Assembly (NCBI RefSeq): GCF_900182835.1
Contig: NZ_FXUB01000002.1
Location: 124,001-188,000, forward strand
Length of the DNA: 64,000 nucleotides
Direction: 5' to 3'
From: Desulfurobacterium pacificum
GTDB lineage: Bacteria; Aquificota; Aquificia; Desulfurobacteriales; Desulfurobacteriaceae
Shown piece after piece: positions 1 through 64,000 of this stretch. Position 1 is the stretch's first letter, and the number at the start of each line of letters is the position of its first letter. Below the pieces are notes generated by a model. It made no database searches. It saw only the letters and a list, made by a program, of their open reading frames with translations, and was not told where the DNA came from. The translations under genes were made by a program, and so were the position numbers.

Positions 1-258
1 ACCCAGTTTAAAGAAAAGGGAATAACCGTAAGAAACCGAAAACCTGGAGACAAAGTAAACTTAGGGAAATTTCATAAACCCTTAAAAAAACTCCTCATGG
101 AAAAGAAAATCCCCCCCACCCTCCGCTGGCAAATCCCAATTATCACCTCAGGTGAAGAAATCATATACATTCCCGATGTATTTAAGGCATATATTAAAGG
201 CAAACCTTTCGTAGGAGTGAAGGTAGAAAAGCGTGAAACTGAAAAAACTGATAGCTGA
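1..258 (+). CDS. tilS: tRNA(Ile)-lysidine synthase, C-terminal end (partial)
   Basis: The 5' end lies outside the window; 85 codons remain, ending in TGA. TilS attaches lysidine to the wobble C of tRNA-Ile(CAU) so that it reads AUA. The visible part matches the TilS C-terminal substrate-binding domain: a VRNRKPGD segment, then a Lys-rich KKLLMEKKIP helix, then IPII and a strand ending IIYIPDV. The 3' end overlaps the GTG start of hpt by 26 bases. The order tilS-hpt-ftsH is common in bacteria and supports the call. One AAAATCCCC motif lies at 106-114. Confidence 0.8.
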   Translation, partial: TQFKEKGITVRNRKPGDKVNLGKFHKPLKKLLMEKKIPPTLRWQIPIITSGEEIIYIPDVFKAYIKGKPFVGVKVEKRETEKTDS

Positions 259-760
259 AGGTGAAATAAAGGAAAAAACCGAAAAGTTAGCGAAAGAAAT
301 AACCAAAACGTTTAACGGAGAACCAATAACCGTAATTTCTCTCCTTAAAGGCGCGTTTATCTTCACCGCCGATATTTTAAGAAACTTAAAAAACGTAGAA
401 GCGGTAGAGTTTGTGAGAGTTAAAAGCTACAGCGGAACTCAGAAGAAGGAAACGAAGCTTCACTTCCCGAAAGATTTGACCCTTAAAGGTAAAAACGTTT
501 TAATATTAGATGATATATTTGACACAGGAGAGAGTTTAGAGACTGTAGTAAAAGAGGTAGAAAAACAGAAGCCAAAGAAACTCAAAACCTGCGTTCTACT
601 TGATAAGCAGGTTGAAAAAAACGTTGACATTTACCCCGACTTTGTCGGTTTTAAAATTCCTGATAAATTTGTAGTAGGTTACGGACTTGACTATAACGAA
701 CTGTTCAGAGAACTCCCATACGTAGCCTACATAGAAGGAGACGAAGATGGACAAGGTTAA
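233..760 (+). CDS. hpt: Hypoxanthine phosphoribosyltransferase
   Basis: Purine salvage enzyme joining hypoxanthine or guanine to PRPP. At 175 aa it has the usual family length. The PRPP-binding signature VLILDDIFDTGESL lies near residues 90-103, and an early LLKGAFIF loop fits the HPRT N-terminal region. It starts with GTG inside tilS. The stop overlaps ftsH, which begins at 747, so translation is probably coupled. Confidence 0.9.
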   Translation: MKLKKLIAEGEIKEKTEKLAKEITKTFNGEPITVISLLKGAFIFTADILRNLKNVEAVEFVRVKSYSGTQKKETKLHFPKDLTLKGKNVLILDDIFDTGESLETVVKEVEKQKPKKLKTCVLLDKQVEKNVDIYPDFVGFKIPDKFVVGYGLDYNELFRELPYVAYIEGDEDGQG

Positions 761-2642
761 GGAGATAGTGAAAAGCATAGCTCTTTGGCTTTCAATAGCA
801 CTACTCATAATTTTAGCGTTTAACTTTTTAAACGCTAATCAGGTAAGAAACCACGCAGAGCCTTTCTCAACGTTCGTAAAACAGGTAGAGCAGGGACATG
901 TAAAAGAGGTAACAATTCAAGGGCAGAGAGTCATCGGCGTAACCATTGACGGAAAGCCCTTTGAAACCTACCTGCCGCCTGGATACAACGACATAATCAC
1001 AAAACTCCAAAAGAAAGGCGTAGAAATCAACGTTAAGCCTCAGGAAGGAAGCCCGTGGTACATAACGATATTGGTTTCCTGGCTTCCAATGATATTCCTC
1101 ATACTCCTCTGGATAAGCATGATGCGTCAGATGAGTGCAGGAAGCAACAAGGCACTCTCCTTCGCAAAAAGCAGAGCAAAAATCTTCATAGACAATAAGC
1201 CCAAAGTAACTTTCAAAGACGTAGCAGGGATAGATGAAGTTAAAGAAGAAGTATCGGAAATCGTTGACTTTCTAAAAAATCCCCGCAAATACCAGCAATT
1301 GGGCGGGCGCATTCCCAAAGGCGTTCTCTTAGCCGGCGCACCGGGAACAGGTAAAACCCTACTGGCAAAAGCAATAGCAGGAGAAGCCAACGTTCCTTTC
1401 CTCTCTGTCAGCGGTTCAGAGTTCGTTGAAATGTTTGTAGGTGTTGGAGCTTCAAGGGTTAGAGACCTCTTTGAACAGGCTAAAAGACACGCTCCATGCA
1501 TCGTATTTATAGACGAGATAGACGCTGTAGGAAGGAGAAGAGGCGGAGGATTTACCGGCGGACACGACGAAAGAGAACAAACCCTGAACCAGCTACTTGT
1601 TGAAATGGACGGCTTTGAAAGCTCAGAAGGGATAATAGTAATAGCGGCAACCAACCGCCCAGACATTTTAGACCCCGCCCTTTTAAGACCGGGAAGGTTT
1701 GACAGGCAGATATTCGTTCCGCTACCAGACGTTAAAGGAAGACTTGAAATACTCAAAATCCACACGAAAGACAAACCTTTAGCGGAAGACGTTGACCTTG
1801 AAGTTATAGCCCGCTCAACGCCCGGATTTTCCGGCGCAGACCTTGCGAACATCGTAAACGAAGCAGCCCTCATAGCAGCTCGCAAAAACCACGGCAAGAT
1901 AACGATGGAAGACTTAGAAGAAGCAAAAGACAAAGTAACAATGGGAATAGAGAGAAAAAGCATGGTTCTTTCGGAACAGGAAAAGATAACAACCGCCTAC
2001 CACGAAGCAGGACACGCTTTAGTAGCAAAACTCCTCCCCAATGCAGACAAAGTTCACAAAGTAACGATAATCCCCAGGGGCAAGGCTTTAGGAATTACTC
2101 AGCAGTTGCCTGAAGAAGATAGGTACACCTACACCAAAGATTACCTCCTTGATAAACTTTGTGTTCTGTTTGGCGGAAGAGTGGCAGAAGAGCTGGCGCT
2201 CGGAACGATATCAACCGGAGCAGGAAACGACATAGAAAGAGCCACAGAAATTGCAAGAAAAATGGTAGCCGAATGGGGTATGAGCGACCGCATAGGTCCA
2301 ATCGCTGTAAAAACGAAAGAGCAGTTTGGCGAGCCGGCTGAAATGGTAAGCGAAGATATGAAGCGCCTTATAGACAAAGAAGTTAAAAGAATAATTAAGG
2401 AAGCTTACGAAAAGACGAAAGAGATACTCTCAAGCAACATGGAAAAGCTTGAAAACTTAGCAAAAGCACTGCTTGACAGAGAAACGCTAACAGGGGAGGA
2501 AATAGACCTTGCAATAAAAGGCGAACTTCCGTCAAGGGACACAGAACCACCGGCATCTCCTGGAACTTCAGGTGGTGAAAAGAAAAAAGAGAAAAACGAA
2601 GAGATAGGCGGTTTAGGATTAAATCCTCAACTGGAGGCTTAG
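747..2642 (+). CDS. ftsH: ATP-dependent zinc metalloprotease FtsH
   Basis: Membrane-bound AAA+ protease that removes damaged or short-lived membrane and cytosolic proteins. At 631 aa it is typical. It has a transmembrane segment at about residues 10-28, a small external domain, and a second transmembrane segment at about 104-125. The AAA module carries Walker A GAPGTGKT (197-204), Walker B IVFIDE (252-257) and the second region of homology near 300-320. The zinc site HEAGH is at 419-423. The start overlaps the end of hpt, and folE begins one base after the stop. Confidence 0.97.
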
Positions 2643-2643
2643 G

Positions 2644-3207
2644 TTGCCCATAGATAAAGAAAGGATAGAAAAAGCTGTTCGCGAAATCCTTTTAGCAATA
2701 GGCGAAGACCCTAACAGAGAAGGGTTAAAAGATACACCTAAAAGAGTTGCTAAGATGTATGAAGAGGTGCTGTCAGGATATTCCGACAGCCCCGACAACC
2801 ACATGGTTCTTTTCTCTGAAAAGTACGATGAGATGATAATAGTCAGAGACATCCCCATCTATTCCATGTGCGAACACCACATGCTTCCCTTTTTCGGTAA
2901 AGCTCACGTAGCCTACATCCCAAACGAAGATAAAGTTACAGGACTTTCTAAAATAGCAAGAATTGTTGACGTTTACGCAAAAAGGCTTCAACTTCAGGAA
3001 AGGATGACCGAACAGATAGCAACTGCGATAATGGAAAAGCTGAACGCCAAAGGCGTAATGGTTATAATAGAAGCGCAACACCTGTGCATGGTCATGAGAG
3101 GCGTGAAAAAACCAGGCTCTTACACCGTAACGAGTGCCGTTAAAGGCATTATGAGAAATGAACCTACAAGGATGGAAGCCCTCTTTCTAATCAAGGGGAG
3201 ACTATGA
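2644..3207 (+). CDS. folE: GTP cyclohydrolase I
   Basis: Converts GTP to dihydroneopterin triphosphate, the entry step to folates and, in many bacteria, to queuosine. It is 187 aa with a TTG start one base after the ftsH stop. The zinc and catalytic motifs CEHHMLPF and QHLCMVMRG are intact, so this is the zinc-dependent type IA enzyme. queC lies 2 kb away, consistent with this enzyme also feeding queuosine (inference). The stop overlaps the next start by four bases. Confidence 0.95.
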
Positions 3208-4016
3208 AAAAACTGCTGTTGATACCGATTTTCTGTTTAATGTTTTCTTCATGCGCTTCCCTGTTTGGTAACGACAAAGAAAGTAGAAAACCACCACCTC
3301 CTCCACCCCCTCCTGCAGAAACGGTGACAAAGCCAACACCGAAAGAAAAGGCAGAAGGCTACTACCAGATTGGTATTTCCTATCTTGAGTTAGGCGAAAT
3401 CCCTCTGGCGCTAAACTACTTTTTCAAGGCAAAAAAGCTAACGCCTGATGACCCCAAAATCTACAACGCCATAGGTCTGGCGTTCTTAAAAAGGGGAGAC
3501 CTTAAAAGAGCAGAGGAAAACTTTAGGAAAGCGCTTTCTCTAAAACCAGACTTTTCTGAAGCGTACCTAAACTTAGGAATACTTTACGAACAGGAAGGAG
3601 ACCTTAAAAAAGCAAGAGAGTTTTACCTTAAAGCCCTCTCAAACCCGTTATACCTTACGCCTGAAGTTGCCTATTTCCGATTAGCCCTTTTAGACGAAAA
3701 GCAAGGTAACTTAGAGAAAGCAAAAAAGGAATTAGCTAAAGCGATAGAAAACAATCCAGACTACGTTCCGGCTTACATAGAATTGGCAAAAATTTTAGAA
3801 AGAGAAGGTAAGACAGAAGACGCAAAAGTTATATACGTAAGGCTCATAAACCTTTACCCAAAAATTCAGTATCCTTACTATGCTTTAGGAATGCTATACC
3901 TGAAGCAAGGAAACAAAAAGTTAGCCACTAAGTATCTAAAAAAGTGTGCTGAAATAAACCCAAATAGCGACCTAGGAATAAAAGCAAAGTTAAAGTTAGA
4001 GGAACTGCATGAGTAG
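3204..4016 (+). CDS. TPR-repeat lipoprotein, PilF/PilW-like
   Basis: 270 aa protein with a lipoprotein signal peptide ([10 protein letters not shown] start, lipobox FSSC with Cys near residue 17), then a Pro-rich linker with a run of prolines, then about five or six tetratricopeptide repeats. Examples are [21 protein letters not shown], split by helix turns, and [17 protein letters not shown]. It should sit on the outer membrane or in the periplasm as a scaffold. The layout resembles PilF/PilW, the type IV pilus pilotin, and pilT is in this window, but TPR lipoproteins have many roles. It overlaps folE and the next gene. Confidence 0.75.
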
Positions 4017-4872
4017 GTTTATAACCTTTCTTATGATTCTATTTTCATTCATAATAGGGCTTTCTGTAGGAATCATCGTTTCTTTTTACAAGCCTTCTTT
4101 TTACGTTAAAAAGGTTATCGTAGAAAACGAAACCTCTTACGCGCTACCATCTGTAAAACAGACGATTCCTGTCCTTGAAGAGATAGCTAACGGTTCGGAA
4201 ACTACCAACGCAACAAATAACTACAATAGGGAAAGGCTTAAAAGACTTAAACAGATAATTCCAAAATTCTACAAAGAGATAAAAGAAGGAATAAACTATC
4301 ACCCAGCACTGATATTTAAAGTAAAGGGAACAAACAACGGAACGAGCATTCATCTGTTAACGTTCTCTTTGATGGAGTGGAACTTCATAAAAACAAAACT
4401 TTCAGACGATTTAACGCTTGGTAAGCCACACAAAGTTTACCTGTGTAGAGACGGAATTGTAGATGTGAACTACATTGTCAGAGGATTTTGGCCCCCCGAA
4501 GTAGAAAAAGGAAATTTGGAAGACAGAAACGTTTTAGCTGTTCCGCAGAACAACGGAAGGTTCTCCTTTGAAGATTTCAGCGGCAACTGCACAGATAACG
4601 GCTTCGTATTTAATTACAGCGGTGAGTTTGCAGGCGTCTGCTTCGGCGGTAATTTCATACCAGCCAACAAACTTTACTCAGAAGTTCCAAAAACCTGCAA
4701 GATAATATACCCTTACTCAGAAGCTGAAATAGAAGTTAACGCAACTAACTCTACGCAAGAAAACGCTACCAGCCCTGAAGTTTCAAATTCAACAAACTCA
4801 ACAAAAAATACAAAAACGAACTTAAACGATACCTTTAACCTGAATTTAGACTCCACAAATTCAAACGAGTAG
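4009..4872 (+). CDS. Membrane-anchored protein of unknown function
   Basis: 287 aa, function not recognised. There is one N-terminal transmembrane segment (about residues 4-27), so the rest is probably periplasmic. A central region with several Cys holds a GEFAGVCFGG strand pair, which loosely recalls the last hairpin of trypsin-like proteases; no Gly-Asn-Ser-Gly catalytic motif is present. The last 45 residues are low complexity, rich in Asn, Thr and Ser. It overlaps the TPR lipoprotein gene by 8 bases and is probably co-transcribed with it. Confidence 0.6.
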   Translation: MSRFITFLMILFSFIIGLSVGIIVSFYKPSFYVKKVIVENETSYALPSVKQTIPVLEEIANGSETTNATNNYNRERLKRLKQIIPKFYKEIKEGINYHPALIFKVKGTNNGTSIHLLTFSLMEWNFIKTKLSDDLTLGKPHKVYLCRDGIVDVNYIVRGFWPPEVEKGNLEDRNVLAVPQNNGRFSFEDFSGNCTDNGFVFNYSGEFAGVCFGGNFIPANKLYSEVPKTCKIIYPYSEAEIEVNATNSTQENATSPEVSNSTNSTKNTKTNLNDTFNLNLDSTNSNE

Positions 4873-4877
4873 CGTTC

Positions 4878-4905
4878 TTGACCCATTCGGCTTTCAGAAT
4901 ATATT
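4878..4905 (+). promoter_or_regulatory. Candidate sigma-70-type promoter for the small membrane protein
   Basis: TTGACC at 4878-4883 and TATATT at 4900-4905 are separated by 16 bases. They lie in the 68-base gap before the 4941 gene, which also has a strong AGGAGG ribosome site. Seen by eye only. Confidence 0.45.
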
Positions 4906-4940
4906 CTTAATCAAATTAATGCTATTTTATAGGAGGTTTA

Positions 4941-5192
4941 ATGGCTATTTTTAGAGCTAAAACGGACAGTTGGTATGTGGAAAGAATTACTACCTTTATG
5001 GCAGGTTTCTTTACCTTTACAAGCACAATCCTCGGTTTAATTACAGGAATTAAAGGATTTTTCTACTTTACAGCTTTCATAGGCTTTATGCTCATGTTCT
5101 ACGCAATAACGGGACTGTGTCCTTCCTCTATCCTTCTTCACAAATTAGGTGTTCCTTCTTTGTGCGACAGGTATTGTAAGGAAGAGAAATAA
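4941..5192 (+). CDS. DUF2892 (YgaP-like) small membrane protein
   Basis: 83 aa with two hydrophobic segments (about residues 18-35 and 38-56), followed by the CP(S)S-rich tail typical of DUF2892 proteins, here CPSSILLHKLGVPS and a second Cys near the end. Family members occur alone or fused to rhodanese domains; the function is not established. A strong AGGAGG ribosome site sits just upstream, and it has its own candidate promoter. It is followed by tRNA-Thr. Confidence 0.7.
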   Translation: MAIFRAKTDSWYVERITTFMAGFFTFTSTILGLITGIKGFFYFTAFIGFMLMFYAITGLCPSSILLHKLGVPSLCDRYCKEEK

Positions 5193-5212
5193 TTACTATA
5201 TTTTTTGTGTCC

Positions 5213-5288
5213 GCTGGCGTAGCTCAGTTGGCAGAGCGGGGCACTCGTAATGCCCAGGTCGGGGGTTCAAGTCCCCCCGCCAGCACCA
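5213..5288 (+). tRNA. tRNA-Thr (anticodon CGT)
   Basis: 76 bases. The acceptor stem GCTGGCG pairs with CGCCAGC, the D arm is TAGCTCAGTTGGCAGAGC-like, the anticodon stem is GGGCA/TGCCC with loop CTCGTAA, and the T arm is GGGGGTTCAAGTCCCCC. CCA is encoded. Its last base is immediately followed by the complement of the queC stop codon. Confidence 0.95.
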
Positions 5289-5996
5289 CTATTCCTGTAT
5301 CTTCCCTTCCTCTCTTAAACGCTTAATCAGATGGTCCTCTTCTCCTGCTTCAAGCCATCCCTTTGCCCTTAAAATACAGCTATCACACTTCATACAGGGA
5401 ATTTCCTCTCCACGATAACAGGATATTGAATAGGAATAATCAGCACCCAAAGAAAGCCCTAACTTGATAATTTCACCTTTTGTAAGGTGAATGAGAGGGG
5501 CGTGAATTGTCCACTTTCCACCTTCAGCCCCTATTTTCGTTCCTTTATTTAAAGCTTCTTCCATAGCCTTTAAAAATTCCGGTCTGCAGTCAGGATAACC
5601 GCTGTAATCAACGGCGTTCCAGCCACCAACGATGTCAGTAGTTCCTTTCGTCTCTGCGTAAGCCGCAGCTATGGATATAAATATTCCGTTTCTAAAAGGC
5701 ACGTAAGTGGAAGGGATACCCCTGCTCAAAACTTCCTCTACTGACTTAGCTTCAGGGACTTCTATACTTCTATCCGTAAGAGCTGAACCGCCTATTTTTG
5801 ACAGGTCTATCTCAAATATAAAGTGCTCCTTCACACCTGCGTTTTTTGCCGTTATTTTAGCCATCTCAACTTCTATTGAGTGCCTCTGGCCGTAGTCAAA
5901 AGTAATGGCGTAGACTTCGTCAAAGTGCTTCTTTGCCCAGTAGAGAGCCGTCGTTGAATCCAAACCCCCGGAAAAAATCACAACCGCTGCGGACAT
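5289..5996 (-). CDS. queC: 7-cyano-7-deazaguanine synthase
   Basis: Makes preQ0 from 7-carboxy-7-deazaguanine using ATP and ammonia, in the queuosine pathway. It has the PP-loop SGGLDSTT near the N terminus and a C-terminal zinc-binding Cys cluster ([15 protein letters not shown]). I chose the ATG at 5996 (235 aa) because AAGGGGG lies just upstream; an in-frame GTG at 6020 would add eight residues but has a poorer site. It is transcribed toward tRNA-Thr and away from alaS. Confidence 0.93.
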
Positions 5997-6040
5997 TTTT
6001 GCCCCCTTCAAAGAGTTCACAGGCTATATTATCACCTTAA

Positions 6041-6049
6041 TGATAAAAT
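6041..6049 (+). promoter_or_regulatory. Candidate extended -10 element for alaS
   Basis: TGATAAAAT, a TGn plus TAAAAT pattern, lies 30 bases before the alaS start. The same shape occurs before nadD at 28086-28094, and TAAAAT alone before proS, nrdG, nrdA, the GNAT gene and the heptose adenylyltransferase. I see no convincing -35 element. Confidence 0.4.
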
Positions 6050-6066
6050 TTCCCACCAAACTTTAA

Positions 6067-9119
<3,053 letters not shown>

Positions 9120-9136
<17 letters not shown>

Positions 9137-10214
9137 CTGTAAATATACCTTCCATCTTGAGTTTCAGGTCGTCAGGACGCGTAGCATACTTGATTGCATC
9201 CTCTTTCGTGATAAGACCTTTCTTCCAGAGGTCGTAGAGAGACTGGTCGAAGGTTTGAGAGCCGTAAACTTCTCTTCCTTTTTCAATGAATTCTGGAATT
9301 TCTTCAGTGAGTTCAGGGTTCATAATTCTTTCTCTTATAGCTTCTGTAACAATCATTACCTCTACGGCAGGCACTCTACCGACGCCGTCGGCTTTGGGCA
9401 GAAGCCTTTGGGATATGGTCGCCTTCAAAACAGAAGCAAGCTGAAATCTTATAGCCTGCTGGTGGTAAGGAGGGAAGAAGGAAATTATCCTGTTTATCGT
9501 TTCTTTTGCGTCCAAGGTGTGAAGGGTGGAGAAAACCATGTGACCGGTTTCTGCCGCATCAAGGGCAGTTCTGACGGTTTCCGGGTCTCTCATCTCACCA
9601 ACCAATATTACATCGGGGTCTTCGCGGAGCGCTGCTCTCAAGGCTGTAAAAAAGTCTTCTGCATCGTCCCCTATTTCTCTTTGGTAAAAGATGCACTTTT
9701 TATCTTTATGAAGGTATTCAATTGGGTCTTCTATCGTTATCACAACGCGGGAATCCCTGTTGTTAAGTTCTTCAAGCATCGCAGCCAAAGTGGTGGACTT
9801 ACCAGAACCGGTAGTTCCTGTAACCAAAACCAATCCTCTCGGGTAAAGGGCTATCTCTTTCAACACCGGCGGCAGGTTAAGTTCGTCTATCTGCGGAACT
9901 TTGGCAGGAATGGCTCTCATAACAATTGCAAACGTTCCCCTTTGCTTGAACACGTTAACCCTGAAGCGACACACGCCAGGGATACTGTAAGCTAAGTCTA
10001 TATTCTTTATGTACGGAAGCTCCTTCCTTTTTTCTTCAGGAAGGACTTTTTTAACAAAGGCTAAAACGTCGCTCATCTCAAGGGGAGGTAAGTCTGTTTT
10101 AACCAGCTTACCGTTAATTCTGAACATAGGGGGGATTTTTACCCTAAGGTGAACGTCAGAAGCTCCAAGCTTAAAAGCTTGCGTTAAAAGCTTATCTAAA
10201 TCAACCGCCGGCAT
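9120..10214 (-). CDS. pilT: Type IV pilus retraction ATPase PilT
   Basis: Hexameric motor that retracts type IV pili, driving twitching and DNA uptake. At 364 aa it is typical. It shows the N-terminal ASDVHLR motif, Walker [11 protein letters not shown] near residue 130, an Asp-box region, Walker [11 protein letters not shown], the His box [11 protein letters not shown], and EAIRERI near the C terminus, the variant of the AIRNLIRE motif that separates PilT from PilB. It lies between recA and recX with overlaps on both sides. An AAAATCCCC motif (minus strand) lies at 10131-10139. Confidence 0.93.
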
Positions 10215-11229
10215 TTATAGCCTCCAGTACCTTCTCTTCTATCTCTTTCGCTATTTCCGGATTTTCTTTAAGGAATTGCCTTGCGTTCTCTTTACCCTGT
10301 CCTAACCTCATATCACCGTAGGAATACCAGGAACCGCTCTTCTTAATAATTCCAAGTTCTTCTCCCAAGTTAATGAGGTCAGCTTCTTTTGATATACCTT
10401 CGCCGTAGTATATCTCAACCACTGCTTCTCTAAATGGTGGAGCTAACTTGTTTTTAACTATTTTCACTTTCGCGTTGTGACCTATCCTTTCGTCGCCTTT
10501 CTTTATCTGACCTATGTTTCTTACCTCTACGCGCATAGAGGCATAGAATTTCAGAGCTCTACCGCCTGTGGTGGTTTCGTTAGCACCGTAGCCCATTCCG
10601 CCTATTTTCTCTCTAACCTGGTTGATGAAAATCAAGGCGCAGTTACTTTTGTTAACGGCAGCGGTAAGTTTTCTCAAAGCTTGAGACATCAGCCTTGCCT
10701 GAAGACCAACGTGAGAGTCGCCCATATCTCCTTTTATTTCTGCTTCTGGAACGAGCGCAGCAACGGAGTCAACGACTATAACGTCAACCGCTCCGCTCCT
10801 TATGAGGGTTTCGGCTATTTCAAGCGCCTGCTCACCGCTGTCTGGCTGGGAAATGAGCAATTCGTCAAGGTTTATTCCAAGCTTTTTGGCGTAAACTGGG
10901 TCTAAAGCGTGCTCGGCATCTATGAAAGCGGCAGTTCCGCCTTCTTTCTGTGCATTGGCTATAACGTGAAGGGCTAAAGTGGTTTTACCGGAAGATTCCG
11001 GACCGTAGATTTCGGTAATTCTTCCTCTTGGAATACCACCTATGCCGGTGGCTCGGTCTATGGCGATGGAGCCGGTGGAGATGGTGGGGATTTTTTCAAC
11101 AGGTCTTTCCCCAAGGTACATTATTGAACCATCGCCGTACTCTTTCCTTATTATTTTTAGTGCTTCTTTTAAAGCTTTCTCCCTGGCTTCTTCAGGGGAA
11201 AACTGCTTTTTTTCTTTTCCTTTTTCCAT
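10201..11229 (-). CDS. recA: Recombinase RecA
   Basis: Central homologous recombination and SOS protein. Walker [11 protein letters not shown] is near residue 70, with [18 protein letters not shown] and the [13 protein letters not shown]-binding loop region all intact. I chose the ATG at 11229 (342 aa) because GGGAG lies five bases upstream; a TTG at 11241 would add four residues. Only 22 bases separate this start from tRNA-Ser, leaving little room for a separate promoter or operator. It overlaps pilT by 14 bases. Confidence 0.97.
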
Positions 11230-11251
11230 ATCTACTCCCAAAAAGAATTTA

Positions 11252-11345
11252 TGGCGGAGAGGGCGGGATTTGAACCCGCGGACCCCGGTTAAGGGGTCAC
11301 CCGATTTCGAGTCGGGCCCGTTAAGCCAGGCTCCGGCACCTCTCC
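11252..11345 (-). tRNA. tRNA-Ser (anticodon CGA)
   Basis: 94 bases with the long variable arm of a class II tRNA. The acceptor stem GGAGAGG pairs with CCTCTCC, the anticodon stem CCCGA/TCGGG holds loop CTCGAAA, the variable arm is GACCCC...GGGGTC, and the T arm is GCGGGTTCAAATCCCGC. CCA is encoded. It lies between tadA and recA, all reading the same way. Confidence 0.94.
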
Positions 11346-11349
11346 TCTA

Positions 11350-11796
11350 TTATTTCCTTAGTATTTTAAAAAATCTCTTTAATAATTCCTCTGCGGGAGG
11401 GAATTCTATTTTGATAACTTCAGGTCTATGGTTATTCCTTTCGTCTCCCAATATAGAATACAGACTCTCTACCCCACCAAATTTCTTATCTGGAACTCCA
11501 TAAACTACTGTCTTTAACCTTGCCTGTATTATAGCACCGCAGCACATTACACACGGTTCAACAGTTGTGTAAAGGATACAATCGTTTAACCTCCAAGAAT
11601 TGAACTTCAAAGCAGCTTCTCTTATAGCTAAGATTTCTGCGTGAGCTGTAGGGTCTTGAAGAAATTCCTTTCTGTTAAAAGCACGAGAAATAATCTGGTT
11701 ATCTTTAACGATGACAGCACCTATAGGAACTTCACCTAAAGAAAATGCCTTTTCTGCTTCTTTAAGGGCTTCTCTAAGGAAGAAGAGATGATTCAT
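11350..11796 (-). CDS. tadA: tRNA adenosine(34) deaminase TadA
   Basis: Converts the wobble adenosine of tRNA-Arg(ACG) to inosine. 148 aa, typical size. The cytidine-deaminase zinc motif is present as HAEILAIREA (His and catalytic Glu) and PCVMCCGAI (two Cys). Its only usual substrate, tRNA-Arg(ACG), is encoded 27 bases upstream on the same strand, which strengthens the TadA call over a generic nucleoside deaminase. Confidence 0.92.
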   Translation of the reverse strand: MNHLFFLREALKEAEKAFSLGEVPIGAVIVKDNQIISRAFNRKEFLQDPTAHAEILAIREAALKFNSWRLNDCILYTTVEPCVMCCGAIIQARLKTVVYGVPDKKFGGVESLYSILGDERNNHRPEVIKIEFPPAEELLKRFFKILRK

Positions 11797-11822
11797 AAAT
11801 AGGTCTCTTAAAAGTTTAAAAG

Positions 11823-11899
11823 TGGCGCGCCCGGCAGGAGTCGAACCTGCAACCTTGGGATCCGTAGTCCCACGCTCTATCCAGTTGAGCTACGGGCGC
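11823..11899 (-). tRNA. tRNA-Arg (anticodon ACG)
   Basis: 77 bases. The acceptor stem GCGCCCG pairs with CGGGCGC, the anticodon stem TGGGA/TCCCA holds loop CTACGGA, the T arm is GCAGGTTCGACTCCTGC, and CCA is encoded. A34 is the expected TadA target. It is probably co-transcribed with tadA. Confidence 0.95.
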
Positions 11900-11947
11900 A
11901 GTGCAGACTATAAATTTATCCTGCGAGTTTACTATTTCAACCTTACG

Positions 11948-12403
11948 CTAAAGAGTTTCTTCTAACCTTTTTATCTTCTCGCAATACTGAGGAGACAGCA
12001 ACCCCAACTCACAAGCTTTTAGAAGATGAGCTAAATACCTCTTTGAAGGTCTAACCGTACTATCAATATATCTTGGTTGTGCTATGTAAGTGAAGGCTTT
12101 AATCTTCTCGCCATCTTCCGTTTCTACCGTAACTTTAACCCTATCGTAGTTTTCAGGATAACCTTCATAAAAATCCAAGCGTTTTATGGCAATTTCAGGC
12201 TCTTTAAGTTCATATAGAACACCTTCTACTATGGCATTTTCGTCAGGCTCTATATTGGCACAACCACCATAACGTTTACTTTTTTTATTAAAAACAAGCT
12301 TATAGCCCTTAAGTATAGCTCTCCTCAGACTCTTAAAATCCGCCCCCCTATCCTTCATACGCTCAGGGTTCATATTTGAGCCGTAAGCAAAGTAGTATTT
12401 CAT
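11948..12403 (-). CDS. Gamma-glutamylcyclotransferase-like (AIG2/GGCT fold) protein
   Basis: About 151 aa with the family's N-terminal YFAYGSNM signature and a later EGVLYEL strand; the VEGVLYELKEP and DFYEGYP segments fit the GGCT barrel. Members cleave gamma-glutamyl compounds with 5-oxoproline release, but the bacterial substrate is usually unknown. I chose the ATG at 12403, which is eight bases from AGGAG; an ATG at 12409 is also possible. The gene reads toward tRNA-Arg. Confidence 0.75.
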   Translation of the reverse strand: MKYYFAYGSNMNPERMKDRGADFKSLRRAILKGYKLVFNKKSKRYGGCANIEPDENAIVEGVLYELKEPEIAIKRLDFYEGYPENYDRVKVTVETEDGEKIKAFTYIAQPRYIDSTVRPSKRYLAHLLKACELGLLSPQYCEKIKRLEETL

Positions 12404-12476
12404 ATCCATCTCTCCTAAAGATTTACTTAAATTTTAATGTAAAATTCCACCATTCACAGCTATTTGGAGGCTTACA

Positions 12477-14192
12477 ATGAGATTTTCCAGACTGTTTGCA
12501 CCAACTCTAAAAGAATCACCAGCAGACGCAGAAATACCAAGCCACAAATTACTCATAAGAGCAGGTTTCATAAGAAAAAAGGCTTCAGGACTTTACGACA
12601 TACTCCCTTTGGGCGTAAGAGTTCTGCTTAAAATAGAAAGAATCATCAGAGAAGAGATGAACAAAGCTGGCGCCCAAGAGGTAATCCTTCCAATAATGCA
12701 TCCAGCGGAACTGTGGATAGAAAGCGGAAGGTGGGACGCTTACGGAAAAGAGATGATTAAGTTTGAAGACAGACACGGCAGAAACTACGCTTTAGGACCT
12801 ACCGCAGAAGAGATGATAACCGATTTAGTCAGAAAAGAAGTTAAATCGTACAAAGATTTACCGCTTAACCTATACCAGATAGGAAGAAAGTTCAGAGACG
12901 AAATTCGCCCCCGATTTGGTCTTATGAGGGCAAGAGAGTTTATTATGAAGGACGCTTACTCCTTCCACGCTTCAGACGAGGACGCAGAAAGAGAATACTG
13001 GAACATGTACGAAACGTACTCCAGAATTTTCAGCAGAATGGGACTTCAGTTCAAGGCGGTTGAAGCTGACACCGGAGAGATTGGCGGTAGCTTCTCTCAC
13101 GAATTTATGGTTATCGCAGATACAGGCGAAGGAAAGTTGGTGTTCTGCGAAAAGTGTGGTTACGCCGCAAGCACAGAAAAGGCTGAAGCGGTAAAACCAC
13201 AAATACCAGAAAACAGAGAAAGTCTGTTCAGAGAAATTGAAAAAGTATCCACTCCAAATGTAAGAAGAATTGAAGAGGTATCTGAGTTCCTCAACGTCCC
13301 CCAAGATAGCATACTCAAGCTGTTAGTTTACATAGTTGACGGCAAACCTGTTGCAGTAGCGATAAGGGGCGACAAAGACGTAGAAGAAACAAAGCTGAAA
13401 AACGTCTTCAAAGCAAAAGAGATAAGACTTGCAACGGACGAAGAGATTGAAAAGTTTACCGGACAACCTAAAGGTTTCTTATCTCCGATAAACCTGTCTA
13501 TACCGGTTTACGCCGATTACTCAGTAATTCCGATGGTGAACTTTGTAGCAGGAGCAGGAGAAAAGGATTACCACCTGAAAAACGTAAACTGGGAAAGAGA
13601 TTTTAAAGTAGAAGCGTTTGTTGACGTAGCAGAGGTGAAAGGCGGAGAGCCGTGTCCAAAGTGCGGGAATCCTCTAACCGAAAAAAGAGGCATAGAGGTA
13701 GGACACATCTTTAAATTGGGAACGAAGTACAGCGAAGCGATGAACGCCACGTTCGTAGATGAAAACGGCGAAGAAAAGCCGATAGTTATGGGATGCTACG
13801 GGATAGGCGTAACGAGGGTAATGGCTGCTGCTGTTGAACAGAACTACGATGAGAACGGAATTGTATGGACGCCGGAAATTGCTCCGTTTGAAATAATCGT
13901 TATTCCTGTTAACGTAAAGAACGACGAAATAAGAGAGACTGCAGAAAAGATTTACGAAGAACTAAAGAGTAAAGGATTGGACGTTCTAATAGACGATAGA
14001 AACGCAAGACCTGGATTTAAGTTTAAAGACGCAGACCTTATAGGAATTCCTATTCAAGTTATTGTAGGCAAGAAAATTTCAGAAGGTAAGGTAGAAGTAA
14101 AGGTAAGAAAAACGGGAGAAAAGATAGAAGTTCCGGTAGAGGAGGCAATTGAAAGAGCGTTAGAAACTCTACGGGAGCTTCAGGTTAGATGA
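12477..14192 (+). CDS. proS: Proline--tRNA ligase (bacterial type, with editing domain)
   Basis: 571 aa class II synthetase. The N-terminal catalytic part holds GLYDILPLGVRVL, PAELWIESGRW and FRDEIRPRFGLMRAREF. The inserted editing domain runs from about residue 235 to 390, and the C-terminal anticodon-binding domain holds IDDRNARPGFKFKDADL. The editing insertion marks the bacterial type. The ribosome site TGGAGG precedes the ATG. A TAAAAT element lies at 12440-12445. It overlaps the nuclease gene by four bases. Confidence 0.96.
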   Translation: MRFSRLFAPTLKESPADAEIPSHKLLIRAGFIRKKASGLYDILPLGVRVLLKIERIIREEMNKAGAQEVILPIMHPAELWIESGRWDAYGKEMIKFEDRHGRNYALGPTAEEMITDLVRKEVKSYKDLPLNLYQIGRKFRDEIRPRFGLMRAREFIMKDAYSFHASDEDAEREYWNMYETYSRIFSRMGLQFKAVEADTGEIGGSFSHEFMVIADTGEGKLVFCEKCGYAASTEKAEAVKPQIPENRESLFREIEKVSTPNVRRIEEVSEFLNVPQDSILKLLVYIVDGKPVAVAIRGDKDVEETKLKNVFKAKEIRLATDEEIEKFTGQPKGFLSPINLSIPVYADYSVIPMVNFVAGAGEKDYHLKNVNWERDFKVEAFVDVAEVKGGEPCPKCGNPLTEKRGIEVGHIFKLGTKYSEAMNATFVDENGEEKPIVMGCYGIGVTRVMAAAVEQNYDENGIVWTPEIAPFEIIVIPVNVKNDEIRETAEKIYEELKSKGLDVLIDDRNARPGFKFKDADLIGIPIQVIVGKKISEGKVEVKVRKTGEKIEVPVEEAIERALETLRELQVR

Positions 14193-14980
14193 AAATAGAG
14201 TTAGAGCATTTGCGCCCGTGGTCTTTTTCAAAAGTTCAAAAGGCGAAAAAGTGTCAATACGAGTTTTACTGGCGATACGTTGAAAAGGTTGAACCTTTAG
14301 AAAAGGCTGATTTTCTACTGATAGGAAGCGGCGTTCACTTTGTTTTAGAAAACGCGCTGAAAACGGCGTTTAAAAGGGAAAAACCTTTAAACAAAGACTT
14401 ACTTTACTACTTTACTGCTCTTTTTAAGAAAGAAGAACCTTCTGTTGAAGAGAAAAAGATTACAGAGTTCTTCCCGAATATCATCAAGTTTGTTAACGGT
14501 CAACTTAAAAGGGCTGGGAAGAGCAAGATATCCGTTGCTGAGCTGGAGTTGGCAGTTGATAGGGAGTTGAGGGTGGTGGAGGATTTTTCCGATTCATCGG
14601 TTTTTTTAAGGGGAAAATTAGACTTCGTCTTCTCTAAAGACAATACCCTCTATATAGTTGACCATAAAACAAATAGAAACAGAGAATTTGACAACAGGAT
14701 AAAGACGCAACTACGTTGGTATGCCCTTTTAGCAAGTGCAAGGTTTCCTGAATTTGAAAGGTTTGCATTAGAAGTTCACAACGTTAGATACGGAACGGTA
14801 AACCGATTTATCTTTACAAGAACTGACCTTTTGGGATTCAAAGCGAGGCTGCTCCCAATAATAGAAACGTTAGAAGATGAGTTGTTGGAAAAAACCTTTT
14901 CTGACCTAATCCCCTCTGCTTGCGAAACTAACTGCAAGTGGTGTGATTACAGGCATATATGTCCTGCTGCTTCAACTTAA
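14189..14980 (+). CDS. PD-(D/E)XK nuclease with Fe-S cysteines (RecB/AddB-like)
   Basis: 263 aa free-standing nuclease domain. Visible residues are Cys22, His50 in GSGVH, Asp145 in RGKLDFVF, and the DHK core at 158-160 within YIVDHKTNR. A C-terminal Cys245-x3-Cys249-x2-Cys252-x5-Cys258 together with Cys22 suggests an iron-sulfur cluster as in AddB and Cas4. No helicase or cas gene is nearby. It could act in end resection or processing (inference). It overlaps proS by four bases and meets the DUF2062 gene tail to tail with a four-base overlap. Confidence 0.8.
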   Translation: MKIELEHLRPWSFSKVQKAKKCQYEFYWRYVEKVEPLEKADFLLIGSGVHFVLENALKTAFKREKPLNKDLLYYFTALFKKEEPSVEEKKITEFFPNIIKFVNGQLKRAGKSKISVAELELAVDRELRVVEDFSDSSVFLRGKLDFVFSKDNTLYIVDHKTNRNREFDNRIKTQLRWYALLASARFPEFERFALEVHNVRYGTVNRFIFTRTDLLGFKARLLPIIETLEDELLEKTFSDLIPSACETNCKWCDYRHICPAAST

Positions 14981-15471
14981 TCAGCAACAGGCTGCTTCTG
15001 TTTGGATTTAACGTAATTTTTAACTGCTGCAACTTCTTTCTGCAGCAACTTCTTCATACCAAAGTAAGAAAGCACGGAGAATATTGCTCCAAGAAATGCT
15101 CCACCTACAAACATGGGAACTATTATCTCTTTTCCAGCAGAGAGAATTGCACCGAAAGAGGAAAAGTCTATGTGGGGAAGATGAGGGGATTTACCTAAAA
15201 GGAAACATCCAACGTAATAATCTATGATTAGAACAGGAATTGTTGTCCACGGATTTGTTACGTGAGTTCCTATAGCAGCAGCTATCTTACTAACTCTGGT
15301 AAAAGCCGCTATTGTTACCGCTATGAGAACCTGAAAACCATTTACCGGCAGAAAGCCGATAAAAACACCTAAAGCCAGACCCTTAGCGGTTTCATCAGGT
15401 CTGTCCTTCAGCTCAAGCAGCTTCTTAAGGTAAAACCTAAAAGAAAAGGCTTTCTTTAATTTTCCCTTCAT
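14977..15471 (-). CDS. DUF2062 membrane protein
   Basis: 164 aa. It carries the DUF2062 hallmark: a Gly-rich ALGVFIGFLPVNGFQ segment, then IAAAIGTHVTNPWTTIP, then two further hydrophobic stretches. It is predicted to be a small inner-membrane protein. The family is widespread and poorly characterised. The region between its start and the Fur-family gene stop is AT-rich. Confidence 0.75.
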   Translation of the reverse strand: MKGKLKKAFSFRFYLKKLLELKDRPDETAKGLALGVFIGFLPVNGFQVLIAVTIAAFTRVSKIAAAIGTHVTNPWTTIPVLIIDYYVGCFLLGKSPHLPHIDFSSFGAILSAGKEIIVPMFVGGAFLGAIFSVLSYFGMKKLLQKEVAAVKNYVKSKQKQPVAD

Positions 15472-15525
15472 AGCGAATTTAATATACTAAAAATAAGAAA
15501 CTAACGCAAATAGCATAAATAAGTT

Positions 15526-15954
15526 TTACTTATTAGAACTATTACATTCCTTACATATACCGTAACAAACTAAAGAACAACTTTTTACTTCAAAACCTTC
15601 AGGTATTTCTGATAGCTTTAAATTCTCTTTAAAATCGCAATCCATATCGTAAACTCGCCCGCACTCAAGACAGACAAAATGGCTATGGGGCTCAGTTCTT
15701 GCATCGTACCTAACTTTATCTCTTAACGTAGGAACTCTTATTACAAGTCCTGCTCTTTCAAGACTTGCAAGAGTTCTATATATGGTAGTAAGAGAAATCC
15801 CTTCTATCTTTTCTTTTAAACTCTCGTAAAGCTCTTCAGCACCTGGATGGTCTGTGCGGGATATAAGTTCCTTATAGACAGCAAGCCTTTGAGGAGTTAG
15901 CTTCAAGCCTGCTTTCCTTGCCTTTTCTCTGAAGGATAAAATTCTTTCCTCCAT
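15526..15954 (-). CDS. Fur-family transcriptional regulator (PerR/Fur-like)
   Basis: 142 aa: N-terminal winged helix (LTPQRLAVYKELI, then LTTIYRTLASLERAGLV), a hinge, and a dimerisation domain with HSHF and the structural zinc cysteines CLEC and, near the end, CYGICKEC. The residues suit a PerR-like peroxide sensor or a Fur iron regulator; sequence alone does not separate them here. The ribosome site AAAAGGAG is good. A perfect short inverted repeat lies in the 42-base gap upstream and may be its own operator. Confidence 0.85.
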   Translation of the reverse strand: MEERILSFREKARKAGLKLTPQRLAVYKELISRTDHPGAEELYESLKEKIEGISLTTIYRTLASLERAGLVIRVPTLRDKVRYDARTEPHSHFVCLECGRVYDMDCDFKENLKLSEIPEGFEVKSCSLVCYGICKECNSSNK

Positions 15955-15979
15955 TTCAACTCCTTTTGCAAATTGATGT

Positions 15980-15991
15980 CTATTGTAATAG
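15980..15991. promoter_or_regulatory. Short inverted repeat, possible Fur-family operator
   Basis: CTATTGTAATAG has two 5-base arms, CTATT and AATAG, around GT. It sits 26 bases upstream of the Fur-family start and before the fmt stop. The AT-rich palindrome fits the size of Fur/PerR half sites but is short. Autoregulation is inference. Confidence 0.35.
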
Positions 15992-15996
15992 TATGC

Positions 15997-16932
15997 CTAT
16001 TTTAATTTATCGCCAGTTTTAATAGGATACCCTCTCAGAAACTCTTCAGCAGAAATTTCTTTTCTACCTTCAGGTTTGAGACGGAGAATTTTTAGACAAC
16101 CCTTTCCCGTAGAAACAATTAGTTCTTTATCTGCTTTTACAACTGTTCCCGGCGAAGCACTAAAACTACAATCAACAGGTTCCGCCTGAATTATTTTAAG
16201 CCTCTTTCCGTTAAAGGTGGTGTAGGCAGAGGGCCAGGGAGTAAAAGCTCTTACCTTGTTAAAAATCTTTTCTGCAGGTTCATTCCAGTCTATCTTTCCC
16301 ATTTCCTTAGTTATACGGGTACAATAGGTAGCCTTTGAATGTTCCTGCGCAGTAGGTTTAATTTCACCTTTTATATACAGGGGAATTGTTTCTACTAAAA
16401 GTTCTGCTCCGACTTTTGCTAACTTATCGTGCAGAGTTTCTGCATTGTCGTTCTTTTCTATGGGAACAACTCTTTGTGAAAGAATGTCTCCGGCATCTAA
16501 CTCTTCCGAAATCTTCATCACAGTAACGCCGGTCTTTTCTTTTCCATCAAGCAAAGCCGACTGAATTGGTGAAGCACCTCTATATTCTGGTAAAAGGGAA
16601 GCGTGAAGGTTTATACACCCGTAACGGGGTAGATTAAGCAACCAGGAAGGCAATATCTTACCGTACGCTACAACAACTATTAAATCGGGAGAGATATCTT
16701 CAAGCAACTTTTTAAACTCTTCGTTATTCTTTATTTTTTCTGGCTGGACAACAGGAATTCCGTTTTTCTCAGCTACTACTTTTACCGGCGGCGGAGTTAA
16801 TTTCTTTCCTCTACCTGCCGGTTTATCGGGCTGTGTAACCACTAAGGAGACGTTAAAACCCTTATCTATTAGAGCTTTCAACGAAGGAACTGCAAAATCT
16901 GGGGTTCCCATAAAAACCATCTTCTCTTTCAA
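15997..16932 (-). CDS. fmt: Methionyl-tRNA formyltransferase
   Basis: 311 aa enzyme that formylates initiator Met-tRNA using 10-formyl-tetrahydrofolate. The N-terminal FMGTPDFAVPSL and the folate site with INLHASLLPEYRGASPIQ are intact, and the C-terminal domain is present. It overlaps tsaC by four bases. The run lipoprotein-purE-DUF89-tsaC-fmt is tightly packed and is probably one operon. Confidence 0.95.
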   Translation of the reverse strand: MKEKMVFMGTPDFAVPSLKALIDKGFNVSLVVTQPDKPAGRGKKLTPPPVKVVAEKNGIPVVQPEKIKNNEEFKKLLEDISPDLIVVVAYGKILPSWLLNLPRYGCINLHASLLPEYRGASPIQSALLDGKEKTGVTVMKISEELDAGDILSQRVVPIEKNDNAETLHDKLAKVGAELLVETIPLYIKGEIKPTAQEHSKATYCTRITKEMGKIDWNEPAEKIFNKVRAFTPWPSAYTTFNGKRLKIIQAEPVDCSFSASPGTVVKADKELIVSTGKGCLKILRLKPEGRKEISAEEFLRGYPIKTGDKLK

Positions 16933-17525
16933 CCTAAAGCCTCCTTCAATTTTGAGAGGGGAAAACTACCTTCCCTGAGAACTTCCCATCTATCCGATGT
17001 AAATTTAATTAACGTAGAAGGTTGATTCCCACATTTTCCCTCAACGCAAAGTGAAAGGCTATTTCCAAAATATCCGATACATTCTTGACAGTTCCTGGCG
17101 GGAGTTAAACCTTGAGGATTGGCACTGGGAGCGAAAAGAGGATATACCTCTTCTAAGATTTGAAGTAATACTGCATCGTCAGGAATCCTTACAGCAACGT
17201 CGTCTCTATTAAGTACTTTTCTCAAAGGACTCTCATCTCTCAAGGGAAAAACAACGGTAAGAGGAGCGGGCCACAGGGAAGAAAAAACCTCTTTCTGCTT
17301 TACCTCTACTCCTAAGTTCTCCATCTGCTCAATTGAACCGAAGAGGAGAATAAGCGGTTTATCTTTATCGCGACCCTTAATCTCGTAGACCTTTTTTAGC
17401 GTATCGGACAGCATTGGATTACCTAAAAGACCATAAATGGTATCTGTAGGAAAACAAACGATTTTTCCCTCTTTCAAGTGGTGGATAACTTCAGAAACGC
17501 AGTTATCCTTCTTGATTACTTTCAT
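16929..17525 (-). CDS. tsaC: Threonylcarbamoyl-AMP synthase (Sua5/YrdC/TsaC)
   Basis: 198 aa YrdC domain without the extra Sua5 C-terminal domain. FPTDTIYGLLGN near residue 21, the KGRDKDKPLILL loop, and SANPQGLTPA are the family motifs. It makes threonylcarbamoyl-AMP for t6A37 in ANN-decoding tRNAs. It overlaps the DUF89 gene by 23 bases and fmt by four. Confidence 0.92.
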   Translation of the reverse strand: MKVIKKDNCVSEVIHHLKEGKIVCFPTDTIYGLLGNPMLSDTLKKVYEIKGRDKDKPLILLFGSIEQMENLGVEVKQKEVFSSLWPAPLTVVFPLRDESPLRKVLNRDDVAVRIPDDAVLLQILEEVYPLFAPSANPQGLTPARNCQECIGYFGNSLSLCVEGKCGNQPSTLIKFTSDRWEVLREGSFPLSKLKEALG

Positions 17526-18408
17526 TTTCTTTCATCTCTAAAAGGTGCTTGTTGTAGAGGAAAACCAGCTCATTAAGGTTGCAGTTAAGTTCTTTAGCAA
17601 CTGGCGGACATTTGGCTTTAAGTATGAAGAATATATCTGCATCTCTTATTCCGTCTAACGTTTCAAAGTTTGCCTGACCTTTTGAGACTACAAAGAAAGC
17701 CTTTTGCCAGTATTCTTTAAACTCATCTGACACAAACTCAAAATCAACGCCTATAAAATCTCTACCGGTAGTAATCAGCTCATCTGCTATCTCTGCAGCT
17801 CCAGTTTTAAGAGCATCTTCTACGGTTGCATCGTTGAGAATTGGACCTCCTCTGACAGCTAAAACAACCTTTAATCCTCTCTCTTTAAGCTCTCTCAGAA
17901 GAAACTTGTCAAAAACTATCTCTCCGGCGTTGTCGGCAACGTAAAGAACGGTTTTCCCCGAAACTAAAAACCTTTCAAATATAGCCATATCAAAGTAGGC
18001 AAAGGGCGTTTTAAAGAAATTCTTTATCTCCTCATTCAAGTCAAATTGCCGGGGAATTCCAAAATCTATAACGTTACCTAAGGCTGCCAACTTAATCGCT
18101 GTAGCTAATTTGTCTTCTGCTGGTTCGTATATCTCTTTCATCAGAAAAGGTTCAAGCCTTAATGCTATGTCGTTATACTTGTCTTTCAAAGTTTTATAAG
18201 GGTCATCTATCTGTGTTCTTTCCTTAAATAACCTATGGAGCAACGTTGCGTTATGACCGGGAGAAGCGTTTTCCTTCAGGTTTTTACCTAAAAAGGCACA
18301 GGATTCTTTTAAAATGGAGATTGTTTTCTCTTTTGAAAGCCCTGCTATCTTTGAAACGTTAAGTATCTGCTTTAAAAAGCAAGGTAAACAATCTGGATAG
18401 ACTTTCAT
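17503..18408 (-). CDS. DUF89 (ARMT1-like) protein, probable damage-control phosphatase
   Basis: About 301 aa. It begins with the subfamily Cys pair DCLPCFLKQ and carries the DNAGEIVFDKFLLREL and KGQANFETL metal-site motifs typical of DUF89. Related proteins are metal-dependent phosphatases acting on damaged or overflow sugar phosphates; the substrate here is unknown. I chose the ATG at 18408 because GAGGG precedes it; a TTG at 18420 would overlap purE. Confidence 0.8.
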   Translation of the reverse strand: MKVYPDCLPCFLKQILNVSKIAGLSKEKTISILKESCAFLGKNLKENASPGHNATLLHRLFKERTQIDDPYKTLKDKYNDIALRLEPFLMKEIYEPAEDKLATAIKLAALGNVIDFGIPRQFDLNEEIKNFFKTPFAYFDMAIFERFLVSGKTVLYVADNAGEIVFDKFLLRELKERGLKVVLAVRGGPILNDATVEDALKTGAAEIADELITTGRDFIGVDFEFVSDEFKEYWQKAFFVVSKGQANFETLDGIRDADIFFILKAKCPPVAKELNCNLNELVFLYNKHLLEMKENESNQEG

Positions 18409-18409
18409 A

Positions 18410-18877
18410 TTAGCCCTCAAGAACCTTTTTCTTCATCTCTTCTCTGTACTTCTTCAACTTTTCTTTGAGTTCCGGATACTTTATAGCCATTATCTCAACA
18501 GCCAAAACTGCGGCATTTTTAGCGCCTGCTTTACCTATTGTCACCGTTGCGACGGGAATTCCCCCTGGCATTTGAACGATTGACAGCAGTGAATCAATTC
18601 CTTTTAACGGAGAAGCGTCAAGGGGAACGCCTATAACGGGAAGAACCGTTTTGGCTGCAATTACTCCGCCTAAATGAGCAGCGTAGCCGGCAGCAGCAAT
18701 AATTACGTCGTACTTCTCTTCTGCTTTTTCACAGAAAGCGATAACTTCATCTATCGTTCTGTGAGCTGACAGCACTTTTACATCGTAAGGAACTCCAAAC
18801 TCCTCTAAAACTTTTGTGCAGGCTTCCATAACTGGCATATCTGACTTACTTCCCATAATAACTGCTACCTTCTTCAT
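18410..18877 (-). CDS. purE: N5-carboxyaminoimidazole ribonucleotide mutase
   Basis: Class I PurE of purine synthesis, 155 aa. MGSKSDMPVMEA, the VLSAHRT motif and AAGYAAHLGG are present. purK, its usual partner, is not in the window. It overlaps the lipoprotein gene by four bases and ends one base before the DUF89 start. Confidence 0.94.
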   Translation of the reverse strand: MKKVAVIMGSKSDMPVMEACTKVLEEFGVPYDVKVLSAHRTIDEVIAFCEKAEEKYDVIIAAAGYAAHLGGVIAAKTVLPVIGVPLDASPLKGIDSLLSIVQMPGGIPVATVTIGKAGAKNAAVLAVEIMAIKYPELKEKLKKYREEMKKKVLEG

Positions 18878-19770
18878 TTTAAAACCTCCCGAGGAACTAC
18901 CAATTTGGATACGTTTCCTGCCTTATCTACAGCTTCTATACCAACCTTTTTAGGACAACTTTTGAATTGAAAGTATATTGCATCTTTGGAAAGTGTAAAG
19001 TTGCCAGTGTCCGCCACTATTTTATAAGAGACTACATCTTTGGATGGGGAGGGCTCCCATACTAAAGTGCAACCTTTGGGGGAGAGGATGAGGAGGGGAT
19101 TTTTTGGAGGGAGGGGGGGGATTTTGTCAGCAGGGGTTAATTTGTAGGTGCGAGAGAGTTTTCCCTTATAAACGCCTTCTGCATAGCGGAATTTGTATAG
19201 GTAGGTTTTCCCGTTTTTTAAACCTTTATCAGTAAAGGAGGTAGTTTGAGGAGGTAAAACTTTCAAAGGCTTAAGGTAGGGTGGTTGTGCATTTCTGAAA
19301 ATTTCTATTGAATAGCGAGAAGGAGAAAATGTAAACGACACAAAACCGTCGCCTGCTGTGGCGTTTTCTACAACGGGTACTTCTGCTATCGGTTTCTTTA
19401 CTAAAATGCACACAGGGTTTGCAGGTTCACTTTTTCTTCCTTCATAAACAGATACAACGGAGTAACACATCTTGGTGTTGAAACGTTTAATAGCTTCGGA
19501 GTAATAAGTTTTCTCCGTTTTTACTTTTTTCTTACCAAAGTTAACGATGACGACATAAGAAACCTTAGATGGTAAAGGGAGCTTCCTACCATCTCTGTAA
19601 GTGGTAACAGGGTTCCATGCAATTACAACTTTTTTGTAGTGTTGTTGAATTGTGGTGATGGAGGGGGTGGCGGGGATTTTAGTGTAAGGTGGTAGTGGCG
19701 CTCCTCTATTACCACACATAGTAAAAGAAAACAGCAAAGGAAGTAACGAAAGGAAAAGAACCTTTTTCAA
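18874..19770 (-). CDS. Lipoprotein with fibronectin-III-like repeats
   Basis: 298 aa, TTG start after GGGAGG. A signal peptide ends in a lipobox with Cys near residue 19 (FTMC-GNRGAPLPP). The mature part looks like two or three Ig-like or FN3 beta sandwiches with Pro-rich joints; phrases such as VVIAWNPV, SFTDKGLKNGKTYLYKFRYAEG and CTLVWEPSPSKDV fit FN3. The role is unknown. Three AAAATCCCC motifs fall inside this gene (19095, 19117, 19672), two of them in a very C-rich stretch of the coding strand. Confidence 0.65.
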   Translation of the reverse strand: MKKVLFLSLLPLLFSFTMCGNRGAPLPPYTKIPATPSITTIQQHYKKVVIAWNPVTTYRDGRKLPLPSKVSYVVIVNFGKKKVKTEKTYYSEAIKRFNTKMCYSVVSVYEGRKSEPANPVCILVKKPIAEVPVVENATAGDGFVSFTFSPSRYSIEIFRNAQPPYLKPLKVLPPQTTSFTDKGLKNGKTYLYKFRYAEGVYKGKLSRTYKLTPADKIPPLPPKNPLLILSPKGCTLVWEPSPSKDVVSYKIVADTGNFTLSKDAIYFQFKSCPKKVGIEAVDKAGNVSKLVVPREVLK

Positions 19771-19817
19771 CTACACCTCCCAACAAAAACTTAAGGGATT
19801 TTATCAAACAAAAAAGG

Positions 19818-19823
19818 TATAAT
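19818..19823 (+). promoter_or_regulatory. Candidate -10 element for efp
   Basis: TATAAT lies 33 bases before the efp TTG start in the gap between divergent genes. No clear -35 hexamer is visible at 16-18 bases. Confidence 0.45.
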
Positions 19824-19855
19824 TCGCAAGTAAAACTCTTTACAGGAGGTTCAAG

Positions 19856-20428
19856 TTGGCATCCATAGATGTAAACCAAATTTCCAAAGGAATGAAACTG
19901 GAAATAGACGGACAACCTTTTGAAATAGTGGACTATCAACACGTGAAACCTGGTAAGGGACAAGCCTTTGCAAGAATCAAGCTAAAAAACCTAAAAACAG
20001 GAAACGTAGTTGAAAAGACTTACAAAGTAGGCGAAAAGTTAGAGTTGGCTGATTTTGAAGAAAGAGAGATGGAATACCTCTATAACGACGGTGAATTCTA
20101 CTACTTTATGGATAATAGAACCTATGAACAAACAGGTGTTCCTGCTGCATCTTTGGGTGAAAAGGCAAAGTTCTTAAAAGAAAACACAACCGTAATGGTA
20201 CAGTTCTACAAAGGAGAAGCTATCTCTGTTAAACTTCCCAAAAGCATCGTTCTTCAAGTAACCGATACAGAACCTGGATTTAAGGGGGATACTGTTTCTA
20301 ACGTAACAAAGCCTGCAACGTTAGAAACGGGTGCAGTAATCCAAGTACCTATGTTTATTAATCCAGGTGACTTCGTTAGGGTAAACCCTGAAACGGGAGA
20401 GTATATAGAAAGGGTAAACGTTAAATAA
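19856..20428 (+). CDS. efp: Elongation factor P
   Basis: 190 aa, three-domain EF-P that relieves ribosome stalling at proline runs. KPGKGQAFARIKLKN carries the tip Lys loop, followed by TGVPAASLGEKAKFL and GDFVRVNPETGEYIERV near the C terminus. The TTG start is chosen by AGGAGGT nine bases upstream. It heads a plus-strand run with accB, accC and the Hfq-domain genes. Confidence 0.95.
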   Translation: MASIDVNQISKGMKLEIDGQPFEIVDYQHVKPGKGQAFARIKLKNLKTGNVVEKTYKVGEKLELADFEEREMEYLYNDGEFYYFMDNRTYEQTGVPAASLGEKAKFLKENTTVMVQFYKGEAISVKLPKSIVLQVTDTEPGFKGDTVSNVTKPATLETGAVIQVPMFINPGDFVRVNPETGEYIERVNVK

Positions 20429-20443
20429 ATTCTGGAGGACACT

Positions 20444-20905
20444 TTGGAGTTAGAAAAACTCAGAGAGTTACTAAAGGAGTTGGAAAAGACCTCTTTAGAA
20501 GAGATTGAAATAGAAACTGAAGACTTTAAACTGAAAGCCAAATTCGTTAAATCACCTCCTGCAGTTACAGCTCCTTCTGCCAACGTTTCACCTACAACCC
20601 CTTCTTCTACATCTTCGCAACCTGAAGCAACTGAACATCGTGAGGAGAAAGAGATACCGGAAAACTACTACGTTGTGGAATCTCCTATGGTAGGAACTTT
20701 CTATAGAGCACCAGCACCAGGAGCGGAACCTTTTGTAAAAGAAGGTGACAGAGTTGAAAAAGGTCAAGTTTTATGTATCATTGAAGCTCTCAAAGTTATG
20801 AATGAAATAGAATCGGAAGTTTCCGGTATCGTTAGAAAAATCTTGGTGGAAAACGGGCAGCCTGTAGAGTACGGACAACCACTATTTTACATAGAACAGG
20901 TATAG
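20444..20905 (+). CDS. accB: Biotin carboxyl carrier protein of acetyl-CoA carboxylase
   Basis: 153 aa. It has a charged N-terminal part, an Ala/Pro/Thr/Ser-rich linker (about residues 37-62), and a biotinyl domain (about 75-153) with biotin Lys117 in EALKVM. The usual motif is EAMKM, so the Met before the Lys is Leu here and a Val follows it. TTG start after CTGGAGG. It is next to accC, as is usual. Confidence 0.93.
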
Positions 20906-20909
20906 GTTA

Positions 20910-22262
20910 ATGTTCGGAAAGCTATTAATCGCAAATAGAGGTGAAATAGCCGTAAGAATAATAAGAACGTGTAAAGAGTTAGGAATAAAAACTGTTGCCG
21001 TCTATTCAAAAGCAGACAAAGACTCTTTACACGTGTTCTTAGCAGACGAAGCCGTTTGTATAGGTGATGCTCCTCCCCAAGAGAGTTACCTCAACATACC
21101 GGCGATTATCTCTGCAGCAGAAATTACAGGTGCAGACGCCATACATCCGGGCTACGGCTTCCTTTCGGAAAACCCAGGATTTGCAGAGATATGTACCGCT
21201 TGTGGAATGAAGTTCGTAGGTCCTTCTCCAGAAACTATGGTCTTAATGGGAGATAAAGCAAAAGCCAGAGAAATAGCTATAAAAGCTGGCGTCCCTGTCG
21301 TTCCCGGTAGTGGTATTGTAAAGAACGTTCAGGAAGCATTAAAGGTATGCGAAGAGATAGGCTATCCCGTTTTAGTTAAAGCTGCCCACGGCGGTGGCGG
21401 AAGAGGAATGAGACTTATAGAATCAAAAGAGGAAGCTGAATCTCTCATAGTTACCGCAATGGCTGAGGCAGAAGCAGCCTTTGGCAATGGAGAAGTTTAT
21501 ATAGAAAAGTACGTCCAAAATCCCCGCCACATAGAGATTCAAATAGTTGCAGACTCTCACGGTAACGTAGTAACGTTTGGAGAGAGGGAATGTTCACTTC
21601 AGAGAAGACACCAGAAAGTAGTTGAAGAAGCTCCTTCTCCATTTGTTGACCCAGACCTGAGAGAAAAACTATCAGAGGCTGCAACAAAAATAGCCAAATT
21701 GATAAACTATGAAGGTGCAGGAACAATTGAATTCTTAGTTGACAAGGACAAAAACTTTTACTTCATTGAAATGAATACAAGAATTCAAGTAGAACACCCA
21801 GTAACAGAAATGGTAACCGGAAAAGACCTTATAAAGCTACAGCTACTTTCTGCGGCAGGAGAGAAACTTCCAACAGAGTCTCCTTCCTTAAACGGTCATG
21901 CGATAGAATTCAGAATAACTTGTGAAGATTACTTGAAAGATTTCCGTCCTGCTCCAGGAAAAATAGAGAAACTCCTACTCCCTGGAGGTTTCGGAGTAAG
22001 AATTGACACTCATATATATGAAGGTTATGCCGTTCCGCAGTACTACGATTCTTTACTGGCAAAACTTATAGTCTGGGGAGAAACAAGAGAAGAAGCCATA
22101 AAAAGAGGAAAAAGAGCATTAGAAGAGTTTATAATAGAAGGTAAGCTTAAAACAACAATACCGTTTCACTTAAAGCTAATAGAGGATGAAGATTTCGTGA
22201 AAGGAAACCTTGACACGAAGATACTGGAAAATAAAATATTACCAAAGATGAAACTTTCTTAA
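20910..22262 (+). CDS. accC: Biotin carboxylase subunit of acetyl-CoA carboxylase
   Basis: 450 aa ATP-grasp enzyme that carboxylates biotin on Acc[17 protein letters not shown] starts the N domain; HPGYGFLSE, the Gly-rich [11 protein letters not shown] loop, [15 protein letters not shown] and [13 protein letters not shown] are intact. It starts five bases after accB. accA and accD are not in the window. Confidence 0.96.
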
Positions 22263-22325
22263 TTTAAAAGCTAACATTTTAAAAAAGCAAACTGTTTTCA
22301 CTTTTTAATTTTTTTGGAGGAAAAA

Positions 22326-22823
22326 ATGGCTTCCCAGTCAAAATCTGAAAAAGTAAAAATCTGGATAAAAGAATACCTTTCCGAATTCGGTGAATACTGC
22401 GGAACCTTAGAAGAATTGGCAAATTTAGCAAACTCAACATCTTATTTAACCAAAAAAGCTATTAGCGAGTTAGAAGAAGAAGGTTTAATAAATGTTGAAA
22501 CAAAAAGAGGAAAAGGTCTTGTGCTTACACTAAAAACAGAAAAAGAGGACTCTCAAAAAGAACCGCAGTTAGAACCAATTAAAGAAGAAAAATCGGAAGA
22601 AGAACTACTAAAAGAAAGAGAAGAAAGGAAGAAAAAAAAGGTTTCTCTTCAAGACCAAGTTTTAACTTCACTGTTAGGCAAAGAGATAACGGTATTCTTG
22701 ATAAGTGGAACGAGATTAGAAGGTAAACTCCTTGACTTTGACAACTTCACTCTATCAATGACAGCTCCAAAGGGGAAATCCTTAGTTTATAAACACGCTA
22801 TAGCAACAATACTCTACGAGTAA
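22326..22823 (+). CDS. Winged-helix-like region plus Hfq (Sm-like) domain protein, copy 1
   Basis: 165 aa from the ATG at 22326, chosen because GGAGG lies five bases upstream (a TTG at 22314 is unlikely). Residues 1-68 look like a winged helix: GTLEELANLANSTSYLTKKA, then a charged wing with KRGKG. Residues 70-105 form a Lys/Glu-rich linker. Residues 106-165 match Hfq closely: SLQDQVL (107-113), FLISGTRLEGKL Sm1 with FDNF (138-141), and VYKHAIATI Sm2 (154-162). Canonical Hfq is a short stand-alone protein, so the N-terminal addition is unusual. The next gene has the same design. Confidence 0.85.
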   Translation: MASQSKSEKVKIWIKEYLSEFGEYCGTLEELANLANSTSYLTKKAISELEEEGLINVETKRGKGLVLTLKTEKEDSQKEPQLEPIKEEKSEEELLKEREERKKKKVSLQDQVLTSLLGKEITVFLISGTRLEGKLLDFDNFTLSMTAPKGKSLVYKHAIATILYE

Positions 22824-22827
22824 AAAG

Positions 22828-23322
22828 ATGAAAAAGTATAAAACCTTAGAAGACGCCCAAATAGAGTTAATAGAGCTGTTAGAAGAAGAAGGAGAATTCA
22901 GAGGTACAATAAAAGAATTAGCAGAACGCCTCTCAGTAAAACCTGAAAACATCATACCCCTCCTACAACTTATGAAGTCATCAGGTGATATCGTTTATGA
23001 AGAAATTGAAGAGGAACTGATAATAAAGCCAGCTTCCTACATACCTGTTCTACCTCCCCTTCTCAACGAAAAACAAACAAAAGAGATAGAAGAGAAAACG
23101 CAGGAAGGATTTAAACTGATAGCCTGTTCTTACATGGGGGGCGTACAGAGTAGAGAATTAAGAAAAGCGGTAGGTAAAAGGGTCATCATCTATTTCAGGA
23201 ATGGAAGCCGAGTAGAAGGTAAACTCAAAGGCTTTGATAGATTTTGTTTAAGAGTTAGAAACTATATGGGGAATATCTTAGTATATAAACACTCTGTATC
23301 CACCATACTCTACAAGGAGTAG
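22828..23322 (+). CDS. Winged-helix-like region plus Hfq-like domain protein, copy 2
   Basis: 164 aa, starting four bases after copy 1. Residues 1-68 again look like a small HTH ([21 protein letters not shown]), then a linker with a Pro-rich turn, then an Hfq-like domain at about 105-164: [10 protein letters not shown] Sm1, FDRF (136-139) and VYKHSVSTI Sm2 (152-160). It lacks the SLQD helix motif of copy 1, so the proximal uridine-binding side may differ. It is likely a diverged duplicate that could mix into a ring with copy 1 (inference). nfo follows within two bases. Confidence 0.8.
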
Positions 23323-23323
23323 C

Positions 23324-24172
23324 ATGAAGTTCGTAGGAGCCCACGTAAGTACCTCTGGAGGTATATTCAACGCCCCTCTTAACGCAATAAACATAAAAGC
23401 TAAAGCTTTCGCACTCTTTACAAAGAACCAAAGAAGGTGGAATGCCAAACCACTGGCAGAAAACGATATAAAAGCATTTAAGGATAATCTTAAAAAAGCA
23501 AAAATTAACGTTGACCACGTTCTACCCCACGACAGCTATTTAATTAACTTAGGACACCCCGAAAAAGAAAAGAGACGCAAATCAATAGAAGCCTTCATTG
23601 ACGAAGTAAAGAGATGTCATCAGTTAGGATTAAAGTACCTAAATTTTCACCCGGGAAGCCACCTGCGTCAGATGACAGAAGAAGAGTGCTTAAAAGTAAT
23701 AGCAGAATCCTTGAATGAAACAATAGAAAGAACAGAGGAAGTAATTTTAGTAATTGAAAATACGGCAGGGCAGGGGTCAAACGTAGGATATAGGTTTGAA
23801 CATATAGCAAAACTCATAGAGTTAGTGGAAGATAAAACAAGAATAGGCGTATGCCTTGATACCTGTCACCTGTTCGCTGCAGGCTATGATATCAGAACAG
23901 AAACAGCATATTTAAAAACAATGGAAGAATTTGATTCAATAGTAGGATTTGAATATTTGAAAGGTATGCATCTAAACGATGCAAAATCAACATTGGGTAG
24001 CCGAATAGATAGGCATCATTCTATAGGAAAAGGAAACATCGGTTTAGAGGCTTTCCGATTAATTATGAACGACCCGCGCCTTGACAATATTCCCCTTATT
24101 CTTGAAACGATAGACCCTTCAATCTGGGCAGAGGAGATAAAACTACTATATTCATTAGTAGAACAACCTTAA
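23324..24172 (+). CDS. nfo: Endonuclease IV (AP endonuclease)
   Basis: 282 aa TIM-barrel repair enzyme cutting at abasic sites. [15 protein letters not shown] begins the protein; metal ligands appear in [33 protein letters not shown] and MHLNDAK, with [11 protein letters not shown] near residue 225. The ATG follows the second Hfq-domain gene by two bases. Confidence 0.95.
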
Positions 24173-24185
24173 TGGAAGACTTATC

Positions 24186-24827
24186 ATGATTTTCCGAGAT
24201 AGAAGGGAAGCTGGAGAACTTTTAGCAGAAGCTATACTGCGTAAATACAACGGCACGCTAAAAGACCCCGTTGTCGTTGCAATTCCAAGAGGAGGCGTCA
24301 TAGTCGCAAAACCGATTGCAGAAGCCTTAAGCGCCCCTATAACCCTTGTAATACCGAGAAAGATTGGAGCACCTTTTAACGAAGAATTTGCAATAGGAGC
24401 AGTAACGGAAGATGGTTATATTTTGATGAATCCATCAATAACCCAAGATATAGCTTATAGGATGGGAATCACCAGAGAGTACATAGAAAGAAAGGCAAAG
24501 GAAGAATTGAAAGAGATAGAAAGGCGGAAAAGGCTTTACCTTCAGGGGAGAGAAATCCCTATAACCAACAGAGATGTTATCTTAGTTGATGATGGAATAG
24601 CTACAGGATTGACCGTAAAGGCAGCAATTCTCTCTCTAAAAAGGCAAAATCCAAATAGAATTATATTAGCCGTTCCTGTAATGCCTGCAGATAAAGTTTC
24701 GGAATTTCAAGAGTTGGTTGACGACCTAATAGCCCTCCACACGCCGGAATACTTTAACGCTGTAGGGCAATTCTACTACGATTTTTCTCAAACCTCTGAT
24801 GAAGAAGTTATAGAAGCTTTATCCTGA
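24186..24827 (+). CDS. Phosphoribosyltransferase-family protein
   Basis: 213 aa type I PRTase fold. VVAIPRGGVIVAKPIAEAL begins the core and the PRPP loop VILVDDGIATGLTVKAA lies near residues 137-153. It resembles the COG1926 group of unassigned PRTases; the base it uses cannot be told. Its tail overlaps the convergent pyrF by nine bases. Confidence 0.8.
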   Translation: MIFRDRREAGELLAEAILRKYNGTLKDPVVVAIPRGGVIVAKPIAEALSAPITLVIPRKIGAPFNEEFAIGAVTEDGYILMNPSITQDIAYRMGITREYIERKAKEELKEIERRKRLYLQGREIPITNRDVILVDDGIATGLTVKAAILSLKRQNPNRIILAVPVMPADKVSEFQELVDDLIALHTPEYFNAVGQFYYDFSQTSDEEVIEALS

Positions 24828-25523
24828 AATTTCTGACTTTATTTTCTTAATAGCTTCCAATGGATTCTCAGCTCTGGTAATAGGTCTTCCGATAACCATA
24901 TAGTCAACGCTTAACTGAACTGCTAGTTTAGGAGTAACCACTCTTTTTTGGTCATCCTTTGAAGCCCATAAAGGTCTAATACCCGGCGTAACCGTAATAA
25001 AATCTTCTCCTAATCTCTCTTTTATTCTCTTAACCTCTTTGGCGGAACAGACAACTCCATCAAAACCAGCTTTTTTAGCGAGTTCTGCAAGGCGCAACAC
25101 TGTATTTTCCACGCTATCGTGTATACCTATGCTTTTTAAATCTTCCTCTCCCATGCTTGTAAGAACTGTTACAGCTATGAGTAAAGGCTTCTCAATACCC
25201 AAACTCTCAGCATACTCTCTGTTAAACTCTGCAACTTCTTTAAGTAAGTTAAACCCTCCGAAAGCGTGAACGTTATACATAAACGCGCCAGATTCAACAG
25301 CAACTTTAGCCGCCGATTTAACAGTGTTAGGAATATCATGATACTTTAAATCCAAGAAAACTCTTCCACCTAAATCGGAAATCTTTTTAACAATGGAAAC
25401 TCCACACCTTGAAAATAGCTCAAGACCCACCTTAAAGTAACTAACTTCTCCTATTATTTCCTTAACAAGACCTATTGCTTTCTCTTCAGAATCAAAATCA
25501 AGAGCAACAATGACTTTACTCAT
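24819..25523 (-). CDS. pyrF: Orotidine 5'-phosphate decarboxylase
   Basis: 234 aa TIM barrel that makes UMP. The catalytic DLKYHDIPNTV loop (Asp-x-Lys-x-x-Asp) and the phosphate-binding VTPGIRP and VIGRPIT motifs are intact. It overlaps hom by eight bases in the apparent operon alaC-hom-pyrF. Confidence 0.95.
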   Translation of the reverse strand: MSKVIVALDFDSEEKAIGLVKEIIGEVSYFKVGLELFSRCGVSIVKKISDLGGRVFLDLKYHDIPNTVKSAAKVAVESGAFMYNVHAFGGFNLLKEVAEFNREYAESLGIEKPLLIAVTVLTSMGEEDLKSIGIHDSVENTVLRLAELAKKAGFDGVVCSAKEVKRIKERLGEDFITVTPGIRPLWASKDDQKRVVTPKLAVQLSVDYMVIGRPITRAENPLEAIKKIKSEISG

Positions 25524-26799
25524 TAGTAAACTCCTCTATCATACAAACGAAAGTGGGCTTTAGAATAACGTCTAATTTATCTATCTCCTCTATTGCCTTC
25601 TGAACATCTCTCTTTTTCGCAGGGTGGGTGGTCATAACGACCGGAACTCCTCCTTCTACTGTAACGCTTTTCTGTAGAGCCATCTTTATGCTTATACCAA
25701 ACTTTGCCAATATCTTTGAAATACTTGCAAGAACGCCCGGTTTATCAAGGGCAGTAAAGCGCAGGTAAAAGCTGGAAACGAACTCATCTGGTTCTTTTAT
25801 CTTTACTTCACTCTTTTCAAACAAACATTCAGGAACGTCGTAGAAGTTGCCCAAAGCCAAATCAACAATGTCTGAAACAACAGCGCTCGCTGTAGGTTTT
25901 TCTCCTGCACCTTTACCGTAGTAAAGGGTCTCTCCCACAAAATCCCCATCAACCAAACAAGCATTAAATACGCCGTTAACACTTGCCAGTATATGGTTTT
26001 CAGGTATCATCGTGGGGTGAACCCTTACTTCCATACCGTTTTCTTCAAGCTTTGATATGGCTAAAAGCTTGATTCTGTAGCCAAAATCCATTGCGAGTTC
26101 AATATCAAGAGGGGTAATTTCTCTTATTCCTCTCAGGTAAACGTTCTCCGTTTTTACCCACCTGCAATAAGCGAGACTTGAGAGAATGGCAATCTTGTGG
26201 GCTGCATCGTAACCTTCAACGTCAAGCGTTGGGTCTGCTTCTGCATATCCTAACTCCTGCGCCTCTTTTAACGCAGTGTAGAAATCAACTTTCTTTTCTG
26301 TCATCATCGTCAAAATGTAGTTGGCAGTTCCGTTTATGATTCCGTAAATTCCTTTAATTCTGTTGCCAACAAGCCCTTCTCTCAAAGCTTTTATAACGGG
26401 GATACCTCCCCCAACGCTTGCTTCAAACTTTAAAGAAACACCGCTTTCCCTTGCCAGCATAAACAGGTCTTTACCGTAGTCGGCAAGAAGAGCTTTGTTC
26501 GCTGTAACAACGTGTTTTTCCATTTTTAAGGCTTCAATTATCAGGTCTCTCGCTACCGTAGTTCCTCCTATAAGCTCTACGATAACGTCGCAATCAACGC
26601 TTTTTAAAGCTTCAAAACCGTCATCGTAAACTCTATCTACAGGAACGCCTAAAGATTTCACTTTTTCGGGATTTTTATCGGCAACGAAGGCTATTTCTAT
26701 CTTTTCACCGGTTCGCCTTTCTATCAAACTACTGTTCTGTAAAAGCAACTTGACAACGCCACTACCAACAGTTCCGCAACCTACAATTCCTACACGCAT
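25516..26799 (-). CDS. hom: Homoserine dehydrogenase
   Basis: About 427 aa. It has an NAD(P)-binding N terminus GIVGCGTVGSGVV, the substrate region VGGGIPVIKALREGL and YGIINGTANYILT, then a C-terminal ACT domain (about residues 350-427, starting YLRFTALDKPGVLASI), which usually mediates threonine feedback. I chose the ATG at 26799 because AGAGG lies five bases upstream; a GTG at 26805 adds two residues. It follows alaC closely. Confidence 0.94.
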   Translation of the reverse strand: MRVGIVGCGTVGSGVVKLLLQNSSLIERRTGEKIEIAFVADKNPEKVKSLGVPVDRVYDDGFEALKSVDCDVIVELIGGTTVARDLIIEALKMEKHVVTANKALLADYGKDLFMLARESGVSLKFEASVGGGIPVIKALREGLVGNRIKGIYGIINGTANYILTMMTEKKVDFYTALKEAQELGYAEADPTLDVEGYDAAHKIAILSSLAYCRWVKTENVYLRGIREITPLDIELAMDFGYRIKLLAISKLEENGMEVRVHPTMIPENHILASVNGVFNACLVDGDFVGETLYYGKGAGEKPTASAVVSDIVDLALGNFYDVPECLFEKSEVKIKEPDEFVSSFYLRFTALDKPGVLASISKILAKFGISIKMALQKSVTVEGGVPVVMTTHPAKKRDVQKAIEEIDKLDVILKPTFVCMIEEFTNE

Positions 26800-26808
26800 A
26801 AGCACCTC

Positions 26809-28026
26809 TTAAACGCTTATATTCCTTAGACCGTATTTTTCAAAAGCCCTCTTTATGCCCCTTACTGCCTGTTTTATCCTCAGTTCGTTTTCTACCAGGG
26901 CAAATCTGACGTATTTATCTCCGTATTCGCCAAAACCAACTCCTGGAGAAACGGCAACTTTCCCGTCTAAAAGGAGCATTTTGGCAAATTCAAGTGAACC
27001 CATAGATTGGAATTTTTCGGGGATTTTCGCCCAAACAAACATGGTAGATTTTGGTTTCTCTACGTGCCAGCCGATACGATTTAAACCTTCAACTAAGACG
27101 TCGCGCCTCTTTTGATAAATCTGCCTGTACTCCTCAACGCAAGATTGGTCACCCTTTAAAGCTATTATTGCCGCTATCTGAATAGGCTGGAACATTCCGT
27201 AATCAAGATAACTCTTCATCCTGTACAAAGCGTGAATAATCTCTTTATTGCCAGAAGCAAATCCAACCCTCCAGCCAGCCATTGAGTAAGTTTTAGAAAG
27301 GGAATAAAACTCAACAGCAACGTCTTTAGCCCCTTTGACCTGTAAAATACTCGGTGGGACGTATCCATCAAAGGCTATCTCTGCATAAGCTATATCTTGA
27401 ATCACTATAAGGCTGTTATCCTTTGCAAAATCCACCACCCTCTCAAAAAAATTAAGCGAAACGCAGGCAGTAGTAGGGTTGTGTGGAAAGTTGAGAATAA
27501 GAACTTTTGGTCGGGGCCAGCTCTCTTTGTAGGCTTTGATTATGGATTCAAAGAACGCCTCTTCATCAAAACCCTCTTCTGTTAAGAGTGGAACGCTTCT
27601 AACATCTCCACCTGCAATAATGATGGAATACGGATGGATAGGATACGCAGGAGTAGGAACTATTGCAACGTCACCCGGATTAATCAAAGTTAAAGCCAAG
27701 TGAGCAAGACCTTCCTTTGAACCTATAGTTGTGATAATTTCTGTTTCCGGGTCAAGGTCAACGTTATACTTCCTTTTATACCAGAGCGCTAATGCTTCCC
27801 TCAGTTTAAACAACCCTTTCGTTTGAGAATATCTATGGTTTTTCGGGTTCTGTGCAGCCTCACAAAGTTTATCAACTATGTGCTGCGGCGTAGGTAAGTC
27901 CGGATTCCCCATTCCCAAATCTACGATATCTTCTCCTGCCCTGCGCAGCTTAGTTTTCAGGTCGTTCACTACAGCAAACACGTAGGGAGGTAACCTGTCT
28001 ATCCTTGCAAATTGGAACTTGGACAT
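26809..28026 (-). CDS. alaC: PLP-dependent aminotransferase, AlaC-like
   Basis: About 405 aa fold-type I aminotransferase. The PLP Lys is in [35 protein letters not shown] and the C-terminal [21 protein letters not shown] are as in the AlaC group of alanine/glutamate-pyruvate transaminases. A LL-diaminopimelate aminotransferase role is the main alternative. I chose the ATG at 28026, with GGAG seven bases upstream, over one 21 bases further out. Confidence 0.82.
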
Positions 28027-28120
28027 TTCAAATCTCCAACGCATCAAATTATTAAGTGTTATTTTATAGGAATTTCTACCATCATTGATAAAATACGCAA
28101 AGCAATCTTTCGGGGGAAGG

Positions 28121-28771
28121 GTGAAAGCGCTCTTCGGAGGAAGTTTTAATCCTGTTCATATAGGGCATTTAATCGTTGCAAGAGACATACTGGAGGATTT
28201 TCAATTCAAAAAAGTGATATTTGTTCCTGCCTTCATCCAACCTCTAAAGGAGAATCTACTAATTCCACCAGAAATAAGATTAAAACTCCTAAAAGTTTCA
28301 ATCAAAGGAGAAAAGCACTTTGACGTTTGGGATTACGAAATAAAACAGGAAGGCGTTTCCTATACTTACAAAACCCTTGAAGCGTACGTCAAGAATTACA
28401 AAGAAAAACCTGTTCTTATAATGGGAACAGATTCTTTTCTCTCATTTCACAGATGGAAAGAACCGGAAAAAATCCTCACCCTCTCCACCCTCCTCATCGT
28501 CAAAAGACCAGGCTATGAAGAAAACTTCACCGACGTCCTAAAAAAACTCAACGCCAACCTTTCAGTCATAGAAGTAGAAAAAGGCAAAGTAGACAAAACA
28601 ATACTCTCCCACGCAAAAATAATCTTCTATAAAGGAAGGCAGCTCCAGATAAGCGCAACAGAAATAAGAGAACGCCTTAAACAGGGCAAAAGCATTAAAT
28701 ACATGGTAACGGAAGAAGCAGAAAAAATCCTCAGGAGGTGGTGGGAAAATGCCTTTCAAAAAAATGTTTAA
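28121..28771 (+). CDS. nadD: Nicotinate-nucleotide adenylyltransferase
   Basis: About 216 aa. [15 protein letters not shown] carries the nucleotidyltransferase HxGH motif at the N terminus and the C-terminal [13 protein letters not shown] is the ISSTxIR motif. I chose the GTG at 28121, just after GGGGGAAGG, because it places the first beta strand at the terminus as usual; a TTG at 28085 is in frame. A TGATAAAAT promoter-like element lies at 28086-28094. The end overlaps pgk by 23 bases. Confidence 0.92.
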
Positions 28772-29963
28772 CAAAATGACCCTGCGAGACATAAAGAAAG
28801 AAGACCTGAAAGGAAAGAAGGTTTTCGTAAGAGTTGACTTTAACGTCCCCATAGAAAACGGCATAATCCAGAACGATAAAAGAATAAGAGCAGCACTACC
28901 AACAATCAACTACCTAATAGACCACGGCGCAAAAGTAATACTCTGTTCCCACCTTGATAGACCTAAAGGCTGGGACCCCAAGTTTTCTTTAAAACCTGTA
29001 GCAGAAAGGCTTGCTCGCCTGTTAGAAAAGGAAGTAAAGTTTATACCAGACGTTGTCGGCGAAGAAGTTGAATGGGAAGTAAACAACTTAAAAGAGGGAG
29101 AAGTTGCCCTCCTTGAAAACGTCCGATTCTACAAAGAGGAGACGAAGAACGATGAGGAGTTTGCCAAAAAGCTTGCAAAACTTGCAGACATTTACGTAAA
29201 CGATGCCTTTGGAACGGCACACAGAAAACACGCATCTACCTACGGAATAGCTAAGTTCGTGGAAGTTGCAGTAGCAGGTTTTCTCCTTGAAAAAGAGATA
29301 AAGTTCTTGCAGAAAGCTTTAGACAACCCGGAAAGACCGTTAGTTCTTATCATAGGAGGTTCAAAAGTAAGCGGCAAATTAGAAGTAATAGAAAACCTCT
29401 TAAAAATCGTTGACAAAATGCTCATCGGCGGAGGAATGGCTTACACGTTCCTTAAAGCCGCCGGCTACAACGTAGGGAAATCTTTAGTAGAAGATGAACT
29501 GATAGAAACGGCAAAAGAAATTATGAAAGAAGCCGAAGAAAAGGGTGTCAAGTTCTACATACCTGTTGATAGCAATAACGCAGATGAATTCTCCCCTACC
29601 GCTCACGCTAAACTAACCACTTACAAAGAGATACCGAACGACATGATGGGACTTGATATAGGACCTGCAACCGTTTACCTGTTTAAAGAAGCTCTTTCTG
29701 ACGCTAAAACGATTCTCTGGAACGGTCCTATGGGCGTATTTGAATTTGAAAAGTTCCGCTACGGGACAATGGAGATAGGCAGAATAGTTGCAGAACACAC
29801 CGATGCTTTAAGGATTGTAGGCGGAGGAGACAGCGTAGCAGCCATAGAGATGTTGGGACTTGAACACCAGATTGACCACGTTTCAACAGGAGGAGGTGCG
29901 TTCCTTGAATTCCTATCTGGAAAGGAACTACCTGGAGTTATGGCTCTAACCGACAAACAGTAA
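28749..29963 (+). CDS. pgk: Phosphoglycerate kinase
   Basis: 404 aa glycolytic and gluconeogenic enzyme. [48 protein letters not shown] and [12 protein letters not shown] are all present. AGGAGG lies ten bases before the ATG. A short GC hairpin with a T run follows the stop. Confidence 0.96.
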
Positions 29964-29985
29964 GGCGGGGTGTTCTCGCCTTTTT
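29962..29985 (+). terminator. Rho-independent terminator after pgk
   Basis: Stem AAGGCG/CGCCTT (29962-29967 with 29977-29982), nine-base loop, then a T run. It starts inside the pgk stop codon. The other strand lacks a T run, so it serves the plus strand only. Confidence 0.6.
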
Positions 29986-31210
29986 AATAAACTATCAGGT
30001 TAACACCTCTGTATCTGAGATAAGGAATTTCCTCTAACTTATCAAAGGAATCCACCATAAACCACTCTTTTTGGGGCGCAAATATTTGAATCCCCTTAAT
30101 ATAAAAAGTAGAACGTTTACCGCTTGAAGGTGGTTCTTTCAGGATTAGTTTTACCTTCTTTGTCGCAATAGGTATCAACTCTAACAGCTTCTCAGCATCG
30201 TCAGCAAAGTTCCCGGTAAGCGTAAAGACTTTATAGCCTTCAAGTTCAAGCTGAACCTTCTCCTGAGGGCTAACGGTATCTAAAACGGCATAAATCTTAC
30301 AGTCAGGTATTACAACTCCCTTTTCCGTCACTTTACCCTTATGCTTAGAAACGAGATAAACTAACTCTGCTAACTTTTCTCTGCCATTACCAGAAAGAAT
30401 TTTCAGTTCCCCTTCACCTTCTCCTGCCGTTAAATCGGTTTTACATTTTCGTTGAGGTTGAACAACTCTAACTCCATAGGAGAAAAGAAGCTTCTTCAAA
30501 GGCGCTGGCGTATCCGATTTAAGATTTACAACAGTCCTTTCTCCTGTTGATGAGTCATAACCCATATAGTCGTAGTGGTAAACAAGCACATCGTTAATAC
30601 CTAACGTTAAGTTGCCATTTTTCTGAACAGAACCGAACGCAGATGAAAGGGAATTTTCAAACAGGTTTTCAAGCTGAGTTCCATTAACAACACTTATTCC
30701 CAAAGATTCTATTTCCTTCTTTACAGAACCTTTCAGAGAGTTATTCAAATCAACGATAAATTGATTCCCGTTAAAAGAAACTTTGGGGTATTTACTGAAG
30801 TTTATCTTCTCGTTTTCCAAGAAAAGTGCCCCCTGACGCTCTACTTTAGCGCCTAAGAGTTTCATCCCTTCAAGGTAAGGAGAAGTAGCCTCTTTTTCCT
30901 TCCCTTTCCCTTTAACAGCAATCTCAGAAAAGCTAACAGGCAATTTCAATTTACTGCCAGCGTAGATGAGGTTGGGATTTTTCAGTTTATTCAACTTAAC
31001 AATTTCCTTTAACTTATACGGCGGGATATGGAATTTTTTCAATATTTTTAATAGAGTATCACCTCTCTTAACCTTATAAATCAAGTAATCGGAAGGCTCC
31101 TGAGGTTTGGCATTTACGAACTTATATATATTCAGCTCGTAAACCTTAGCCGCAGCAGAAAAGGTAACTGCAGAAAAAAACAGAAAAGTTAAACCAATTC
31201 TTTTAACCAT
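29984..31210 (-). CDS. LysM-domain exported protein
   Basis: 408 aa with a signal peptide (cleavage likely after AAA near residue 21). One LysM motif, at about residues 44-92, starts [16 protein letters not shown] and ends YAGSKLKLP. The remaining 300 residues have no motif I recognise. LysM suggests binding to peptidoglycan. It overlaps trmFO by 22 bases and is likely co-transcribed. No peptidase motif was seen. Confidence 0.7.
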
Positions 31211-32502
31211 CGTTCCATCTCTCTTAAAGCTCTTTCTGCCAGGTATTTACGCCTTTCCTTTTTACCCTTTATTTTACGTTCCGGAGGCGGCAGTAAACCG
31301 AAATTCGCGTTCATCGGCTGAAAACTTTTTTCATCAGCAGTAGTAATGTAGTTAAGTAAAGCTCCTACCATGGTTTCTCTGGGAGGATAAATCGGCTCCT
31401 CCCCTTTATACAATCTCACAGCGTTCATTCCAGCAATTATACCCGTTGCTGCTGATTCCGGATAACCTTCTACGCCAGTTATCTGACCGGCAAAAAGGAC
31501 TTCTGGATTTTTCTTTAGCTGAAGCGTGGGGAGAAGTAGTTTGGGGGATTTTATAAAAGTATTCCTGTGAATGCTTCCATACCTTGCAAACTCAGCGTTC
31601 TCAAGACCGGGAATTAAACGAAAAACTCTTTTCTGTTCAGGATATTTCAACTTGGTTTGAAAGCCAACCATGTTAAGAAGCGTTCCTTCTCTGTTCTCTT
31701 TCCTCAATTGAACAACGGCAAAAGGTCTCTTTCCAGTTCTCGGGTCTACAAGACCAACAGGTTTTAAAGGACCGAAAAGGAGCGTTTGTTTTCCCCTTTC
31801 TGCAAGCTCCTCAATAGGCATACAACCTTCAAAGTAGCACGCTCTTTCAAAATCCTTCAGGGGAACCTTTTCTGCTTCCATAAGAGCGTTGTAAAAGCGT
31901 TCATACTCTTCTTCTGTCATCGGGCAGTTCAGGTAATCGTCTCCTCCCTTACCGTAGCGAGAACCCCAGAAACATTTTGAATAATCTATGGTATCAGCGT
32001 AAACTATGGGGGAAATCGCATCGTAGAAGTGAAGCTCTTCCTCTCCTAAATAGTTTTGAAGATACTTTGAAAAAGGTTCCGAAGTGAGAGGACCCGTTGC
32101 AACGACGGTTATCTCTCCTTTTGGCAGCTCAGTAACCTCTTCCCTTATTACCTCTATAAGCGGATGATTCTCTATTTTTTCTGTAATGAACTCTGAAAAT
32201 TTATCTCTATCAACAGCTAAAGCGCCACCAGCAGGCACTTCAGACTTTTTGGCAGCTTCTATAACTATGGAATCTAAAAGCTCCATCTCTTTTTTCAGTA
32301 AACCTCTTGGCGTAACGATATCTTTACCGCCTAAAGTGTTACTACACACAAGCTCTGCAAATTTATCTGTTTTATGGGCAGGAGTCATTTTCTTAGGTCT
32401 CATTTCAAAAAGCCTGACAGGAATACCACTTTCCGCTATTTTCCACGCAGCCTCTACTCCTGCAAGACCGCCACCTATAACGTTAATCACCGTTTCCTCC
32501 AA
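31189..32502 (-). CDS. trmFO: Folate/FAD-dependent tRNA (uracil-5-)-methyltransferase TrmFO
   Basis: 437 aa flavoprotein that makes m5U54 in the T loop using methylenetetrahydrofolate. [13 protein letters not shown] is the FAD-binding start; [29 protein letters not shown] and [14 protein letters not shown] match the family. It is divergent from the heptose adenylyltransferase. An AAAATCCCC motif lies at 31544-31552. Confidence 0.93.
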
Positions 32503-32543
32503 TTAAGATAAAATTCAATCATAAATTTATGAGGAGTTTACGG

Positions 32544-33011
32544 TTGGGAAAGGTAATCAAATCTATTGAGGAATTGAAAACGCTGGTAGAAAATCTTAAA
32601 GATGAAGGTAAAACAATTGTTTTTACGAACGGTTGTTTTGACATTCTCCACGCGGGTCACGTTGACTACCTTGAAAAGGCAAAAAGTTTCGGCGACGTTT
32701 TAATTGTTGGCGTTAACAGCGACAGTTCTATAAAGAGAATTAAAGGTGAAAAGAGACCTATAAATAAGCAGGAACACAGAGTAAAAGTCCTTTCTGCTCT
32801 TAACTGTGTGGATTACGTTATCGTATTTGATGAAGACACGCCAATTGAAGTTATAAAAGCTGTTAAGCCAGACGTTTTAGTGAAAGGAGCTGATTGGAAG
32901 TTAGAAGATATAGTTGGCAGAGAATACGCAAAAAGGGTTGAAAGGATAGAGTTTTCTTACGATGTTTCTACAACGAAGATAATTGAGAAAATTTTAAGAG
33001 TTTACGGTTAA
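32544..33011 (+). CDS. D-glycero-beta-D-manno-heptose 1-phosphate adenylyltransferase (HldE C-domain type)
   Basis: About 155 aa. VFTNGCFDILHAGHVDYL holds the HxGH nucleotidyltransferase motif and VDYVIVFDEDTPIEVIKAVKPDVLVKGADW is typical of RfaE2/HldC, here as a stand-alone domain without the kinase half. It implies ADP-heptose for lipopolysaccharide. I chose the TTG at 32544, seven bases after AGGAG; an ATG at 32529 lacks an upstream ribosome site. A TAAAAT element is at 32509-32514. The tail overlaps the convergent peptidase by four bases. Confidence 0.88.
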   Translation: MGKVIKSIEELKTLVENLKDEGKTIVFTNGCFDILHAGHVDYLEKAKSFGDVLIVGVNSDSSIKRIKGEKRPINKQEHRVKVLSALNCVDYVIVFDEDTPIEVIKAVKPDVLVKGADWKLEDIVGREYAKRVERIEFSYDVSTTKIIEKILRVYG

Positions 33012-34093
33012 ACAACAACTACTCTGAAGTCAAAAATTTTGCGGAAGTCGTCTTTAAGGGTAAGGGCAACTCTCCTTTTTATGTGGAAACTCCGCCAGTT
33101 AAGGTTAACATCTTTGCAGATAACGTTCGTTCCTTCTGTTCCGTGACAGGATAGAACTTTAAAGTAACTGCCTTTATGAAGGTAAAAAGTCTTTCCTGAC
33201 GATATTTCAACCGTTCTGCCGTTAATTTCAGCCTTTACAGAGTAAAACTTCGCTGGTGCAAGGAATTTATCAATTTCCTTCTCTAAGACATCAAAGTCAG
33301 GCGAAATTTCAACGCCGTAAATCTCAAAGAACTCTTTCAGCATCATCAGGTGAAACAGAACTTTTAAACGTAAAGAAGGTAACTGCTTTGACGTTTCAAG
33401 GCAGAAGGCTGGAACGTTCTGTTTAGAGAGGCAGTAGTAGGTGAGGGATTTTCTTTGCTCAGGATGTTTTGTAGAGGGAGAAAAGGTGTGGGTGTTGTAG
33501 ACGGGGATTTTCCACTCTCTTTTTTCTATTCGCCTGTTTACGCTTTTAGATACAGCTTCAGCAATCCTACCCAAATGGAAACCTTTATACACTTTCTCAT
33601 CTATCACTATACATTGACCCCAAGCTTTCCTGTTAACAGCGTGAAAACCAAAACCATCGTGCAGTGAAAGAACGACATCAGGTTTTGTTTCAGCTATTAG
33701 CTCTTTTATTTTTTGAACTCTCTCATAATCAGGGTCTTTATTTGATAAATACTGGAATTTCCTGTTCATATCTCCGTTATAGCCTCTAACGTTAGCTAAT
33801 ATAGAAACTACATTAGCCCTGGGAGCAATTATCAGTTCTCCCTTTTTTACTTTAACGCTTTTTAAGATTTCAGAAGCTTTGTAAGCTCCCGGTTCGTTCC
33901 CGTGAATTCCACCAATTATGAGTATTTTCCCACCCTTTTCTTTGCCTGTAAGTAAATATTCTTGAAACAAATAATCTGGTAGTTCTACCCTAACATTCCC
34001 TAACGTCTTACCCAAAGCACTAACAGGAAAAATTATCGGAAAGGAAAGTGAAAACAAAGAAGTTATAAAGTCTCTTCTCCTAAGATTTTCCAC
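33008..34093 (-). CDS. Csd4-like M14/M99 metallocarboxypeptidase with twin-arginine signal
   Basis: 361 aa, GTG start after GAGGGG. The N terminus LRRRDFITSLF followed by a hydrophobic stretch looks like a twin-arginine export signal. The catalytic part shows GGIHGNEPGAYKA (His and Glu zinc ligands) and LSLHDGFGFHA (third His). These fit M14-type enzymes, and M99 (Csd4) trims peptidoglycan tripeptides in Helicobacter and Campylobacter. The adjacent YkuD-domain gene, overlapping by 31 bases, repeats a Csd4-Csd6 pairing of functions. An alternative is a succinylglutamate desuccinylase-like protein, but export argues against that. Confidence 0.72.
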   Translation of the reverse strand: MENLRRRDFITSLFSLSFPIIFPVSALGKTLGNVRVELPDYLFQEYLLTGKEKGGKILIIGGIHGNEPGAYKASEILKSVKVKKGELIIAPRANVVSILANVRGYNGDMNRKFQYLSNKDPDYERVQKIKELIAETKPDVVLSLHDGFGFHAVNRKAWGQCIVIDEKVYKGFHLGRIAEAVSKSVNRRIEKREWKIPVYNTHTFSPSTKHPEQRKSLTYYCLSKQNVPAFCLETSKQLPSLRLKVLFHLMMLKEFFEIYGVEISPDFDVLEKEIDKFLAPAKFYSVKAEINGRTVEISSGKTFYLHKGSYFKVLSCHGTEGTNVICKDVNLNWRSFHIKRRVALTLKDDFRKIFDFRVVVV

Positions 34094-35148
34094 CTTTTCC
34101 CCTCTTTTATTATATATAAGACTTTCTCTCCCTTAAAATGATAATTGTTGGAATCGTACGTCATCTTAAAACTTGCCACATAAATATTTCCATATTTTAA
34201 TACTCTCCCATCTTTACACAAATACAGATTATCTATTTTTATTCTAATCCACTTCTTCCGGGAAGTAACTCTCTTTTTATAGTCCTTCCAGCTCTTAATT
34301 CCACCTCCCTTCCAGACGAAATGCTCCGAATAACAACTAAAATAAGGAACTAAATTTTTCGGTGTCCGTTCCCATGCAGACTTCCACCTGTTAATAAAGT
34401 CCAATAATGATTGCCTCTCTGCAAAATAACGTTTTGGAGAATAATACTGCAAGCTCTCCACAATGATAACTGGAGTTTCTTTGGGTTTTACAACCGAAAG
34501 GAGTTGGCTGAGATAGTTGTTCCTTAAAACTATACATCCATTAGAACTATGCGGAGGTCTGTTGGGGTTATCGGTTCCGTGAATCCAGATGCCGTGACCG
34601 TTGCGGTGGAGGATTTTTCTATCAATAAGATTTGGATAATTAAGAGGAAACGCTCCTATACCGTAGGTGGACGGTAAGTTATCTGACCAAAAAAGAGGAA
34701 AATAAATTCCTTCCGGTGTCCTTTGGTCTCCTTCTCTTAACTTATCCCCTGCCCTTTTCCCTGTAATGCAAGGGAACTTTTTAACAATAAAAGGTAATCC
34801 TTTCTTTAAACCTAAAACGTAAAGAATTTCTTTTTCCTTATCAACAACTATTACATTTCTATCTGAAGGGAAAAAGATTGCATTAGCTATAACGTATTTC
34901 TCCCTGCTTCTACGAAAGGAACTAAGAAGAGCTTTCAGTCTCTCTTCATTTTTCCTGTAAGCAGAAAGAAGTATTTCTAACTTCAATCTATCAGTAGAAT
35001 TAAGAGAATTTATAGCCTTTTCTATCTGCTGAGGAGTGGAAAATCCCCCCAACTCCCTCACAACATCCTCAAGACTTTTCCCAAAAGAAAAATTGAAAGA
35101 GAGGAAAAAGCAAATAAGGAAAAAGAGAAATACTCTAACGCCTTTCAT
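34063..35148 (-). CDS. Exported YkuD-domain L,D-peptidase, Csd6-like
   Basis: 361 aa with a signal peptide (about residues 1-23). A YkuD catalytic domain contains GIWIHGTDNPNRPPHSSNGCIVLRN split over the conserved His and Cys: HG near residue 195 and SNGCI near 207. A C-terminal region of about 90 residues has NTF2-like character (WKDYKKRV, then a strand-rich stretch). Csd6 in Helicobacter has this YkuD plus NTF2-like layout and acts as an L,D-carboxypeptidase. A transpeptidase role remains possible. No strong ribosome site is visible before the start. Confidence 0.72.
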   Translation of the reverse strand: MKGVRVFLFFLICFFLSFNFSFGKSLEDVVRELGGFSTPQQIEKAINSLNSTDRLKLEILLSAYRKNEERLKALLSSFRRSREKYVIANAIFFPSDRNVIVVDKEKEILYVLGLKKGLPFIVKKFPCITGKRAGDKLREGDQRTPEGIYFPLFWSDNLPSTYGIGAFPLNYPNLIDRKILHRNGHGIWIHGTDNPNRPPHSSNGCIVLRNNYLSQLLSVVKPKETPVIIVESLQYYSPKRYFAERQSLLDFINRWKSAWERTPKNLVPYFSCYSEHFVWKGGGIKSWKDYKKRVTSRKKWIRIKIDNLYLCKDGRVLKYGNIYVASFKMTYDSNNYHFKGEKVLYIIKEGKRWKILGEETL

Positions 35149-35160
35149 AAGAACGTTATT

Positions 35161-35694
35161 CTACGTTATAGAACTAAGCTCGTCAACAATTTCCTCAACA
35201 TCCTTTTTAGTTACCTCTTTTCTCGTAGCAAAATCCTCTATCCTTCCGTTAAGCCAGAAAAGATACTCTGCTTTCTTAAAATCCTTTGAGATTTTCCCCC
35301 TCATAACAGGTCTGAAATATCCGATAGGTCTGCTCCACAAAGTAACGTCGGTAGAACCGCACTTTTCACACTCAGTTTTTCTTCCTACCATCTTGTGTCC
35401 GCACTCGTTGCAGGTAGTTAAAAACGGCGTCTTCGTCAGGTATTGAATGGGGAAATTCCTGATGATGTTAAAAATCAACTTCTCCTGCTCTTCAGGTTTC
35501 ATCTCTTCAGCAGTAAAGATGTGCATTATAGAACCACCAGTCGCGTAGCTCTGGAAGTGTGAGTTTACGTCTATCTGCTTTAAAAGGTCCCCCTCCTGGA
35601 ACGGCGCCTGAAAACCAGATGTTAAGAATACTCTCCCCGTTGAAGGGTCGCCGTTAACGTACATTTTAGGTCTAACTTTTTTTACAACCTCCAT
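35161..35694 (-). CDS. nrdD: Anaerobic ribonucleotide reductase, C-terminal (glycyl radical) part, separate gene
   Basis: 177 aa. It matches only the last quarter of class III NrdD: LLKQIDVNSHFQSYATGGSIMHIF, then a four-Cys zinc site (Cys95, 98, 109, 112), then SRPIGYFRPV with the likely radical Gly125. It starts with its own ATG after TTTGGAGG. The catalytic barrel is encoded separately at 36032-37585, with two small membrane-protein genes between. The two lengths sum to 694 aa, close to a one-piece NrdD. The two chains probably assemble (inference). Confidence 0.85.
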   Translation of the reverse strand: MEVVKKVRPKMYVNGDPSTGRVFLTSGFQAPFQEGDLLKQIDVNSHFQSYATGGSIMHIFTAEEMKPEEQEKLIFNIIRNFPIQYLTKTPFLTTCNECGHKMVGRKTECEKCGSTDVTLWSRPIGYFRPVMRGKISKDFKKAEYLFWLNGRIEDFATRKEVTKKDVEEIVDELSSIT

Positions 35695-35708
35695 CTACAA
35701 CCTCCAAA

Positions 35709-35807
35709 CTATTTTGCTTCTTCCAGACTTCTAATAACGACAAAAAGAAAATAGGCAAAAAACAGAGCAATAATCACGCTAAAAATAATTCCTAAAAGCT
35801 CAAACAT
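35709..35807 (-). CDS. Very small single-pass membrane protein (32 aa)
   Basis: 32 codons starting MFELLGIIFSV with one long hydrophobic segment (about residues 4-25) and a charged tail RSLEEAK. AGGAG lies six bases before the ATG, which directly follows the stop of the preceding small gene. It ends 15 bases before the NrdD C-terminal gene. No known family is recognised. The clear ribosome site and fit in the operon argue for a real gene. Confidence 0.55.
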   Translation of the reverse strand: MFELLGIIFSVIIALFFAYFLFVVIRSLEEAK

Positions 35808-36029
35808 TTAAGACTCCTGCAATAAGTTCCTGATTTTTAAATATAACTTAGTCATAGCAGAAATCAGCATCAACTCAAGAAAGAAACCTATAAACAAGAG
35901 AACCATCACCAGCAAGCTCTTTTGTTTAAAAAGCAAACCTACAATTCCACTCCCAATCGCAAAAACGTAAGCTGACAGAATTTTCAGCATATCCCTATAC
36001 AAATCCACTTCCTTTTCTATCTTATCCAC
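35808..36029 (-). CDS. Small two-segment membrane protein inside the nrdD locus
   Basis: 73 aa: a charged N-terminal helix (MDKIEKEVDLYRDMLKI), two hydrophobic segments (about residues 17-35 and 39-59), and a basic tail. It probably starts at GTG two bases after the stop of the NrdD barrel gene. The function is not recognised. It might be a membrane partner of the split reductase or an unrelated insertion. Confidence 0.55.
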   Translation of the reverse strand: MDKIEKEVDLYRDMLKILSAYVFAIGSGIVGLLFKQKSLLVMVLLFIGFFLELMLISAMTKLYLKIRNLLQES

Positions 36030-36031
36030 CG

Positions 36032-37585
36032 TTACACTCTTATTACATCAAAAAGTTTCTCACCAAACTTATGAATAGACTCCTTAATAAATAAATTCAA
36101 GTATGGGTCCTTAGAAATTTCGTAACTTCTCTCACCATTTAAAACATCGGCAAGAGCGCTTGCAAAGGCAAGGTCTTTCTCAGCCATCTTGCAGGCAGCG
36201 TTTTCAGAAGGAGCATACTCTAAAGAATAAAGCACTCTATCCCTCTCCATAAACTCCTGTAGCTTCGTATACAGGTATTGAGCTATCTGGTGAGCGTATT
36301 CCTTCGCTTCATCGTTAAAGAGTCCCCCCTCAAAACCAGCATTAACCATTCCTTCATGAACACCCACTACAGAGAAGATGTTAAACAGCGACTTATCGTC
36401 CTTCTGATAGAAAGACAGGTACGGGAACAAATCATCCCAATACTTTCTGAGCCACTCTCTCTTTCTTTGCAAAGCTTTCGCTCCAACGTCCATAGTGTAA
36501 TCTATCATTCTCTTTAAGAAATCAAAGTCATCCTTTGCTAAGAATAACAACCTGTTCATATTAATAGCGTAAACACCGATACCGCCAACGCCACTACCAG
36601 AGTGGAACGGGTTTGAACCGGTTACCGCTTCAACCTGCGAAATGTTAAACAGCATCCTACAGCAGTTGGAATAAATCATACCTTCATCAAAAGGTTTAAT
36701 GTATGGATTTTTCTGCTTATAAATAGACGGCTTTTCAAAAGGCTCTCTCAGGTAGTTTTGAACGTAAAAACCACCAAAGTATTCGCTCTCTTTCAAAAGC
36801 AACTTCCAGGCAGGATTATCCTTATCAAAATCTTCCGTAATGTTAACCGTTATAAGCGGGAACGTAAACGGATTACCTTCAGCGTCCCCACGCCTCATTG
36901 CCTTAATAAAGGCAGTATTAATCCTGTCAAAGTAGTGAGAAGGTATTTGATTGTAGGTCATGTTAAGGAAATCGCCTGCATAAACAACCGGCTCATACTT
37001 CAATCTGCTGTTAGGCTTACCGAAATCAAGAGTTATGTTTGAAAACGGCGAGTTACCGCTTCTAAAAGGAAGGTTTATGTTGTAGAGAAATTCCTGCCAC
37101 AGGTTTTCAAGGTCATAGTCAGAATAGCTCGTTCTACCTTCCCTCTCAAGGTAGTAAAGGTATCCGGCAGCAACTGTAGAAAGGTCATTTAAGGACGTAG
37201 CACCGGAAACTTCCTGAGCAATCAAACAGATAAGGTTGGCACACTGCATAAAAAGGGTTTCAAGTCTTCTTGGCGGTGCCGCTTTCCTCTCGTTTTTAGC
37301 GTTACTCTGAAGCCCATAGAACGCAATATCTTTGGCGGATAAACCGATACAGTAAGCGCTCAGGCGGTAGGTTTGATGGTGGTATGCCCAACCCTCTTCG
37401 TGGTGAGTTCTTACAGGAAGCCCTTTATATATCTCATCAAAGAGGTAATCCTTCATCACTTCGCCAACAACAACGTGCTCTAAAACGGGAATTCCTCTAA
37501 CGAAGTTAGCGTTATTACGGGATATGTCGTCATTATCAATAAAGAGTTCAATCAGCTTGAAATACTTATTTTTCTTCATTCTCAC
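36032..37585 (-). CDS. nrdD: Anaerobic ribonucleoside-triphosphate reductase, catalytic barrel part
   Basis: 517 aa class III reductase lacking both the N-terminal ATP-cone and the C-terminal glycyl-radical part. Visible features are NANFVRG near residue 26, YHHQTYRLSAYCIGLS with Cys79 (likely catalytic), SNCCRML with Cys308 and Cys309, the GSGVGGIGVYAINMNRL strand, and EYAPSENAACKMAEKD near 456-471. The chain then ends where an intact NrdD would continue. It overlaps nrdG by four bases. Without the other gene it should be inactive. Confidence 0.88.
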   Translation of the reverse strand: MRMKKNKYFKLIELFIDNDDISRNNANFVRGIPVLEHVVVGEVMKDYLFDEIYKGLPVRTHHEEGWAYHHQTYRLSAYCIGLSAKDIAFYGLQSNAKNERKAAPPRRLETLFMQCANLICLIAQEVSGATSLNDLSTVAAGYLYYLEREGRTSYSDYDLENLWQEFLYNINLPFRSGNSPFSNITLDFGKPNSRLKYEPVVYAGDFLNMTYNQIPSHYFDRINTAFIKAMRRGDAEGNPFTFPLITVNITEDFDKDNPAWKLLLKESEYFGGFYVQNYLREPFEKPSIYKQKNPYIKPFDEGMIYSNCCRMLFNISQVEAVTGSNPFHSGSGVGGIGVYAINMNRLLFLAKDDFDFLKRMIDYTMDVGAKALQRKREWLRKYWDDLFPYLSFYQKDDKSLFNIFSVVGVHEGMVNAGFEGGLFNDEAKEYAHQIAQYLYTKLQEFMERDRVLYSLEYAPSENAACKMAEKDLAFASALADVLNGERSYEISKDPYLNLFIKESIHKFGEKLFDVIRV

Positions 37586-38238
37586 TCCTCCACAGGGTAA
37601 AAAGGGTTAATCTGGTGTGGGATAGATTTTACATTTTCAGAAATGAACCTGAGTTCCGATTCGGTCAGAAGAGGATACCTGACAGTCCTGAAAACGTTAT
37701 ATGGAAGTTTGCTTTCCTCAACTATTTGCTTTGTTTTTTTCACCCTCTGAACGTATTCATACAACTTTTCATCAGGAACATCCTCTGTTGAATAAAGGAT
37801 AGTTTTGAAGCGCTTGAGCTGGGTAGGGGCATATTCTTCTAATAAAGGAAATTTAATATCTACTGCAAAACCATCTGTTAATTTCTCTTCAATTATTTCT
37901 TTAACAACTTCCGGGTTCGTCCCGTTCGTATCTATCCTGACTTTAAACCCTTTTTCCTTTAAAAACCTCAAACCTTCTTTTAAATCTTTTTCTAATGTAG
38001 GCTCCCCGCCAGAAATTATTATCAGCTCAACACCTAAAAGCTTAAGCATTTCCAATTTTTCAGACAATTCCTCATAAGTATATTTCTCTCCGTTTCCCCT
38101 ATAACTACTCCTGTTATGGCAGTGATAACAGTTAAGGTTGCAAACTCTTATATCGGTATAGAAAAGCGCTGACTGAACTCCCGGCTGGTCTTTAAACGTA
38201 ATGGGAACTTCAACCTTGAGAAAAGGGGAAAACTTCAT
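37582..38238 (-). CDS. nrdG: Anaerobic ribonucleotide reductase activating protein (radical SAM)
   Basis: About 218 aa. The 4Fe-4S motif CNLNCYHC (Cys-x3-Cys-x2-Cys) and SGGEPTLEKDL SAM site are intact. It generates the glycyl radical on NrdD. I chose the ATG at 38238, six bases after GAGG; a TTG at 38250 is in frame. A TAAAAT -10-like element is at 38274-38279 on this strand. Longer than many NrdG (about 155-180 aa), it resembles the NrdG2/ThrD-like group often paired with this NrdD type. Confidence 0.88.
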   Translation of the reverse strand: MKFSPFLKVEVPITFKDQPGVQSALFYTDIRVCNLNCYHCHNRSSYRGNGEKYTYEELSEKLEMLKLLGVELIIISGGEPTLEKDLKEGLRFLKEKGFKVRIDTNGTNPEVVKEIIEEKLTDGFAVDIKFPLLEEYAPTQLKRFKTILYSTEDVPDEKLYEYVQRVKKTKQIVEESKLPYNVFRTVRYPLLTESELRFISENVKSIPHQINPFYPVEE

Positions 38239-38291
38239 CGTTAACCTCAAGATTCAAATCTGGTATCAGAATAATTTTATGACTTTAAAGG

Positions 38292-38312
38292 AAACCCGCC
38301 ATAAAAGGCGGG
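38292..38312 (-). terminator. Rho-independent terminator after metE
   Basis: Perfect stem CCCGCC/GGCGGG (38295-38300 with 38307-38312), six-base loop, then TTTCCTTT on the minus strand. It lies about 24 bases after the metE stop and separates metE from nrdG. Confidence 0.65.
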
Positions 38313-38335
38313 CAAGCGGAGAGAAATTGCTGGAA

Positions 38336-40498
38336 TTATTCGTTTCTAAGCTCTTTCGCGAGATTCACAAGGTTTTTCAGGGCAGGGATTACCTCTTCCC
38401 ACCTTCTTGTTTTTAATCCGCAGTCAGGATTTATCCAGAAGTTTTCCTTAGGAATAACCTTTAAGGCTCTCTCCACTATCTCTCTCATCTCTTCAACTGA
38501 AGGCACGTAAGGTGAGTGAATGTCCCATACGCCCAAACCTATCTGCCTGTCAAAGTTAACCTTTTCAAAAGCTTCTATAATGTCCCCTTTAGAACGGGAA
38601 GCTTCTATGGAAATAACGTCAAAATCCATCTCAACGATATAGTCCATTATCTCGCCGAATTCAGAGTAGCACATGTGGGTGTGAATCTGGGTTTCCGGCT
38701 TCGCAGAAGAGCAGCAGAGTCTGAAGGATTTAATAGCCCAATCAAAATATTCGTTCCAGTAACGCTTCTTTATAGGCGCTTTTTCCCTTATAGCCGGTTC
38801 ATCAATCTGAACGATTTTTATTCCTGCATCTTCATAGTCTTTAATTTCATCTTTAATAGCAAGGGCTATCTGATAGGCAACCTCTTTCGTCGGTATATCT
38901 TCCCTCACAAAGCTCCACGCAATTATGGTAACAGGACCCGTCAGCATTCCTTTAACCGGTTTATCCGTCAAACTCTGCGCAAAAGCTATCTCTTTAACGG
39001 TCATAGGCTCTTTCCTTTCAACATCACCGTAGATAATTGGTGGACGATAACACCTCGTTCCGTAAGAAATAACCCATCCATTGCCCGTAGTAGCTATCCC
39101 TTCCAACTTTTCTGCAAAGAACTCAACCATGTCGGTTCTTTCAAACTCACCGTGGACAAAAACGTCAAGTCCCAACTCTTCCTGAATTTCAATAGCCTTG
39201 GCAATCTCACCCTTTATGAATATCTCATAGGAATCAGCGTCAAGATTCCCTTTCCTGTAGAGAAGTCTTACTCTCCTCACCTCTTCTGTCTGAGGGAAAG
39301 AACCTATAGTGGTCGTTGGAAACAGCGGAAGTCTTAAAACTTCCTGCTGCAACTTTTTCCTCTCCTGATAAGGCACCTTCCTTTCAAAATCCTCAGAAGA
39401 CAACGCCCCTACTCTCTCCTTCACCTTCTCGTTCAAACCAAAAGAAAGGTCAATTCCACTTATCCATTCTCTGCCTTCGCTTTCATCTCCACTTACAGCT
39501 TTAGCAATCAAATTTATCTCCTTCAACTTCTCTTCAGCGAACGCAACCTTTTCCAAAAGTTCGGAAGGCAGAGTAGCTCCTTCCAGACTAACGGGAAGAT
39601 GGAATAAAGGTGCTGCATTGGTGACAACTACGTTAAACTTCTCTGAGAGTTTTTTTACCAGCTCTGCCGTCTTAAGAACGTTGTTTCTCCAGACGTTTCT
39701 ACCGTCAACAACGCCAGCGAACAACACCTTGTTAGTTCTAATACTTCCAAGCTGTTTCAGGTTTTCACCTCTATCGTGAACGAGGTCAACACCTATCCCG
39801 GCAAACGGCAGTTCAAAGAGAAGTGAAAGCCTATCAACGCTGTCGTAGTAAGTGAAAAGGTTAACAGGCATATTTAAATCGGAAAATTGAGCGTAAGCTT
39901 CTTTCACCCAGTTCCATTCTTCATCTGTAAGCTCCATTACTAAAGCCGGGTCGTCAAGGTGAACGGATTTGAAGCCTTTTTCTCTAATGTAACTAATTGT
40001 CAAAGCCGTTAACTCTTTGAGTGCATCGCCGAAATACTCTCTCTTCAGACCTTTAGAAAGCTTAAGGAAGGTGAAAGGCGCAATAAGGTAAGCGTTTTCT
40101 TCTATTCCCTCGTGTCTGTCCCAGACAGGCGTTTGAATAGAAAATTCTGGCTTTTTGCCTTCAAAGTCGGGAACGAGGTAATGGTAGTTGGTGTTGAACC
40201 ACTTGGTCATCTCTAAGGCTTCTTTACCCCTGCAGAGACGGAAGTAATCTTCAAGCGTTTCCGCCCTGTAAACGCCGTAAAGAAGAGCAGTGTCCAACAT
40301 GTGGTCGTAGAGGGTCATTTCTCCCTGAGGGTAGGAAGATACGTGGCGGGTGTAGGTGGATTTTCTCGTTTCGTCAAGGTTTCTTATACCCTGACGGAGC
40401 TCTTCTTCGGTTACTTTTCCGTTCCAGTAACCTTCAATTAACTTCTTGAATTCCCTTTGTTTCCCCAATCTCGGGAAACCGTAAGCATAAGTTTTCAT
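38336..40498 (-). CDS. metE: Cobalamin-independent methionine synthase
   Basis: 720 aa, with the two-barrel MetE layout. The N-terminal half starts YGFPRLGKQREFKK. The catalytic half has TTTIGSFPQTEEVR, FVHGEFERTDMVEFF, IDEPAIRE, the zinc-ligand region HTHMCYSEF and NPDCGLKTR. It methylates homocysteine using methyl-tetrahydrofolate. A B12 riboswitch sits in its leader, the classic arrangement that turns MetE off when cobalamin is present. AGGAGGT lies about six bases before the ATG. Confidence 0.95.
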   Translation of the reverse strand: MKTYAYGFPRLGKQREFKKLIEGYWNGKVTEEELRQGIRNLDETRKSTYTRHVSSYPQGEMTLYDHMLDTALLYGVYRAETLEDYFRLCRGKEALEMTKWFNTNYHYLVPDFEGKKPEFSIQTPVWDRHEGIEENAYLIAPFTFLKLSKGLKREYFGDALKELTALTISYIREKGFKSVHLDDPALVMELTDEEWNWVKEAYAQFSDLNMPVNLFTYYDSVDRLSLLFELPFAGIGVDLVHDRGENLKQLGSIRTNKVLFAGVVDGRNVWRNNVLKTAELVKKLSEKFNVVVTNAAPLFHLPVSLEGATLPSELLEKVAFAEEKLKEINLIAKAVSGDESEGREWISGIDLSFGLNEKVKERVGALSSEDFERKVPYQERKKLQQEVLRLPLFPTTTIGSFPQTEEVRRVRLLYRKGNLDADSYEIFIKGEIAKAIEIQEELGLDVFVHGEFERTDMVEFFAEKLEGIATTGNGWVISYGTRCYRPPIIYGDVERKEPMTVKEIAFAQSLTDKPVKGMLTGPVTIIAWSFVREDIPTKEVAYQIALAIKDEIKDYEDAGIKIVQIDEPAIREKAPIKKRYWNEYFDWAIKSFRLCCSSAKPETQIHTHMCYSEFGEIMDYIVEMDFDVISIEASRSKGDIIEAFEKVNFDRQIGLGVWDIHSPYVPSVEEMREIVERALKVIPKENFWINPDCGLKTRRWEEVIPALKNLVNLAKELRNE

Positions 40499-40508
40499 GT
40501 TCTACCTC

Positions 40509-40542
40509 CTGCGGCGTTTTATTTGCTTAAACGCCTGCAGGC
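40509..40542 (-). promoter_or_regulatory. Hairpin covering part of the metE ribosome site
   Basis: On the minus strand CCTGC(A)GGCGTTT pairs with AAACGCCGCAGG, leaving one bulged base and a nine-base loop. The 3' arm covers the first bases of the AGGAGGT ribosome site (40505-40511). A nested palindrome CGCCTGCAGGCG (40533-40544) could form an alternative pairing. It fits a translational expression platform for the riboswitch. Confidence 0.55.
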
Positions 40543-40631
40543 GGTTCTAAAGGGCGGGAAAAAGAAAAAGGCAAAAGAAACCCCTTTCCTTTCCCGCGTC
40601 CCGAACCCCCGCAGGACGCGAAGGGGCAGGT

Positions 40632-40815
40632 TTTCACCCACCCATCACGGGCCGGTCTCCCGGCTTGCAGGCTTATTAAGGCTGAAACCTTCCCAGAAAG
40701 GCGGCTTTTAACCTTTCCTTTCCAGTGGTTTCAGCCCATTTTTGTTGCCTGCTCACGGTTGCGAGGACAGCGCCGGACTTTCACCGGACTTCCCGTTCAC
40801 CCGTGACGAGGTGAA
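40632..40815 (-). ncRNA. Cobalamin riboswitch aptamer upstream of metE
   Basis: The minus-strand leader shows the cobalamin-riboswitch core: GAACGGGAAGTCCGGTGAAAGTCCGG-like 5' part, then GCGCTGTCCTCGCAACCGTGAG, and the B12 box GCCGGGAGACCGGCC at 40649-40663. A closing helix TTCACC/GGTGAA and an inner CACGGG/CCCGTG helix frame it. It fills much of the 393-base gap before metE. Between aptamer and start (40499-40631) there are further hairpins, including GCGTCC/GGGACGC. Confidence 0.92.
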
Positions 40816-40854
40816 TTTTAAGACTTTTACCTAAAGGTGCAAGAACAAGTGTTG

Positions 40855-40860
40855 TAAAAT
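40855..40860 (+). promoter_or_regulatory. Candidate -10 element for the GNAT gene
   Basis: TAAAAT preceded by TG lies 32 bases before the ATG at 40892. It belongs to the same recurring pattern as before alaS and nadD. Confidence 0.35.
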
Positions 40861-40891
40861 ACAAACGTTAAAATTGTTTAAAGAGGTCAGA

Positions 40892-41164
40892 ATGGAAATA
40901 AAAGTTTCCAAAAAAAGAATATGGATGGAATTAGAAACAGGCGAAGAGGCTTTCATCACCTTTGGTATTGATGAAGAGAAAAAAGTAATAGTTGTAAGTA
41001 CCACTTACGTTCCAGAAAGTCAGAGGGGAAAAGGAATTGCAGGTAAACTATCAGCCAAGTTGGTAGAATTCGCTGAAGAGAAGAACTATAAGATATACCC
41101 CCTTTGTTCATACACAGAAAAATACCTTAAACGCAAACGTCCTGACCTAATTGTAAAGGACTAA
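40892..41164 (+). CDS. GNAT-like acetyltransferase domain protein (YjdJ type)
   Basis: About 90 aa. The acyl-CoA loop VPESQRGKGIAGKL is clear, followed by a helix and a short ending. The size and the ending CSYTEKYLKRKRPDL match the short Gcn5-related YjdJ group, in which the Cys lies near the substrate; the substrate is unknown. I chose the ATG at 40892, after AGAGG, over a TTG at 40874. Confidence 0.75.
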   Translation: MEIKVSKKRIWMELETGEEAFITFGIDEEKKVIVVSTTYVPESQRGKGIAGKLSAKLVEFAEEKNYKIYPLCSYTEKYLKRKRPDLIVKD

Positions 41165-41215
41165 CCTTCCTCCCACGTTTTTATCAAATCTTTGTAGAGC
41201 CTCTCTAATTGATAA

Positions 41216-44062
41216 TTAATCACTACAACCCCCATTAAAAGAAGTACTACTAACTTCAATGTCTCCCCCTTTTCCCATCAGGTTAAGCACTTTATTTTCT
41301 TCCAGAGGAGGAGAAAAGTAGTAACCTTGAAACAAAGAACAACCTGAGGACTTTAAAGTCCTAAACTCCTCCTCTTTTTCTACACCTTCAGCTATAGGTT
41401 GAACGTTTAAGGATTTACCAAGTTTAAGTATCGCAGATAACAAACTTTTTCTCTTAGAATCCATCTCTACGTTTTCTATAAAAGTTCTATCTACCTTCAT
41501 TTCAGTTATAGGAAACTCCTGTAAATACGATAGACAAGAATAGCCCGTCCCAAAATCATCTATTGCTATATGAATTCCTTTATCTCTCAACGCTGTTACA
41601 GTCTTTTTAGCAATATCAAAATCTTCAATGAATACCCGCTCCGTTACTTCAAAGCACAAGTTAGCAGGGTCAACACCATGGCTTCTTAATATCTTTTCAA
41701 CCTCTTCAACAAAATCCTCCCCCATCAAATCCTGCGAACTCACATTAATACCTATTCTTGTTTTCCCCCTCGCAAACTTCAAAAGGCTACAAACCCTATC
41801 AATAACATTTATCGTAATATCCTGAATTATCCCGCAGTCCTCAGCCATTTTTATAAGCTTTGAAACAGGTATCGAAGCTATCTTAGGATTAAGTATCCTC
41901 AAAAGAGCCTCAAACCCCACCAACTTCTTAACCTTAAGATTTCCAACAAAAAACTGAGGTTGATACACAAGCTTGAACTCTCTACGCCTTACAGCTCTTT
42001 TAAGTTCCCTCTCTACTAATTCCTCCCATTCTACTCTTGTTTTTAATTCTTCATTGAAAACTGAAATTCTGTTGCGTCCACGATTTTTAGCTCTGTACAT
42101 AGCAACATCTGCAAACTTAATCACCTCTGAAGGAGTAATCTCCCCAGAAAACACGGCAATACCTATGCTTGCCGTTAAGAAAAACTCCTTACCATTAACC
42201 AACACAGGTCTATCTATAGACGATAAAATCCTCTTTGCGATTCTTTTCGCCTCAGCAATTGCAACTTTCCTAATTGGACCCAATCCTGAAAGGATAACTA
42301 TAAATTCATCTCCACCAAATCTACAGACAACATCTTCATCTCTAACAGCTTTCTTTATTCTCCTCGCAACCTCCTTTAAAACCTTGTCTCCTGCATCATG
42401 CCCGTAAACGTCATTTATGAACTTAAATCTATCAAGGTCTATAAACAGAACAGCTCCGTGACTTTTCTTTCTCTTATTATGAGCAATAAGCTTTGAAAGA
42501 ATCTCAAAAGCAAACTGTCTGTTATAAAGACCAGTCAGCGGGTCTTTTACTGCTAAAAACTCAACAGCTTTTTCGGGAGTAATGTCAATTATGGAGAAAA
42601 CTATCTTCCCATCCTCACAAATTCTAATAAAAGAACGCACCCATTTAACTTTTCCATCAGCAGTTACTATTCTGTACTCCGCCTTCCCTTCTCTTTTACC
42701 TTCTTTGAGAAAGGATTGCCTAATTCTCAATACTCTATGCAAATCTCCCTTATGAATCAAAGTTTCAAAAGATACCCTCCCTAAAATAAAATCCTCCACC
42801 CGATAACCCGTTATCTTTTCCAAACTCTTTGAAGCGAAAATACACTTCCTACTACCGCCAATAGGCAAAAGAACCATAACCCCAAAATCATTGTTATCAA
42901 CAGCTTCAGTTATTAGCTCGTACTCTTTAGTTGTTTGATTAAGAAAATGTGAGATTGCATAAAGAGACGATTCTTTATTAGTGCACTTTTCCTCTACCTT
43001 ACTTAACCTTTTCCCCTCTACCCCTGTACCCAAAACCACTAAACTCTCATTCAAAACACAATCATCATAATATTCCCCAAAAGTAAAAAATCCTCCCCCT
43101 CTCCCACCCAAAACCTGCAACTCCTTTTCCACTTCTTCACCTAAAAATTTCCTACGAGCGAAACAGGAGAAGACCAAATGGCTTTCACAATCAGCAAAAA
43201 CCGATTTCAATCGGCTCAAAGTTCTGCATCCATCTCTTAAACTCCCACATCCCAAACGAACGTAAACACCCGAAGGAACTTCTCCTGCAAACAGTAAAGA
43301 ACCATCTTCAAGTTTCTTTACACACGTTCTCGCAACTTTCCTGCCGTTAACTTCAAACACCAGAGGATACTCAATACCGGAACCAGGCAAACCATTGGCA
43401 ACAACATCTCCCAAATAATGCCTATAAAATTCAACTGCCGGAAAATGATTAATCGTATAAACCCTGTTACCATCTGCTTTAGTTACAAGAAATCTCCTCC
43501 CGACCTCCACCCAATCAAAAACGTAGTCAGAAACAAAACTTTTCTCTTCAAAATAAACAGCTATAGCCCCTCTATCCATCAGCTTTTCGTTATGAAAAAC
43601 TAACGTAACATCTCCAAAATCTGAGTTAGACGCTTTCCCTCCCACCAGAGGAATTCGGAGATACTCCCTCAATCCCTCTATCAAACTTTCTCCCTTAGTC
43701 TCCGTTCCATCAGAAAGCAAAACGATAAAACCATCATCACTTCCTGCCAGAGACTTCCCCAAAAACCTCCCTCTCTCCAATTCATCAACAAAATCAGAAG
43801 AAACAACCTTAACGTTCCCTTTAACGCAACAAACGACAATTCCAGAATCAAAAACTTCTCCATCCTTTATCACAGAAGCAGCACTAACTCCAACCCTCTC
43901 TACATCAGGTAAAACAGCGGCAGCAACATCTACAACTTTTTCAATCTCTTCCTGACAGCAAGCACAAAAGAACAAGATAAGGTCTGGAGAAGAAGGTTTA
44001 CACTGCAAAAGAATATCTTTAACTTCTCTTGCATCTTTGGCAAGGAAGTTAGAAAATTTCAT
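41216..44062 (-). CDS. FIST-PAS-GGDEF-EAL signalling protein
   Basis: 948 aa. FIST N and C domains (about residues 20-345) are a predicted small-ligand sensor, followed by a PAS domain (about 380-500), a diguanylate cyclase GGDEF domain (about 505-665) and an EAL phosphodiesterase domain (about 690-930). The GGDEF motif is intact in CRFGGDEFIV, with an RDED inhibitory-site pattern five residues before it. The EAL key residues appear intact (EALLR, INVSS, ETER, IDDFGTGYSCL, EGVE). It may make or destroy cyclic-di-GMP in response to its ligand. No transmembrane segment is seen. Confidence 0.88.
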   Translation of the reverse strand: MKFSNFLAKDAREVKDILLQCKPSSPDLILFFCACCQEEIEKVVDVAAAVLPDVERVGVSAASVIKDGEVFDSGIVVCCVKGNVKVVSSDFVDELERGRFLGKSLAGSDDGFIVLLSDGTETKGESLIEGLREYLRIPLVGGKASNSDFGDVTLVFHNEKLMDRGAIAVYFEEKSFVSDYVFDWVEVGRRFLVTKADGNRVYTINHFPAVEFYRHYLGDVVANGLPGSGIEYPLVFEVNGRKVARTCVKKLEDGSLLFAGEVPSGVYVRLGCGSLRDGCRTLSRLKSVFADCESHLVFSCFARRKFLGEEVEKELQVLGGRGGGFFTFGEYYDDCVLNESLVVLGTGVEGKRLSKVEEKCTNKESSLYAISHFLNQTTKEYELITEAVDNNDFGVMVLLPIGGSRKCIFASKSLEKITGYRVEDFILGRVSFETLIHKGDLHRVLRIRQSFLKEGKREGKAEYRIVTADGKVKWVRSFIRICEDGKIVFSIIDITPEKAVEFLAVKDPLTGLYNRQFAFEILSKLIAHNKRKKSHGAVLFIDLDRFKFINDVYGHDAGDKVLKEVARRIKKAVRDEDVVCRFGGDEFIVILSGLGPIRKVAIAEAKRIAKRILSSIDRPVLVNGKEFFLTASIGIAVFSGEITPSEVIKFADVAMYRAKNRGRNRISVFNEELKTRVEWEELVERELKRAVRRREFKLVYQPQFFVGNLKVKKLVGFEALLRILNPKIASIPVSKLIKMAEDCGIIQDITINVIDRVCSLLKFARGKTRIGINVSSQDLMGEDFVEEVEKILRSHGVDPANLCFEVTERVFIEDFDIAKKTVTALRDKGIHIAIDDFGTGYSCLSYLQEFPITEMKVDRTFIENVEMDSKRKSLLSAILKLGKSLNVQPIAEGVEKEEEFRTLKSSGCSLFQGYYFSPPLEENKVLNLMGKGGDIEVSSTSFNGGCSD

Positions 44063-44132
44063 TACCCCTCACTAATTATTGTTTACGTAATATTAGACTT
44101 ATATCAAAAATTCTAACTAAAGGAAAGAAAAA

Positions 44133-44918
44133 ATGGAAGTGGTAATAACAACCGACAAAAAACCAACTCCCGAAATGATAGAAGATGCAGAAAAATTAGC
44201 CAAAAAGTTCAATACAGTCCACATTCACAGAAGACACAACACAATTAACCAGATAAAAAAACGCTACAACAGGAACGTTTTAGTAGTAAACAGAGATTTA
44301 AGCCTAACCTTACATACGCTTAAAGGGCAAAAACTCTTTTTCCATCCGGGATTATTCAAAATTCGCCTCCTCAACTATATAGCAACTGGGAACGAGGCAA
44401 TGATAAAGGCGATGAACCTGAAAAGAGGAGATACCGTATTAGACTGCAACTTGGGACTTGCACAGGATGCCCTTTTATCAGCATTTGTTTCTAAACAGCC
44501 GGTCACCGGTGTTGAAAAAGACCCCGTGATTTTTGAAATAGTGAAAAGAGGATTGGAAAGGTATAAACCTGGAGGAAAACTGAAAATCGCTGAAGATGCC
44601 TTCAAAAGAATAAAACCAGTTTGCGCCGATAACGCCGAATTCTTAAAAGCACAGCCCGATAAATCTTACGATATCGTTTACTTTTCACCTATGTTCATAA
44701 AACCAAAGTGGCACTGCGACGTTATGTCACCCTTTAGAGAGGTTGCCGTAAAAGACTTCGTTTCTCCTGAAACCCTTAAAGAAGCAGAAAGAGTGGCAAG
44801 AAAGCGCGTGGTAATCAAAATAAACAAAGGCGTAAAAGAACTCTTCCCTTACCTTTCCGACTACACGCTACAGGAAAGTTCAACAAACGTGGAATATATC
44901 TTCAAAGATGTCAGTTAA
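44133..44918 (+). CDS. Class I SAM-dependent methyltransferase (RsmJ-like)
   Basis: 261 aa. The SAM-binding strand VLDCNLGLAQDALL near residue 105, then GVEKDP and, near 195, YDIVYFSPMF, give the Rossmann methyltransferase order. Resemblance to RsmJ (16S rRNA m2G1516) is moderate and the N-terminal third is different, so the target is uncertain. Confidence 0.65.
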   Translation: MEVVITTDKKPTPEMIEDAEKLAKKFNTVHIHRRHNTINQIKKRYNRNVLVVNRDLSLTLHTLKGQKLFFHPGLFKIRLLNYIATGNEAMIKAMNLKRGDTVLDCNLGLAQDALLSAFVSKQPVTGVEKDPVIFEIVKRGLERYKPGGKLKIAEDAFKRIKPVCADNAEFLKAQPDKSYDIVYFSPMFIKPKWHCDVMSPFREVAVKDFVSPETLKEAERVARKRVVIKINKGVKELFPYLSDYTLQESSTNVEYIFKDVS

Positions 44919-44955
44919 TTATTCTAATATTAAAATCAATCATCTTATCTTGATG

Positions 44956-44961
44956 TAAAAT
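44956..44961 (+). promoter_or_regulatory. Candidate -10 element for nrdA
   Basis: TAAAAT lies 29 bases before the nrdA ATG, preceded by TGATG. No clear -35 element is visible. Confidence 0.35.
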
Positions 44962-44989
44962 ACGAACTACAAACCTTTCAGGAGAAACC

Positions 44990-47287
44990 ATGACGCAGAT
45001 AAAAGTCGTTAAAAGAAAAGGCGTAAAAGAACCCTTAAACATAGAAAAAATAAGGAAGGTAATAAACTGGGCGGCAGAAGGGCTGGACATAAACACGCTA
45101 AAACTTGAATCAAAACTGAAACTCCACTTTTTTGACGGCATTACTACAAGGCAGATTCACGAAGCGGTAATAAATACAGCCCTCAACCTGACAACGCCTC
45201 AAGAACCGGACTGGCGAATATTAGCAGGCAGACTCTTCATTTTTAACCTTTACAAAGAAATCTCCATCAGGAGAGGAACGAACAAGTTAGCTTACGTCGG
45301 CGGCGGTGAAGAATACTTAAAAGTAGTAAAAAACCTGACAGAGTTAGGACTATACACTCCAGAAATCCTTGAAAGCTATACAGAAGAAGAAATAAAAGAA
45401 GCAGGCGACTACCTGAAGCTGAAATACGATTTTCTCTACGATTACGCAGGCGCAAACCTTTTAGCAAAGCGATACCTGTGCGTTTACGAAGACTTCCCCA
45501 TAGAACTGCCCCAGGAAATGTATATGAGCATCTCCCTCATGCTCGCAAAAGATGAACCGAAAGAAAAACGTATGAGAATAGTAAAAAAGTTCTACGACAT
45601 GATAGCCGGCAAAAAACTTTCCCTCGCAACGCCCATACTCATAAACCTGCGAAGACCAAACGGGAACCTCTCTTCCTGCTTTATAACCGCAATGGACGAC
45701 AACCTTGACTCCATAATGTACACAGCAAACCAGGTAGCACAGATATCAAAAAGGGCAGGCGGCGTTGGCGTTAACCTCTCAAGGATAAGGGCACAGGGTT
45801 CATGGATTAAAAAGGTTTTCGGCGCCAGCGGCGGCGTTGTTCCATGGGTGAAAATCCTCAACGACGTCGCCGTAGCAGTAAACCAGGAAGGGAAAAGAGC
45901 AGGCGCTGTCACCGTAGCCCTGGACGTCTGGCATTTAGATATCTTTGACTTCCTGGAACTGAAAACGGAGAACGGAGACTTAAGAAGGAAGGCTTTTGAC
46001 ATCTTCCCCCAAGTCGTCATTCCAGACCTTTTTATGGAAAGAGTAAAAGAGAATGGAAACTGGCTGTTAGTTGACCCCTACGAAGTTGAAAGGAAATTTG
46101 GCTACAAGCTTTATGAATTGTGGGGAAAAGAGTTTGAAAAAGCCTACACTCATATAGAAAGAGAACAGGAAACGTTAAAACTAAAGAAGGTTGTAAAGGC
46201 AAAAGAACTTCTAAAAGAGATACTGAAAACCCAGGTTGCAACGGGGCTTCCATACATCTTTTTCAAAGACACAGCCAACAGACTCAATCCGTTAAAACAC
46301 GATGGATACATAGGAAACGGCAACCTTTGTATGGAAAGTTTCTCAAACTTTAAACCTTCAAAAGGCTTCTCTTCAAAACTTGAGAACGGAAAAATCGTTT
46401 CCGAAATCAAAGAGCCCGGGCTTGTCCACACCTGCAACCTGCTCTCAATTAACCTTGCAAACATTGAAGATGACCTTGAGCTTGAAGATGCCGTCAGGAC
46501 GGCAGTAAGAATCCTGGACAACACCATAGAACTGACAAGTCCCCCGATACTTGAAAGCAAACTTCACAACGATAGATACAGAACGATAGGAATAGGAACG
46601 TTAGGACTTGCAGACTACCTTGCAAAGAGAGAAATCCCCTACGGCAGACAATCAATACCGATAATAGAAGAACTCTACGAAAAAATCGCCTTTTACGGAA
46701 TAGATGAAAGCGCTAATTTAGCAAAAGAAAGAGGTAAATTTCCCGCATTTGAAGGTTCTGACTGGAGTAGAGGAATAGTCTTTGGCAAAGACGAAGAATA
46801 CCTGTTAACGAAAACGAAACTAAAAGAACGCTGGAAAGAAGTTCTGAACAAGCTGAAAAACTACGGAATAAGGAACGGACAGCTATTCGCCATAGCTCCG
46901 AACACAAGTTCTGGACTCCTTCAGGGAGCAACGCCAGGCGTCCTACCGCCGTTTTCAAAGTTTTACATAGACAAAAATCAGAAACAAGCTGTTCCTATCT
47001 GTCCACCGTTTATAAAAGAACGGTTCTGGTTTTACAGAGAAAGCAAATATATGGACCAGAGAGAAGTCGTTGAAATAATAGCGGCAATCCAGAAATGGAT
47101 AGATAGCGGTATCTCTATGGAACTGCTTTTCAACCTCAACTTAGGAATTAAAGCTAAAGACATTTACGAAACGGTTCTACTCGCATGGGAAAGAGGAATA
47201 AAAACCATCTACTACGTGAGAACAATACAGAAAGATAGCGAATCTGAAATAAATAAGAAGGAAGAGTGTATAGCCTGCGCCAATTAA
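44990..47287 (+). CDS. nrdA: Ribonucleoside-diphosphate reductase alpha subunit (class I)
   Basis: 765 aa. An ATP-cone domain occupies about residues 1-95. The barrel holds SSCFI (first redox Cys), GNLCMES with the active-site Asn/Cys/Glu, and CNLLSINL with the second redox Cys. The C terminus ends CIACAN, a short thioredoxin-exchange pair. No nrdB is in the window. Together with the nrdD/nrdG locus it gives both an aerobic and an anaerobic route to deoxynucleotides. Confidence 0.93.
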   Translation: MTQIKVVKRKGVKEPLNIEKIRKVINWAAEGLDINTLKLESKLKLHFFDGITTRQIHEAVINTALNLTTPQEPDWRILAGRLFIFNLYKEISIRRGTNKLAYVGGGEEYLKVVKNLTELGLYTPEILESYTEEEIKEAGDYLKLKYDFLYDYAGANLLAKRYLCVYEDFPIELPQEMYMSISLMLAKDEPKEKRMRIVKKFYDMIAGKKLSLATPILINLRRPNGNLSSCFITAMDDNLDSIMYTANQVAQISKRAGGVGVNLSRIRAQGSWIKKVFGASGGVVPWVKILNDVAVAVNQEGKRAGAVTVALDVWHLDIFDFLELKTENGDLRRKAFDIFPQVVIPDLFMERVKENGNWLLVDPYEVERKFGYKLYELWGKEFEKAYTHIEREQETLKLKKVVKAKELLKEILKTQVATGLPYIFFKDTANRLNPLKHDGYIGNGNLCMESFSNFKPSKGFSSKLENGKIVSEIKEPGLVHTCNLLSINLANIEDDLELEDAVRTAVRILDNTIELTSPPILESKLHNDRYRTIGIGTLGLADYLAKREIPYGRQSIPIIEELYEKIAFYGIDESANLAKERGKFPAFEGSDWSRGIVFGKDEEYLLTKTKLKERWKEVLNKLKNYGIRNGQLFAIAPNTSSGLLQGATPGVLPPFSKFYIDKNQKQAVPICPPFIKERFWFYRESKYMDQREVVEIIAAIQKWIDSGISMELLFNLNLGIKAKDIYETVLLAWERGIKTIYYVRTIQKDSESEINKKEECIACAN

Positions 47288-47293
47288 TCCATT

Positions 47294-47319
47294 AGGGCAG
47301 GAACGTAATCCTGCCCTTT
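47294..47319. terminator. Bidirectional terminator between nrdA and nuoN
   Basis: Perfect nine-base stem AGGGCAGGA/TCCTGCCCT with a six-base loop (47294-47317), a short T run on the plus strand and an AT-rich stretch beyond on the minus strand. It lies between two converging operons, in a 39-base gap. Confidence 0.75.
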
Positions 47320-47326
47320 CTACTTT

Positions 47327-48751
47327 CTATAACCCGGAAACGAACTGTCCAGCTGCGTTGAGAACCGGATTAATCCATATACCCAAGATAATCAGCATAA
47401 CAGCCATAACACCTAAAGGAATTAGAACCAGATTCTTATCAGCTCTGACGTTGTTCGGCTTTTCAATGGTCGGTTCTTCTAAATACATCTGCTTCGCAAT
47501 CCATATATAGTAAGCAACGGAAAAGGCGCTGTTAAGTAATCCAACAAGAGCAAGCCACAGCATTCCGGCTTTAACAGCTGCAGTAAAAACGAAAACCTTA
47601 CTGATGAAACCTGCCATAGGCGGAACGCCCGCAAGCGACAGGAGGAATATCAAAAAGAGAGCAGCCAATATAGGTTCTCTCCTGCCAAGTCCTTTGTAGT
47701 CGTCCATCGTCCTTGCACCCCAGACAAAGAGAAAAACGGCGAAACATAAAAAGGCAGCCGTTTTCATAAATACGTAAGCAACAGAATGGTAAATGATACC
47801 GGTTACGCTTAAAGGCGTTGAGAGAGCTGCAAAGGCAACTAAAGTATAACCGGCATGAGCCACAGAAGAGTAGGCTAATATTCTTGAAACCCTTTTTTGA
47901 ACAAGGGCAAGCAGATTACCTACAGTCATGGTAACAGCAGCAATAATGGCAAGAATCAAGGTCAGCTGGTGTGATATACCGCCCTCTCCGAAAAGCGGGA
48001 AAGATTCAAAAATTACCCTCATAAGAGCTATGAAAGCAGCACTCTTTGAAATTCCCGTTAAAAGAGCAGCAATCCCGGGACACGTTCCATCGTAAACGTC
48101 CGGTCCCCAGAAGTGGAAAGGAAAAGCAGTAATCTTAAAGCCGAAACCTGCAAGTATGAAAACGGCTGCAAGCAACACCAGAGGGTCTTTAAAGAGCTTC
48201 TGAGCTAAAACCGAAAACTCAAAGCTTCCCGTCATGGCGTAAAGAAGAGAAACGCCGAAAAGAAGCATTCCTATAGCCAAAGCGCCGTTGAAAAAGTATT
48301 TAATACCGGCTTCTATCGCTTTATCATCAAAGGCAAAGAGAACCATCAGGTAGGTAGGCATAGTCATAAGTTCCATTGATATTATGAGGGAAACGAAGTT
48401 CGTAGATGAAATGAGTAGCAACGCACCGGCAGTAGATATTAAAAGAGCGCCGATAATTTCATTTACAAACTTATCCTTTTCTAAAATCCAGTATAGAACG
48501 AACATGAGCATCCAGGAAGCTACAAGAATCAGAATGCCTATTAAACGTGTAACTTCATCGGTAACGAAAAAGTTGTTGAGTATTTTCTCGCCAGAGTTTG
48601 AGAGAATAACCAAGAAAATCCCCAGCACATACCCCACACTGGAAATCGCAACGCCGGGCAGTCCTGTTACTCTAAAAACTCTATTTATCACGGGCAGAAA
48701 GGCACCGGTAAGCGCCAGTATCATCACCGCAGCTAAAAAGTTAACGTTCAC
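47327..48751 (-). CDS. nuoN: NADH-quinone oxidoreductase-type subunit N
   Basis: 474 aa, about 13-14 transmembrane helices. Antiporter-like proton-pumping subunit; key Lys/Glu-bearing helices such as FFNGALAIGMLLFG and GPDVYDGTCPGIAALLTGISKSAAF match. GTG start after AAGGGGG. It is the last gene of the nuo operon. Confidence 0.93.
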   Translation of the reverse strand: MNVNFLAAVMILALTGAFLPVINRVFRVTGLPGVAISSVGYVLGIFLVILSNSGEKILNNFFVTDEVTRLIGILILVASWMLMFVLYWILEKDKFVNEIIGALLISTAGALLLISSTNFVSLIISMELMTMPTYLMVLFAFDDKAIEAGIKYFFNGALAIGMLLFGVSLLYAMTGSFEFSVLAQKLFKDPLVLLAAVFILAGFGFKITAFPFHFWGPDVYDGTCPGIAALLTGISKSAAFIALMRVIFESFPLFGEGGISHQLTLILAIIAAVTMTVGNLLALVQKRVSRILAYSSVAHAGYTLVAFAALSTPLSVTGIIYHSVAYVFMKTAAFLCFAVFLFVWGARTMDDYKGLGRREPILAALFLIFLLSLAGVPPMAGFISKVFVFTAAVKAGMLWLALVGLLNSAFSVAYYIWIAKQMYLEEPTIEKPNNVRADKNLVLIPLGVMAVMLIILGIWINPVLNAAGQFVSGL

Positions 48752-48762
48752 CTGTTACCCCC

Positions 48763-50208
48763 TTACCTAAAAAGTTGAGCAAAAGCATCTACAACAGGGT
48801 TGTAAAGATTAAAAACGACCGATGGAACAACGCCAACAAAGATAAAGGCAGCTATGTATAGCGCTAAAGACAGGTTCTCTATGAACGGCAGTTCTTTCAA
48901 AGACTTCATATTTTCAAACCCCTCTCTCAGAGGACCGAAAACGGCACGCTGGAGCATCCACATGAAAAATCCCGCCCCAAGCGCACTTGCAAGAGGCACG
49001 ATAATCATCACCCAACCGTAATAATCAAACGCTGCAAGCATAACGGAAAGCTCACCGACAAAGCCGGCAGTTCCAGGAAGCCCCACAGCAGCCAAAACGC
49101 CTATAACGAACATGGTCATGAGGGCGGGGATTTTTTTCATTATTCCGCCCATCTCAGATATATACCAGGTGTGCGTCTTGTGATGAACGTAACCGGCAAT
49201 CATAAACAGCAGAGAAATAATCAAAGCGTGTCCCACCATCTCATAAATAGCAGCCGAAATCCCTGCAGCCGTAATGGCTGAAAGTCCAAGTAAAACAAAG
49301 CCCATATGGTTAATACTGGAATACGCAACCATCCTCTTTATGTGGTCCTCCGCCAAAGCCCTGAATCCCGCGTAGAAAATCGTCAGAACGGCTATAAAAG
49401 CCATTAACGGTGCAAAAAACTTACTCGTATGAGGGAAAAGGAATATTTCCCACCTCAACAAACCGTAAGCACCCATTTTAAGAAGCAATCCTGCAAGGAA
49501 AACAGAAATAGGTGAAGGCGCCTGAACGTGCGCGTCAGGAAGCCACGTATGGAACGGAACTACAGGCATCTTTACGGCAAAACCTATAAACATCAAAATC
49601 CACACCAACTTCGCAACGTTAGGGTCAACACCTGCTTCTAAAAGTTTCAAAAAGTCAAACGTATGAGCGTTCAAATAAAGAACAATTATTCCTAAAAGCA
49701 GGAAAACGCTCGCAAGGTGCGTATAGATAAAGAACTTCATGGCTGCGTAAATTCTATTCTCAGCACCCCAAATACCGATATGGAAGAACATCGGAACCAG
49801 AGTGAATTCCCAGAAGATAAAGAACCACAGCAAATTCAGAGAGGTGAAAACGCCAACCATAGGACCTAAAAACGCAAGAACCAAAAAGAAATAAGCGCCA
49901 GGTCTCTCAACGTTCCAGGAAGAAAGAGTAACCGTAATTGAAAGGAACGCCACTATAGCTAACAGCACCAGAGATATACCGTCAACGGCAAGGTGCAGAT
50001 TGAAATCAAAAGGTGGATATATGTGGTAGAACTCCCCAAAAGCAAAGTCATTTCCCGGATACTTCACTATCAGGTAGGCAGTTGAAAGAGCTAAGAATAC
50101 TCCCACTCCCAACGACAGGAACTTCGGAAAATCCCTGTTTAACTTCTCTCCCAACCAGGCAAAAGGCGCAAGTATCACAGGGATAAGTATCATACTCAAA
50201 AGAATCAT
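48763..50208 (-). CDS. nuoM: NADH-quinone oxidoreductase-type subunit M
   Basis: 481 aa antiporter-like membrane subunit. FIFWEFTLVPMFFHIGIWG carries the conserved Glu of helix 5, and FHTWLPDAHVQAPSPISVFLAGLLLKMGAYG the pumping helix motif. GGAGG precedes the ATG. An AAAATCCCC motif (minus strand) is at 49126-49134. Confidence 0.95.
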   Translation of the reverse strand: MILLSMILIPVILAPFAWLGEKLNRDFPKFLSLGVGVFLALSTAYLIVKYPGNDFAFGEFYHIYPPFDFNLHLAVDGISLVLLAIVAFLSITVTLSSWNVERPGAYFFLVLAFLGPMVGVFTSLNLLWFFIFWEFTLVPMFFHIGIWGAENRIYAAMKFFIYTHLASVFLLLGIIVLYLNAHTFDFLKLLEAGVDPNVAKLVWILMFIGFAVKMPVVPFHTWLPDAHVQAPSPISVFLAGLLLKMGAYGLLRWEIFLFPHTSKFFAPLMAFIAVLTIFYAGFRALAEDHIKRMVAYSSINHMGFVLLGLSAITAAGISAAIYEMVGHALIISLLFMIAGYVHHKTHTWYISEMGGIMKKIPALMTMFVIGVLAAVGLPGTAGFVGELSVMLAAFDYYGWVMIIVPLASALGAGFFMWMLQRAVFGPLREGFENMKSLKELPFIENLSLALYIAAFIFVGVVPSVVFNLYNPVVDAFAQLFR

Positions 50209-50217
50209 TCACGCCTC

Positions 50218-52044
50218 CTACAAGTAGGTAATAATAACTATGAGTGCAATAACCCCGGCAACAAAGTAAGTAAGGTAGTTGATGAGGTCGCCGGTCTGGA
50301 TTTTTCTACATCTATCCCAGCACTTCAAAGACACTTTAGCAACGCCATTAACAGCACCGTCAACAACGTTAGTATCTACCCATTCAATAGCCTTTGCCAT
50401 TGAACCGTAAAAGATATTCCTGCAGGTCCACTTTATCGCATCATCAACGAGCCAGCCTCTATATAAAAAGACGTTAACAGCCTCTCCAATAGGGTGCTCT
50501 ATCAACTTTTTGGTGCTGATAACCCTCTTATAGTAAATGGCATAAGCTAACAGGAATAGCAAAGCCATAACAGTCAGCGTTACTGTAAGGAGAGCAGCAG
50601 AAAAAGGCTCGTGAACTTCACCAAACAGGAAGTGAACAATCTTTTCCTTAAAGAAAGCCGTTATAAGCGTCATAGCAGCTAAAATGTAAAGAGGAACAAG
50701 CATCACTGGATAAGCTTCTCTCGCTTTTTTAGAATACTCTGAAGGCTCACCTGTAAACACCACAAACCACAATCTGAAGCCGTAGAAAATACACAGAACT
50801 GCTGCGCTGAATGCAAGCGCAAAGACAACAGGATTTGAATGAAAAGCCTCACCTAAAATCCAGTCCTTACTGAAAAAGCCGTTAAACGGCGGAATTCCGG
50901 AAAGAGCAAGAATTCCCACCAAAAACAGCATAGCCGTCTGAGGCATATACCTTTTCAATCCGCCTAACTTAAAGGCATCTTTCGTGTGGTGCGTCATATG
51001 TATAACAGCACCTGCAGCCAAAAAGAGCAGTGCCTTAAATATCGCATGGTTCATCAGGTGAAAAATCCCCGCAGCCACCGAGCCAACACCAAGTCCGACA
51101 AACATCAAGGCAAGGTGTTCCATAGTAGAAAAAGCCAGTATTTTCTTAATTTCCGTATGAGCCATTGCACCGGTAGCCGCTATAAACGCAGATATCGCAC
51201 CGACAAAAGCAACGACGATGAGAGCGTGAGAGTAATCAAAGAACGGAAACATTCTCGCAACTAAGTAAACGCCAGCGTTAACCATTGTAGCAGCGTGAAT
51301 GAGAGCAGAAACCGTTGTAGGACCTTCCATGGCGTCTAAAAGCCACGGAAAGAGCGGAAATTGAGCAGACTTACCTATTGCACCTATAAATATCAGAACG
51401 CTTATTATCAATCCCAACTTAACGCTAAAAGCACCTATCGCAGCAAGGGCGTTCAAGTCCTGAAAACTAATAGTTCCCAAAAACACCCAGGCTACTAAGA
51501 TACCGGCAAGCATAAAAACGTCACCGAATCTCGTCATAACGAACGCTTTCAAAGCAGCCTCGGCTGCGCTCTTCTTCCAGTACCAATAACCGATGAGGAG
51601 ATAAGAACAAAGCCCAACGCCTTCCCAGAATATGTAAAGCCCCACTAAGTTACTGACAAAAACGAGTCCAACCATAGAACCTATAAAGAACAGCTTTTCA
51701 AAGTAATACCTGTGAGGAGACTTATCCTCTTCCATATAGCCCTTAGAAAACACGATATCCAAGAATCCAATACCGGTAGCTATAAGCGCCATAACGATGG
51801 AAAGGTGGTCAACGAAAATCCCGAACGGCACAGAGAAGTGTCCGAACCTGAACCATTCAAACTGGTGAACTATCGGACGTTCTCCCATATTAACGGCTAT
51901 GTAAGCAGAAATGAGGAAACCAGCTAAACCGGTTATCGCCGCAACCCAGAAAGAATTCCACCTTTCTGTAAACTTACCAATCAAAAACGCCAGAATACTT
52001 CCAGCAAAAAAGATTGCAATGTTCAGATACGCAAGCTCTACCAT
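50218..52044 (-). CDS. nuoL: NADH-quinone oxidoreductase-type subunit L
   Basis: 608 aa, the longest antiporter-like subunit, with a C-terminal extension that forms the lateral helix in complex I. VGLYIFWEGVGLCSYLLIGYWYWK and FPLFPWLLDAMEGPTTVSALIHAATMVNAGVYL are diagnostic. It lies between nuoK and nuoM with two-to-ten-base gaps. Confidence 0.95.
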   Translation of the reverse strand: MVELAYLNIAIFFAGSILAFLIGKFTERWNSFWVAAITGLAGFLISAYIAVNMGERPIVHQFEWFRFGHFSVPFGIFVDHLSIVMALIATGIGFLDIVFSKGYMEEDKSPHRYYFEKLFFIGSMVGLVFVSNLVGLYIFWEGVGLCSYLLIGYWYWKKSAAEAALKAFVMTRFGDVFMLAGILVAWVFLGTISFQDLNALAAIGAFSVKLGLIISVLIFIGAIGKSAQFPLFPWLLDAMEGPTTVSALIHAATMVNAGVYLVARMFPFFDYSHALIVVAFVGAISAFIAATGAMAHTEIKKILAFSTMEHLALMFVGLGVGSVAAGIFHLMNHAIFKALLFLAAGAVIHMTHHTKDAFKLGGLKRYMPQTAMLFLVGILALSGIPPFNGFFSKDWILGEAFHSNPVVFALAFSAAVLCIFYGFRLWFVVFTGEPSEYSKKAREAYPVMLVPLYILAAMTLITAFFKEKIVHFLFGEVHEPFSAALLTVTLTVMALLFLLAYAIYYKRVISTKKLIEHPIGEAVNVFLYRGWLVDDAIKWTCRNIFYGSMAKAIEWVDTNVVDGAVNGVAKVSLKCWDRCRKIQTGDLINYLTYFVAGVIALIVIITYL

Positions 52045-52045
52045 C

Positions 52046-52354
52046 CTACCACCTCAAATTTCTTATTTTGGATGGGATAACCTCACCAAACCGCTTGTAG
52101 AAAACGATTACTATCGCAAGACCAACAGCAGCCTCAAGAGCAGCAAGACCTATGGTAAAGAAGGTAAATATCTCTCCATCCACGTTTCTCTGAGCCGAAA
52201 AGACAACGAAGTTAATATTTGCAGCGTTGATAATCATCTCTATGGAAAAGAGCATCCTTATCACAGACTTACGGGAAAGCAAACCGTAAACACCAACGGC
52301 AAACAGAGAGAAAGACAGAAACAGGTAGTAGTGAACGTCCGCAGTTAAAAGCAT
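52046..52354 (-). CDS. nuoK: NADH-quinone oxidoreductase-type subunit K
   Basis: 102 aa, three transmembrane helices. The conserved Glu residues are in LFSIEMIINAANINF and GLAALEAAVGLAIVI. I chose the ATG at 52354, which follows the nuoJ stop by one base and lies after GGGAGG; a longer reading to 52396 would run inside nuoJ. Confidence 0.94.
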   Translation of the reverse strand: MLLTADVHYYLFLSFSLFAVGVYGLLSRKSVIRMLFSIEMIINAANINFVVFSAQRNVDGEIFTFFTIGLAALEAAVGLAIVIVFYKRFGEVIPSKIRNLRW

Positions 52355-52355
52355 T

Positions 52356-52838
52356 TTACTTAGCCTCCCGCTTCTTCGTAATAATCGCGTTGGCAAGGTA
52401 GAGAATTGCCGAAACTATAAAGCCCAAAATAATTGCGAAGAAAGAGTAGTTCTTAACAAACACCGTTCCTAAAAACTCCGTAGAGTAGACTTTGTAAGGA
52501 AAAGTATCTATGGCGCTGAAGAAGGAAAGACCCGTTCCTAAAATCACCAGAAGCAAACTCAGAACTATCGCAGTAACAGCTTTACCCGGCGGTTTTCTAT
52601 AACTTTCACCTACCATCATTATGGCAAAGAGAACCAGTATCGTTACACCACCGGCATATATGGCAAGCTGAACGCCGCCCAGTATAGGCATACCCAAACC
52701 AAAGTAAACAATTGCTATCTCAGAAAGGAGAATGACAAAAGAGATAGCTGCCCACAACAGAGACGACGCTTCAAGAGCAACAATAGCTGAAGCTATTATC
52801 ACAGCGTATATAATCCAGAAATAAACGTTACCGCTCAT
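52356..52838 (-). CDS. nuoJ: NADH-quinone oxidoreductase-type subunit J
   Basis: 160 aa with five hydrophobic segments; GMPILGGVQLAIYAGGVTILVLFAIMMVG is the conserved helix 3 region with its pi-bulge. It overlaps nuoI by 11 bases. Confidence 0.93.
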   Translation of the reverse strand: MSGNVYFWIIYAVIIASAIVALEASSLLWAAISFVILLSEIAIVYFGLGMPILGGVQLAIYAGGVTILVLFAIMMVGESYRKPPGKAVTAIVLSLLLVILGTGLSFFSAIDTFPYKVYSTEFLGTVFVKNYSFFAIILGFIVSAILYLANAIITKKREAK

Positions 52839-53349
52839 CTTTCTTCTCCTGCTGTTGTTTCTTCTTCAGCGCTTCCTGCTTTTTCTTCTCTATCAGTTCT
52901 TCCATCTTCTTCGCCTTTTCTATGGCAGCCTCAAGGTTTTCCGGTTCAAACACGTAGCCTGTCAACCTGTCCCACGTTCCCGGTTCAACCAACATGCTGT
53001 AGTTATCTGTAAGTTGAATAGCTTTCTGAGGTTTTGTCGGACAGGCATCTTCACACAAACCGCAGAAGATACACTCACTCGCCCTTACCTTTGGAACAGC
53101 TCTTGGCTTTTTTACCCCGGTAGGAACCATCTCTATACAGTTAACAGGACACGACCTCGCACAGAGAGAGCAACCTATACAGAGTTCTGCCTTTATTACG
53201 TGCTTACCCCTATAATGAAGTTCCCTCTTTATACCCTTATCCCACCAGATTTCCGTCGCCTTTTCGCGAAACAGCGCTTTGGAAACCCTTACAACCTTCT
53301 GTAAAGCCCTTACAGGCATCATAGAAAGCTCTCTCATTTCATCCTTCAT
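52828..53349 (-). CDS. nuoI: NADH-quinone oxidoreductase-type subunit I (2 x 4Fe-4S)
   Basis: About 173 aa. Two ferredoxin motifs carry clusters N6a and N6b: CIGCSLCARSCPVNCIEM and CIFCGLCEDACPT. The C-terminal tail is long and Lys/Gln/Glu-rich, unusual for NuoI and probably a charged helix. I chose the ATG at 53349, after GGAG. Confidence 0.94.
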   Translation of the reverse strand: MKDEMRELSMMPVRALQKVVRVSKALFREKATEIWWDKGIKRELHYRGKHVIKAELCIGCSLCARSCPVNCIEMVPTGVKKPRAVPKVRASECIFCGLCEDACPTKPQKAIQLTDNYSMLVEPGTWDRLTGYVFEPENLEAAIEKAKKMEELIEKKKQEALKKKQQQEKKDER

Positions 53350-53361
53350 CTTCAAACTCCT

Positions 53362-54306
53362 TTAAAAAAGGAACATCTTTAAAACGATTACAAAAGCAAG
53401 GTTAAGCAACGCTAACGGCGTCAACGCTTTCCAGCAAAACTTGAGAAGCTGGTCCATCTTTATACGAGGCGTGGACGCCCTCAAAGCGAAAGTGAAAAGG
53501 TAGAGAACAGCTATCTTCAGGAAAAACCACACAATACCAGGCAAAACAGGACCTTTAAAACCACCTAAGAAGAGAACCGTAGCAAGAGCGAACAGGGCAA
53601 AAAGTTCTATGAGCTTTGCAACAGAAAGTATAGCGTAGTTAAATCCACCAAATTCTGTCATAAAACCGTAAACGATTTCCTGTTCAGCTTCTGGTATATC
53701 AAACGGCGGTCTATCGGTAACAACAAGCGTTGCCGTTATAAAAATCAAAAGGGCAGGAATCAGAGCTAAGAACGTCAGGAAAGAGGTTCCCTCAACTATG
53801 CGAACGTGATTTAGCGTTCCGTGAAGAAGCGCTGCTGCAAGGGCAGAAAGCCAGAGAGGAATCTCACCGGAAATCATCTGGTTTACCACTCTCAAACCGC
53901 CAATAAATGAATACTTACTCTTTGAAGCCCAGCCTGCATAGAAGAATATGGGAGGCATACTCGTTACTATTGCAAGAGAAACCAACAGGTCAAAACTGGT
54001 ACTAACTATGTAAACGTGTTCAGAAAACGGAATAAAAGCTATAAGAATTGCAACCATTACAAAAGCAACAAAAGGTATAAGAGAAAACAGCAGCTTATTC
54101 GCACGCCTCTGAATTATGAACTCTTTCTGAAACAGCTTAAAAACGTCTGCTGTCGTCTGTAAAAGTCCCCACTTACCAACGTAATAAGGACCTACCCTCA
54201 AATGAATATCAGCCAATACCTTTCTCTCAAGGTAAAAAATCATCAAAAACACAACCAACAGAAAGAAAAATCCCGGAAAGAAAATCGCTTTTATCCACGC
54301 TTCCAT
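53362..54306 (-). CDS. nuoH: NADH-quinone oxidoreductase-type subunit H
   Basis: 314 aa, eight transmembrane helices, forming the quinone-site entry. LADIHLRVGPYYVGKWGLLQTTADVFKLFQKE and TDRPPFDIPEAEQEIVYGFMTEFGGFNYA are intact, and so carry the conserved charged loop residues. Confidence 0.95.
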   Translation of the reverse strand: MEAWIKAIFFPGFFFLLVVFLMIFYLERKVLADIHLRVGPYYVGKWGLLQTTADVFKLFQKEFIIQRRANKLLFSLIPFVAFVMVAILIAFIPFSEHVYIVSTSFDLLVSLAIVTSMPPIFFYAGWASKSKYSFIGGLRVVNQMISGEIPLWLSALAAALLHGTLNHVRIVEGTSFLTFLALIPALLIFITATLVVTDRPPFDIPEAEQEIVYGFMTEFGGFNYAILSVAKLIELFALFALATVLFLGGFKGPVLPGIVWFFLKIAVLYLFTFALRASTPRIKMDQLLKFCWKALTPLALLNLAFVIVLKMFLF

Positions 54307-54314
54307 AGTTCCTC

Positions 54315-55481
54315 CTACCTGTCTATATCACCGTGGCACATGTAAAGGGAGGCAAAAATTACAGGAACATCCGCCAGCTTAACGCCTTTCATTATTTCAG
54401 GTAAAGCCCAGAGGTTTGCAAAAGACGGCGACCTCATCTTCAACCTGTAAGGACCTGTACCACCATCACTAATCAGGTGAAAACCAAAACACCCTCTCGC
54501 CCACTCAACGTTAACGTAAGCCTCACCGGGAGGTAGCTTCACAGGAAACTTTACCCTGTAATCACCTTCTGGCAGTCCCTCTATCGCCTGTCTGATAATT
54601 CTTGCAGACTCTTTTATCTCTTCCCAGATTACTAAGTATCTTGCGTAACAATCTCCTTCCGTTCTGGTAATAACTTTAAAGTCTAATTCCCCATAAGCTG
54701 CGTAAGGGTAGTCTTTCCTTATATCCGATTCAACGCCGGAAGCCCTCAAAGGAGGTCCTGCCATTCCTAACTCAATTGCTTTCTCCTTCGTCACCGTTCC
54801 AACATCAACACTTCTAATTTTTAACGTAGGGTTATCTATAAATACTTCCTCATATCTTGGAACAAATTCCTTCTCTAAAAAGTCTATTGCCTCTATCATT
54901 TTCTCTACGAATTTACCCGTAGGTTCATACCTCACTCCGCCAGGAACTATTGAAGAAGTAGCAATCCTTTGACCAGAATAAACCTCAAAGGCATCCAAGA
55001 ATTTTTCTCTTGCGATTAAAGCCCACTGCATAGGAGTATGAACACCTAAAACGCCAACGAAACTTCCGAGACCTATAAGATGACTAACTATCCTTCCACC
55101 TTCTGCAAGAATAACCCTTACGTAATCTGCTTTTTTTGGAACTTCAACTCCTGCTATCTTTTCCGCAGCAATAGAATAACCAACCATCGTGCCAAAATCG
55201 TCCATAAAGCAGGCTCTTTCCACGTTTACAATTGCGTTAATCCAGGTTCTATACTCAACAAGCTTTTCTAAAAGCCTCAAAACGTAACCGATATCAGGGT
55301 CAACTTTTACAACTACATCTCCATCAATCCATACCTTTAGCCTCATAGGACCGGAAGCCGGATGCTGAACACCCCAGTTAAGCTGCAGTATCTTCTCTTT
55401 CAAAAGCCCTAAATCTTTACCGTTAACTTCTTTCTTGCTCTCTATCGTAAAGGAGTATCCTGCGTTCTCAATACTGCTCAT
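54315..55481 (-). CDS. nuoD: NADH-quinone oxidoreductase-type subunit D
   Basis: 388 aa, derived from the large subunit of [NiFe] hydrogenase and part of the quinone site. NWGVQHPASGPMRLKVWIDG is the conserved quinone-site His loop; RVILAEGGRIVSHLIGLG and the C-terminal PVIFASLYMCHGDIDR also match. Only one Cys (in CHGDIDR) of the hydrogenase nickel-binding set is present, so it is not a hydrogenase. The start overlaps the nuoC stop. Confidence 0.95.
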   Translation of the reverse strand: MSSIENAGYSFTIESKKEVNGKDLGLLKEKILQLNWGVQHPASGPMRLKVWIDGDVVVKVDPDIGYVLRLLEKLVEYRTWINAIVNVERACFMDDFGTMVGYSIAAEKIAGVEVPKKADYVRVILAEGGRIVSHLIGLGSFVGVLGVHTPMQWALIAREKFLDAFEVYSGQRIATSSIVPGGVRYEPTGKFVEKMIEAIDFLEKEFVPRYEEVFIDNPTLKIRSVDVGTVTKEKAIELGMAGPPLRASGVESDIRKDYPYAAYGELDFKVITRTEGDCYARYLVIWEEIKESARIIRQAIEGLPEGDYRVKFPVKLPPGEAYVNVEWARGCFGFHLISDGGTGPYRLKMRSPSFANLWALPEIMKGVKLADVPVIFASLYMCHGDIDR

Positions 55482-55948
55482 TACTTCTTCTCCTTAGAAG
55501 GCTTTCTGTGTTTCTCAAAGTCGTAAGATTTCCTAAGAGGAAACCAACCTTCAGCCCATTCAGGTAAAAGCATTACCTCAAGTCTTGGATTACCAACAAA
55601 GTTAACGCCAAACATTTCCCAACATTCTCTCTCATGAGGCTGAAGAGCCGGAAAAATATCGCTAACGGTAGGTATGGAAAGGTCATTTTCATCAAGTTTA
55701 ACTCTTACAATAACCATCTTTTTAGCTACAATATCTTCAAGAACGTAATTAACCTCAAAGCCCTCTTCCTTCGGTGTATAATCCACAACGGAAACTGTAT
55801 GAGGGTAGTTAAAACCTTTTTCCTTCAAGAGCTTCATCAAATTCTTTAGTTTGTCCCTTTCACATCTTATCAATAGAACGTTCGTATCAAAACTCTTACC
55901 TTCAAGCCCAAACTCTTTCTCAACAATCTCCTTTATCTCTTCCAACAT
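55481..55948 (-). CDS. nuoC: NADH-quinone oxidoreductase-type subunit C
   Basis: 155 aa, a separate gene rather than a NuoCD fusion. ALQPHERECWEMFGVNFVGNPRLEVMLLPEW is the family signature. It overlaps nuoD by one base. Confidence 0.93.
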   Translation of the reverse strand: MLEEIKEIVEKEFGLEGKSFDTNVLLIRCERDKLKNLMKLLKEKGFNYPHTVSVVDYTPKEEGFEVNYVLEDIVAKKMVIVRVKLDENDLSIPTVSDIFPALQPHERECWEMFGVNFVGNPRLEVMLLPEWAEGWFPLRKSYDFEKHRKPSKEKK

Positions 55949-55958
55949 CTGCTCTCCC

Positions 55959-56429
55959 TTAGTAGTTTAACTCTTCCATTCTGTTAGGATATTTAGCAGC
56001 AGCGTTTACCTTATCTCTCTTTATTATCTCCTTAAGCCTTAAAAGACCTTCCAGCGTAGCTTCTGGATTAGGTGGGCATCCGGGAACGAAAACGTCAAAA
56101 GGGATGTACTGAGAAACGTCAACTGCAACGAAATCGGAATCCCAGTACGGACCGCCACCTCCTGCACACGCACCCATACCGAAAACGTATCTCGGTTCAG
56201 GCATCTGCTGATAAACCCTTAATAGAACAGGAAGAACTTTCCTTGAAACGAGACCCGTAACTATGATGAAATCTGCCTGTCTTGGACTCGGCACCATCAT
56301 AAAACCGTACCTTTCCCAGTCAAAGCGTGGGGACATAAGAGCTAAAACTTCCAACGAACAGCAACCACTACAAAAGTGAACGCCCCACGGCGAATTTGAC
56401 CTGCTCCAGTCAAAAAATTTCAGAATCAT
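55959..56429 (-). CDS. nuoB: NADH-quinone oxidoreductase-type subunit B
   Basis: 156 aa, carries cluster N2. The four Cys ligands are in CSGCCSLE, GACAGGGG and VPGCPPNPE. I chose the ATG at 56429, which overlaps the nuoA stop (ATGA) and lies nine bases after GGAGG; a longer reading would run inside nuoA. Confidence 0.95.
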   Translation of the reverse strand: MILKFFDWSRSNSPWGVHFCSGCCSLEVLALMSPRFDWERYGFMMVPSPRQADFIIVTGLVSRKVLPVLLRVYQQMPEPRYVFGMGACAGGGGPYWDSDFVAVDVSQYIPFDVFVPGCPPNPEATLEGLLRLKEIIKRDKVNAAAKYPNRMEELNY

Positions 56430-56761
56430 TCTCTTTTTCCTCCAAGCATTACGTAGGAAAGGGGAATCATTAAAAGGAAGGCGAACAGAACGAAGAACCA
56501 ACCGTAAGCAGGATTACTATTACCTATAACGTAAAGAACGAAGAATACACCTGCTATATCCATAGCTATGAATATTATTGCGTAAAAGTAATACTGAAAG
56601 TTAACACTGGAGATAATCGGCTCAGGAGCAGGTAACCCACACTCGTAGGTATCGTCCTTTACAGGATGGGGATTCCTCGGCGCTATTGCGACGGACATAA
56701 GCCATATAAGAAGAGCAGCAAGCGTAATGACAACTATAAAGACTATAAAATCGTAGAGCAT
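56426..56761 (-). CDS. nuoA: NADH-quinone oxidoreductase-type subunit A
   Basis: 111 aa, three transmembrane helices, with the conserved YECGLPAP loop bearing the reactive Cys. I chose the ATG at 56761, three bases after GGAGAGG. It is the first gene of the operon; a regulatory array lies just upstream. Confidence 0.93.
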   Translation of the reverse strand: MLYDFIVFIVVITLAALLIWLMSVAIAPRNPHPVKDDTYECGLPAPEPIISSVNFQYYFYAIIFIAMDIAGVFFVLYVIGNSNPAYGWFFVLFAFLLMIPLSYVMLGGKRE

Positions 56762-56792
56762 ATTTCCTCTCCGCTGTTGGTTACTTTCAACT

Positions 56793-56821
56793 ATACTACC
56801 AAATTGTAAACAAAATGTAAA
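56793..56821 (-). promoter_or_regulatory. Candidate nuo promoter
   Basis: On the minus strand TTTACA (56816-56821) and TAGTAT (56793-56798) are exactly 17 bases apart, about 32 bases from the nuoA start. The -35 hexamer is one of the four phased repeats. Confidence 0.55.
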
Positions 56822-56843
56822 TAATTTGTAAAGATAGTGTAAA
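56805..56843 (-). repeat. Four phased TTTACA repeats upstream of nuoA
   Basis: TTTACA (minus strand; TGTAAA on plus) at 56838-56843, 56827-56832, 56816-56821 and 56805-56810, each exactly 11 bases apart. One turn of helix between direct repeats is the usual layout of OmpR/PhoB-family binding sites. The array overlaps the candidate promoter, so both activation and repression are possible. Confidence 0.7.
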
Positions 56844-56956
56844 CAGAAAGTTCGCAAATGAGTATATCAAATGGATTCAAGAAGCAAAATATAGGGAATT
56901 ATTTATATGGGGAAGAAAATAGAGCTACTTTCCTTAGACTTTCTCCAATCCTTTTA

Positions 56957-57736
56957 TTAACCAAACCTTCCTGTAATGTAATCCTCAGTTAACTTTTCTT
57001 TCGGCTTGATAAACATCTCTTCTGTTTTATTAAATTCTATTAGCTCTCCTAAGTACATGAAAGCGGTAAAGTCTGAAACTCGCGCAGCCTGCTGCATATT
57101 ATGGGTCACAATCACAATAGTTAACCTACCCCTAAAGCTAACAACCAACTCCTCTATCTTCGCAGTGGAAATGGGGTCAAGAGCCGATGTAGGTTCATCA
57201 AAAAGTAAAACTTCCGGTTCAACAGCAATTGCTCTCGCTATACAGAGCCTCTGCTGCTGTCCTCCGGAAAGTCCTGAAGCTGGGTCTTTAAGTCTATCTT
57301 TTACTTCATCCCACAAAGCTGCATCTTTCAAAGCTTTTTCTACTCTATCTTCAAGTTCACTCTTGTTCTTTATCCCCTTAAGTCTCAATCCGTAAGCAAC
57401 GTTATCAAAAATAGACATAGGGAAAGCAGTCGGTTTTTGAAACACCATTCCTACACGGGTTCTCAACTTTATAAGGTCGTAATCTGGTTCTAAGATATTT
57501 TCCCCATCAAGGATTATCTTTCCCTCATATCTATTACCGGGATAAAGGTCGTGCATACGGTTAAAGCATCTCAACAGCGTGGTCTTACCGCAACCGGATG
57601 GTCCTATAAGCGCTGTTATCTTATTTTCAGGTATCTTAAAAGAGATATTTTTCAAAACGTGCTTATCGCCGTAGTAAAAGTTAAGATTTTCAACGGTTAT
57701 CTTTGGAGTTAAACCGTGCTCTATAACGTAAGCCAT
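56957..57736 (-). CDS. pstB: Phosphate ABC transporter ATPase
   Basis: 259 aa. Walker [10 protein letters not shown], signature LSGGQQQRL and Walker [13 protein letters not shown] are intact, and [20 protein letters not shown] is typical of PstB. GGAGG precedes the ATG. No phoU follows; the nuo operon begins 195 bases downstream. Confidence 0.95.
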
Positions 57737-57745
57737 TATTCCTCC

Positions 57746-58588
57746 TTACTTTTTAAACTTCCAGTGAGCTATAACTCTACCCAATATATTTGCACCCAAA
57801 ACGCCAAACGTAAGAATTATAGCTGCTGCCCACGCTAATTTTTGCCAGTATTCGTAAGGGCTCATGGCATAATCATACATCGTAACCGTAAGGGATGCCA
57901 TCGGCTGGGTCATATCAAGAGTAAAAAAGTTATTGTTAAAGGATGTAAAGAGGAGAGGTGCTGTTTCGCCACCAATTCTCGCCACAGCAAGAATAACCCC
58001 GGTTAAAATACCAGTTATCGCTGAGCGGTAAACAACATCCTTTATAACTTTGAATTTTGTAGCCCCAAGAGCGTAAGCTGCTTCTCTTAGTTCTGGTGGA
58101 ACCATACGAAGCATATCGTCAGTAGTCCTCAGTATTATGGGAATCATCATAATGGCAAGAGATAAAGCACCGGCAAATCCCATAAAGTGTCCTACCGGTT
58201 TAACTAAAATGGCATATATAAACGTTCCTACAACTATGGAAGGAACGCTCATCATCACATCAGACATGTCTCTTATAAAATTCGCCAACTTACTACCTTT
58301 ACCGTACTCAGAAAGGTAAGTACCTGCCAATATACCAAGCGGAATTCCTATTACAGTAGCAGTAAGGACAATTAGCGTCTGCCCCACTATGGCGTGCTTG
58401 AGTCCCCCGGTATTATCGCCGGGAGCTGGTGGATTACCTATGAAAACTTCTAAAGATAAAGTAGAAAGCCCTTTATAAAGGAGAGTTCCTAATATCCAGA
58501 ATAGCCACATTATTCCAAAAAGTGCCGCTGCCGTTGAAAGAAACAGAACTACCGCATTAGCTAATTTTCTCCTTTTAAAAGCATCCAC
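57746..58588 (-). CDS. pstA: Phosphate ABC transporter permease PstA
   Basis: 280 aa, six membrane segments. The EAA-type loop ELREAAYALGATKFKVIKDVV interacts with PstB. GTG start seven bases after AGAGG. Confidence 0.94.
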   Translation of the reverse strand: MDAFKRRKLANAVVLFLSTAAALFGIMWLFWILGTLLYKGLSTLSLEVFIGNPPAPGDNTGGLKHAIVGQTLIVLTATVIGIPLGILAGTYLSEYGKGSKLANFIRDMSDVMMSVPSIVVGTFIYAILVKPVGHFMGFAGALSLAIMMIPIILRTTDDMLRMVPPELREAAYALGATKFKVIKDVVYRSAITGILTGVILAVARIGGETAPLLFTSFNNNFFTLDMTQPMASLTVTMYDYAMSPYEYWQKLAWAAAIILTFGVLGANILGRVIAHWKFKK

Positions 58589-58592
58589 AACG

Positions 58593-59516
58593 TTACCTCT
58601 CTACTTTCTTCAAGAAGAAAAACTTCCCAACAACTATTACAATAAAACTCATAACAAAAAGGATTAAAGCAAGGTAGAAGAGGCTTGAAAGGTAAAGGTC
58701 TGTATCTGCTTCTGTAAATTCGTTGGCAAGAGTAACGGTAATTGAAGTTGCAGGCTCAAGAAGGGAGTGGGGGATTACAGGCTGGTTACCCATAACAAAG
58801 GTAACAGCCATAGTTTCACCTAAAGCCCTTCCCAAAGAAAGAATAATTCCGCCAATAACACCAAGCTTTGCATAAGGTATAACAACGTCTTTCATTACAT
58901 CCCACTTGGTTGCTCCTAAAGCGTAAGCTGACTCCTTCAGGATATCAGGTACCATTTTAAAAGAATCTCTTGAAATGGCGGCAGTAAAGGGAAGAATCAT
59001 TATTGAAAGAACGATAGAAGCTGTTAAAAGTCCTATACCAGGAGTATAACCGGAAAACCACTCCCCTATAACAGGGAGTTTAGCTAAAGTTGCATGAATG
59101 ACTGGTTGCAGTTTATCTCTCATAAAAGGAGCAAAGTAGAAAAGTCCCCACATACCATAAATAATGGAGGGGATAGCCGCCAAAAGTTCTATTGCAACGC
59201 CAACAGGGGTTCTAAGGAAAGGAGGAGCAATCTCTGTAAGGAATATCGCTATCCCTATGGCAACAGGAACGGCGATGAATATTGAGATTATGGTACTTAC
59301 TATCGTTCCAAAGATAGCAGGCGCACCACCAAATTTTTCAGCTGGAGGATTCCATACTTTTGAGGTAATGAACTTCCAGACACCAAAAGTGTGAATAGAC
59401 AGAGAGGATTCTTTATAAAGAACGACAAATAGGGCAAACAGAATTAATAGAAGCAGTAAAGCCGATACAAAGGCTACTTTTCCAAAGGTCCAGTCAACCA
59501 ATTTTGACTTTTTCAC
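58593..59516 (-). CDS. pstC: Phosphate ABC transporter permease PstC
   Basis: About 307 aa, six membrane segments, with loop ILKESAYALGATKWDVMKDVVIPYA. I chose the GTG at 59516, seven bases after GGAG; a TTG at 59531 is the outer option. pstS, phoU and phoB/phoR are not in the window. Upstream lies a TTAACA repeat pair. Confidence 0.93.
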   Translation of the reverse strand: MKKSKLVDWTFGKVAFVSALLLLLILFALFVVLYKESSLSIHTFGVWKFITSKVWNPPAEKFGGAPAIFGTIVSTIISIFIAVPVAIGIAIFLTEIAPPFLRTPVGVAIELLAAIPSIIYGMWGLFYFAPFMRDKLQPVIHATLAKLPVIGEWFSGYTPGIGLLTASIVLSIMILPFTAAISRDSFKMVPDILKESAYALGATKWDVMKDVVIPYAKLGVIGGIILSLGRALGETMAVTFVMGNQPVIPHSLLEPATSITVTLANEFTEADTDLYLSSLFYLALILFVMSFIVIVVGKFFFLKKVER

Positions 59517-59584
59517 AACCGTACTCCGCAAGCTTTGGTAGAGGAATTTTACAGAATAAATTTACCACTTTACCGAACCAGTTT

Positions 59585-59601
59585 TGTTAAGAATTTGTTA
59601 A
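59585..59601 (-). repeat. Two phased TTAACA repeats upstream of pstC (Pho-box-like)
   Basis: TTAACA on the minus strand at 59596-59601 and 59585-59590, 11 bases apart, with a preceding C and following AA in both. They lie about 70 bases before pstC. Spacing and sequence match the direct repeats bound by PhoP/PhoB regulators. Confidence 0.6.
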
Positions 59602-59676
59602 GAACAATCCGCAAAAAGTTATATAAAGAAGAGTGAATCAAAATTCAGGGATTAATATTAGTAATGGTAAGTTGGG

Positions 59677-59709
59677 TTGGTTGGAAAGTCTCGGGGGGAT
59701 TTTTATATC
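59677..59709 (+). repeat. Left imperfect repeat flanking HEPN-MNT
   Basis: TTGGTTG, then a G-rich stretch, then GGGGATTTTT and TATC. It resembles 60519-60553 on the other side of the toxin-antitoxin pair and contains one copy of the GGGGATTTT 9-mer (59695-59703). Confidence 0.45.
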
Positions 59710-59751
59710 ATTTATTTTATTGTTTCACCGAACTTATCTAAGAGGTATTCG

Positions 59752-60081
59752 TTGGTATTAAAAGTTAACAAACAGATAGACTATAAGAAAGAAGAAGAAT
59801 TTCTTGAAAAGTTCAAAGAAATGGTTATTTCTCTCTTAAAAGGGAAACGCTGCAAAGTTTATCTATTTGGGTCAAGAGCGAGGGGGGATTTTAAACGCCA
59901 TTCGGATGTAGATATAGCTGTTTCCGGTCTTTCTGAAAAAGAATTTAGAAAGTTCAGGTGGCAGTTAGAAGATAAACTTGAAGAAAGTATAGTTCCTTTT
60001 GAAGCGGATATTTTGAACTTTGACCTGTTACCAGAGGAAATGAAGGAAATTATCAAAAAGGAAGGAATACGATGGCTGTAA
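59752..60081 (+). CDS. Minimal nucleotidyltransferase (MNT antitoxin)
   Basis: 109 aa. The nucleotidyltransferase motif GSRARGDFKRHSDVDIAV has Gly-Ser at 40-41, the catalytic DVD at 52-54 and a third Asp at 86. In HEPN-MNT pairs this protein adds AMP to, and silences, the HEPN toxin. I chose the TTG at 59752, eight bases after AGAGG; an upstream TTG at 59677 has no ribosome site. A GGGGATTTT motif is inside at 59884-59892. It overlaps the HEPN gene by ten bases. Confidence 0.85.
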   Translation: MVLKVNKQIDYKKEEEFLEKFKEMVISLLKGKRCKVYLFGSRARGDFKRHSDVDIAVSGLSEKEFRKFRWQLEDKLEESIVPFEADILNFDLLPEEMKEIIKKEGIRWL

Positions 60082-60479
60082 GAAAACTTGAGGAATTTGA
60101 GAAGGCATTAAGAGATTTTTCTAAAGCATTAGAAATAAATTTGTCAGATTTTCCACAAGAAATAAGAGATGTTATAGAAAGTGGACAGATTCAAAAGTTT
60201 GAGATGTGTTTTGAACTATTCTGGAAAACAGCAAAAGAGTTTTTGAGAGATAAAGAAGGGATAGACGTAGTTTCTCCTAAACGGGTTATTAAAACGCTTT
60301 TTCAATTAAACTACTTAACTTACGAAGAGTATGAGTCAGCCATTGAAATGCTTGATAGCAGAAATTATCTATCTCACGTTTATAGGAGAGAACTGGTTGA
60401 TTTAATCCTTCCGAAATTGAAAGAATATTACTCTTTAATGGAAAAAATCCTGGAAACTTTCAAGAACACAGAAATTTAA
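60072..60479 (+). CDS. HEPN-domain protein (HI0074 family), probable toxin
   Basis: 135 aa, all helical. RNYLSH at 97-102 is the Arg-x4-6-His RNase motif of HEPN toxins, and a Tyr in it is the usual AMPylation site; FEMCFELFWKTAKEFL fits the HI0074 substrate-binding group. It overlaps the MNT gene, so the two should be made together. Confidence 0.85.
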   Translation: MAVRKLEEFEKALRDFSKALEINLSDFPQEIRDVIESGQIQKFEMCFELFWKTAKEFLRDKEGIDVVSPKRVIKTLFQLNYLTYEEYESAIEMLDSRNYLSHVYRRELVDLILPKLKEYYSLMEKILETFKNTEI

Positions 60480-60518
60480 ATCGCAGTTAATCAGCTTTCT
60501 CCGACGTTTCCAGGTAGT

Positions 60519-60553
60519 TTGGTTGTTTGCAGGAGGAGGGGATTTTTCGTATC
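60519..60553 (+). repeat. Right imperfect repeat flanking HEPN-MNT
   Basis: TTGGTTG, then a G-rich stretch, then GGGGATTTTT and TATC. It pairs with 59677-59709 and contains the GGGGATTTT 9-mer at 60538-60546. Confidence 0.45.
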
Positions 60554-60559
60554 TTTCCT

Positions 60560-60565
60560 TATAAT
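60560..60565 (+). promoter_or_regulatory. Candidate -10 element for dnaE
   Basis: TATAAT lies 30 bases before the dnaE ATG. No convincing -35 element is seen; a G-rich stretch occupies that position. Confidence 0.45.
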
Positions 60566-60594
60566 CAAGGAATTTCTCTTTAAAGGAGCCCCAA

Positions 60595-63500
60595 ATGGCA
60601 AACAAAGGCGATTTCGTCCACCTCCACCTTCACTCGCAGTACTCAATTCTTGATGGCGCAATCAAAATAAACGAGTTAATAGATAAAGCCATTGAATACG
60701 GTATGCCTGCAGTAGCAGTTACAGACCACGGCAACATGTTCGCCTCATACGAACTTTACAAAACCTGCAAAAGTAAAGGAATTAAACCGATAATCGGGCA
60801 GGAGTTTTACATAGCAAAAGGCTCAAGGTTTGACAAAAAGAAAGGAAACGAAGGAGAGAAAGGAAGTTACCACCTGGTTCTTTTAGCCAAAAACGACACT
60901 GGTTTAAAAAACCTCATGAAACTTTCTTCCATAGCCTTCTTAGAAGGGTTTTACTATAAACCACGTATTGATAAAGAGGTTTTAGAAAAGCACAGCGAAG
61001 GGTTAATAGCCCTCTCTGCCTGCGTTCAGGGAGAAATACCTCTACTTTACTTGCAGGGAAAGGAAGAGGAAGCAAAAAACGCAGCCAAGTGGTATAAAGA
61101 ACTCTTCGGAGATGATTTCTACCTTGAAGTTCAATACCACGGGCTGAGAGACCAGGAAAGAGCAAACAGGTTTCTAACTCAGCTATCAAAAGAGTTAGAT
61201 ATTGAATTAGTCGCAACCAACGACGCTCACTACTTAAACCGCGACGACTGGGAAGCCCACGACGTTCTCCTATGCCTTCAAACCGGAAAGAAACTCTCAG
61301 ATGAAAAGCGTATGAAGTTTCCGACAAAAGAGTTCTACTTCAAAAACGCCGAAGAAATGCTAAAAGTGTTCTCGGAAATTCCACATGCTGTTTACAACAC
61401 ACTCAAAATAGCCGAAAAAGTAGAAGATACGCTACCAACATTTGAGTCTTCTGACTACCTGCTACCTAAATACACAGTTCCTGAAGGCTACACGTACGAA
61501 AGCTTCCTTAGAGAGCTTGCCCATAAAGGACTTGAAAGAAGGTTTAAAGAGCAGGGGATAAAAGACGGCGAAACAAAGAGGAAATACTACGAAAGGTTAG
61601 AACATGAACTTAAAATCATCTCCGACATGGGATTTCCCGGTTACTTCCTTATCGTTTGGGATTTCATCAACTGGGCAAAGAAAAACGGCATCCCCGTAGG
61701 ACCAGGTAGAGGCTCAGCAGCAGGTTCTTTAGTCGCCTACGCCATAGGAATAACCGATATTGACCCGATAAGGTTTAACCTGCTTTTTGAAAGGTTCTTA
61801 AACCCTGAAAGGGTGACAATGCCAGATATTGACGTTGACATCTGTCAGGAAGGAAGAGACAGGGTAATCCAATACGTTAGAGATAAGTACGGCGAAGACA
61901 AAGTGTGCCAGATAATCACCTTTGGCACCATGAAAACAAAAATGGTTGTTAGAGATGTCGGAAGAGTTTTAGGAATGCCTGCAAAAGAGGTTGATAAGTT
62001 TGCGAAACTCATACCTTCCGACGCAAAGTCTGTTGAAGAGGCAGTAGAGAAAGCACCGGAAATAAAAGAGCTAACAGAGAAAGATGAAACCATAAAGAAA
62101 CTGATAGAAATTGCCAAAAGGCTTCAAGGGCTTGCCAGACAAACGGGAGTTCACGCAGCCGGTGTCGTTATAGCCCCCGAAACGCTTACGAATTTCATTC
62201 CGTTAGCAAGAAGTAAGGACGGAGACGTTACTACTCAGTTTGACATGGGGCAGGTTGAAGCTTTAGGTCTGCTGAAAATGGACTTTTTAGGACTCAAAAC
62301 GTTAACCATCATAGATAGAACCATCAGGCTAATTGAAGAAAGGCATGGAGTAAAGATAGAACCCACAAAACTGCCTTTAGATGATGAAAAGACGTTTAAG
62401 TTGCTTCAGGAAGGAAACACCGTAGGAGTGTTCCAGCTTGAATCTCGCGGCATGAGAAACCTGATGAAACGCCTCAAGCCGTCAGTTTTTGAAGACATAA
62501 TTGCTTTAGTTGCTCTTTACCGCCCCGGTCCCCTAAACTCCGGAATGGCAGAAAGTTACATAAAACGTAAGCACGGCGAAGAGGAAGTTGACTACATATT
62601 CCCGGAACTTGAACCTGTTCTGAAAGAGACTTACGGGCTTTTCATCTATCAGGAACAGATAATGCAGATTGCCAACATCTTGGCAGGATACTCGTTAGGA
62701 GAAGCTGACCTTCTCCGCCGTGCTATGGGTAAGAAGAAAAAAGAAATCATGGAAGAACAGCGGAATATATTTGTTACAAGGGCGGTTGAGAGAGGATATC
62801 CGAGAGACAAGATAGAAAAACTATTTGACGATATAGCCAAATTCGCCGAATACGGATTTAACAAATCTCACTCTGCAGCTTACGGATTTTTAGCTTACGT
62901 AACAGCTTACTTAAAAGCGCACTATCCAAAAGAGTTAATGACTGTAATGATGTCTATTGACTACGATAAAACTGATGAAATCGTGAAGTTAATGAAAGAC
63001 TGCAGAGAAAACGGCATTCCTGTATATCCGCCGGATGTAAACAGAAGTAACGCCATGTTCTCTATTGAAGGGGAAGGAATAAGGTTTGGACTCGCCGGTA
63101 TAAAGGGAGTGGGAGAGAAAGCAGCGCAACACATCGTAGAGGTAAGAGAAAAAGAAGGTGCATTTAAAGATATCTACGATTTCTGCGAAAAGGTTGACCT
63201 GAAGGTTGTAAACAGAAAGGTAATAGAGTCGCTAATAAAAGCTGGCGCCTTTGATTCAACAGGAATCAGTAGAGCCGCCAATTTGGAGGTGTTAGATAAA
63301 GCAATGTCTGCCGCACAGAGCATACAGAAATCCAAAAGCAAAGGTCTTATGAGCCTATTTGGAGATGAAGTATCTGTAGTAAACAAAGAAATTCCTGAAG
63401 TGGAAGAGTGGCCTGAAAGGATAAAACTTGAGTATGAAAGACAATCCATAGGCTTTTACCTGTCAGGACATCCTCTCCTTGAATACAAGGATTTCATAAA

Positions 63501-64000
63501 GTTTGGATTTAACTCAACAGCCGAAAAGGAAGAGTGGAAAGACGACCAGGAAGTTAGGTTGGTTGGAGCTATCACAGAAGTGAAAACGCGAAGAACCCAG
63601 AGAGGAGAGCTTTGGGCAAACGTTGAACTCTCAGATATGGATGGAACGGTAAACGTTTTGGTATTTCCCAACGTATTTAAAGAAACAATGGAACTTTTAA
63701 CGGAAGGAAATGTAGTCGTAATTGAAGGAAGCGTAAGGGAGGAAGAGGAAAGCAAATCGGTAATTGCAAAGAACGTAGAACCTTTAAATAGACAAGTATT
63801 TGAAAAGGTCAACCAGGTTGTTCTTAAACTGACCGATGAGGAGCTTACGGACAACTTCCTTGAAGAACTGAAGAAAACGCTGGAAAAGCTTTCCAGCCCA
63901 AACGGAAAACCGGTAGTTTTAGAAATGAAACTAAGAGATTGTTTTGTAAAATTGCAACTACACCCTGAGTTTTCGTTACCTATTGAAACACAGGTATTTA
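60595..64000 (+). CDS. dnaE: DNA polymerase III alpha subunit (3' end outside window)
   Basis: 1135 codons are visible without a stop. The PHP domain starts VHLHLHSQYSILDGAIKINEL with VTDHGN; the polymerase core has GPGRGSAAGSLVAYAIGITDIDP and the catalytic PDIDVDI; KSHSAAYGFLAYVTAYLKAHYP belongs to the palm/fingers. Near the visible end an OB-fold with GAITEVKTRRTQRGE is present. The ATG at 60595 follows AAAGGAG. This is the DnaE (not PolC) replicative polymerase. Confidence 0.96.
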   Translation, partial: MANKGDFVHLHLHSQYSILDGAIKINELIDKAIEYGMPAVAVTDHGNMFASYELYKTCKSKGIKPIIGQEFYIAKGSRFDKKKGNEGEKGSYHLVLLAKNDTGLKNLMKLSSIAFLEGFYYKPRIDKEVLEKHSEGLIALSACVQGEIPLLYLQGKEEEAKNAAKWYKELFGDDFYLEVQYHGLRDQERANRFLTQLSKELDIELVATNDAHYLNRDDWEAHDVLLCLQTGKKLSDEKRMKFPTKEFYFKNAEEMLKVFSEIPHAVYNTLKIAEKVEDTLPTFESSDYLLPKYTVPEGYTYESFLRELAHKGLERRFKEQGIKDGETKRKYYERLEHELKIISDMGFPGYFLIVWDFINWAKKNGIPVGPGRGSAAGSLVAYAIGITDIDPIRFNLLFERFLNPERVTMPDIDVDICQEGRDRVIQYVRDKYGEDKVCQIITFGTMKTKMVVRDVGRVLGMPAKEVDKFAKLIPSDAKSVEEAVEKAPEIKELTEKDETIKKLIEIAKRLQGLARQTGVHAAGVVIAPETLTNFIPLARSKDGDVTTQFDMGQVEALGLLKMDFLGLKTLTIIDRTIRLIEERHGVKIEPTKLPLDDEKTFKLLQEGNTVGVFQLESRGMRNLMKRLKPSVFEDIIALVALYRPGPLNSGMAESYIKRKHGEEEVDYIFPELEPVLKETYGLFIYQEQIMQIANILAGYSLGEADLLRRAMGKKKKEIMEEQRNIFVTRAVERGYPRDKIEKLFDDIAKFAEYGFNKSHSAAYGFLAYVTAYLKAHYPKELMTVMMSIDYDKTDEIVKLMKDCRENGIPVYPPDVNRSNAMFSIEGEGIRFGLAGIKGVGEKAAQHIVEVREKEGAFKDIYDFCEKVDLKVVNRKVIESLIKAGAFDSTGISRAANLEVLDKAMSAAQSIQKSKSKGLMSLFGDEVSVVNKEIPEVEEWPERIKLEYERQSIGFYLSGHPLLEYKDFIKFGFNSTAEKEEWKDDQEVRLVGAITEVKTRRTQRGELWANVELSDMDGTVNVLVFPNVFKETMELLTEGNVVVIEGSVREEEESKSVIAKNVEPLNRQVFEKVNQVVLKLTDEELTDNFLEELKKTLEKLSSPNGKPVVLEMKLRDCFVKLQLHPEFSLPIETQVF

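What the first reader, a model, noticed from the sequence alone, without database searches (positions are those of the whole stretch)
35161..37585. Class III ribonucleotide reductase split into two genes, with two tiny membrane-protein genes in the split
The barrel (517 aa, ends after the EYAPSENAACKMAEKD region) and the zinc/glycyl-radical part (177 aa, with Cys4 and SRPIGYFRP) are separate genes totalling 694 aa, about the length of a single NrdD. Between them, in the same operon, are 73-aa two-segment and 32-aa one-segment membrane proteins, each with its own start; ribosome sites are visible for the 32-aa and C-terminal genes. The frames are open and motifs intact, so this looks like functional splitting, not decay. 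The inserts could anchor the reductase to the membrane or be a leftover of a mobile insertion.
Basis: partly seen in the sequence, partly recalled or inferred. Interest (0 to 1): 0.75.

Follow-up and report, generated by a model that had tools for sequence, protein, structure and literature searches.

The report
Anaerobic ribonucleotide reductase in two chains
A whole family of heat-loving bacteria makes its oxygen-free DNA-building-block enzyme from two separate proteins, with the radical-carrying glycine on its own small subunit; the two tiny membrane genes lying between them in this one species are an unrelated, recently inserted gene pair.

Summary
The split is real and functional. NrdD is encoded as a barrel chain (window 36032-37585, 515-517 aa) and a zinc/glycyl-radical chain (35161-35694, 177 aa), downstream of nrdG. 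The genome has no other NrdD. All 22 genomes of the family (Desulfurobacteriaceae) have the barrel chain unfused; 21 show both chains. In one genus (4 genomes, 3 of them 99% complete) the split enzyme is the only ribonucleotide reductase found. Both chains evolve under strong purifying selection, and a read-through N+C model folds as one NrdD whose disordered join is the split. Single-chain orthologs (about 41% identical) exist in Aquificaceae. The two tiny membrane genes are unrelated to the split: among the relatives they are only in this species, the sister species keeps just a remnant, and they belong to a dispersed pair (103 copies of the first gene in 42 of 136 Aquificota genomes; partner beside 31 of 34 checked). 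Unexpectedly, other Aquificota split NrdD at a different point, leaving the radical glycine on a free 51-61-residue peptide. Best reading: an obligate two-chain class III reductase with a separable radical subunit; 'spare part' exchange after oxygen damage is plausible but untested. New variant of a known kind.

The parts
36032..37585 (-). nrdD-N: barrel chain of the class III ribonucleotide reductase (517 aa from GTG; probably 515 aa from ATG at 37579). Carries Cys79 and the NCCR motif (Cys308/Cys309, 517-aa numbering)
35161..35694 (-). nrdD-C: 177-aa glycyl-radical chain (terminal strand, Cys4 zinc site, SRPIGYFRP radical loop, long tail), with its own GGAGGT ribosome site
35808..36029 (-). 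73-aa two-TM protein, first gene of the inserted cassette; GTG start just after the stop of nrdD-N
35709..35807 (-). 32-aa one-TM protein, second gene of the inserted cassette
37582..38250 (-). nrdG: radical-SAM activase that should install the glycyl radical (NrdG2-like, 115.6 bits against a cut-off of 131.15)

Best explanation
This is a genuine two-chain class III ribonucleotide reductase. The N chain supplies the substrate-binding barrel, the reductive cysteine (Cys79) and the NCCR motif. The C chain supplies the final core strand, the zinc site and the radical glycine. The chains should assemble without a covalent link, in the arrangement that one NrdD chain normally has; NrdG then activates the glycine on the C chain, which dips into the barrel of the N chain. 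Shown: gene structure, conservation, selection, absence of any other NrdD, sole-RNR status in one genus, and a predicted single fold whose only long disordered stretch is the split point. Inferred: non-covalent assembly, radical transfer across the chain interface, activation by NrdG. The two tiny membrane genes are a separate cassette, inserted between the chains by the time of the ancestor of this genus and already mostly deleted in the sister species. They are not a reductase subunit.
For: The family-wide split is never fused. No class I/II RNR in four g7 genomes, three of them 99% complete. dN/dS 0.014 (N) and 0.013 (C) against the sister species. Invariant C78/C307/C308 (alignment numbering) and invariant zinc Cys and SRPIGYFRP. 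Unsplit orthologs align contiguously over both chains, and the split clade is sister to them, 100/100. AF2 of the read-through has pTM 0.89, with pLDDT below 50 in stretches only at residues 16-20 and at the join 511-521; all 36 PDB hits with E <= 0.001 are class III RNRs, aligned over both chains. Cassette: absent or reduced to a remnant in relatives; 103 matches in 42 of 136 genomes; partner in 31 of 34; on Aquifex plasmid ece1.
Against: No biochemistry. The AF2 model was made on a covalent read-through of a relative, so it shows that the pieces fit, not that they bind as separate chains. This species also has a class I NrdA (44990-47287) and a further class I/II-type RNR frame on contig 1, so here NrdD need not be essential. 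The deletion in the sister species rests on one MAG contig.
Confidence: 0.88

Rival explanations
1. Spare-part advantage: the split is kept because oxygen cleaves the chain at the radical glycine, and only the small C chain (or a 51-61-aa peptide) then has to be remade and swapped, as YfiD/GrcA does for pyruvate formate-lyase.
For: The radical glycine is separated in two tree-distinct NrdD lineages and at two cut positions in this phylum. Spare-part repair is shown for PFL, and its authors suggest other GREs may have it (PMC8683613). In one f2 genome the peptide gene sits with a NrdG-like gene, away from nrdD.
Against: No exchange data. No intact NrdD coexists with the C chain, so it is an obligate subunit rather than a repair part. 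Neutral gene fission would leave the same pattern.
Confidence: 0.3
2. Neutral fission: a harmless break at a length-variable, disordered linker was fixed once in the family ancestor and has no function of its own.
For: The split lies in a linker of variable length and low predicted order; the pieces add up to about the length of unsplit orthologs with nothing lost.
Against: It recurred in a separate NrdD lineage, always separating the radical glycine.
Confidence: 0.5
3. The two small membrane proteins anchor the reductase to the membrane.
For: Same operon and strand; a cassette of the same family also lies between class I nrdA and nrdB in two genomes of another genus.
Against: Absent from the split in the relatives and cut down to a remnant in the sister species. 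Copies also sit in the comF, serA/recG, thrB/rsmH, cysS and nuo regions, fused to part of a sigma-factor gene, and on plasmid ece1.
Confidence: 0.04
4. Decaying nrdD pseudogene or assembly error.
For: Only a stop codon separates the halves in some genomes; the species has other RNRs.
Against: Family-wide, purifying selection, own ribosome sites, sole RNR in four genomes.
Confidence: 0.02

Closest known systems
Single-chain class III RNR of Aquificaceae/Hydrogenothermaceae (665-687 aa, no ATP cone)
   Same: Orthologous: 39-42% identical to N and 40-45% to C, contiguous, same C-terminal tail
   Different: One polypeptide
Thermotoga maritima NrdD (NrdDh subclass, PDB 4coi/4coj)
   Same: Fold; Cys-Cys-Arg motif; no cysteine visible in the finger-loop stretch; zinc and glycyl-radical domain
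   Different: Single chain; SCCR rather than NCCR; about 17% identity
Split phage RNR genes (nrdA of Aeh1; nrdD of phiAS4 and Lactococcus phage 949)
   Same: RNR encoded in pieces; the Aeh1 pieces are functional (PMC2988022, PMC3653736)
   Different: Phage genes broken by homing endonucleases, introns or unknown events; not a fixed family-wide chromosomal split
Class II NrdJa/NrdJb of Pseudomonas aeruginosa
   Same: Chromosomal RNR with a C-terminal domain on its own gene (PMC5704485)
   Different: Class II; the detached domain is a redox domain, not the radical carrier
YfiD/GrcA
   Same: Stand-alone glycyl-radical protein completing a GRE core (PMC8683613)
   Different: Repairs cleaved PFL while intact PFL exists; here the C chain is the only source of the radical glycine

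Membership tests
Class III ribonucleotide reductase (NrdD) | NRDD catalytic domain over the gathering cut-off | tested here: met
   N chain 201 bits, C chain 83 bits, cut-off 26.2
Class III ribonucleotide reductase (NrdD) | Glycyl-radical loop near the C-terminus | tested here: met
   SRPIGYFRP invariant in 20 of 20 C chains
Class III ribonucleotide reductase (NrdD) | Reductive active-site cysteine (Cys79 T4 / Cys125 T. maritima) | tested here: met
   Invariant YC at aa 79 of the 517-aa chain, in the column of AYC/VYC/PYC in unsplit NrdDs; residue roles from PMC4493059
Class III ribonucleotide reductase (NrdD) | Structural zinc cysteines | tested here: met
   C95, C98, C109, C112 invariant
Class III ribonucleotide reductase (NrdD) | Radical-SAM activase NrdG in the same operon | tested here: met
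   37582-38250, best hit NrdG2 115.6 bits (cut-off 131.15)
Class III ribonucleotide reductase (NrdD) | Ribonucleotide reductase activity with a glycyl radical | not testable with these tools
   needs assay and EPR
Canonical single-chain NrdD architecture | Barrel and glycyl-radical loop on one polypeptide | tested here: not met
   Two genes; never fused in 22 genomes
NrdDh subclass | SCCR (or MCCR) motif with hydrophobic finger-loop residue | tested here: inconclusive
   NCCR, with Phe near the aligned position; definition from PMC4493059
GrcA/YfiD autonomous glycyl-radical cofactor | Exists beside an intact enzyme that it repairs | tested here: not met
   No other NRDD match in the genome
Known small membrane protein families (73-aa and 32-aa genes) | Match over a curated cut-off | tested here: not met
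   None in Pfam, NCBIfam or PHROGs

The most novel reading that the evidence does not exclude
In Aquificota the radical glycine of class III RNR has been moved onto a free, exchangeable subunit more than once: a 177-aa chain in Desulfurobacteriaceae, and 51-61-aa peptides in a sister family and in one f3 genus, in one case encoded with a nrdG-like gene and away from nrdD. This would be a built-in, obligate version of spare-part repair, in which O2-cleaved subunits are swapped and the large barrel is reused.
Probability: 0.3. Interest if true: 0.82.

Novelty: new variant of a known kind. Interest (0 to 1): 0.62.

Why it matters
Glycyl-radical enzymes are destroyed by oxygen at the radical glycine, and whether repair parts exist beyond pyruvate formate-lyase is stated as open (PMC8683613). 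A class III RNR whose radical glycine is naturally on a separate small chain, and is the only RNR of some genomes, makes that directly testable. It also gives a two-component system for isolating radical installation from catalysis. I found no description of a cellular split NrdD in the open papers held here. Second, it shows a widespread, unnamed two-gene membrane cassette in Aquificota that inserts between essential genes.

Tried and rejected
(1) Cassette caused the split: rejected; the split is in all 22 family genomes, the intact cassette at the split in one. (2) Membrane anchor: rejected as above. (3) Second intact nrdD: none. (4) Programmed frameshifting to fuse the chains: unlikely; the chains are in frame with a stop between them (g7), shifted and overlapping, or 340 nt apart, while a ribosome site for C is kept. 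(5) Split intein joining the chains: no intein blocks seen at the N-chain end or C-chain start; the intein-like inserts present sit at Cys79 and Cys308 inside the N chain. (6) Phage or plasmid origin of the cassette: no phage hit, but two places on Aquifex plasmid ece1. (9) A lone 87-aa zinc/glycyl-radical ORF in an Aquificaceae genome (L102) looks like decay: no barrel, broken radical-SAM ORF nearby.

Full report
OBSERVATION. Pfam NRDD covers N (profile 2-427) and C (437-555) with almost nothing missing between them. The N chain probably starts at the ATG at 37579, which follows GGAGGAG, rather than the GTG at 37585. The whole genome (1.59 Mb, 99.92% complete) has no other NRDD match.

THE SPLIT IS OLD AND FUNCTIONAL. 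The window lies in Desulfurobacteriaceae (named hits: Desulfurobacteriaceae, Desulfurobacterium and Thermovibrio MAGs). In 22 family genomes from 7 genera the N chain is never fused to the C chain; 21 show both, and in the last (G014) the contig ends inside N. Junctions differ: overlaps of 11 and 14 nt in shifted frames (L040, L035), a same-frame stop with 3 nt between the genes (L038), or 340 nt here. In most of them a GGAGG-type ribosome site before C is visible. A sequencing error cannot give this pattern. N chains are 80-93% identical across a sample of the family, with Cys79 and Asn-Cys-Cys-Arg invariant; the four zinc cysteines and SRPIGYFRP are invariant in 20 C chains. Against the sister species dN/dS is 0.014 for N and 0.013 for C (dS about 1.2, near saturation). 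In genus g7 (four genomes, three of them 99% complete) there is no class I or II RNR catalytic domain at all, so the split NrdD is the only RNR found there. That is the strongest functional argument.

ORIGIN. Single-chain orthologs of 665-687 aa without an ATP cone occur in Aquificaceae-type genomes (f4) and in one f3 genome. They align contiguously over N (39-42%) and C (40-45%), including the unusual tail after the glycine. A maximum-likelihood tree makes the split proteins one clade (100/100), sister to these (100/100). The break is in a linker whose length varies between lineages. AlphaFold2 on the read-through of a g7 locus (stop read as Gln) gave mean pLDDT 86 and pTM 0.89, with stretches under 50 only at 16-20 and at 511-521, which is the join. 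Foldseek: all 36 PDB hits with E <= 0.001 are class III RNRs, aligned across both pieces. This shows that the pieces belong to one fold; it does not by itself show non-covalent assembly.

THE TWO TINY GENES. They are unrelated to the split. The sister species has 64 nt between N and C and keeps only the last ~45 nt of the 32-aa gene; the other relatives have no room for such genes there. So the pair was probably present in the genus ancestor, was mostly deleted in the sister, and is dispensable there. The 73-aa protein belongs to a family with 103 matches in 42 of 136 Aquificota genomes and six in this genome. In 31 of 34 copies examined, a 29-45-aa one-TM gene follows at once, often overlapping by ATGA. 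Copies sit in unrelated places: near comF, serA/recG, thrB/rsmH, cysS, nuo genes, integrases, fused to part of a sigma-factor gene, and between class I nrdA and nrdB in two genomes of one genus (gene names read from the translated flanks). Two places are on Aquifex aeolicus plasmid ece1. No Pfam, NCBIfam or PHROG family matches. The best reading is a dispersed, probably mobile two-gene cassette of unknown function. The two RNR-operon locations are noted, but two among many do not show an association.

A WIDER FINDING. Looking for the origin of the split turned up others. In the sister family f2, NrdD stops after the zinc region without any radical glycine (640-aa ORF in G023; G022 likewise, with inteins). 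In G022 (95% complete, no class I/II RNR) the glycine is in a 51-aa gene on another contig, with a GGGAGG site, directly before a NrdG-like radical-SAM gene. In genus g17 of f3 (two genomes) the operon is nrdD (703 aa, no radical glycine), a 54-61-aa radical-glycine gene with a GGAGG site, then nrdG. These cuts are at a different place and in a different NrdD lineage, so separating the radical glycine happened at least twice, probably three times, in this phylum; the placement of the f2 sequence is unsure (long branch).

MECHANISM AND RIVALS. Most likely the N chain binds substrate and effector, the C chain docks as the missing strand, zinc and radical domain, and NrdG makes the radical on the docked or free C chain. 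Whether splitting is neutral (0.5) or kept because an O2-cleaved radical chain can be replaced (0.3) is open. The latter would be an obligate analogue of YfiD/GrcA repair, shown so far only for pyruvate formate-lyase (PMC8683613).

KNOWN OR NEW. RNRs in pieces are known in phages (PMC2988022, PMC3653736) and in class II NrdJa/b (PMC5704485); free glycyl-radical proteins are known as PFL spare parts. Searches of the open literature held here found no cellular split class III RNR; most subscription papers were not searchable. I rate it a new variant of a known kind.

LIMITS. No biochemistry; no two-chain model; distribution outside Aquificota not tested; identification of individual G genomes with named species rests on memory and is not relied on.

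Noticed in passing
L101 1558-1713 (G022 contig 52) and L052 (G022 contig 55): Sister-family NrdD lacks the radical glycine; it is on a free 51-aa gene (MKEKKVLCEVYARVVGYHRP...) before a NrdG-like gene, on another contig. G022 has no class I/II RNR.
   Followed up: partly
L110 4478-4642 (-) and L109 just after 6288 (+), before nrdG at 6538: In genus g17 (f3) the operon reads nrdD without a radical glycine, a 54-61-aa glycyl-radical peptide gene, then nrdG.
   Followed up: partly
L033, L036, L041 (one insert); L048, L049 (two inserts): Large intein-like inserts in nrdD-N at the active-site cysteines (Cys308 of NCCR; in L048/L049 also Cys79); G022 NrdD also carries two.
   Followed up: partly
L067 and L074 (G020, G015): A cassette of the same 2-TM + 1-TM family lies between class I nrdA and nrdB.
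   Followed up: no
L145 416-1096: The 2-TM gene is fused in frame to what looks like the C-terminal part of a sigma factor (226-aa frame), as if inserted into that gene.
   Followed up: no
L164 5460-5702 (Aquifex plasmid ece1): Copies of the 2-TM family on a plasmid, next to a site-specific integrase.
   Followed up: no
L102 1498-1761 (G029): Lone 87-aa ORF with zinc and glycyl-radical motifs but no NrdD barrel in the genome; probably decay beside a broken radical-SAM ORF.
   Followed up: partly
window 44990-47287 (+): Class I RNR alpha subunit (765 aa) about 7 kb from nrdG; no nrdB seen beside it.
   Followed up: no
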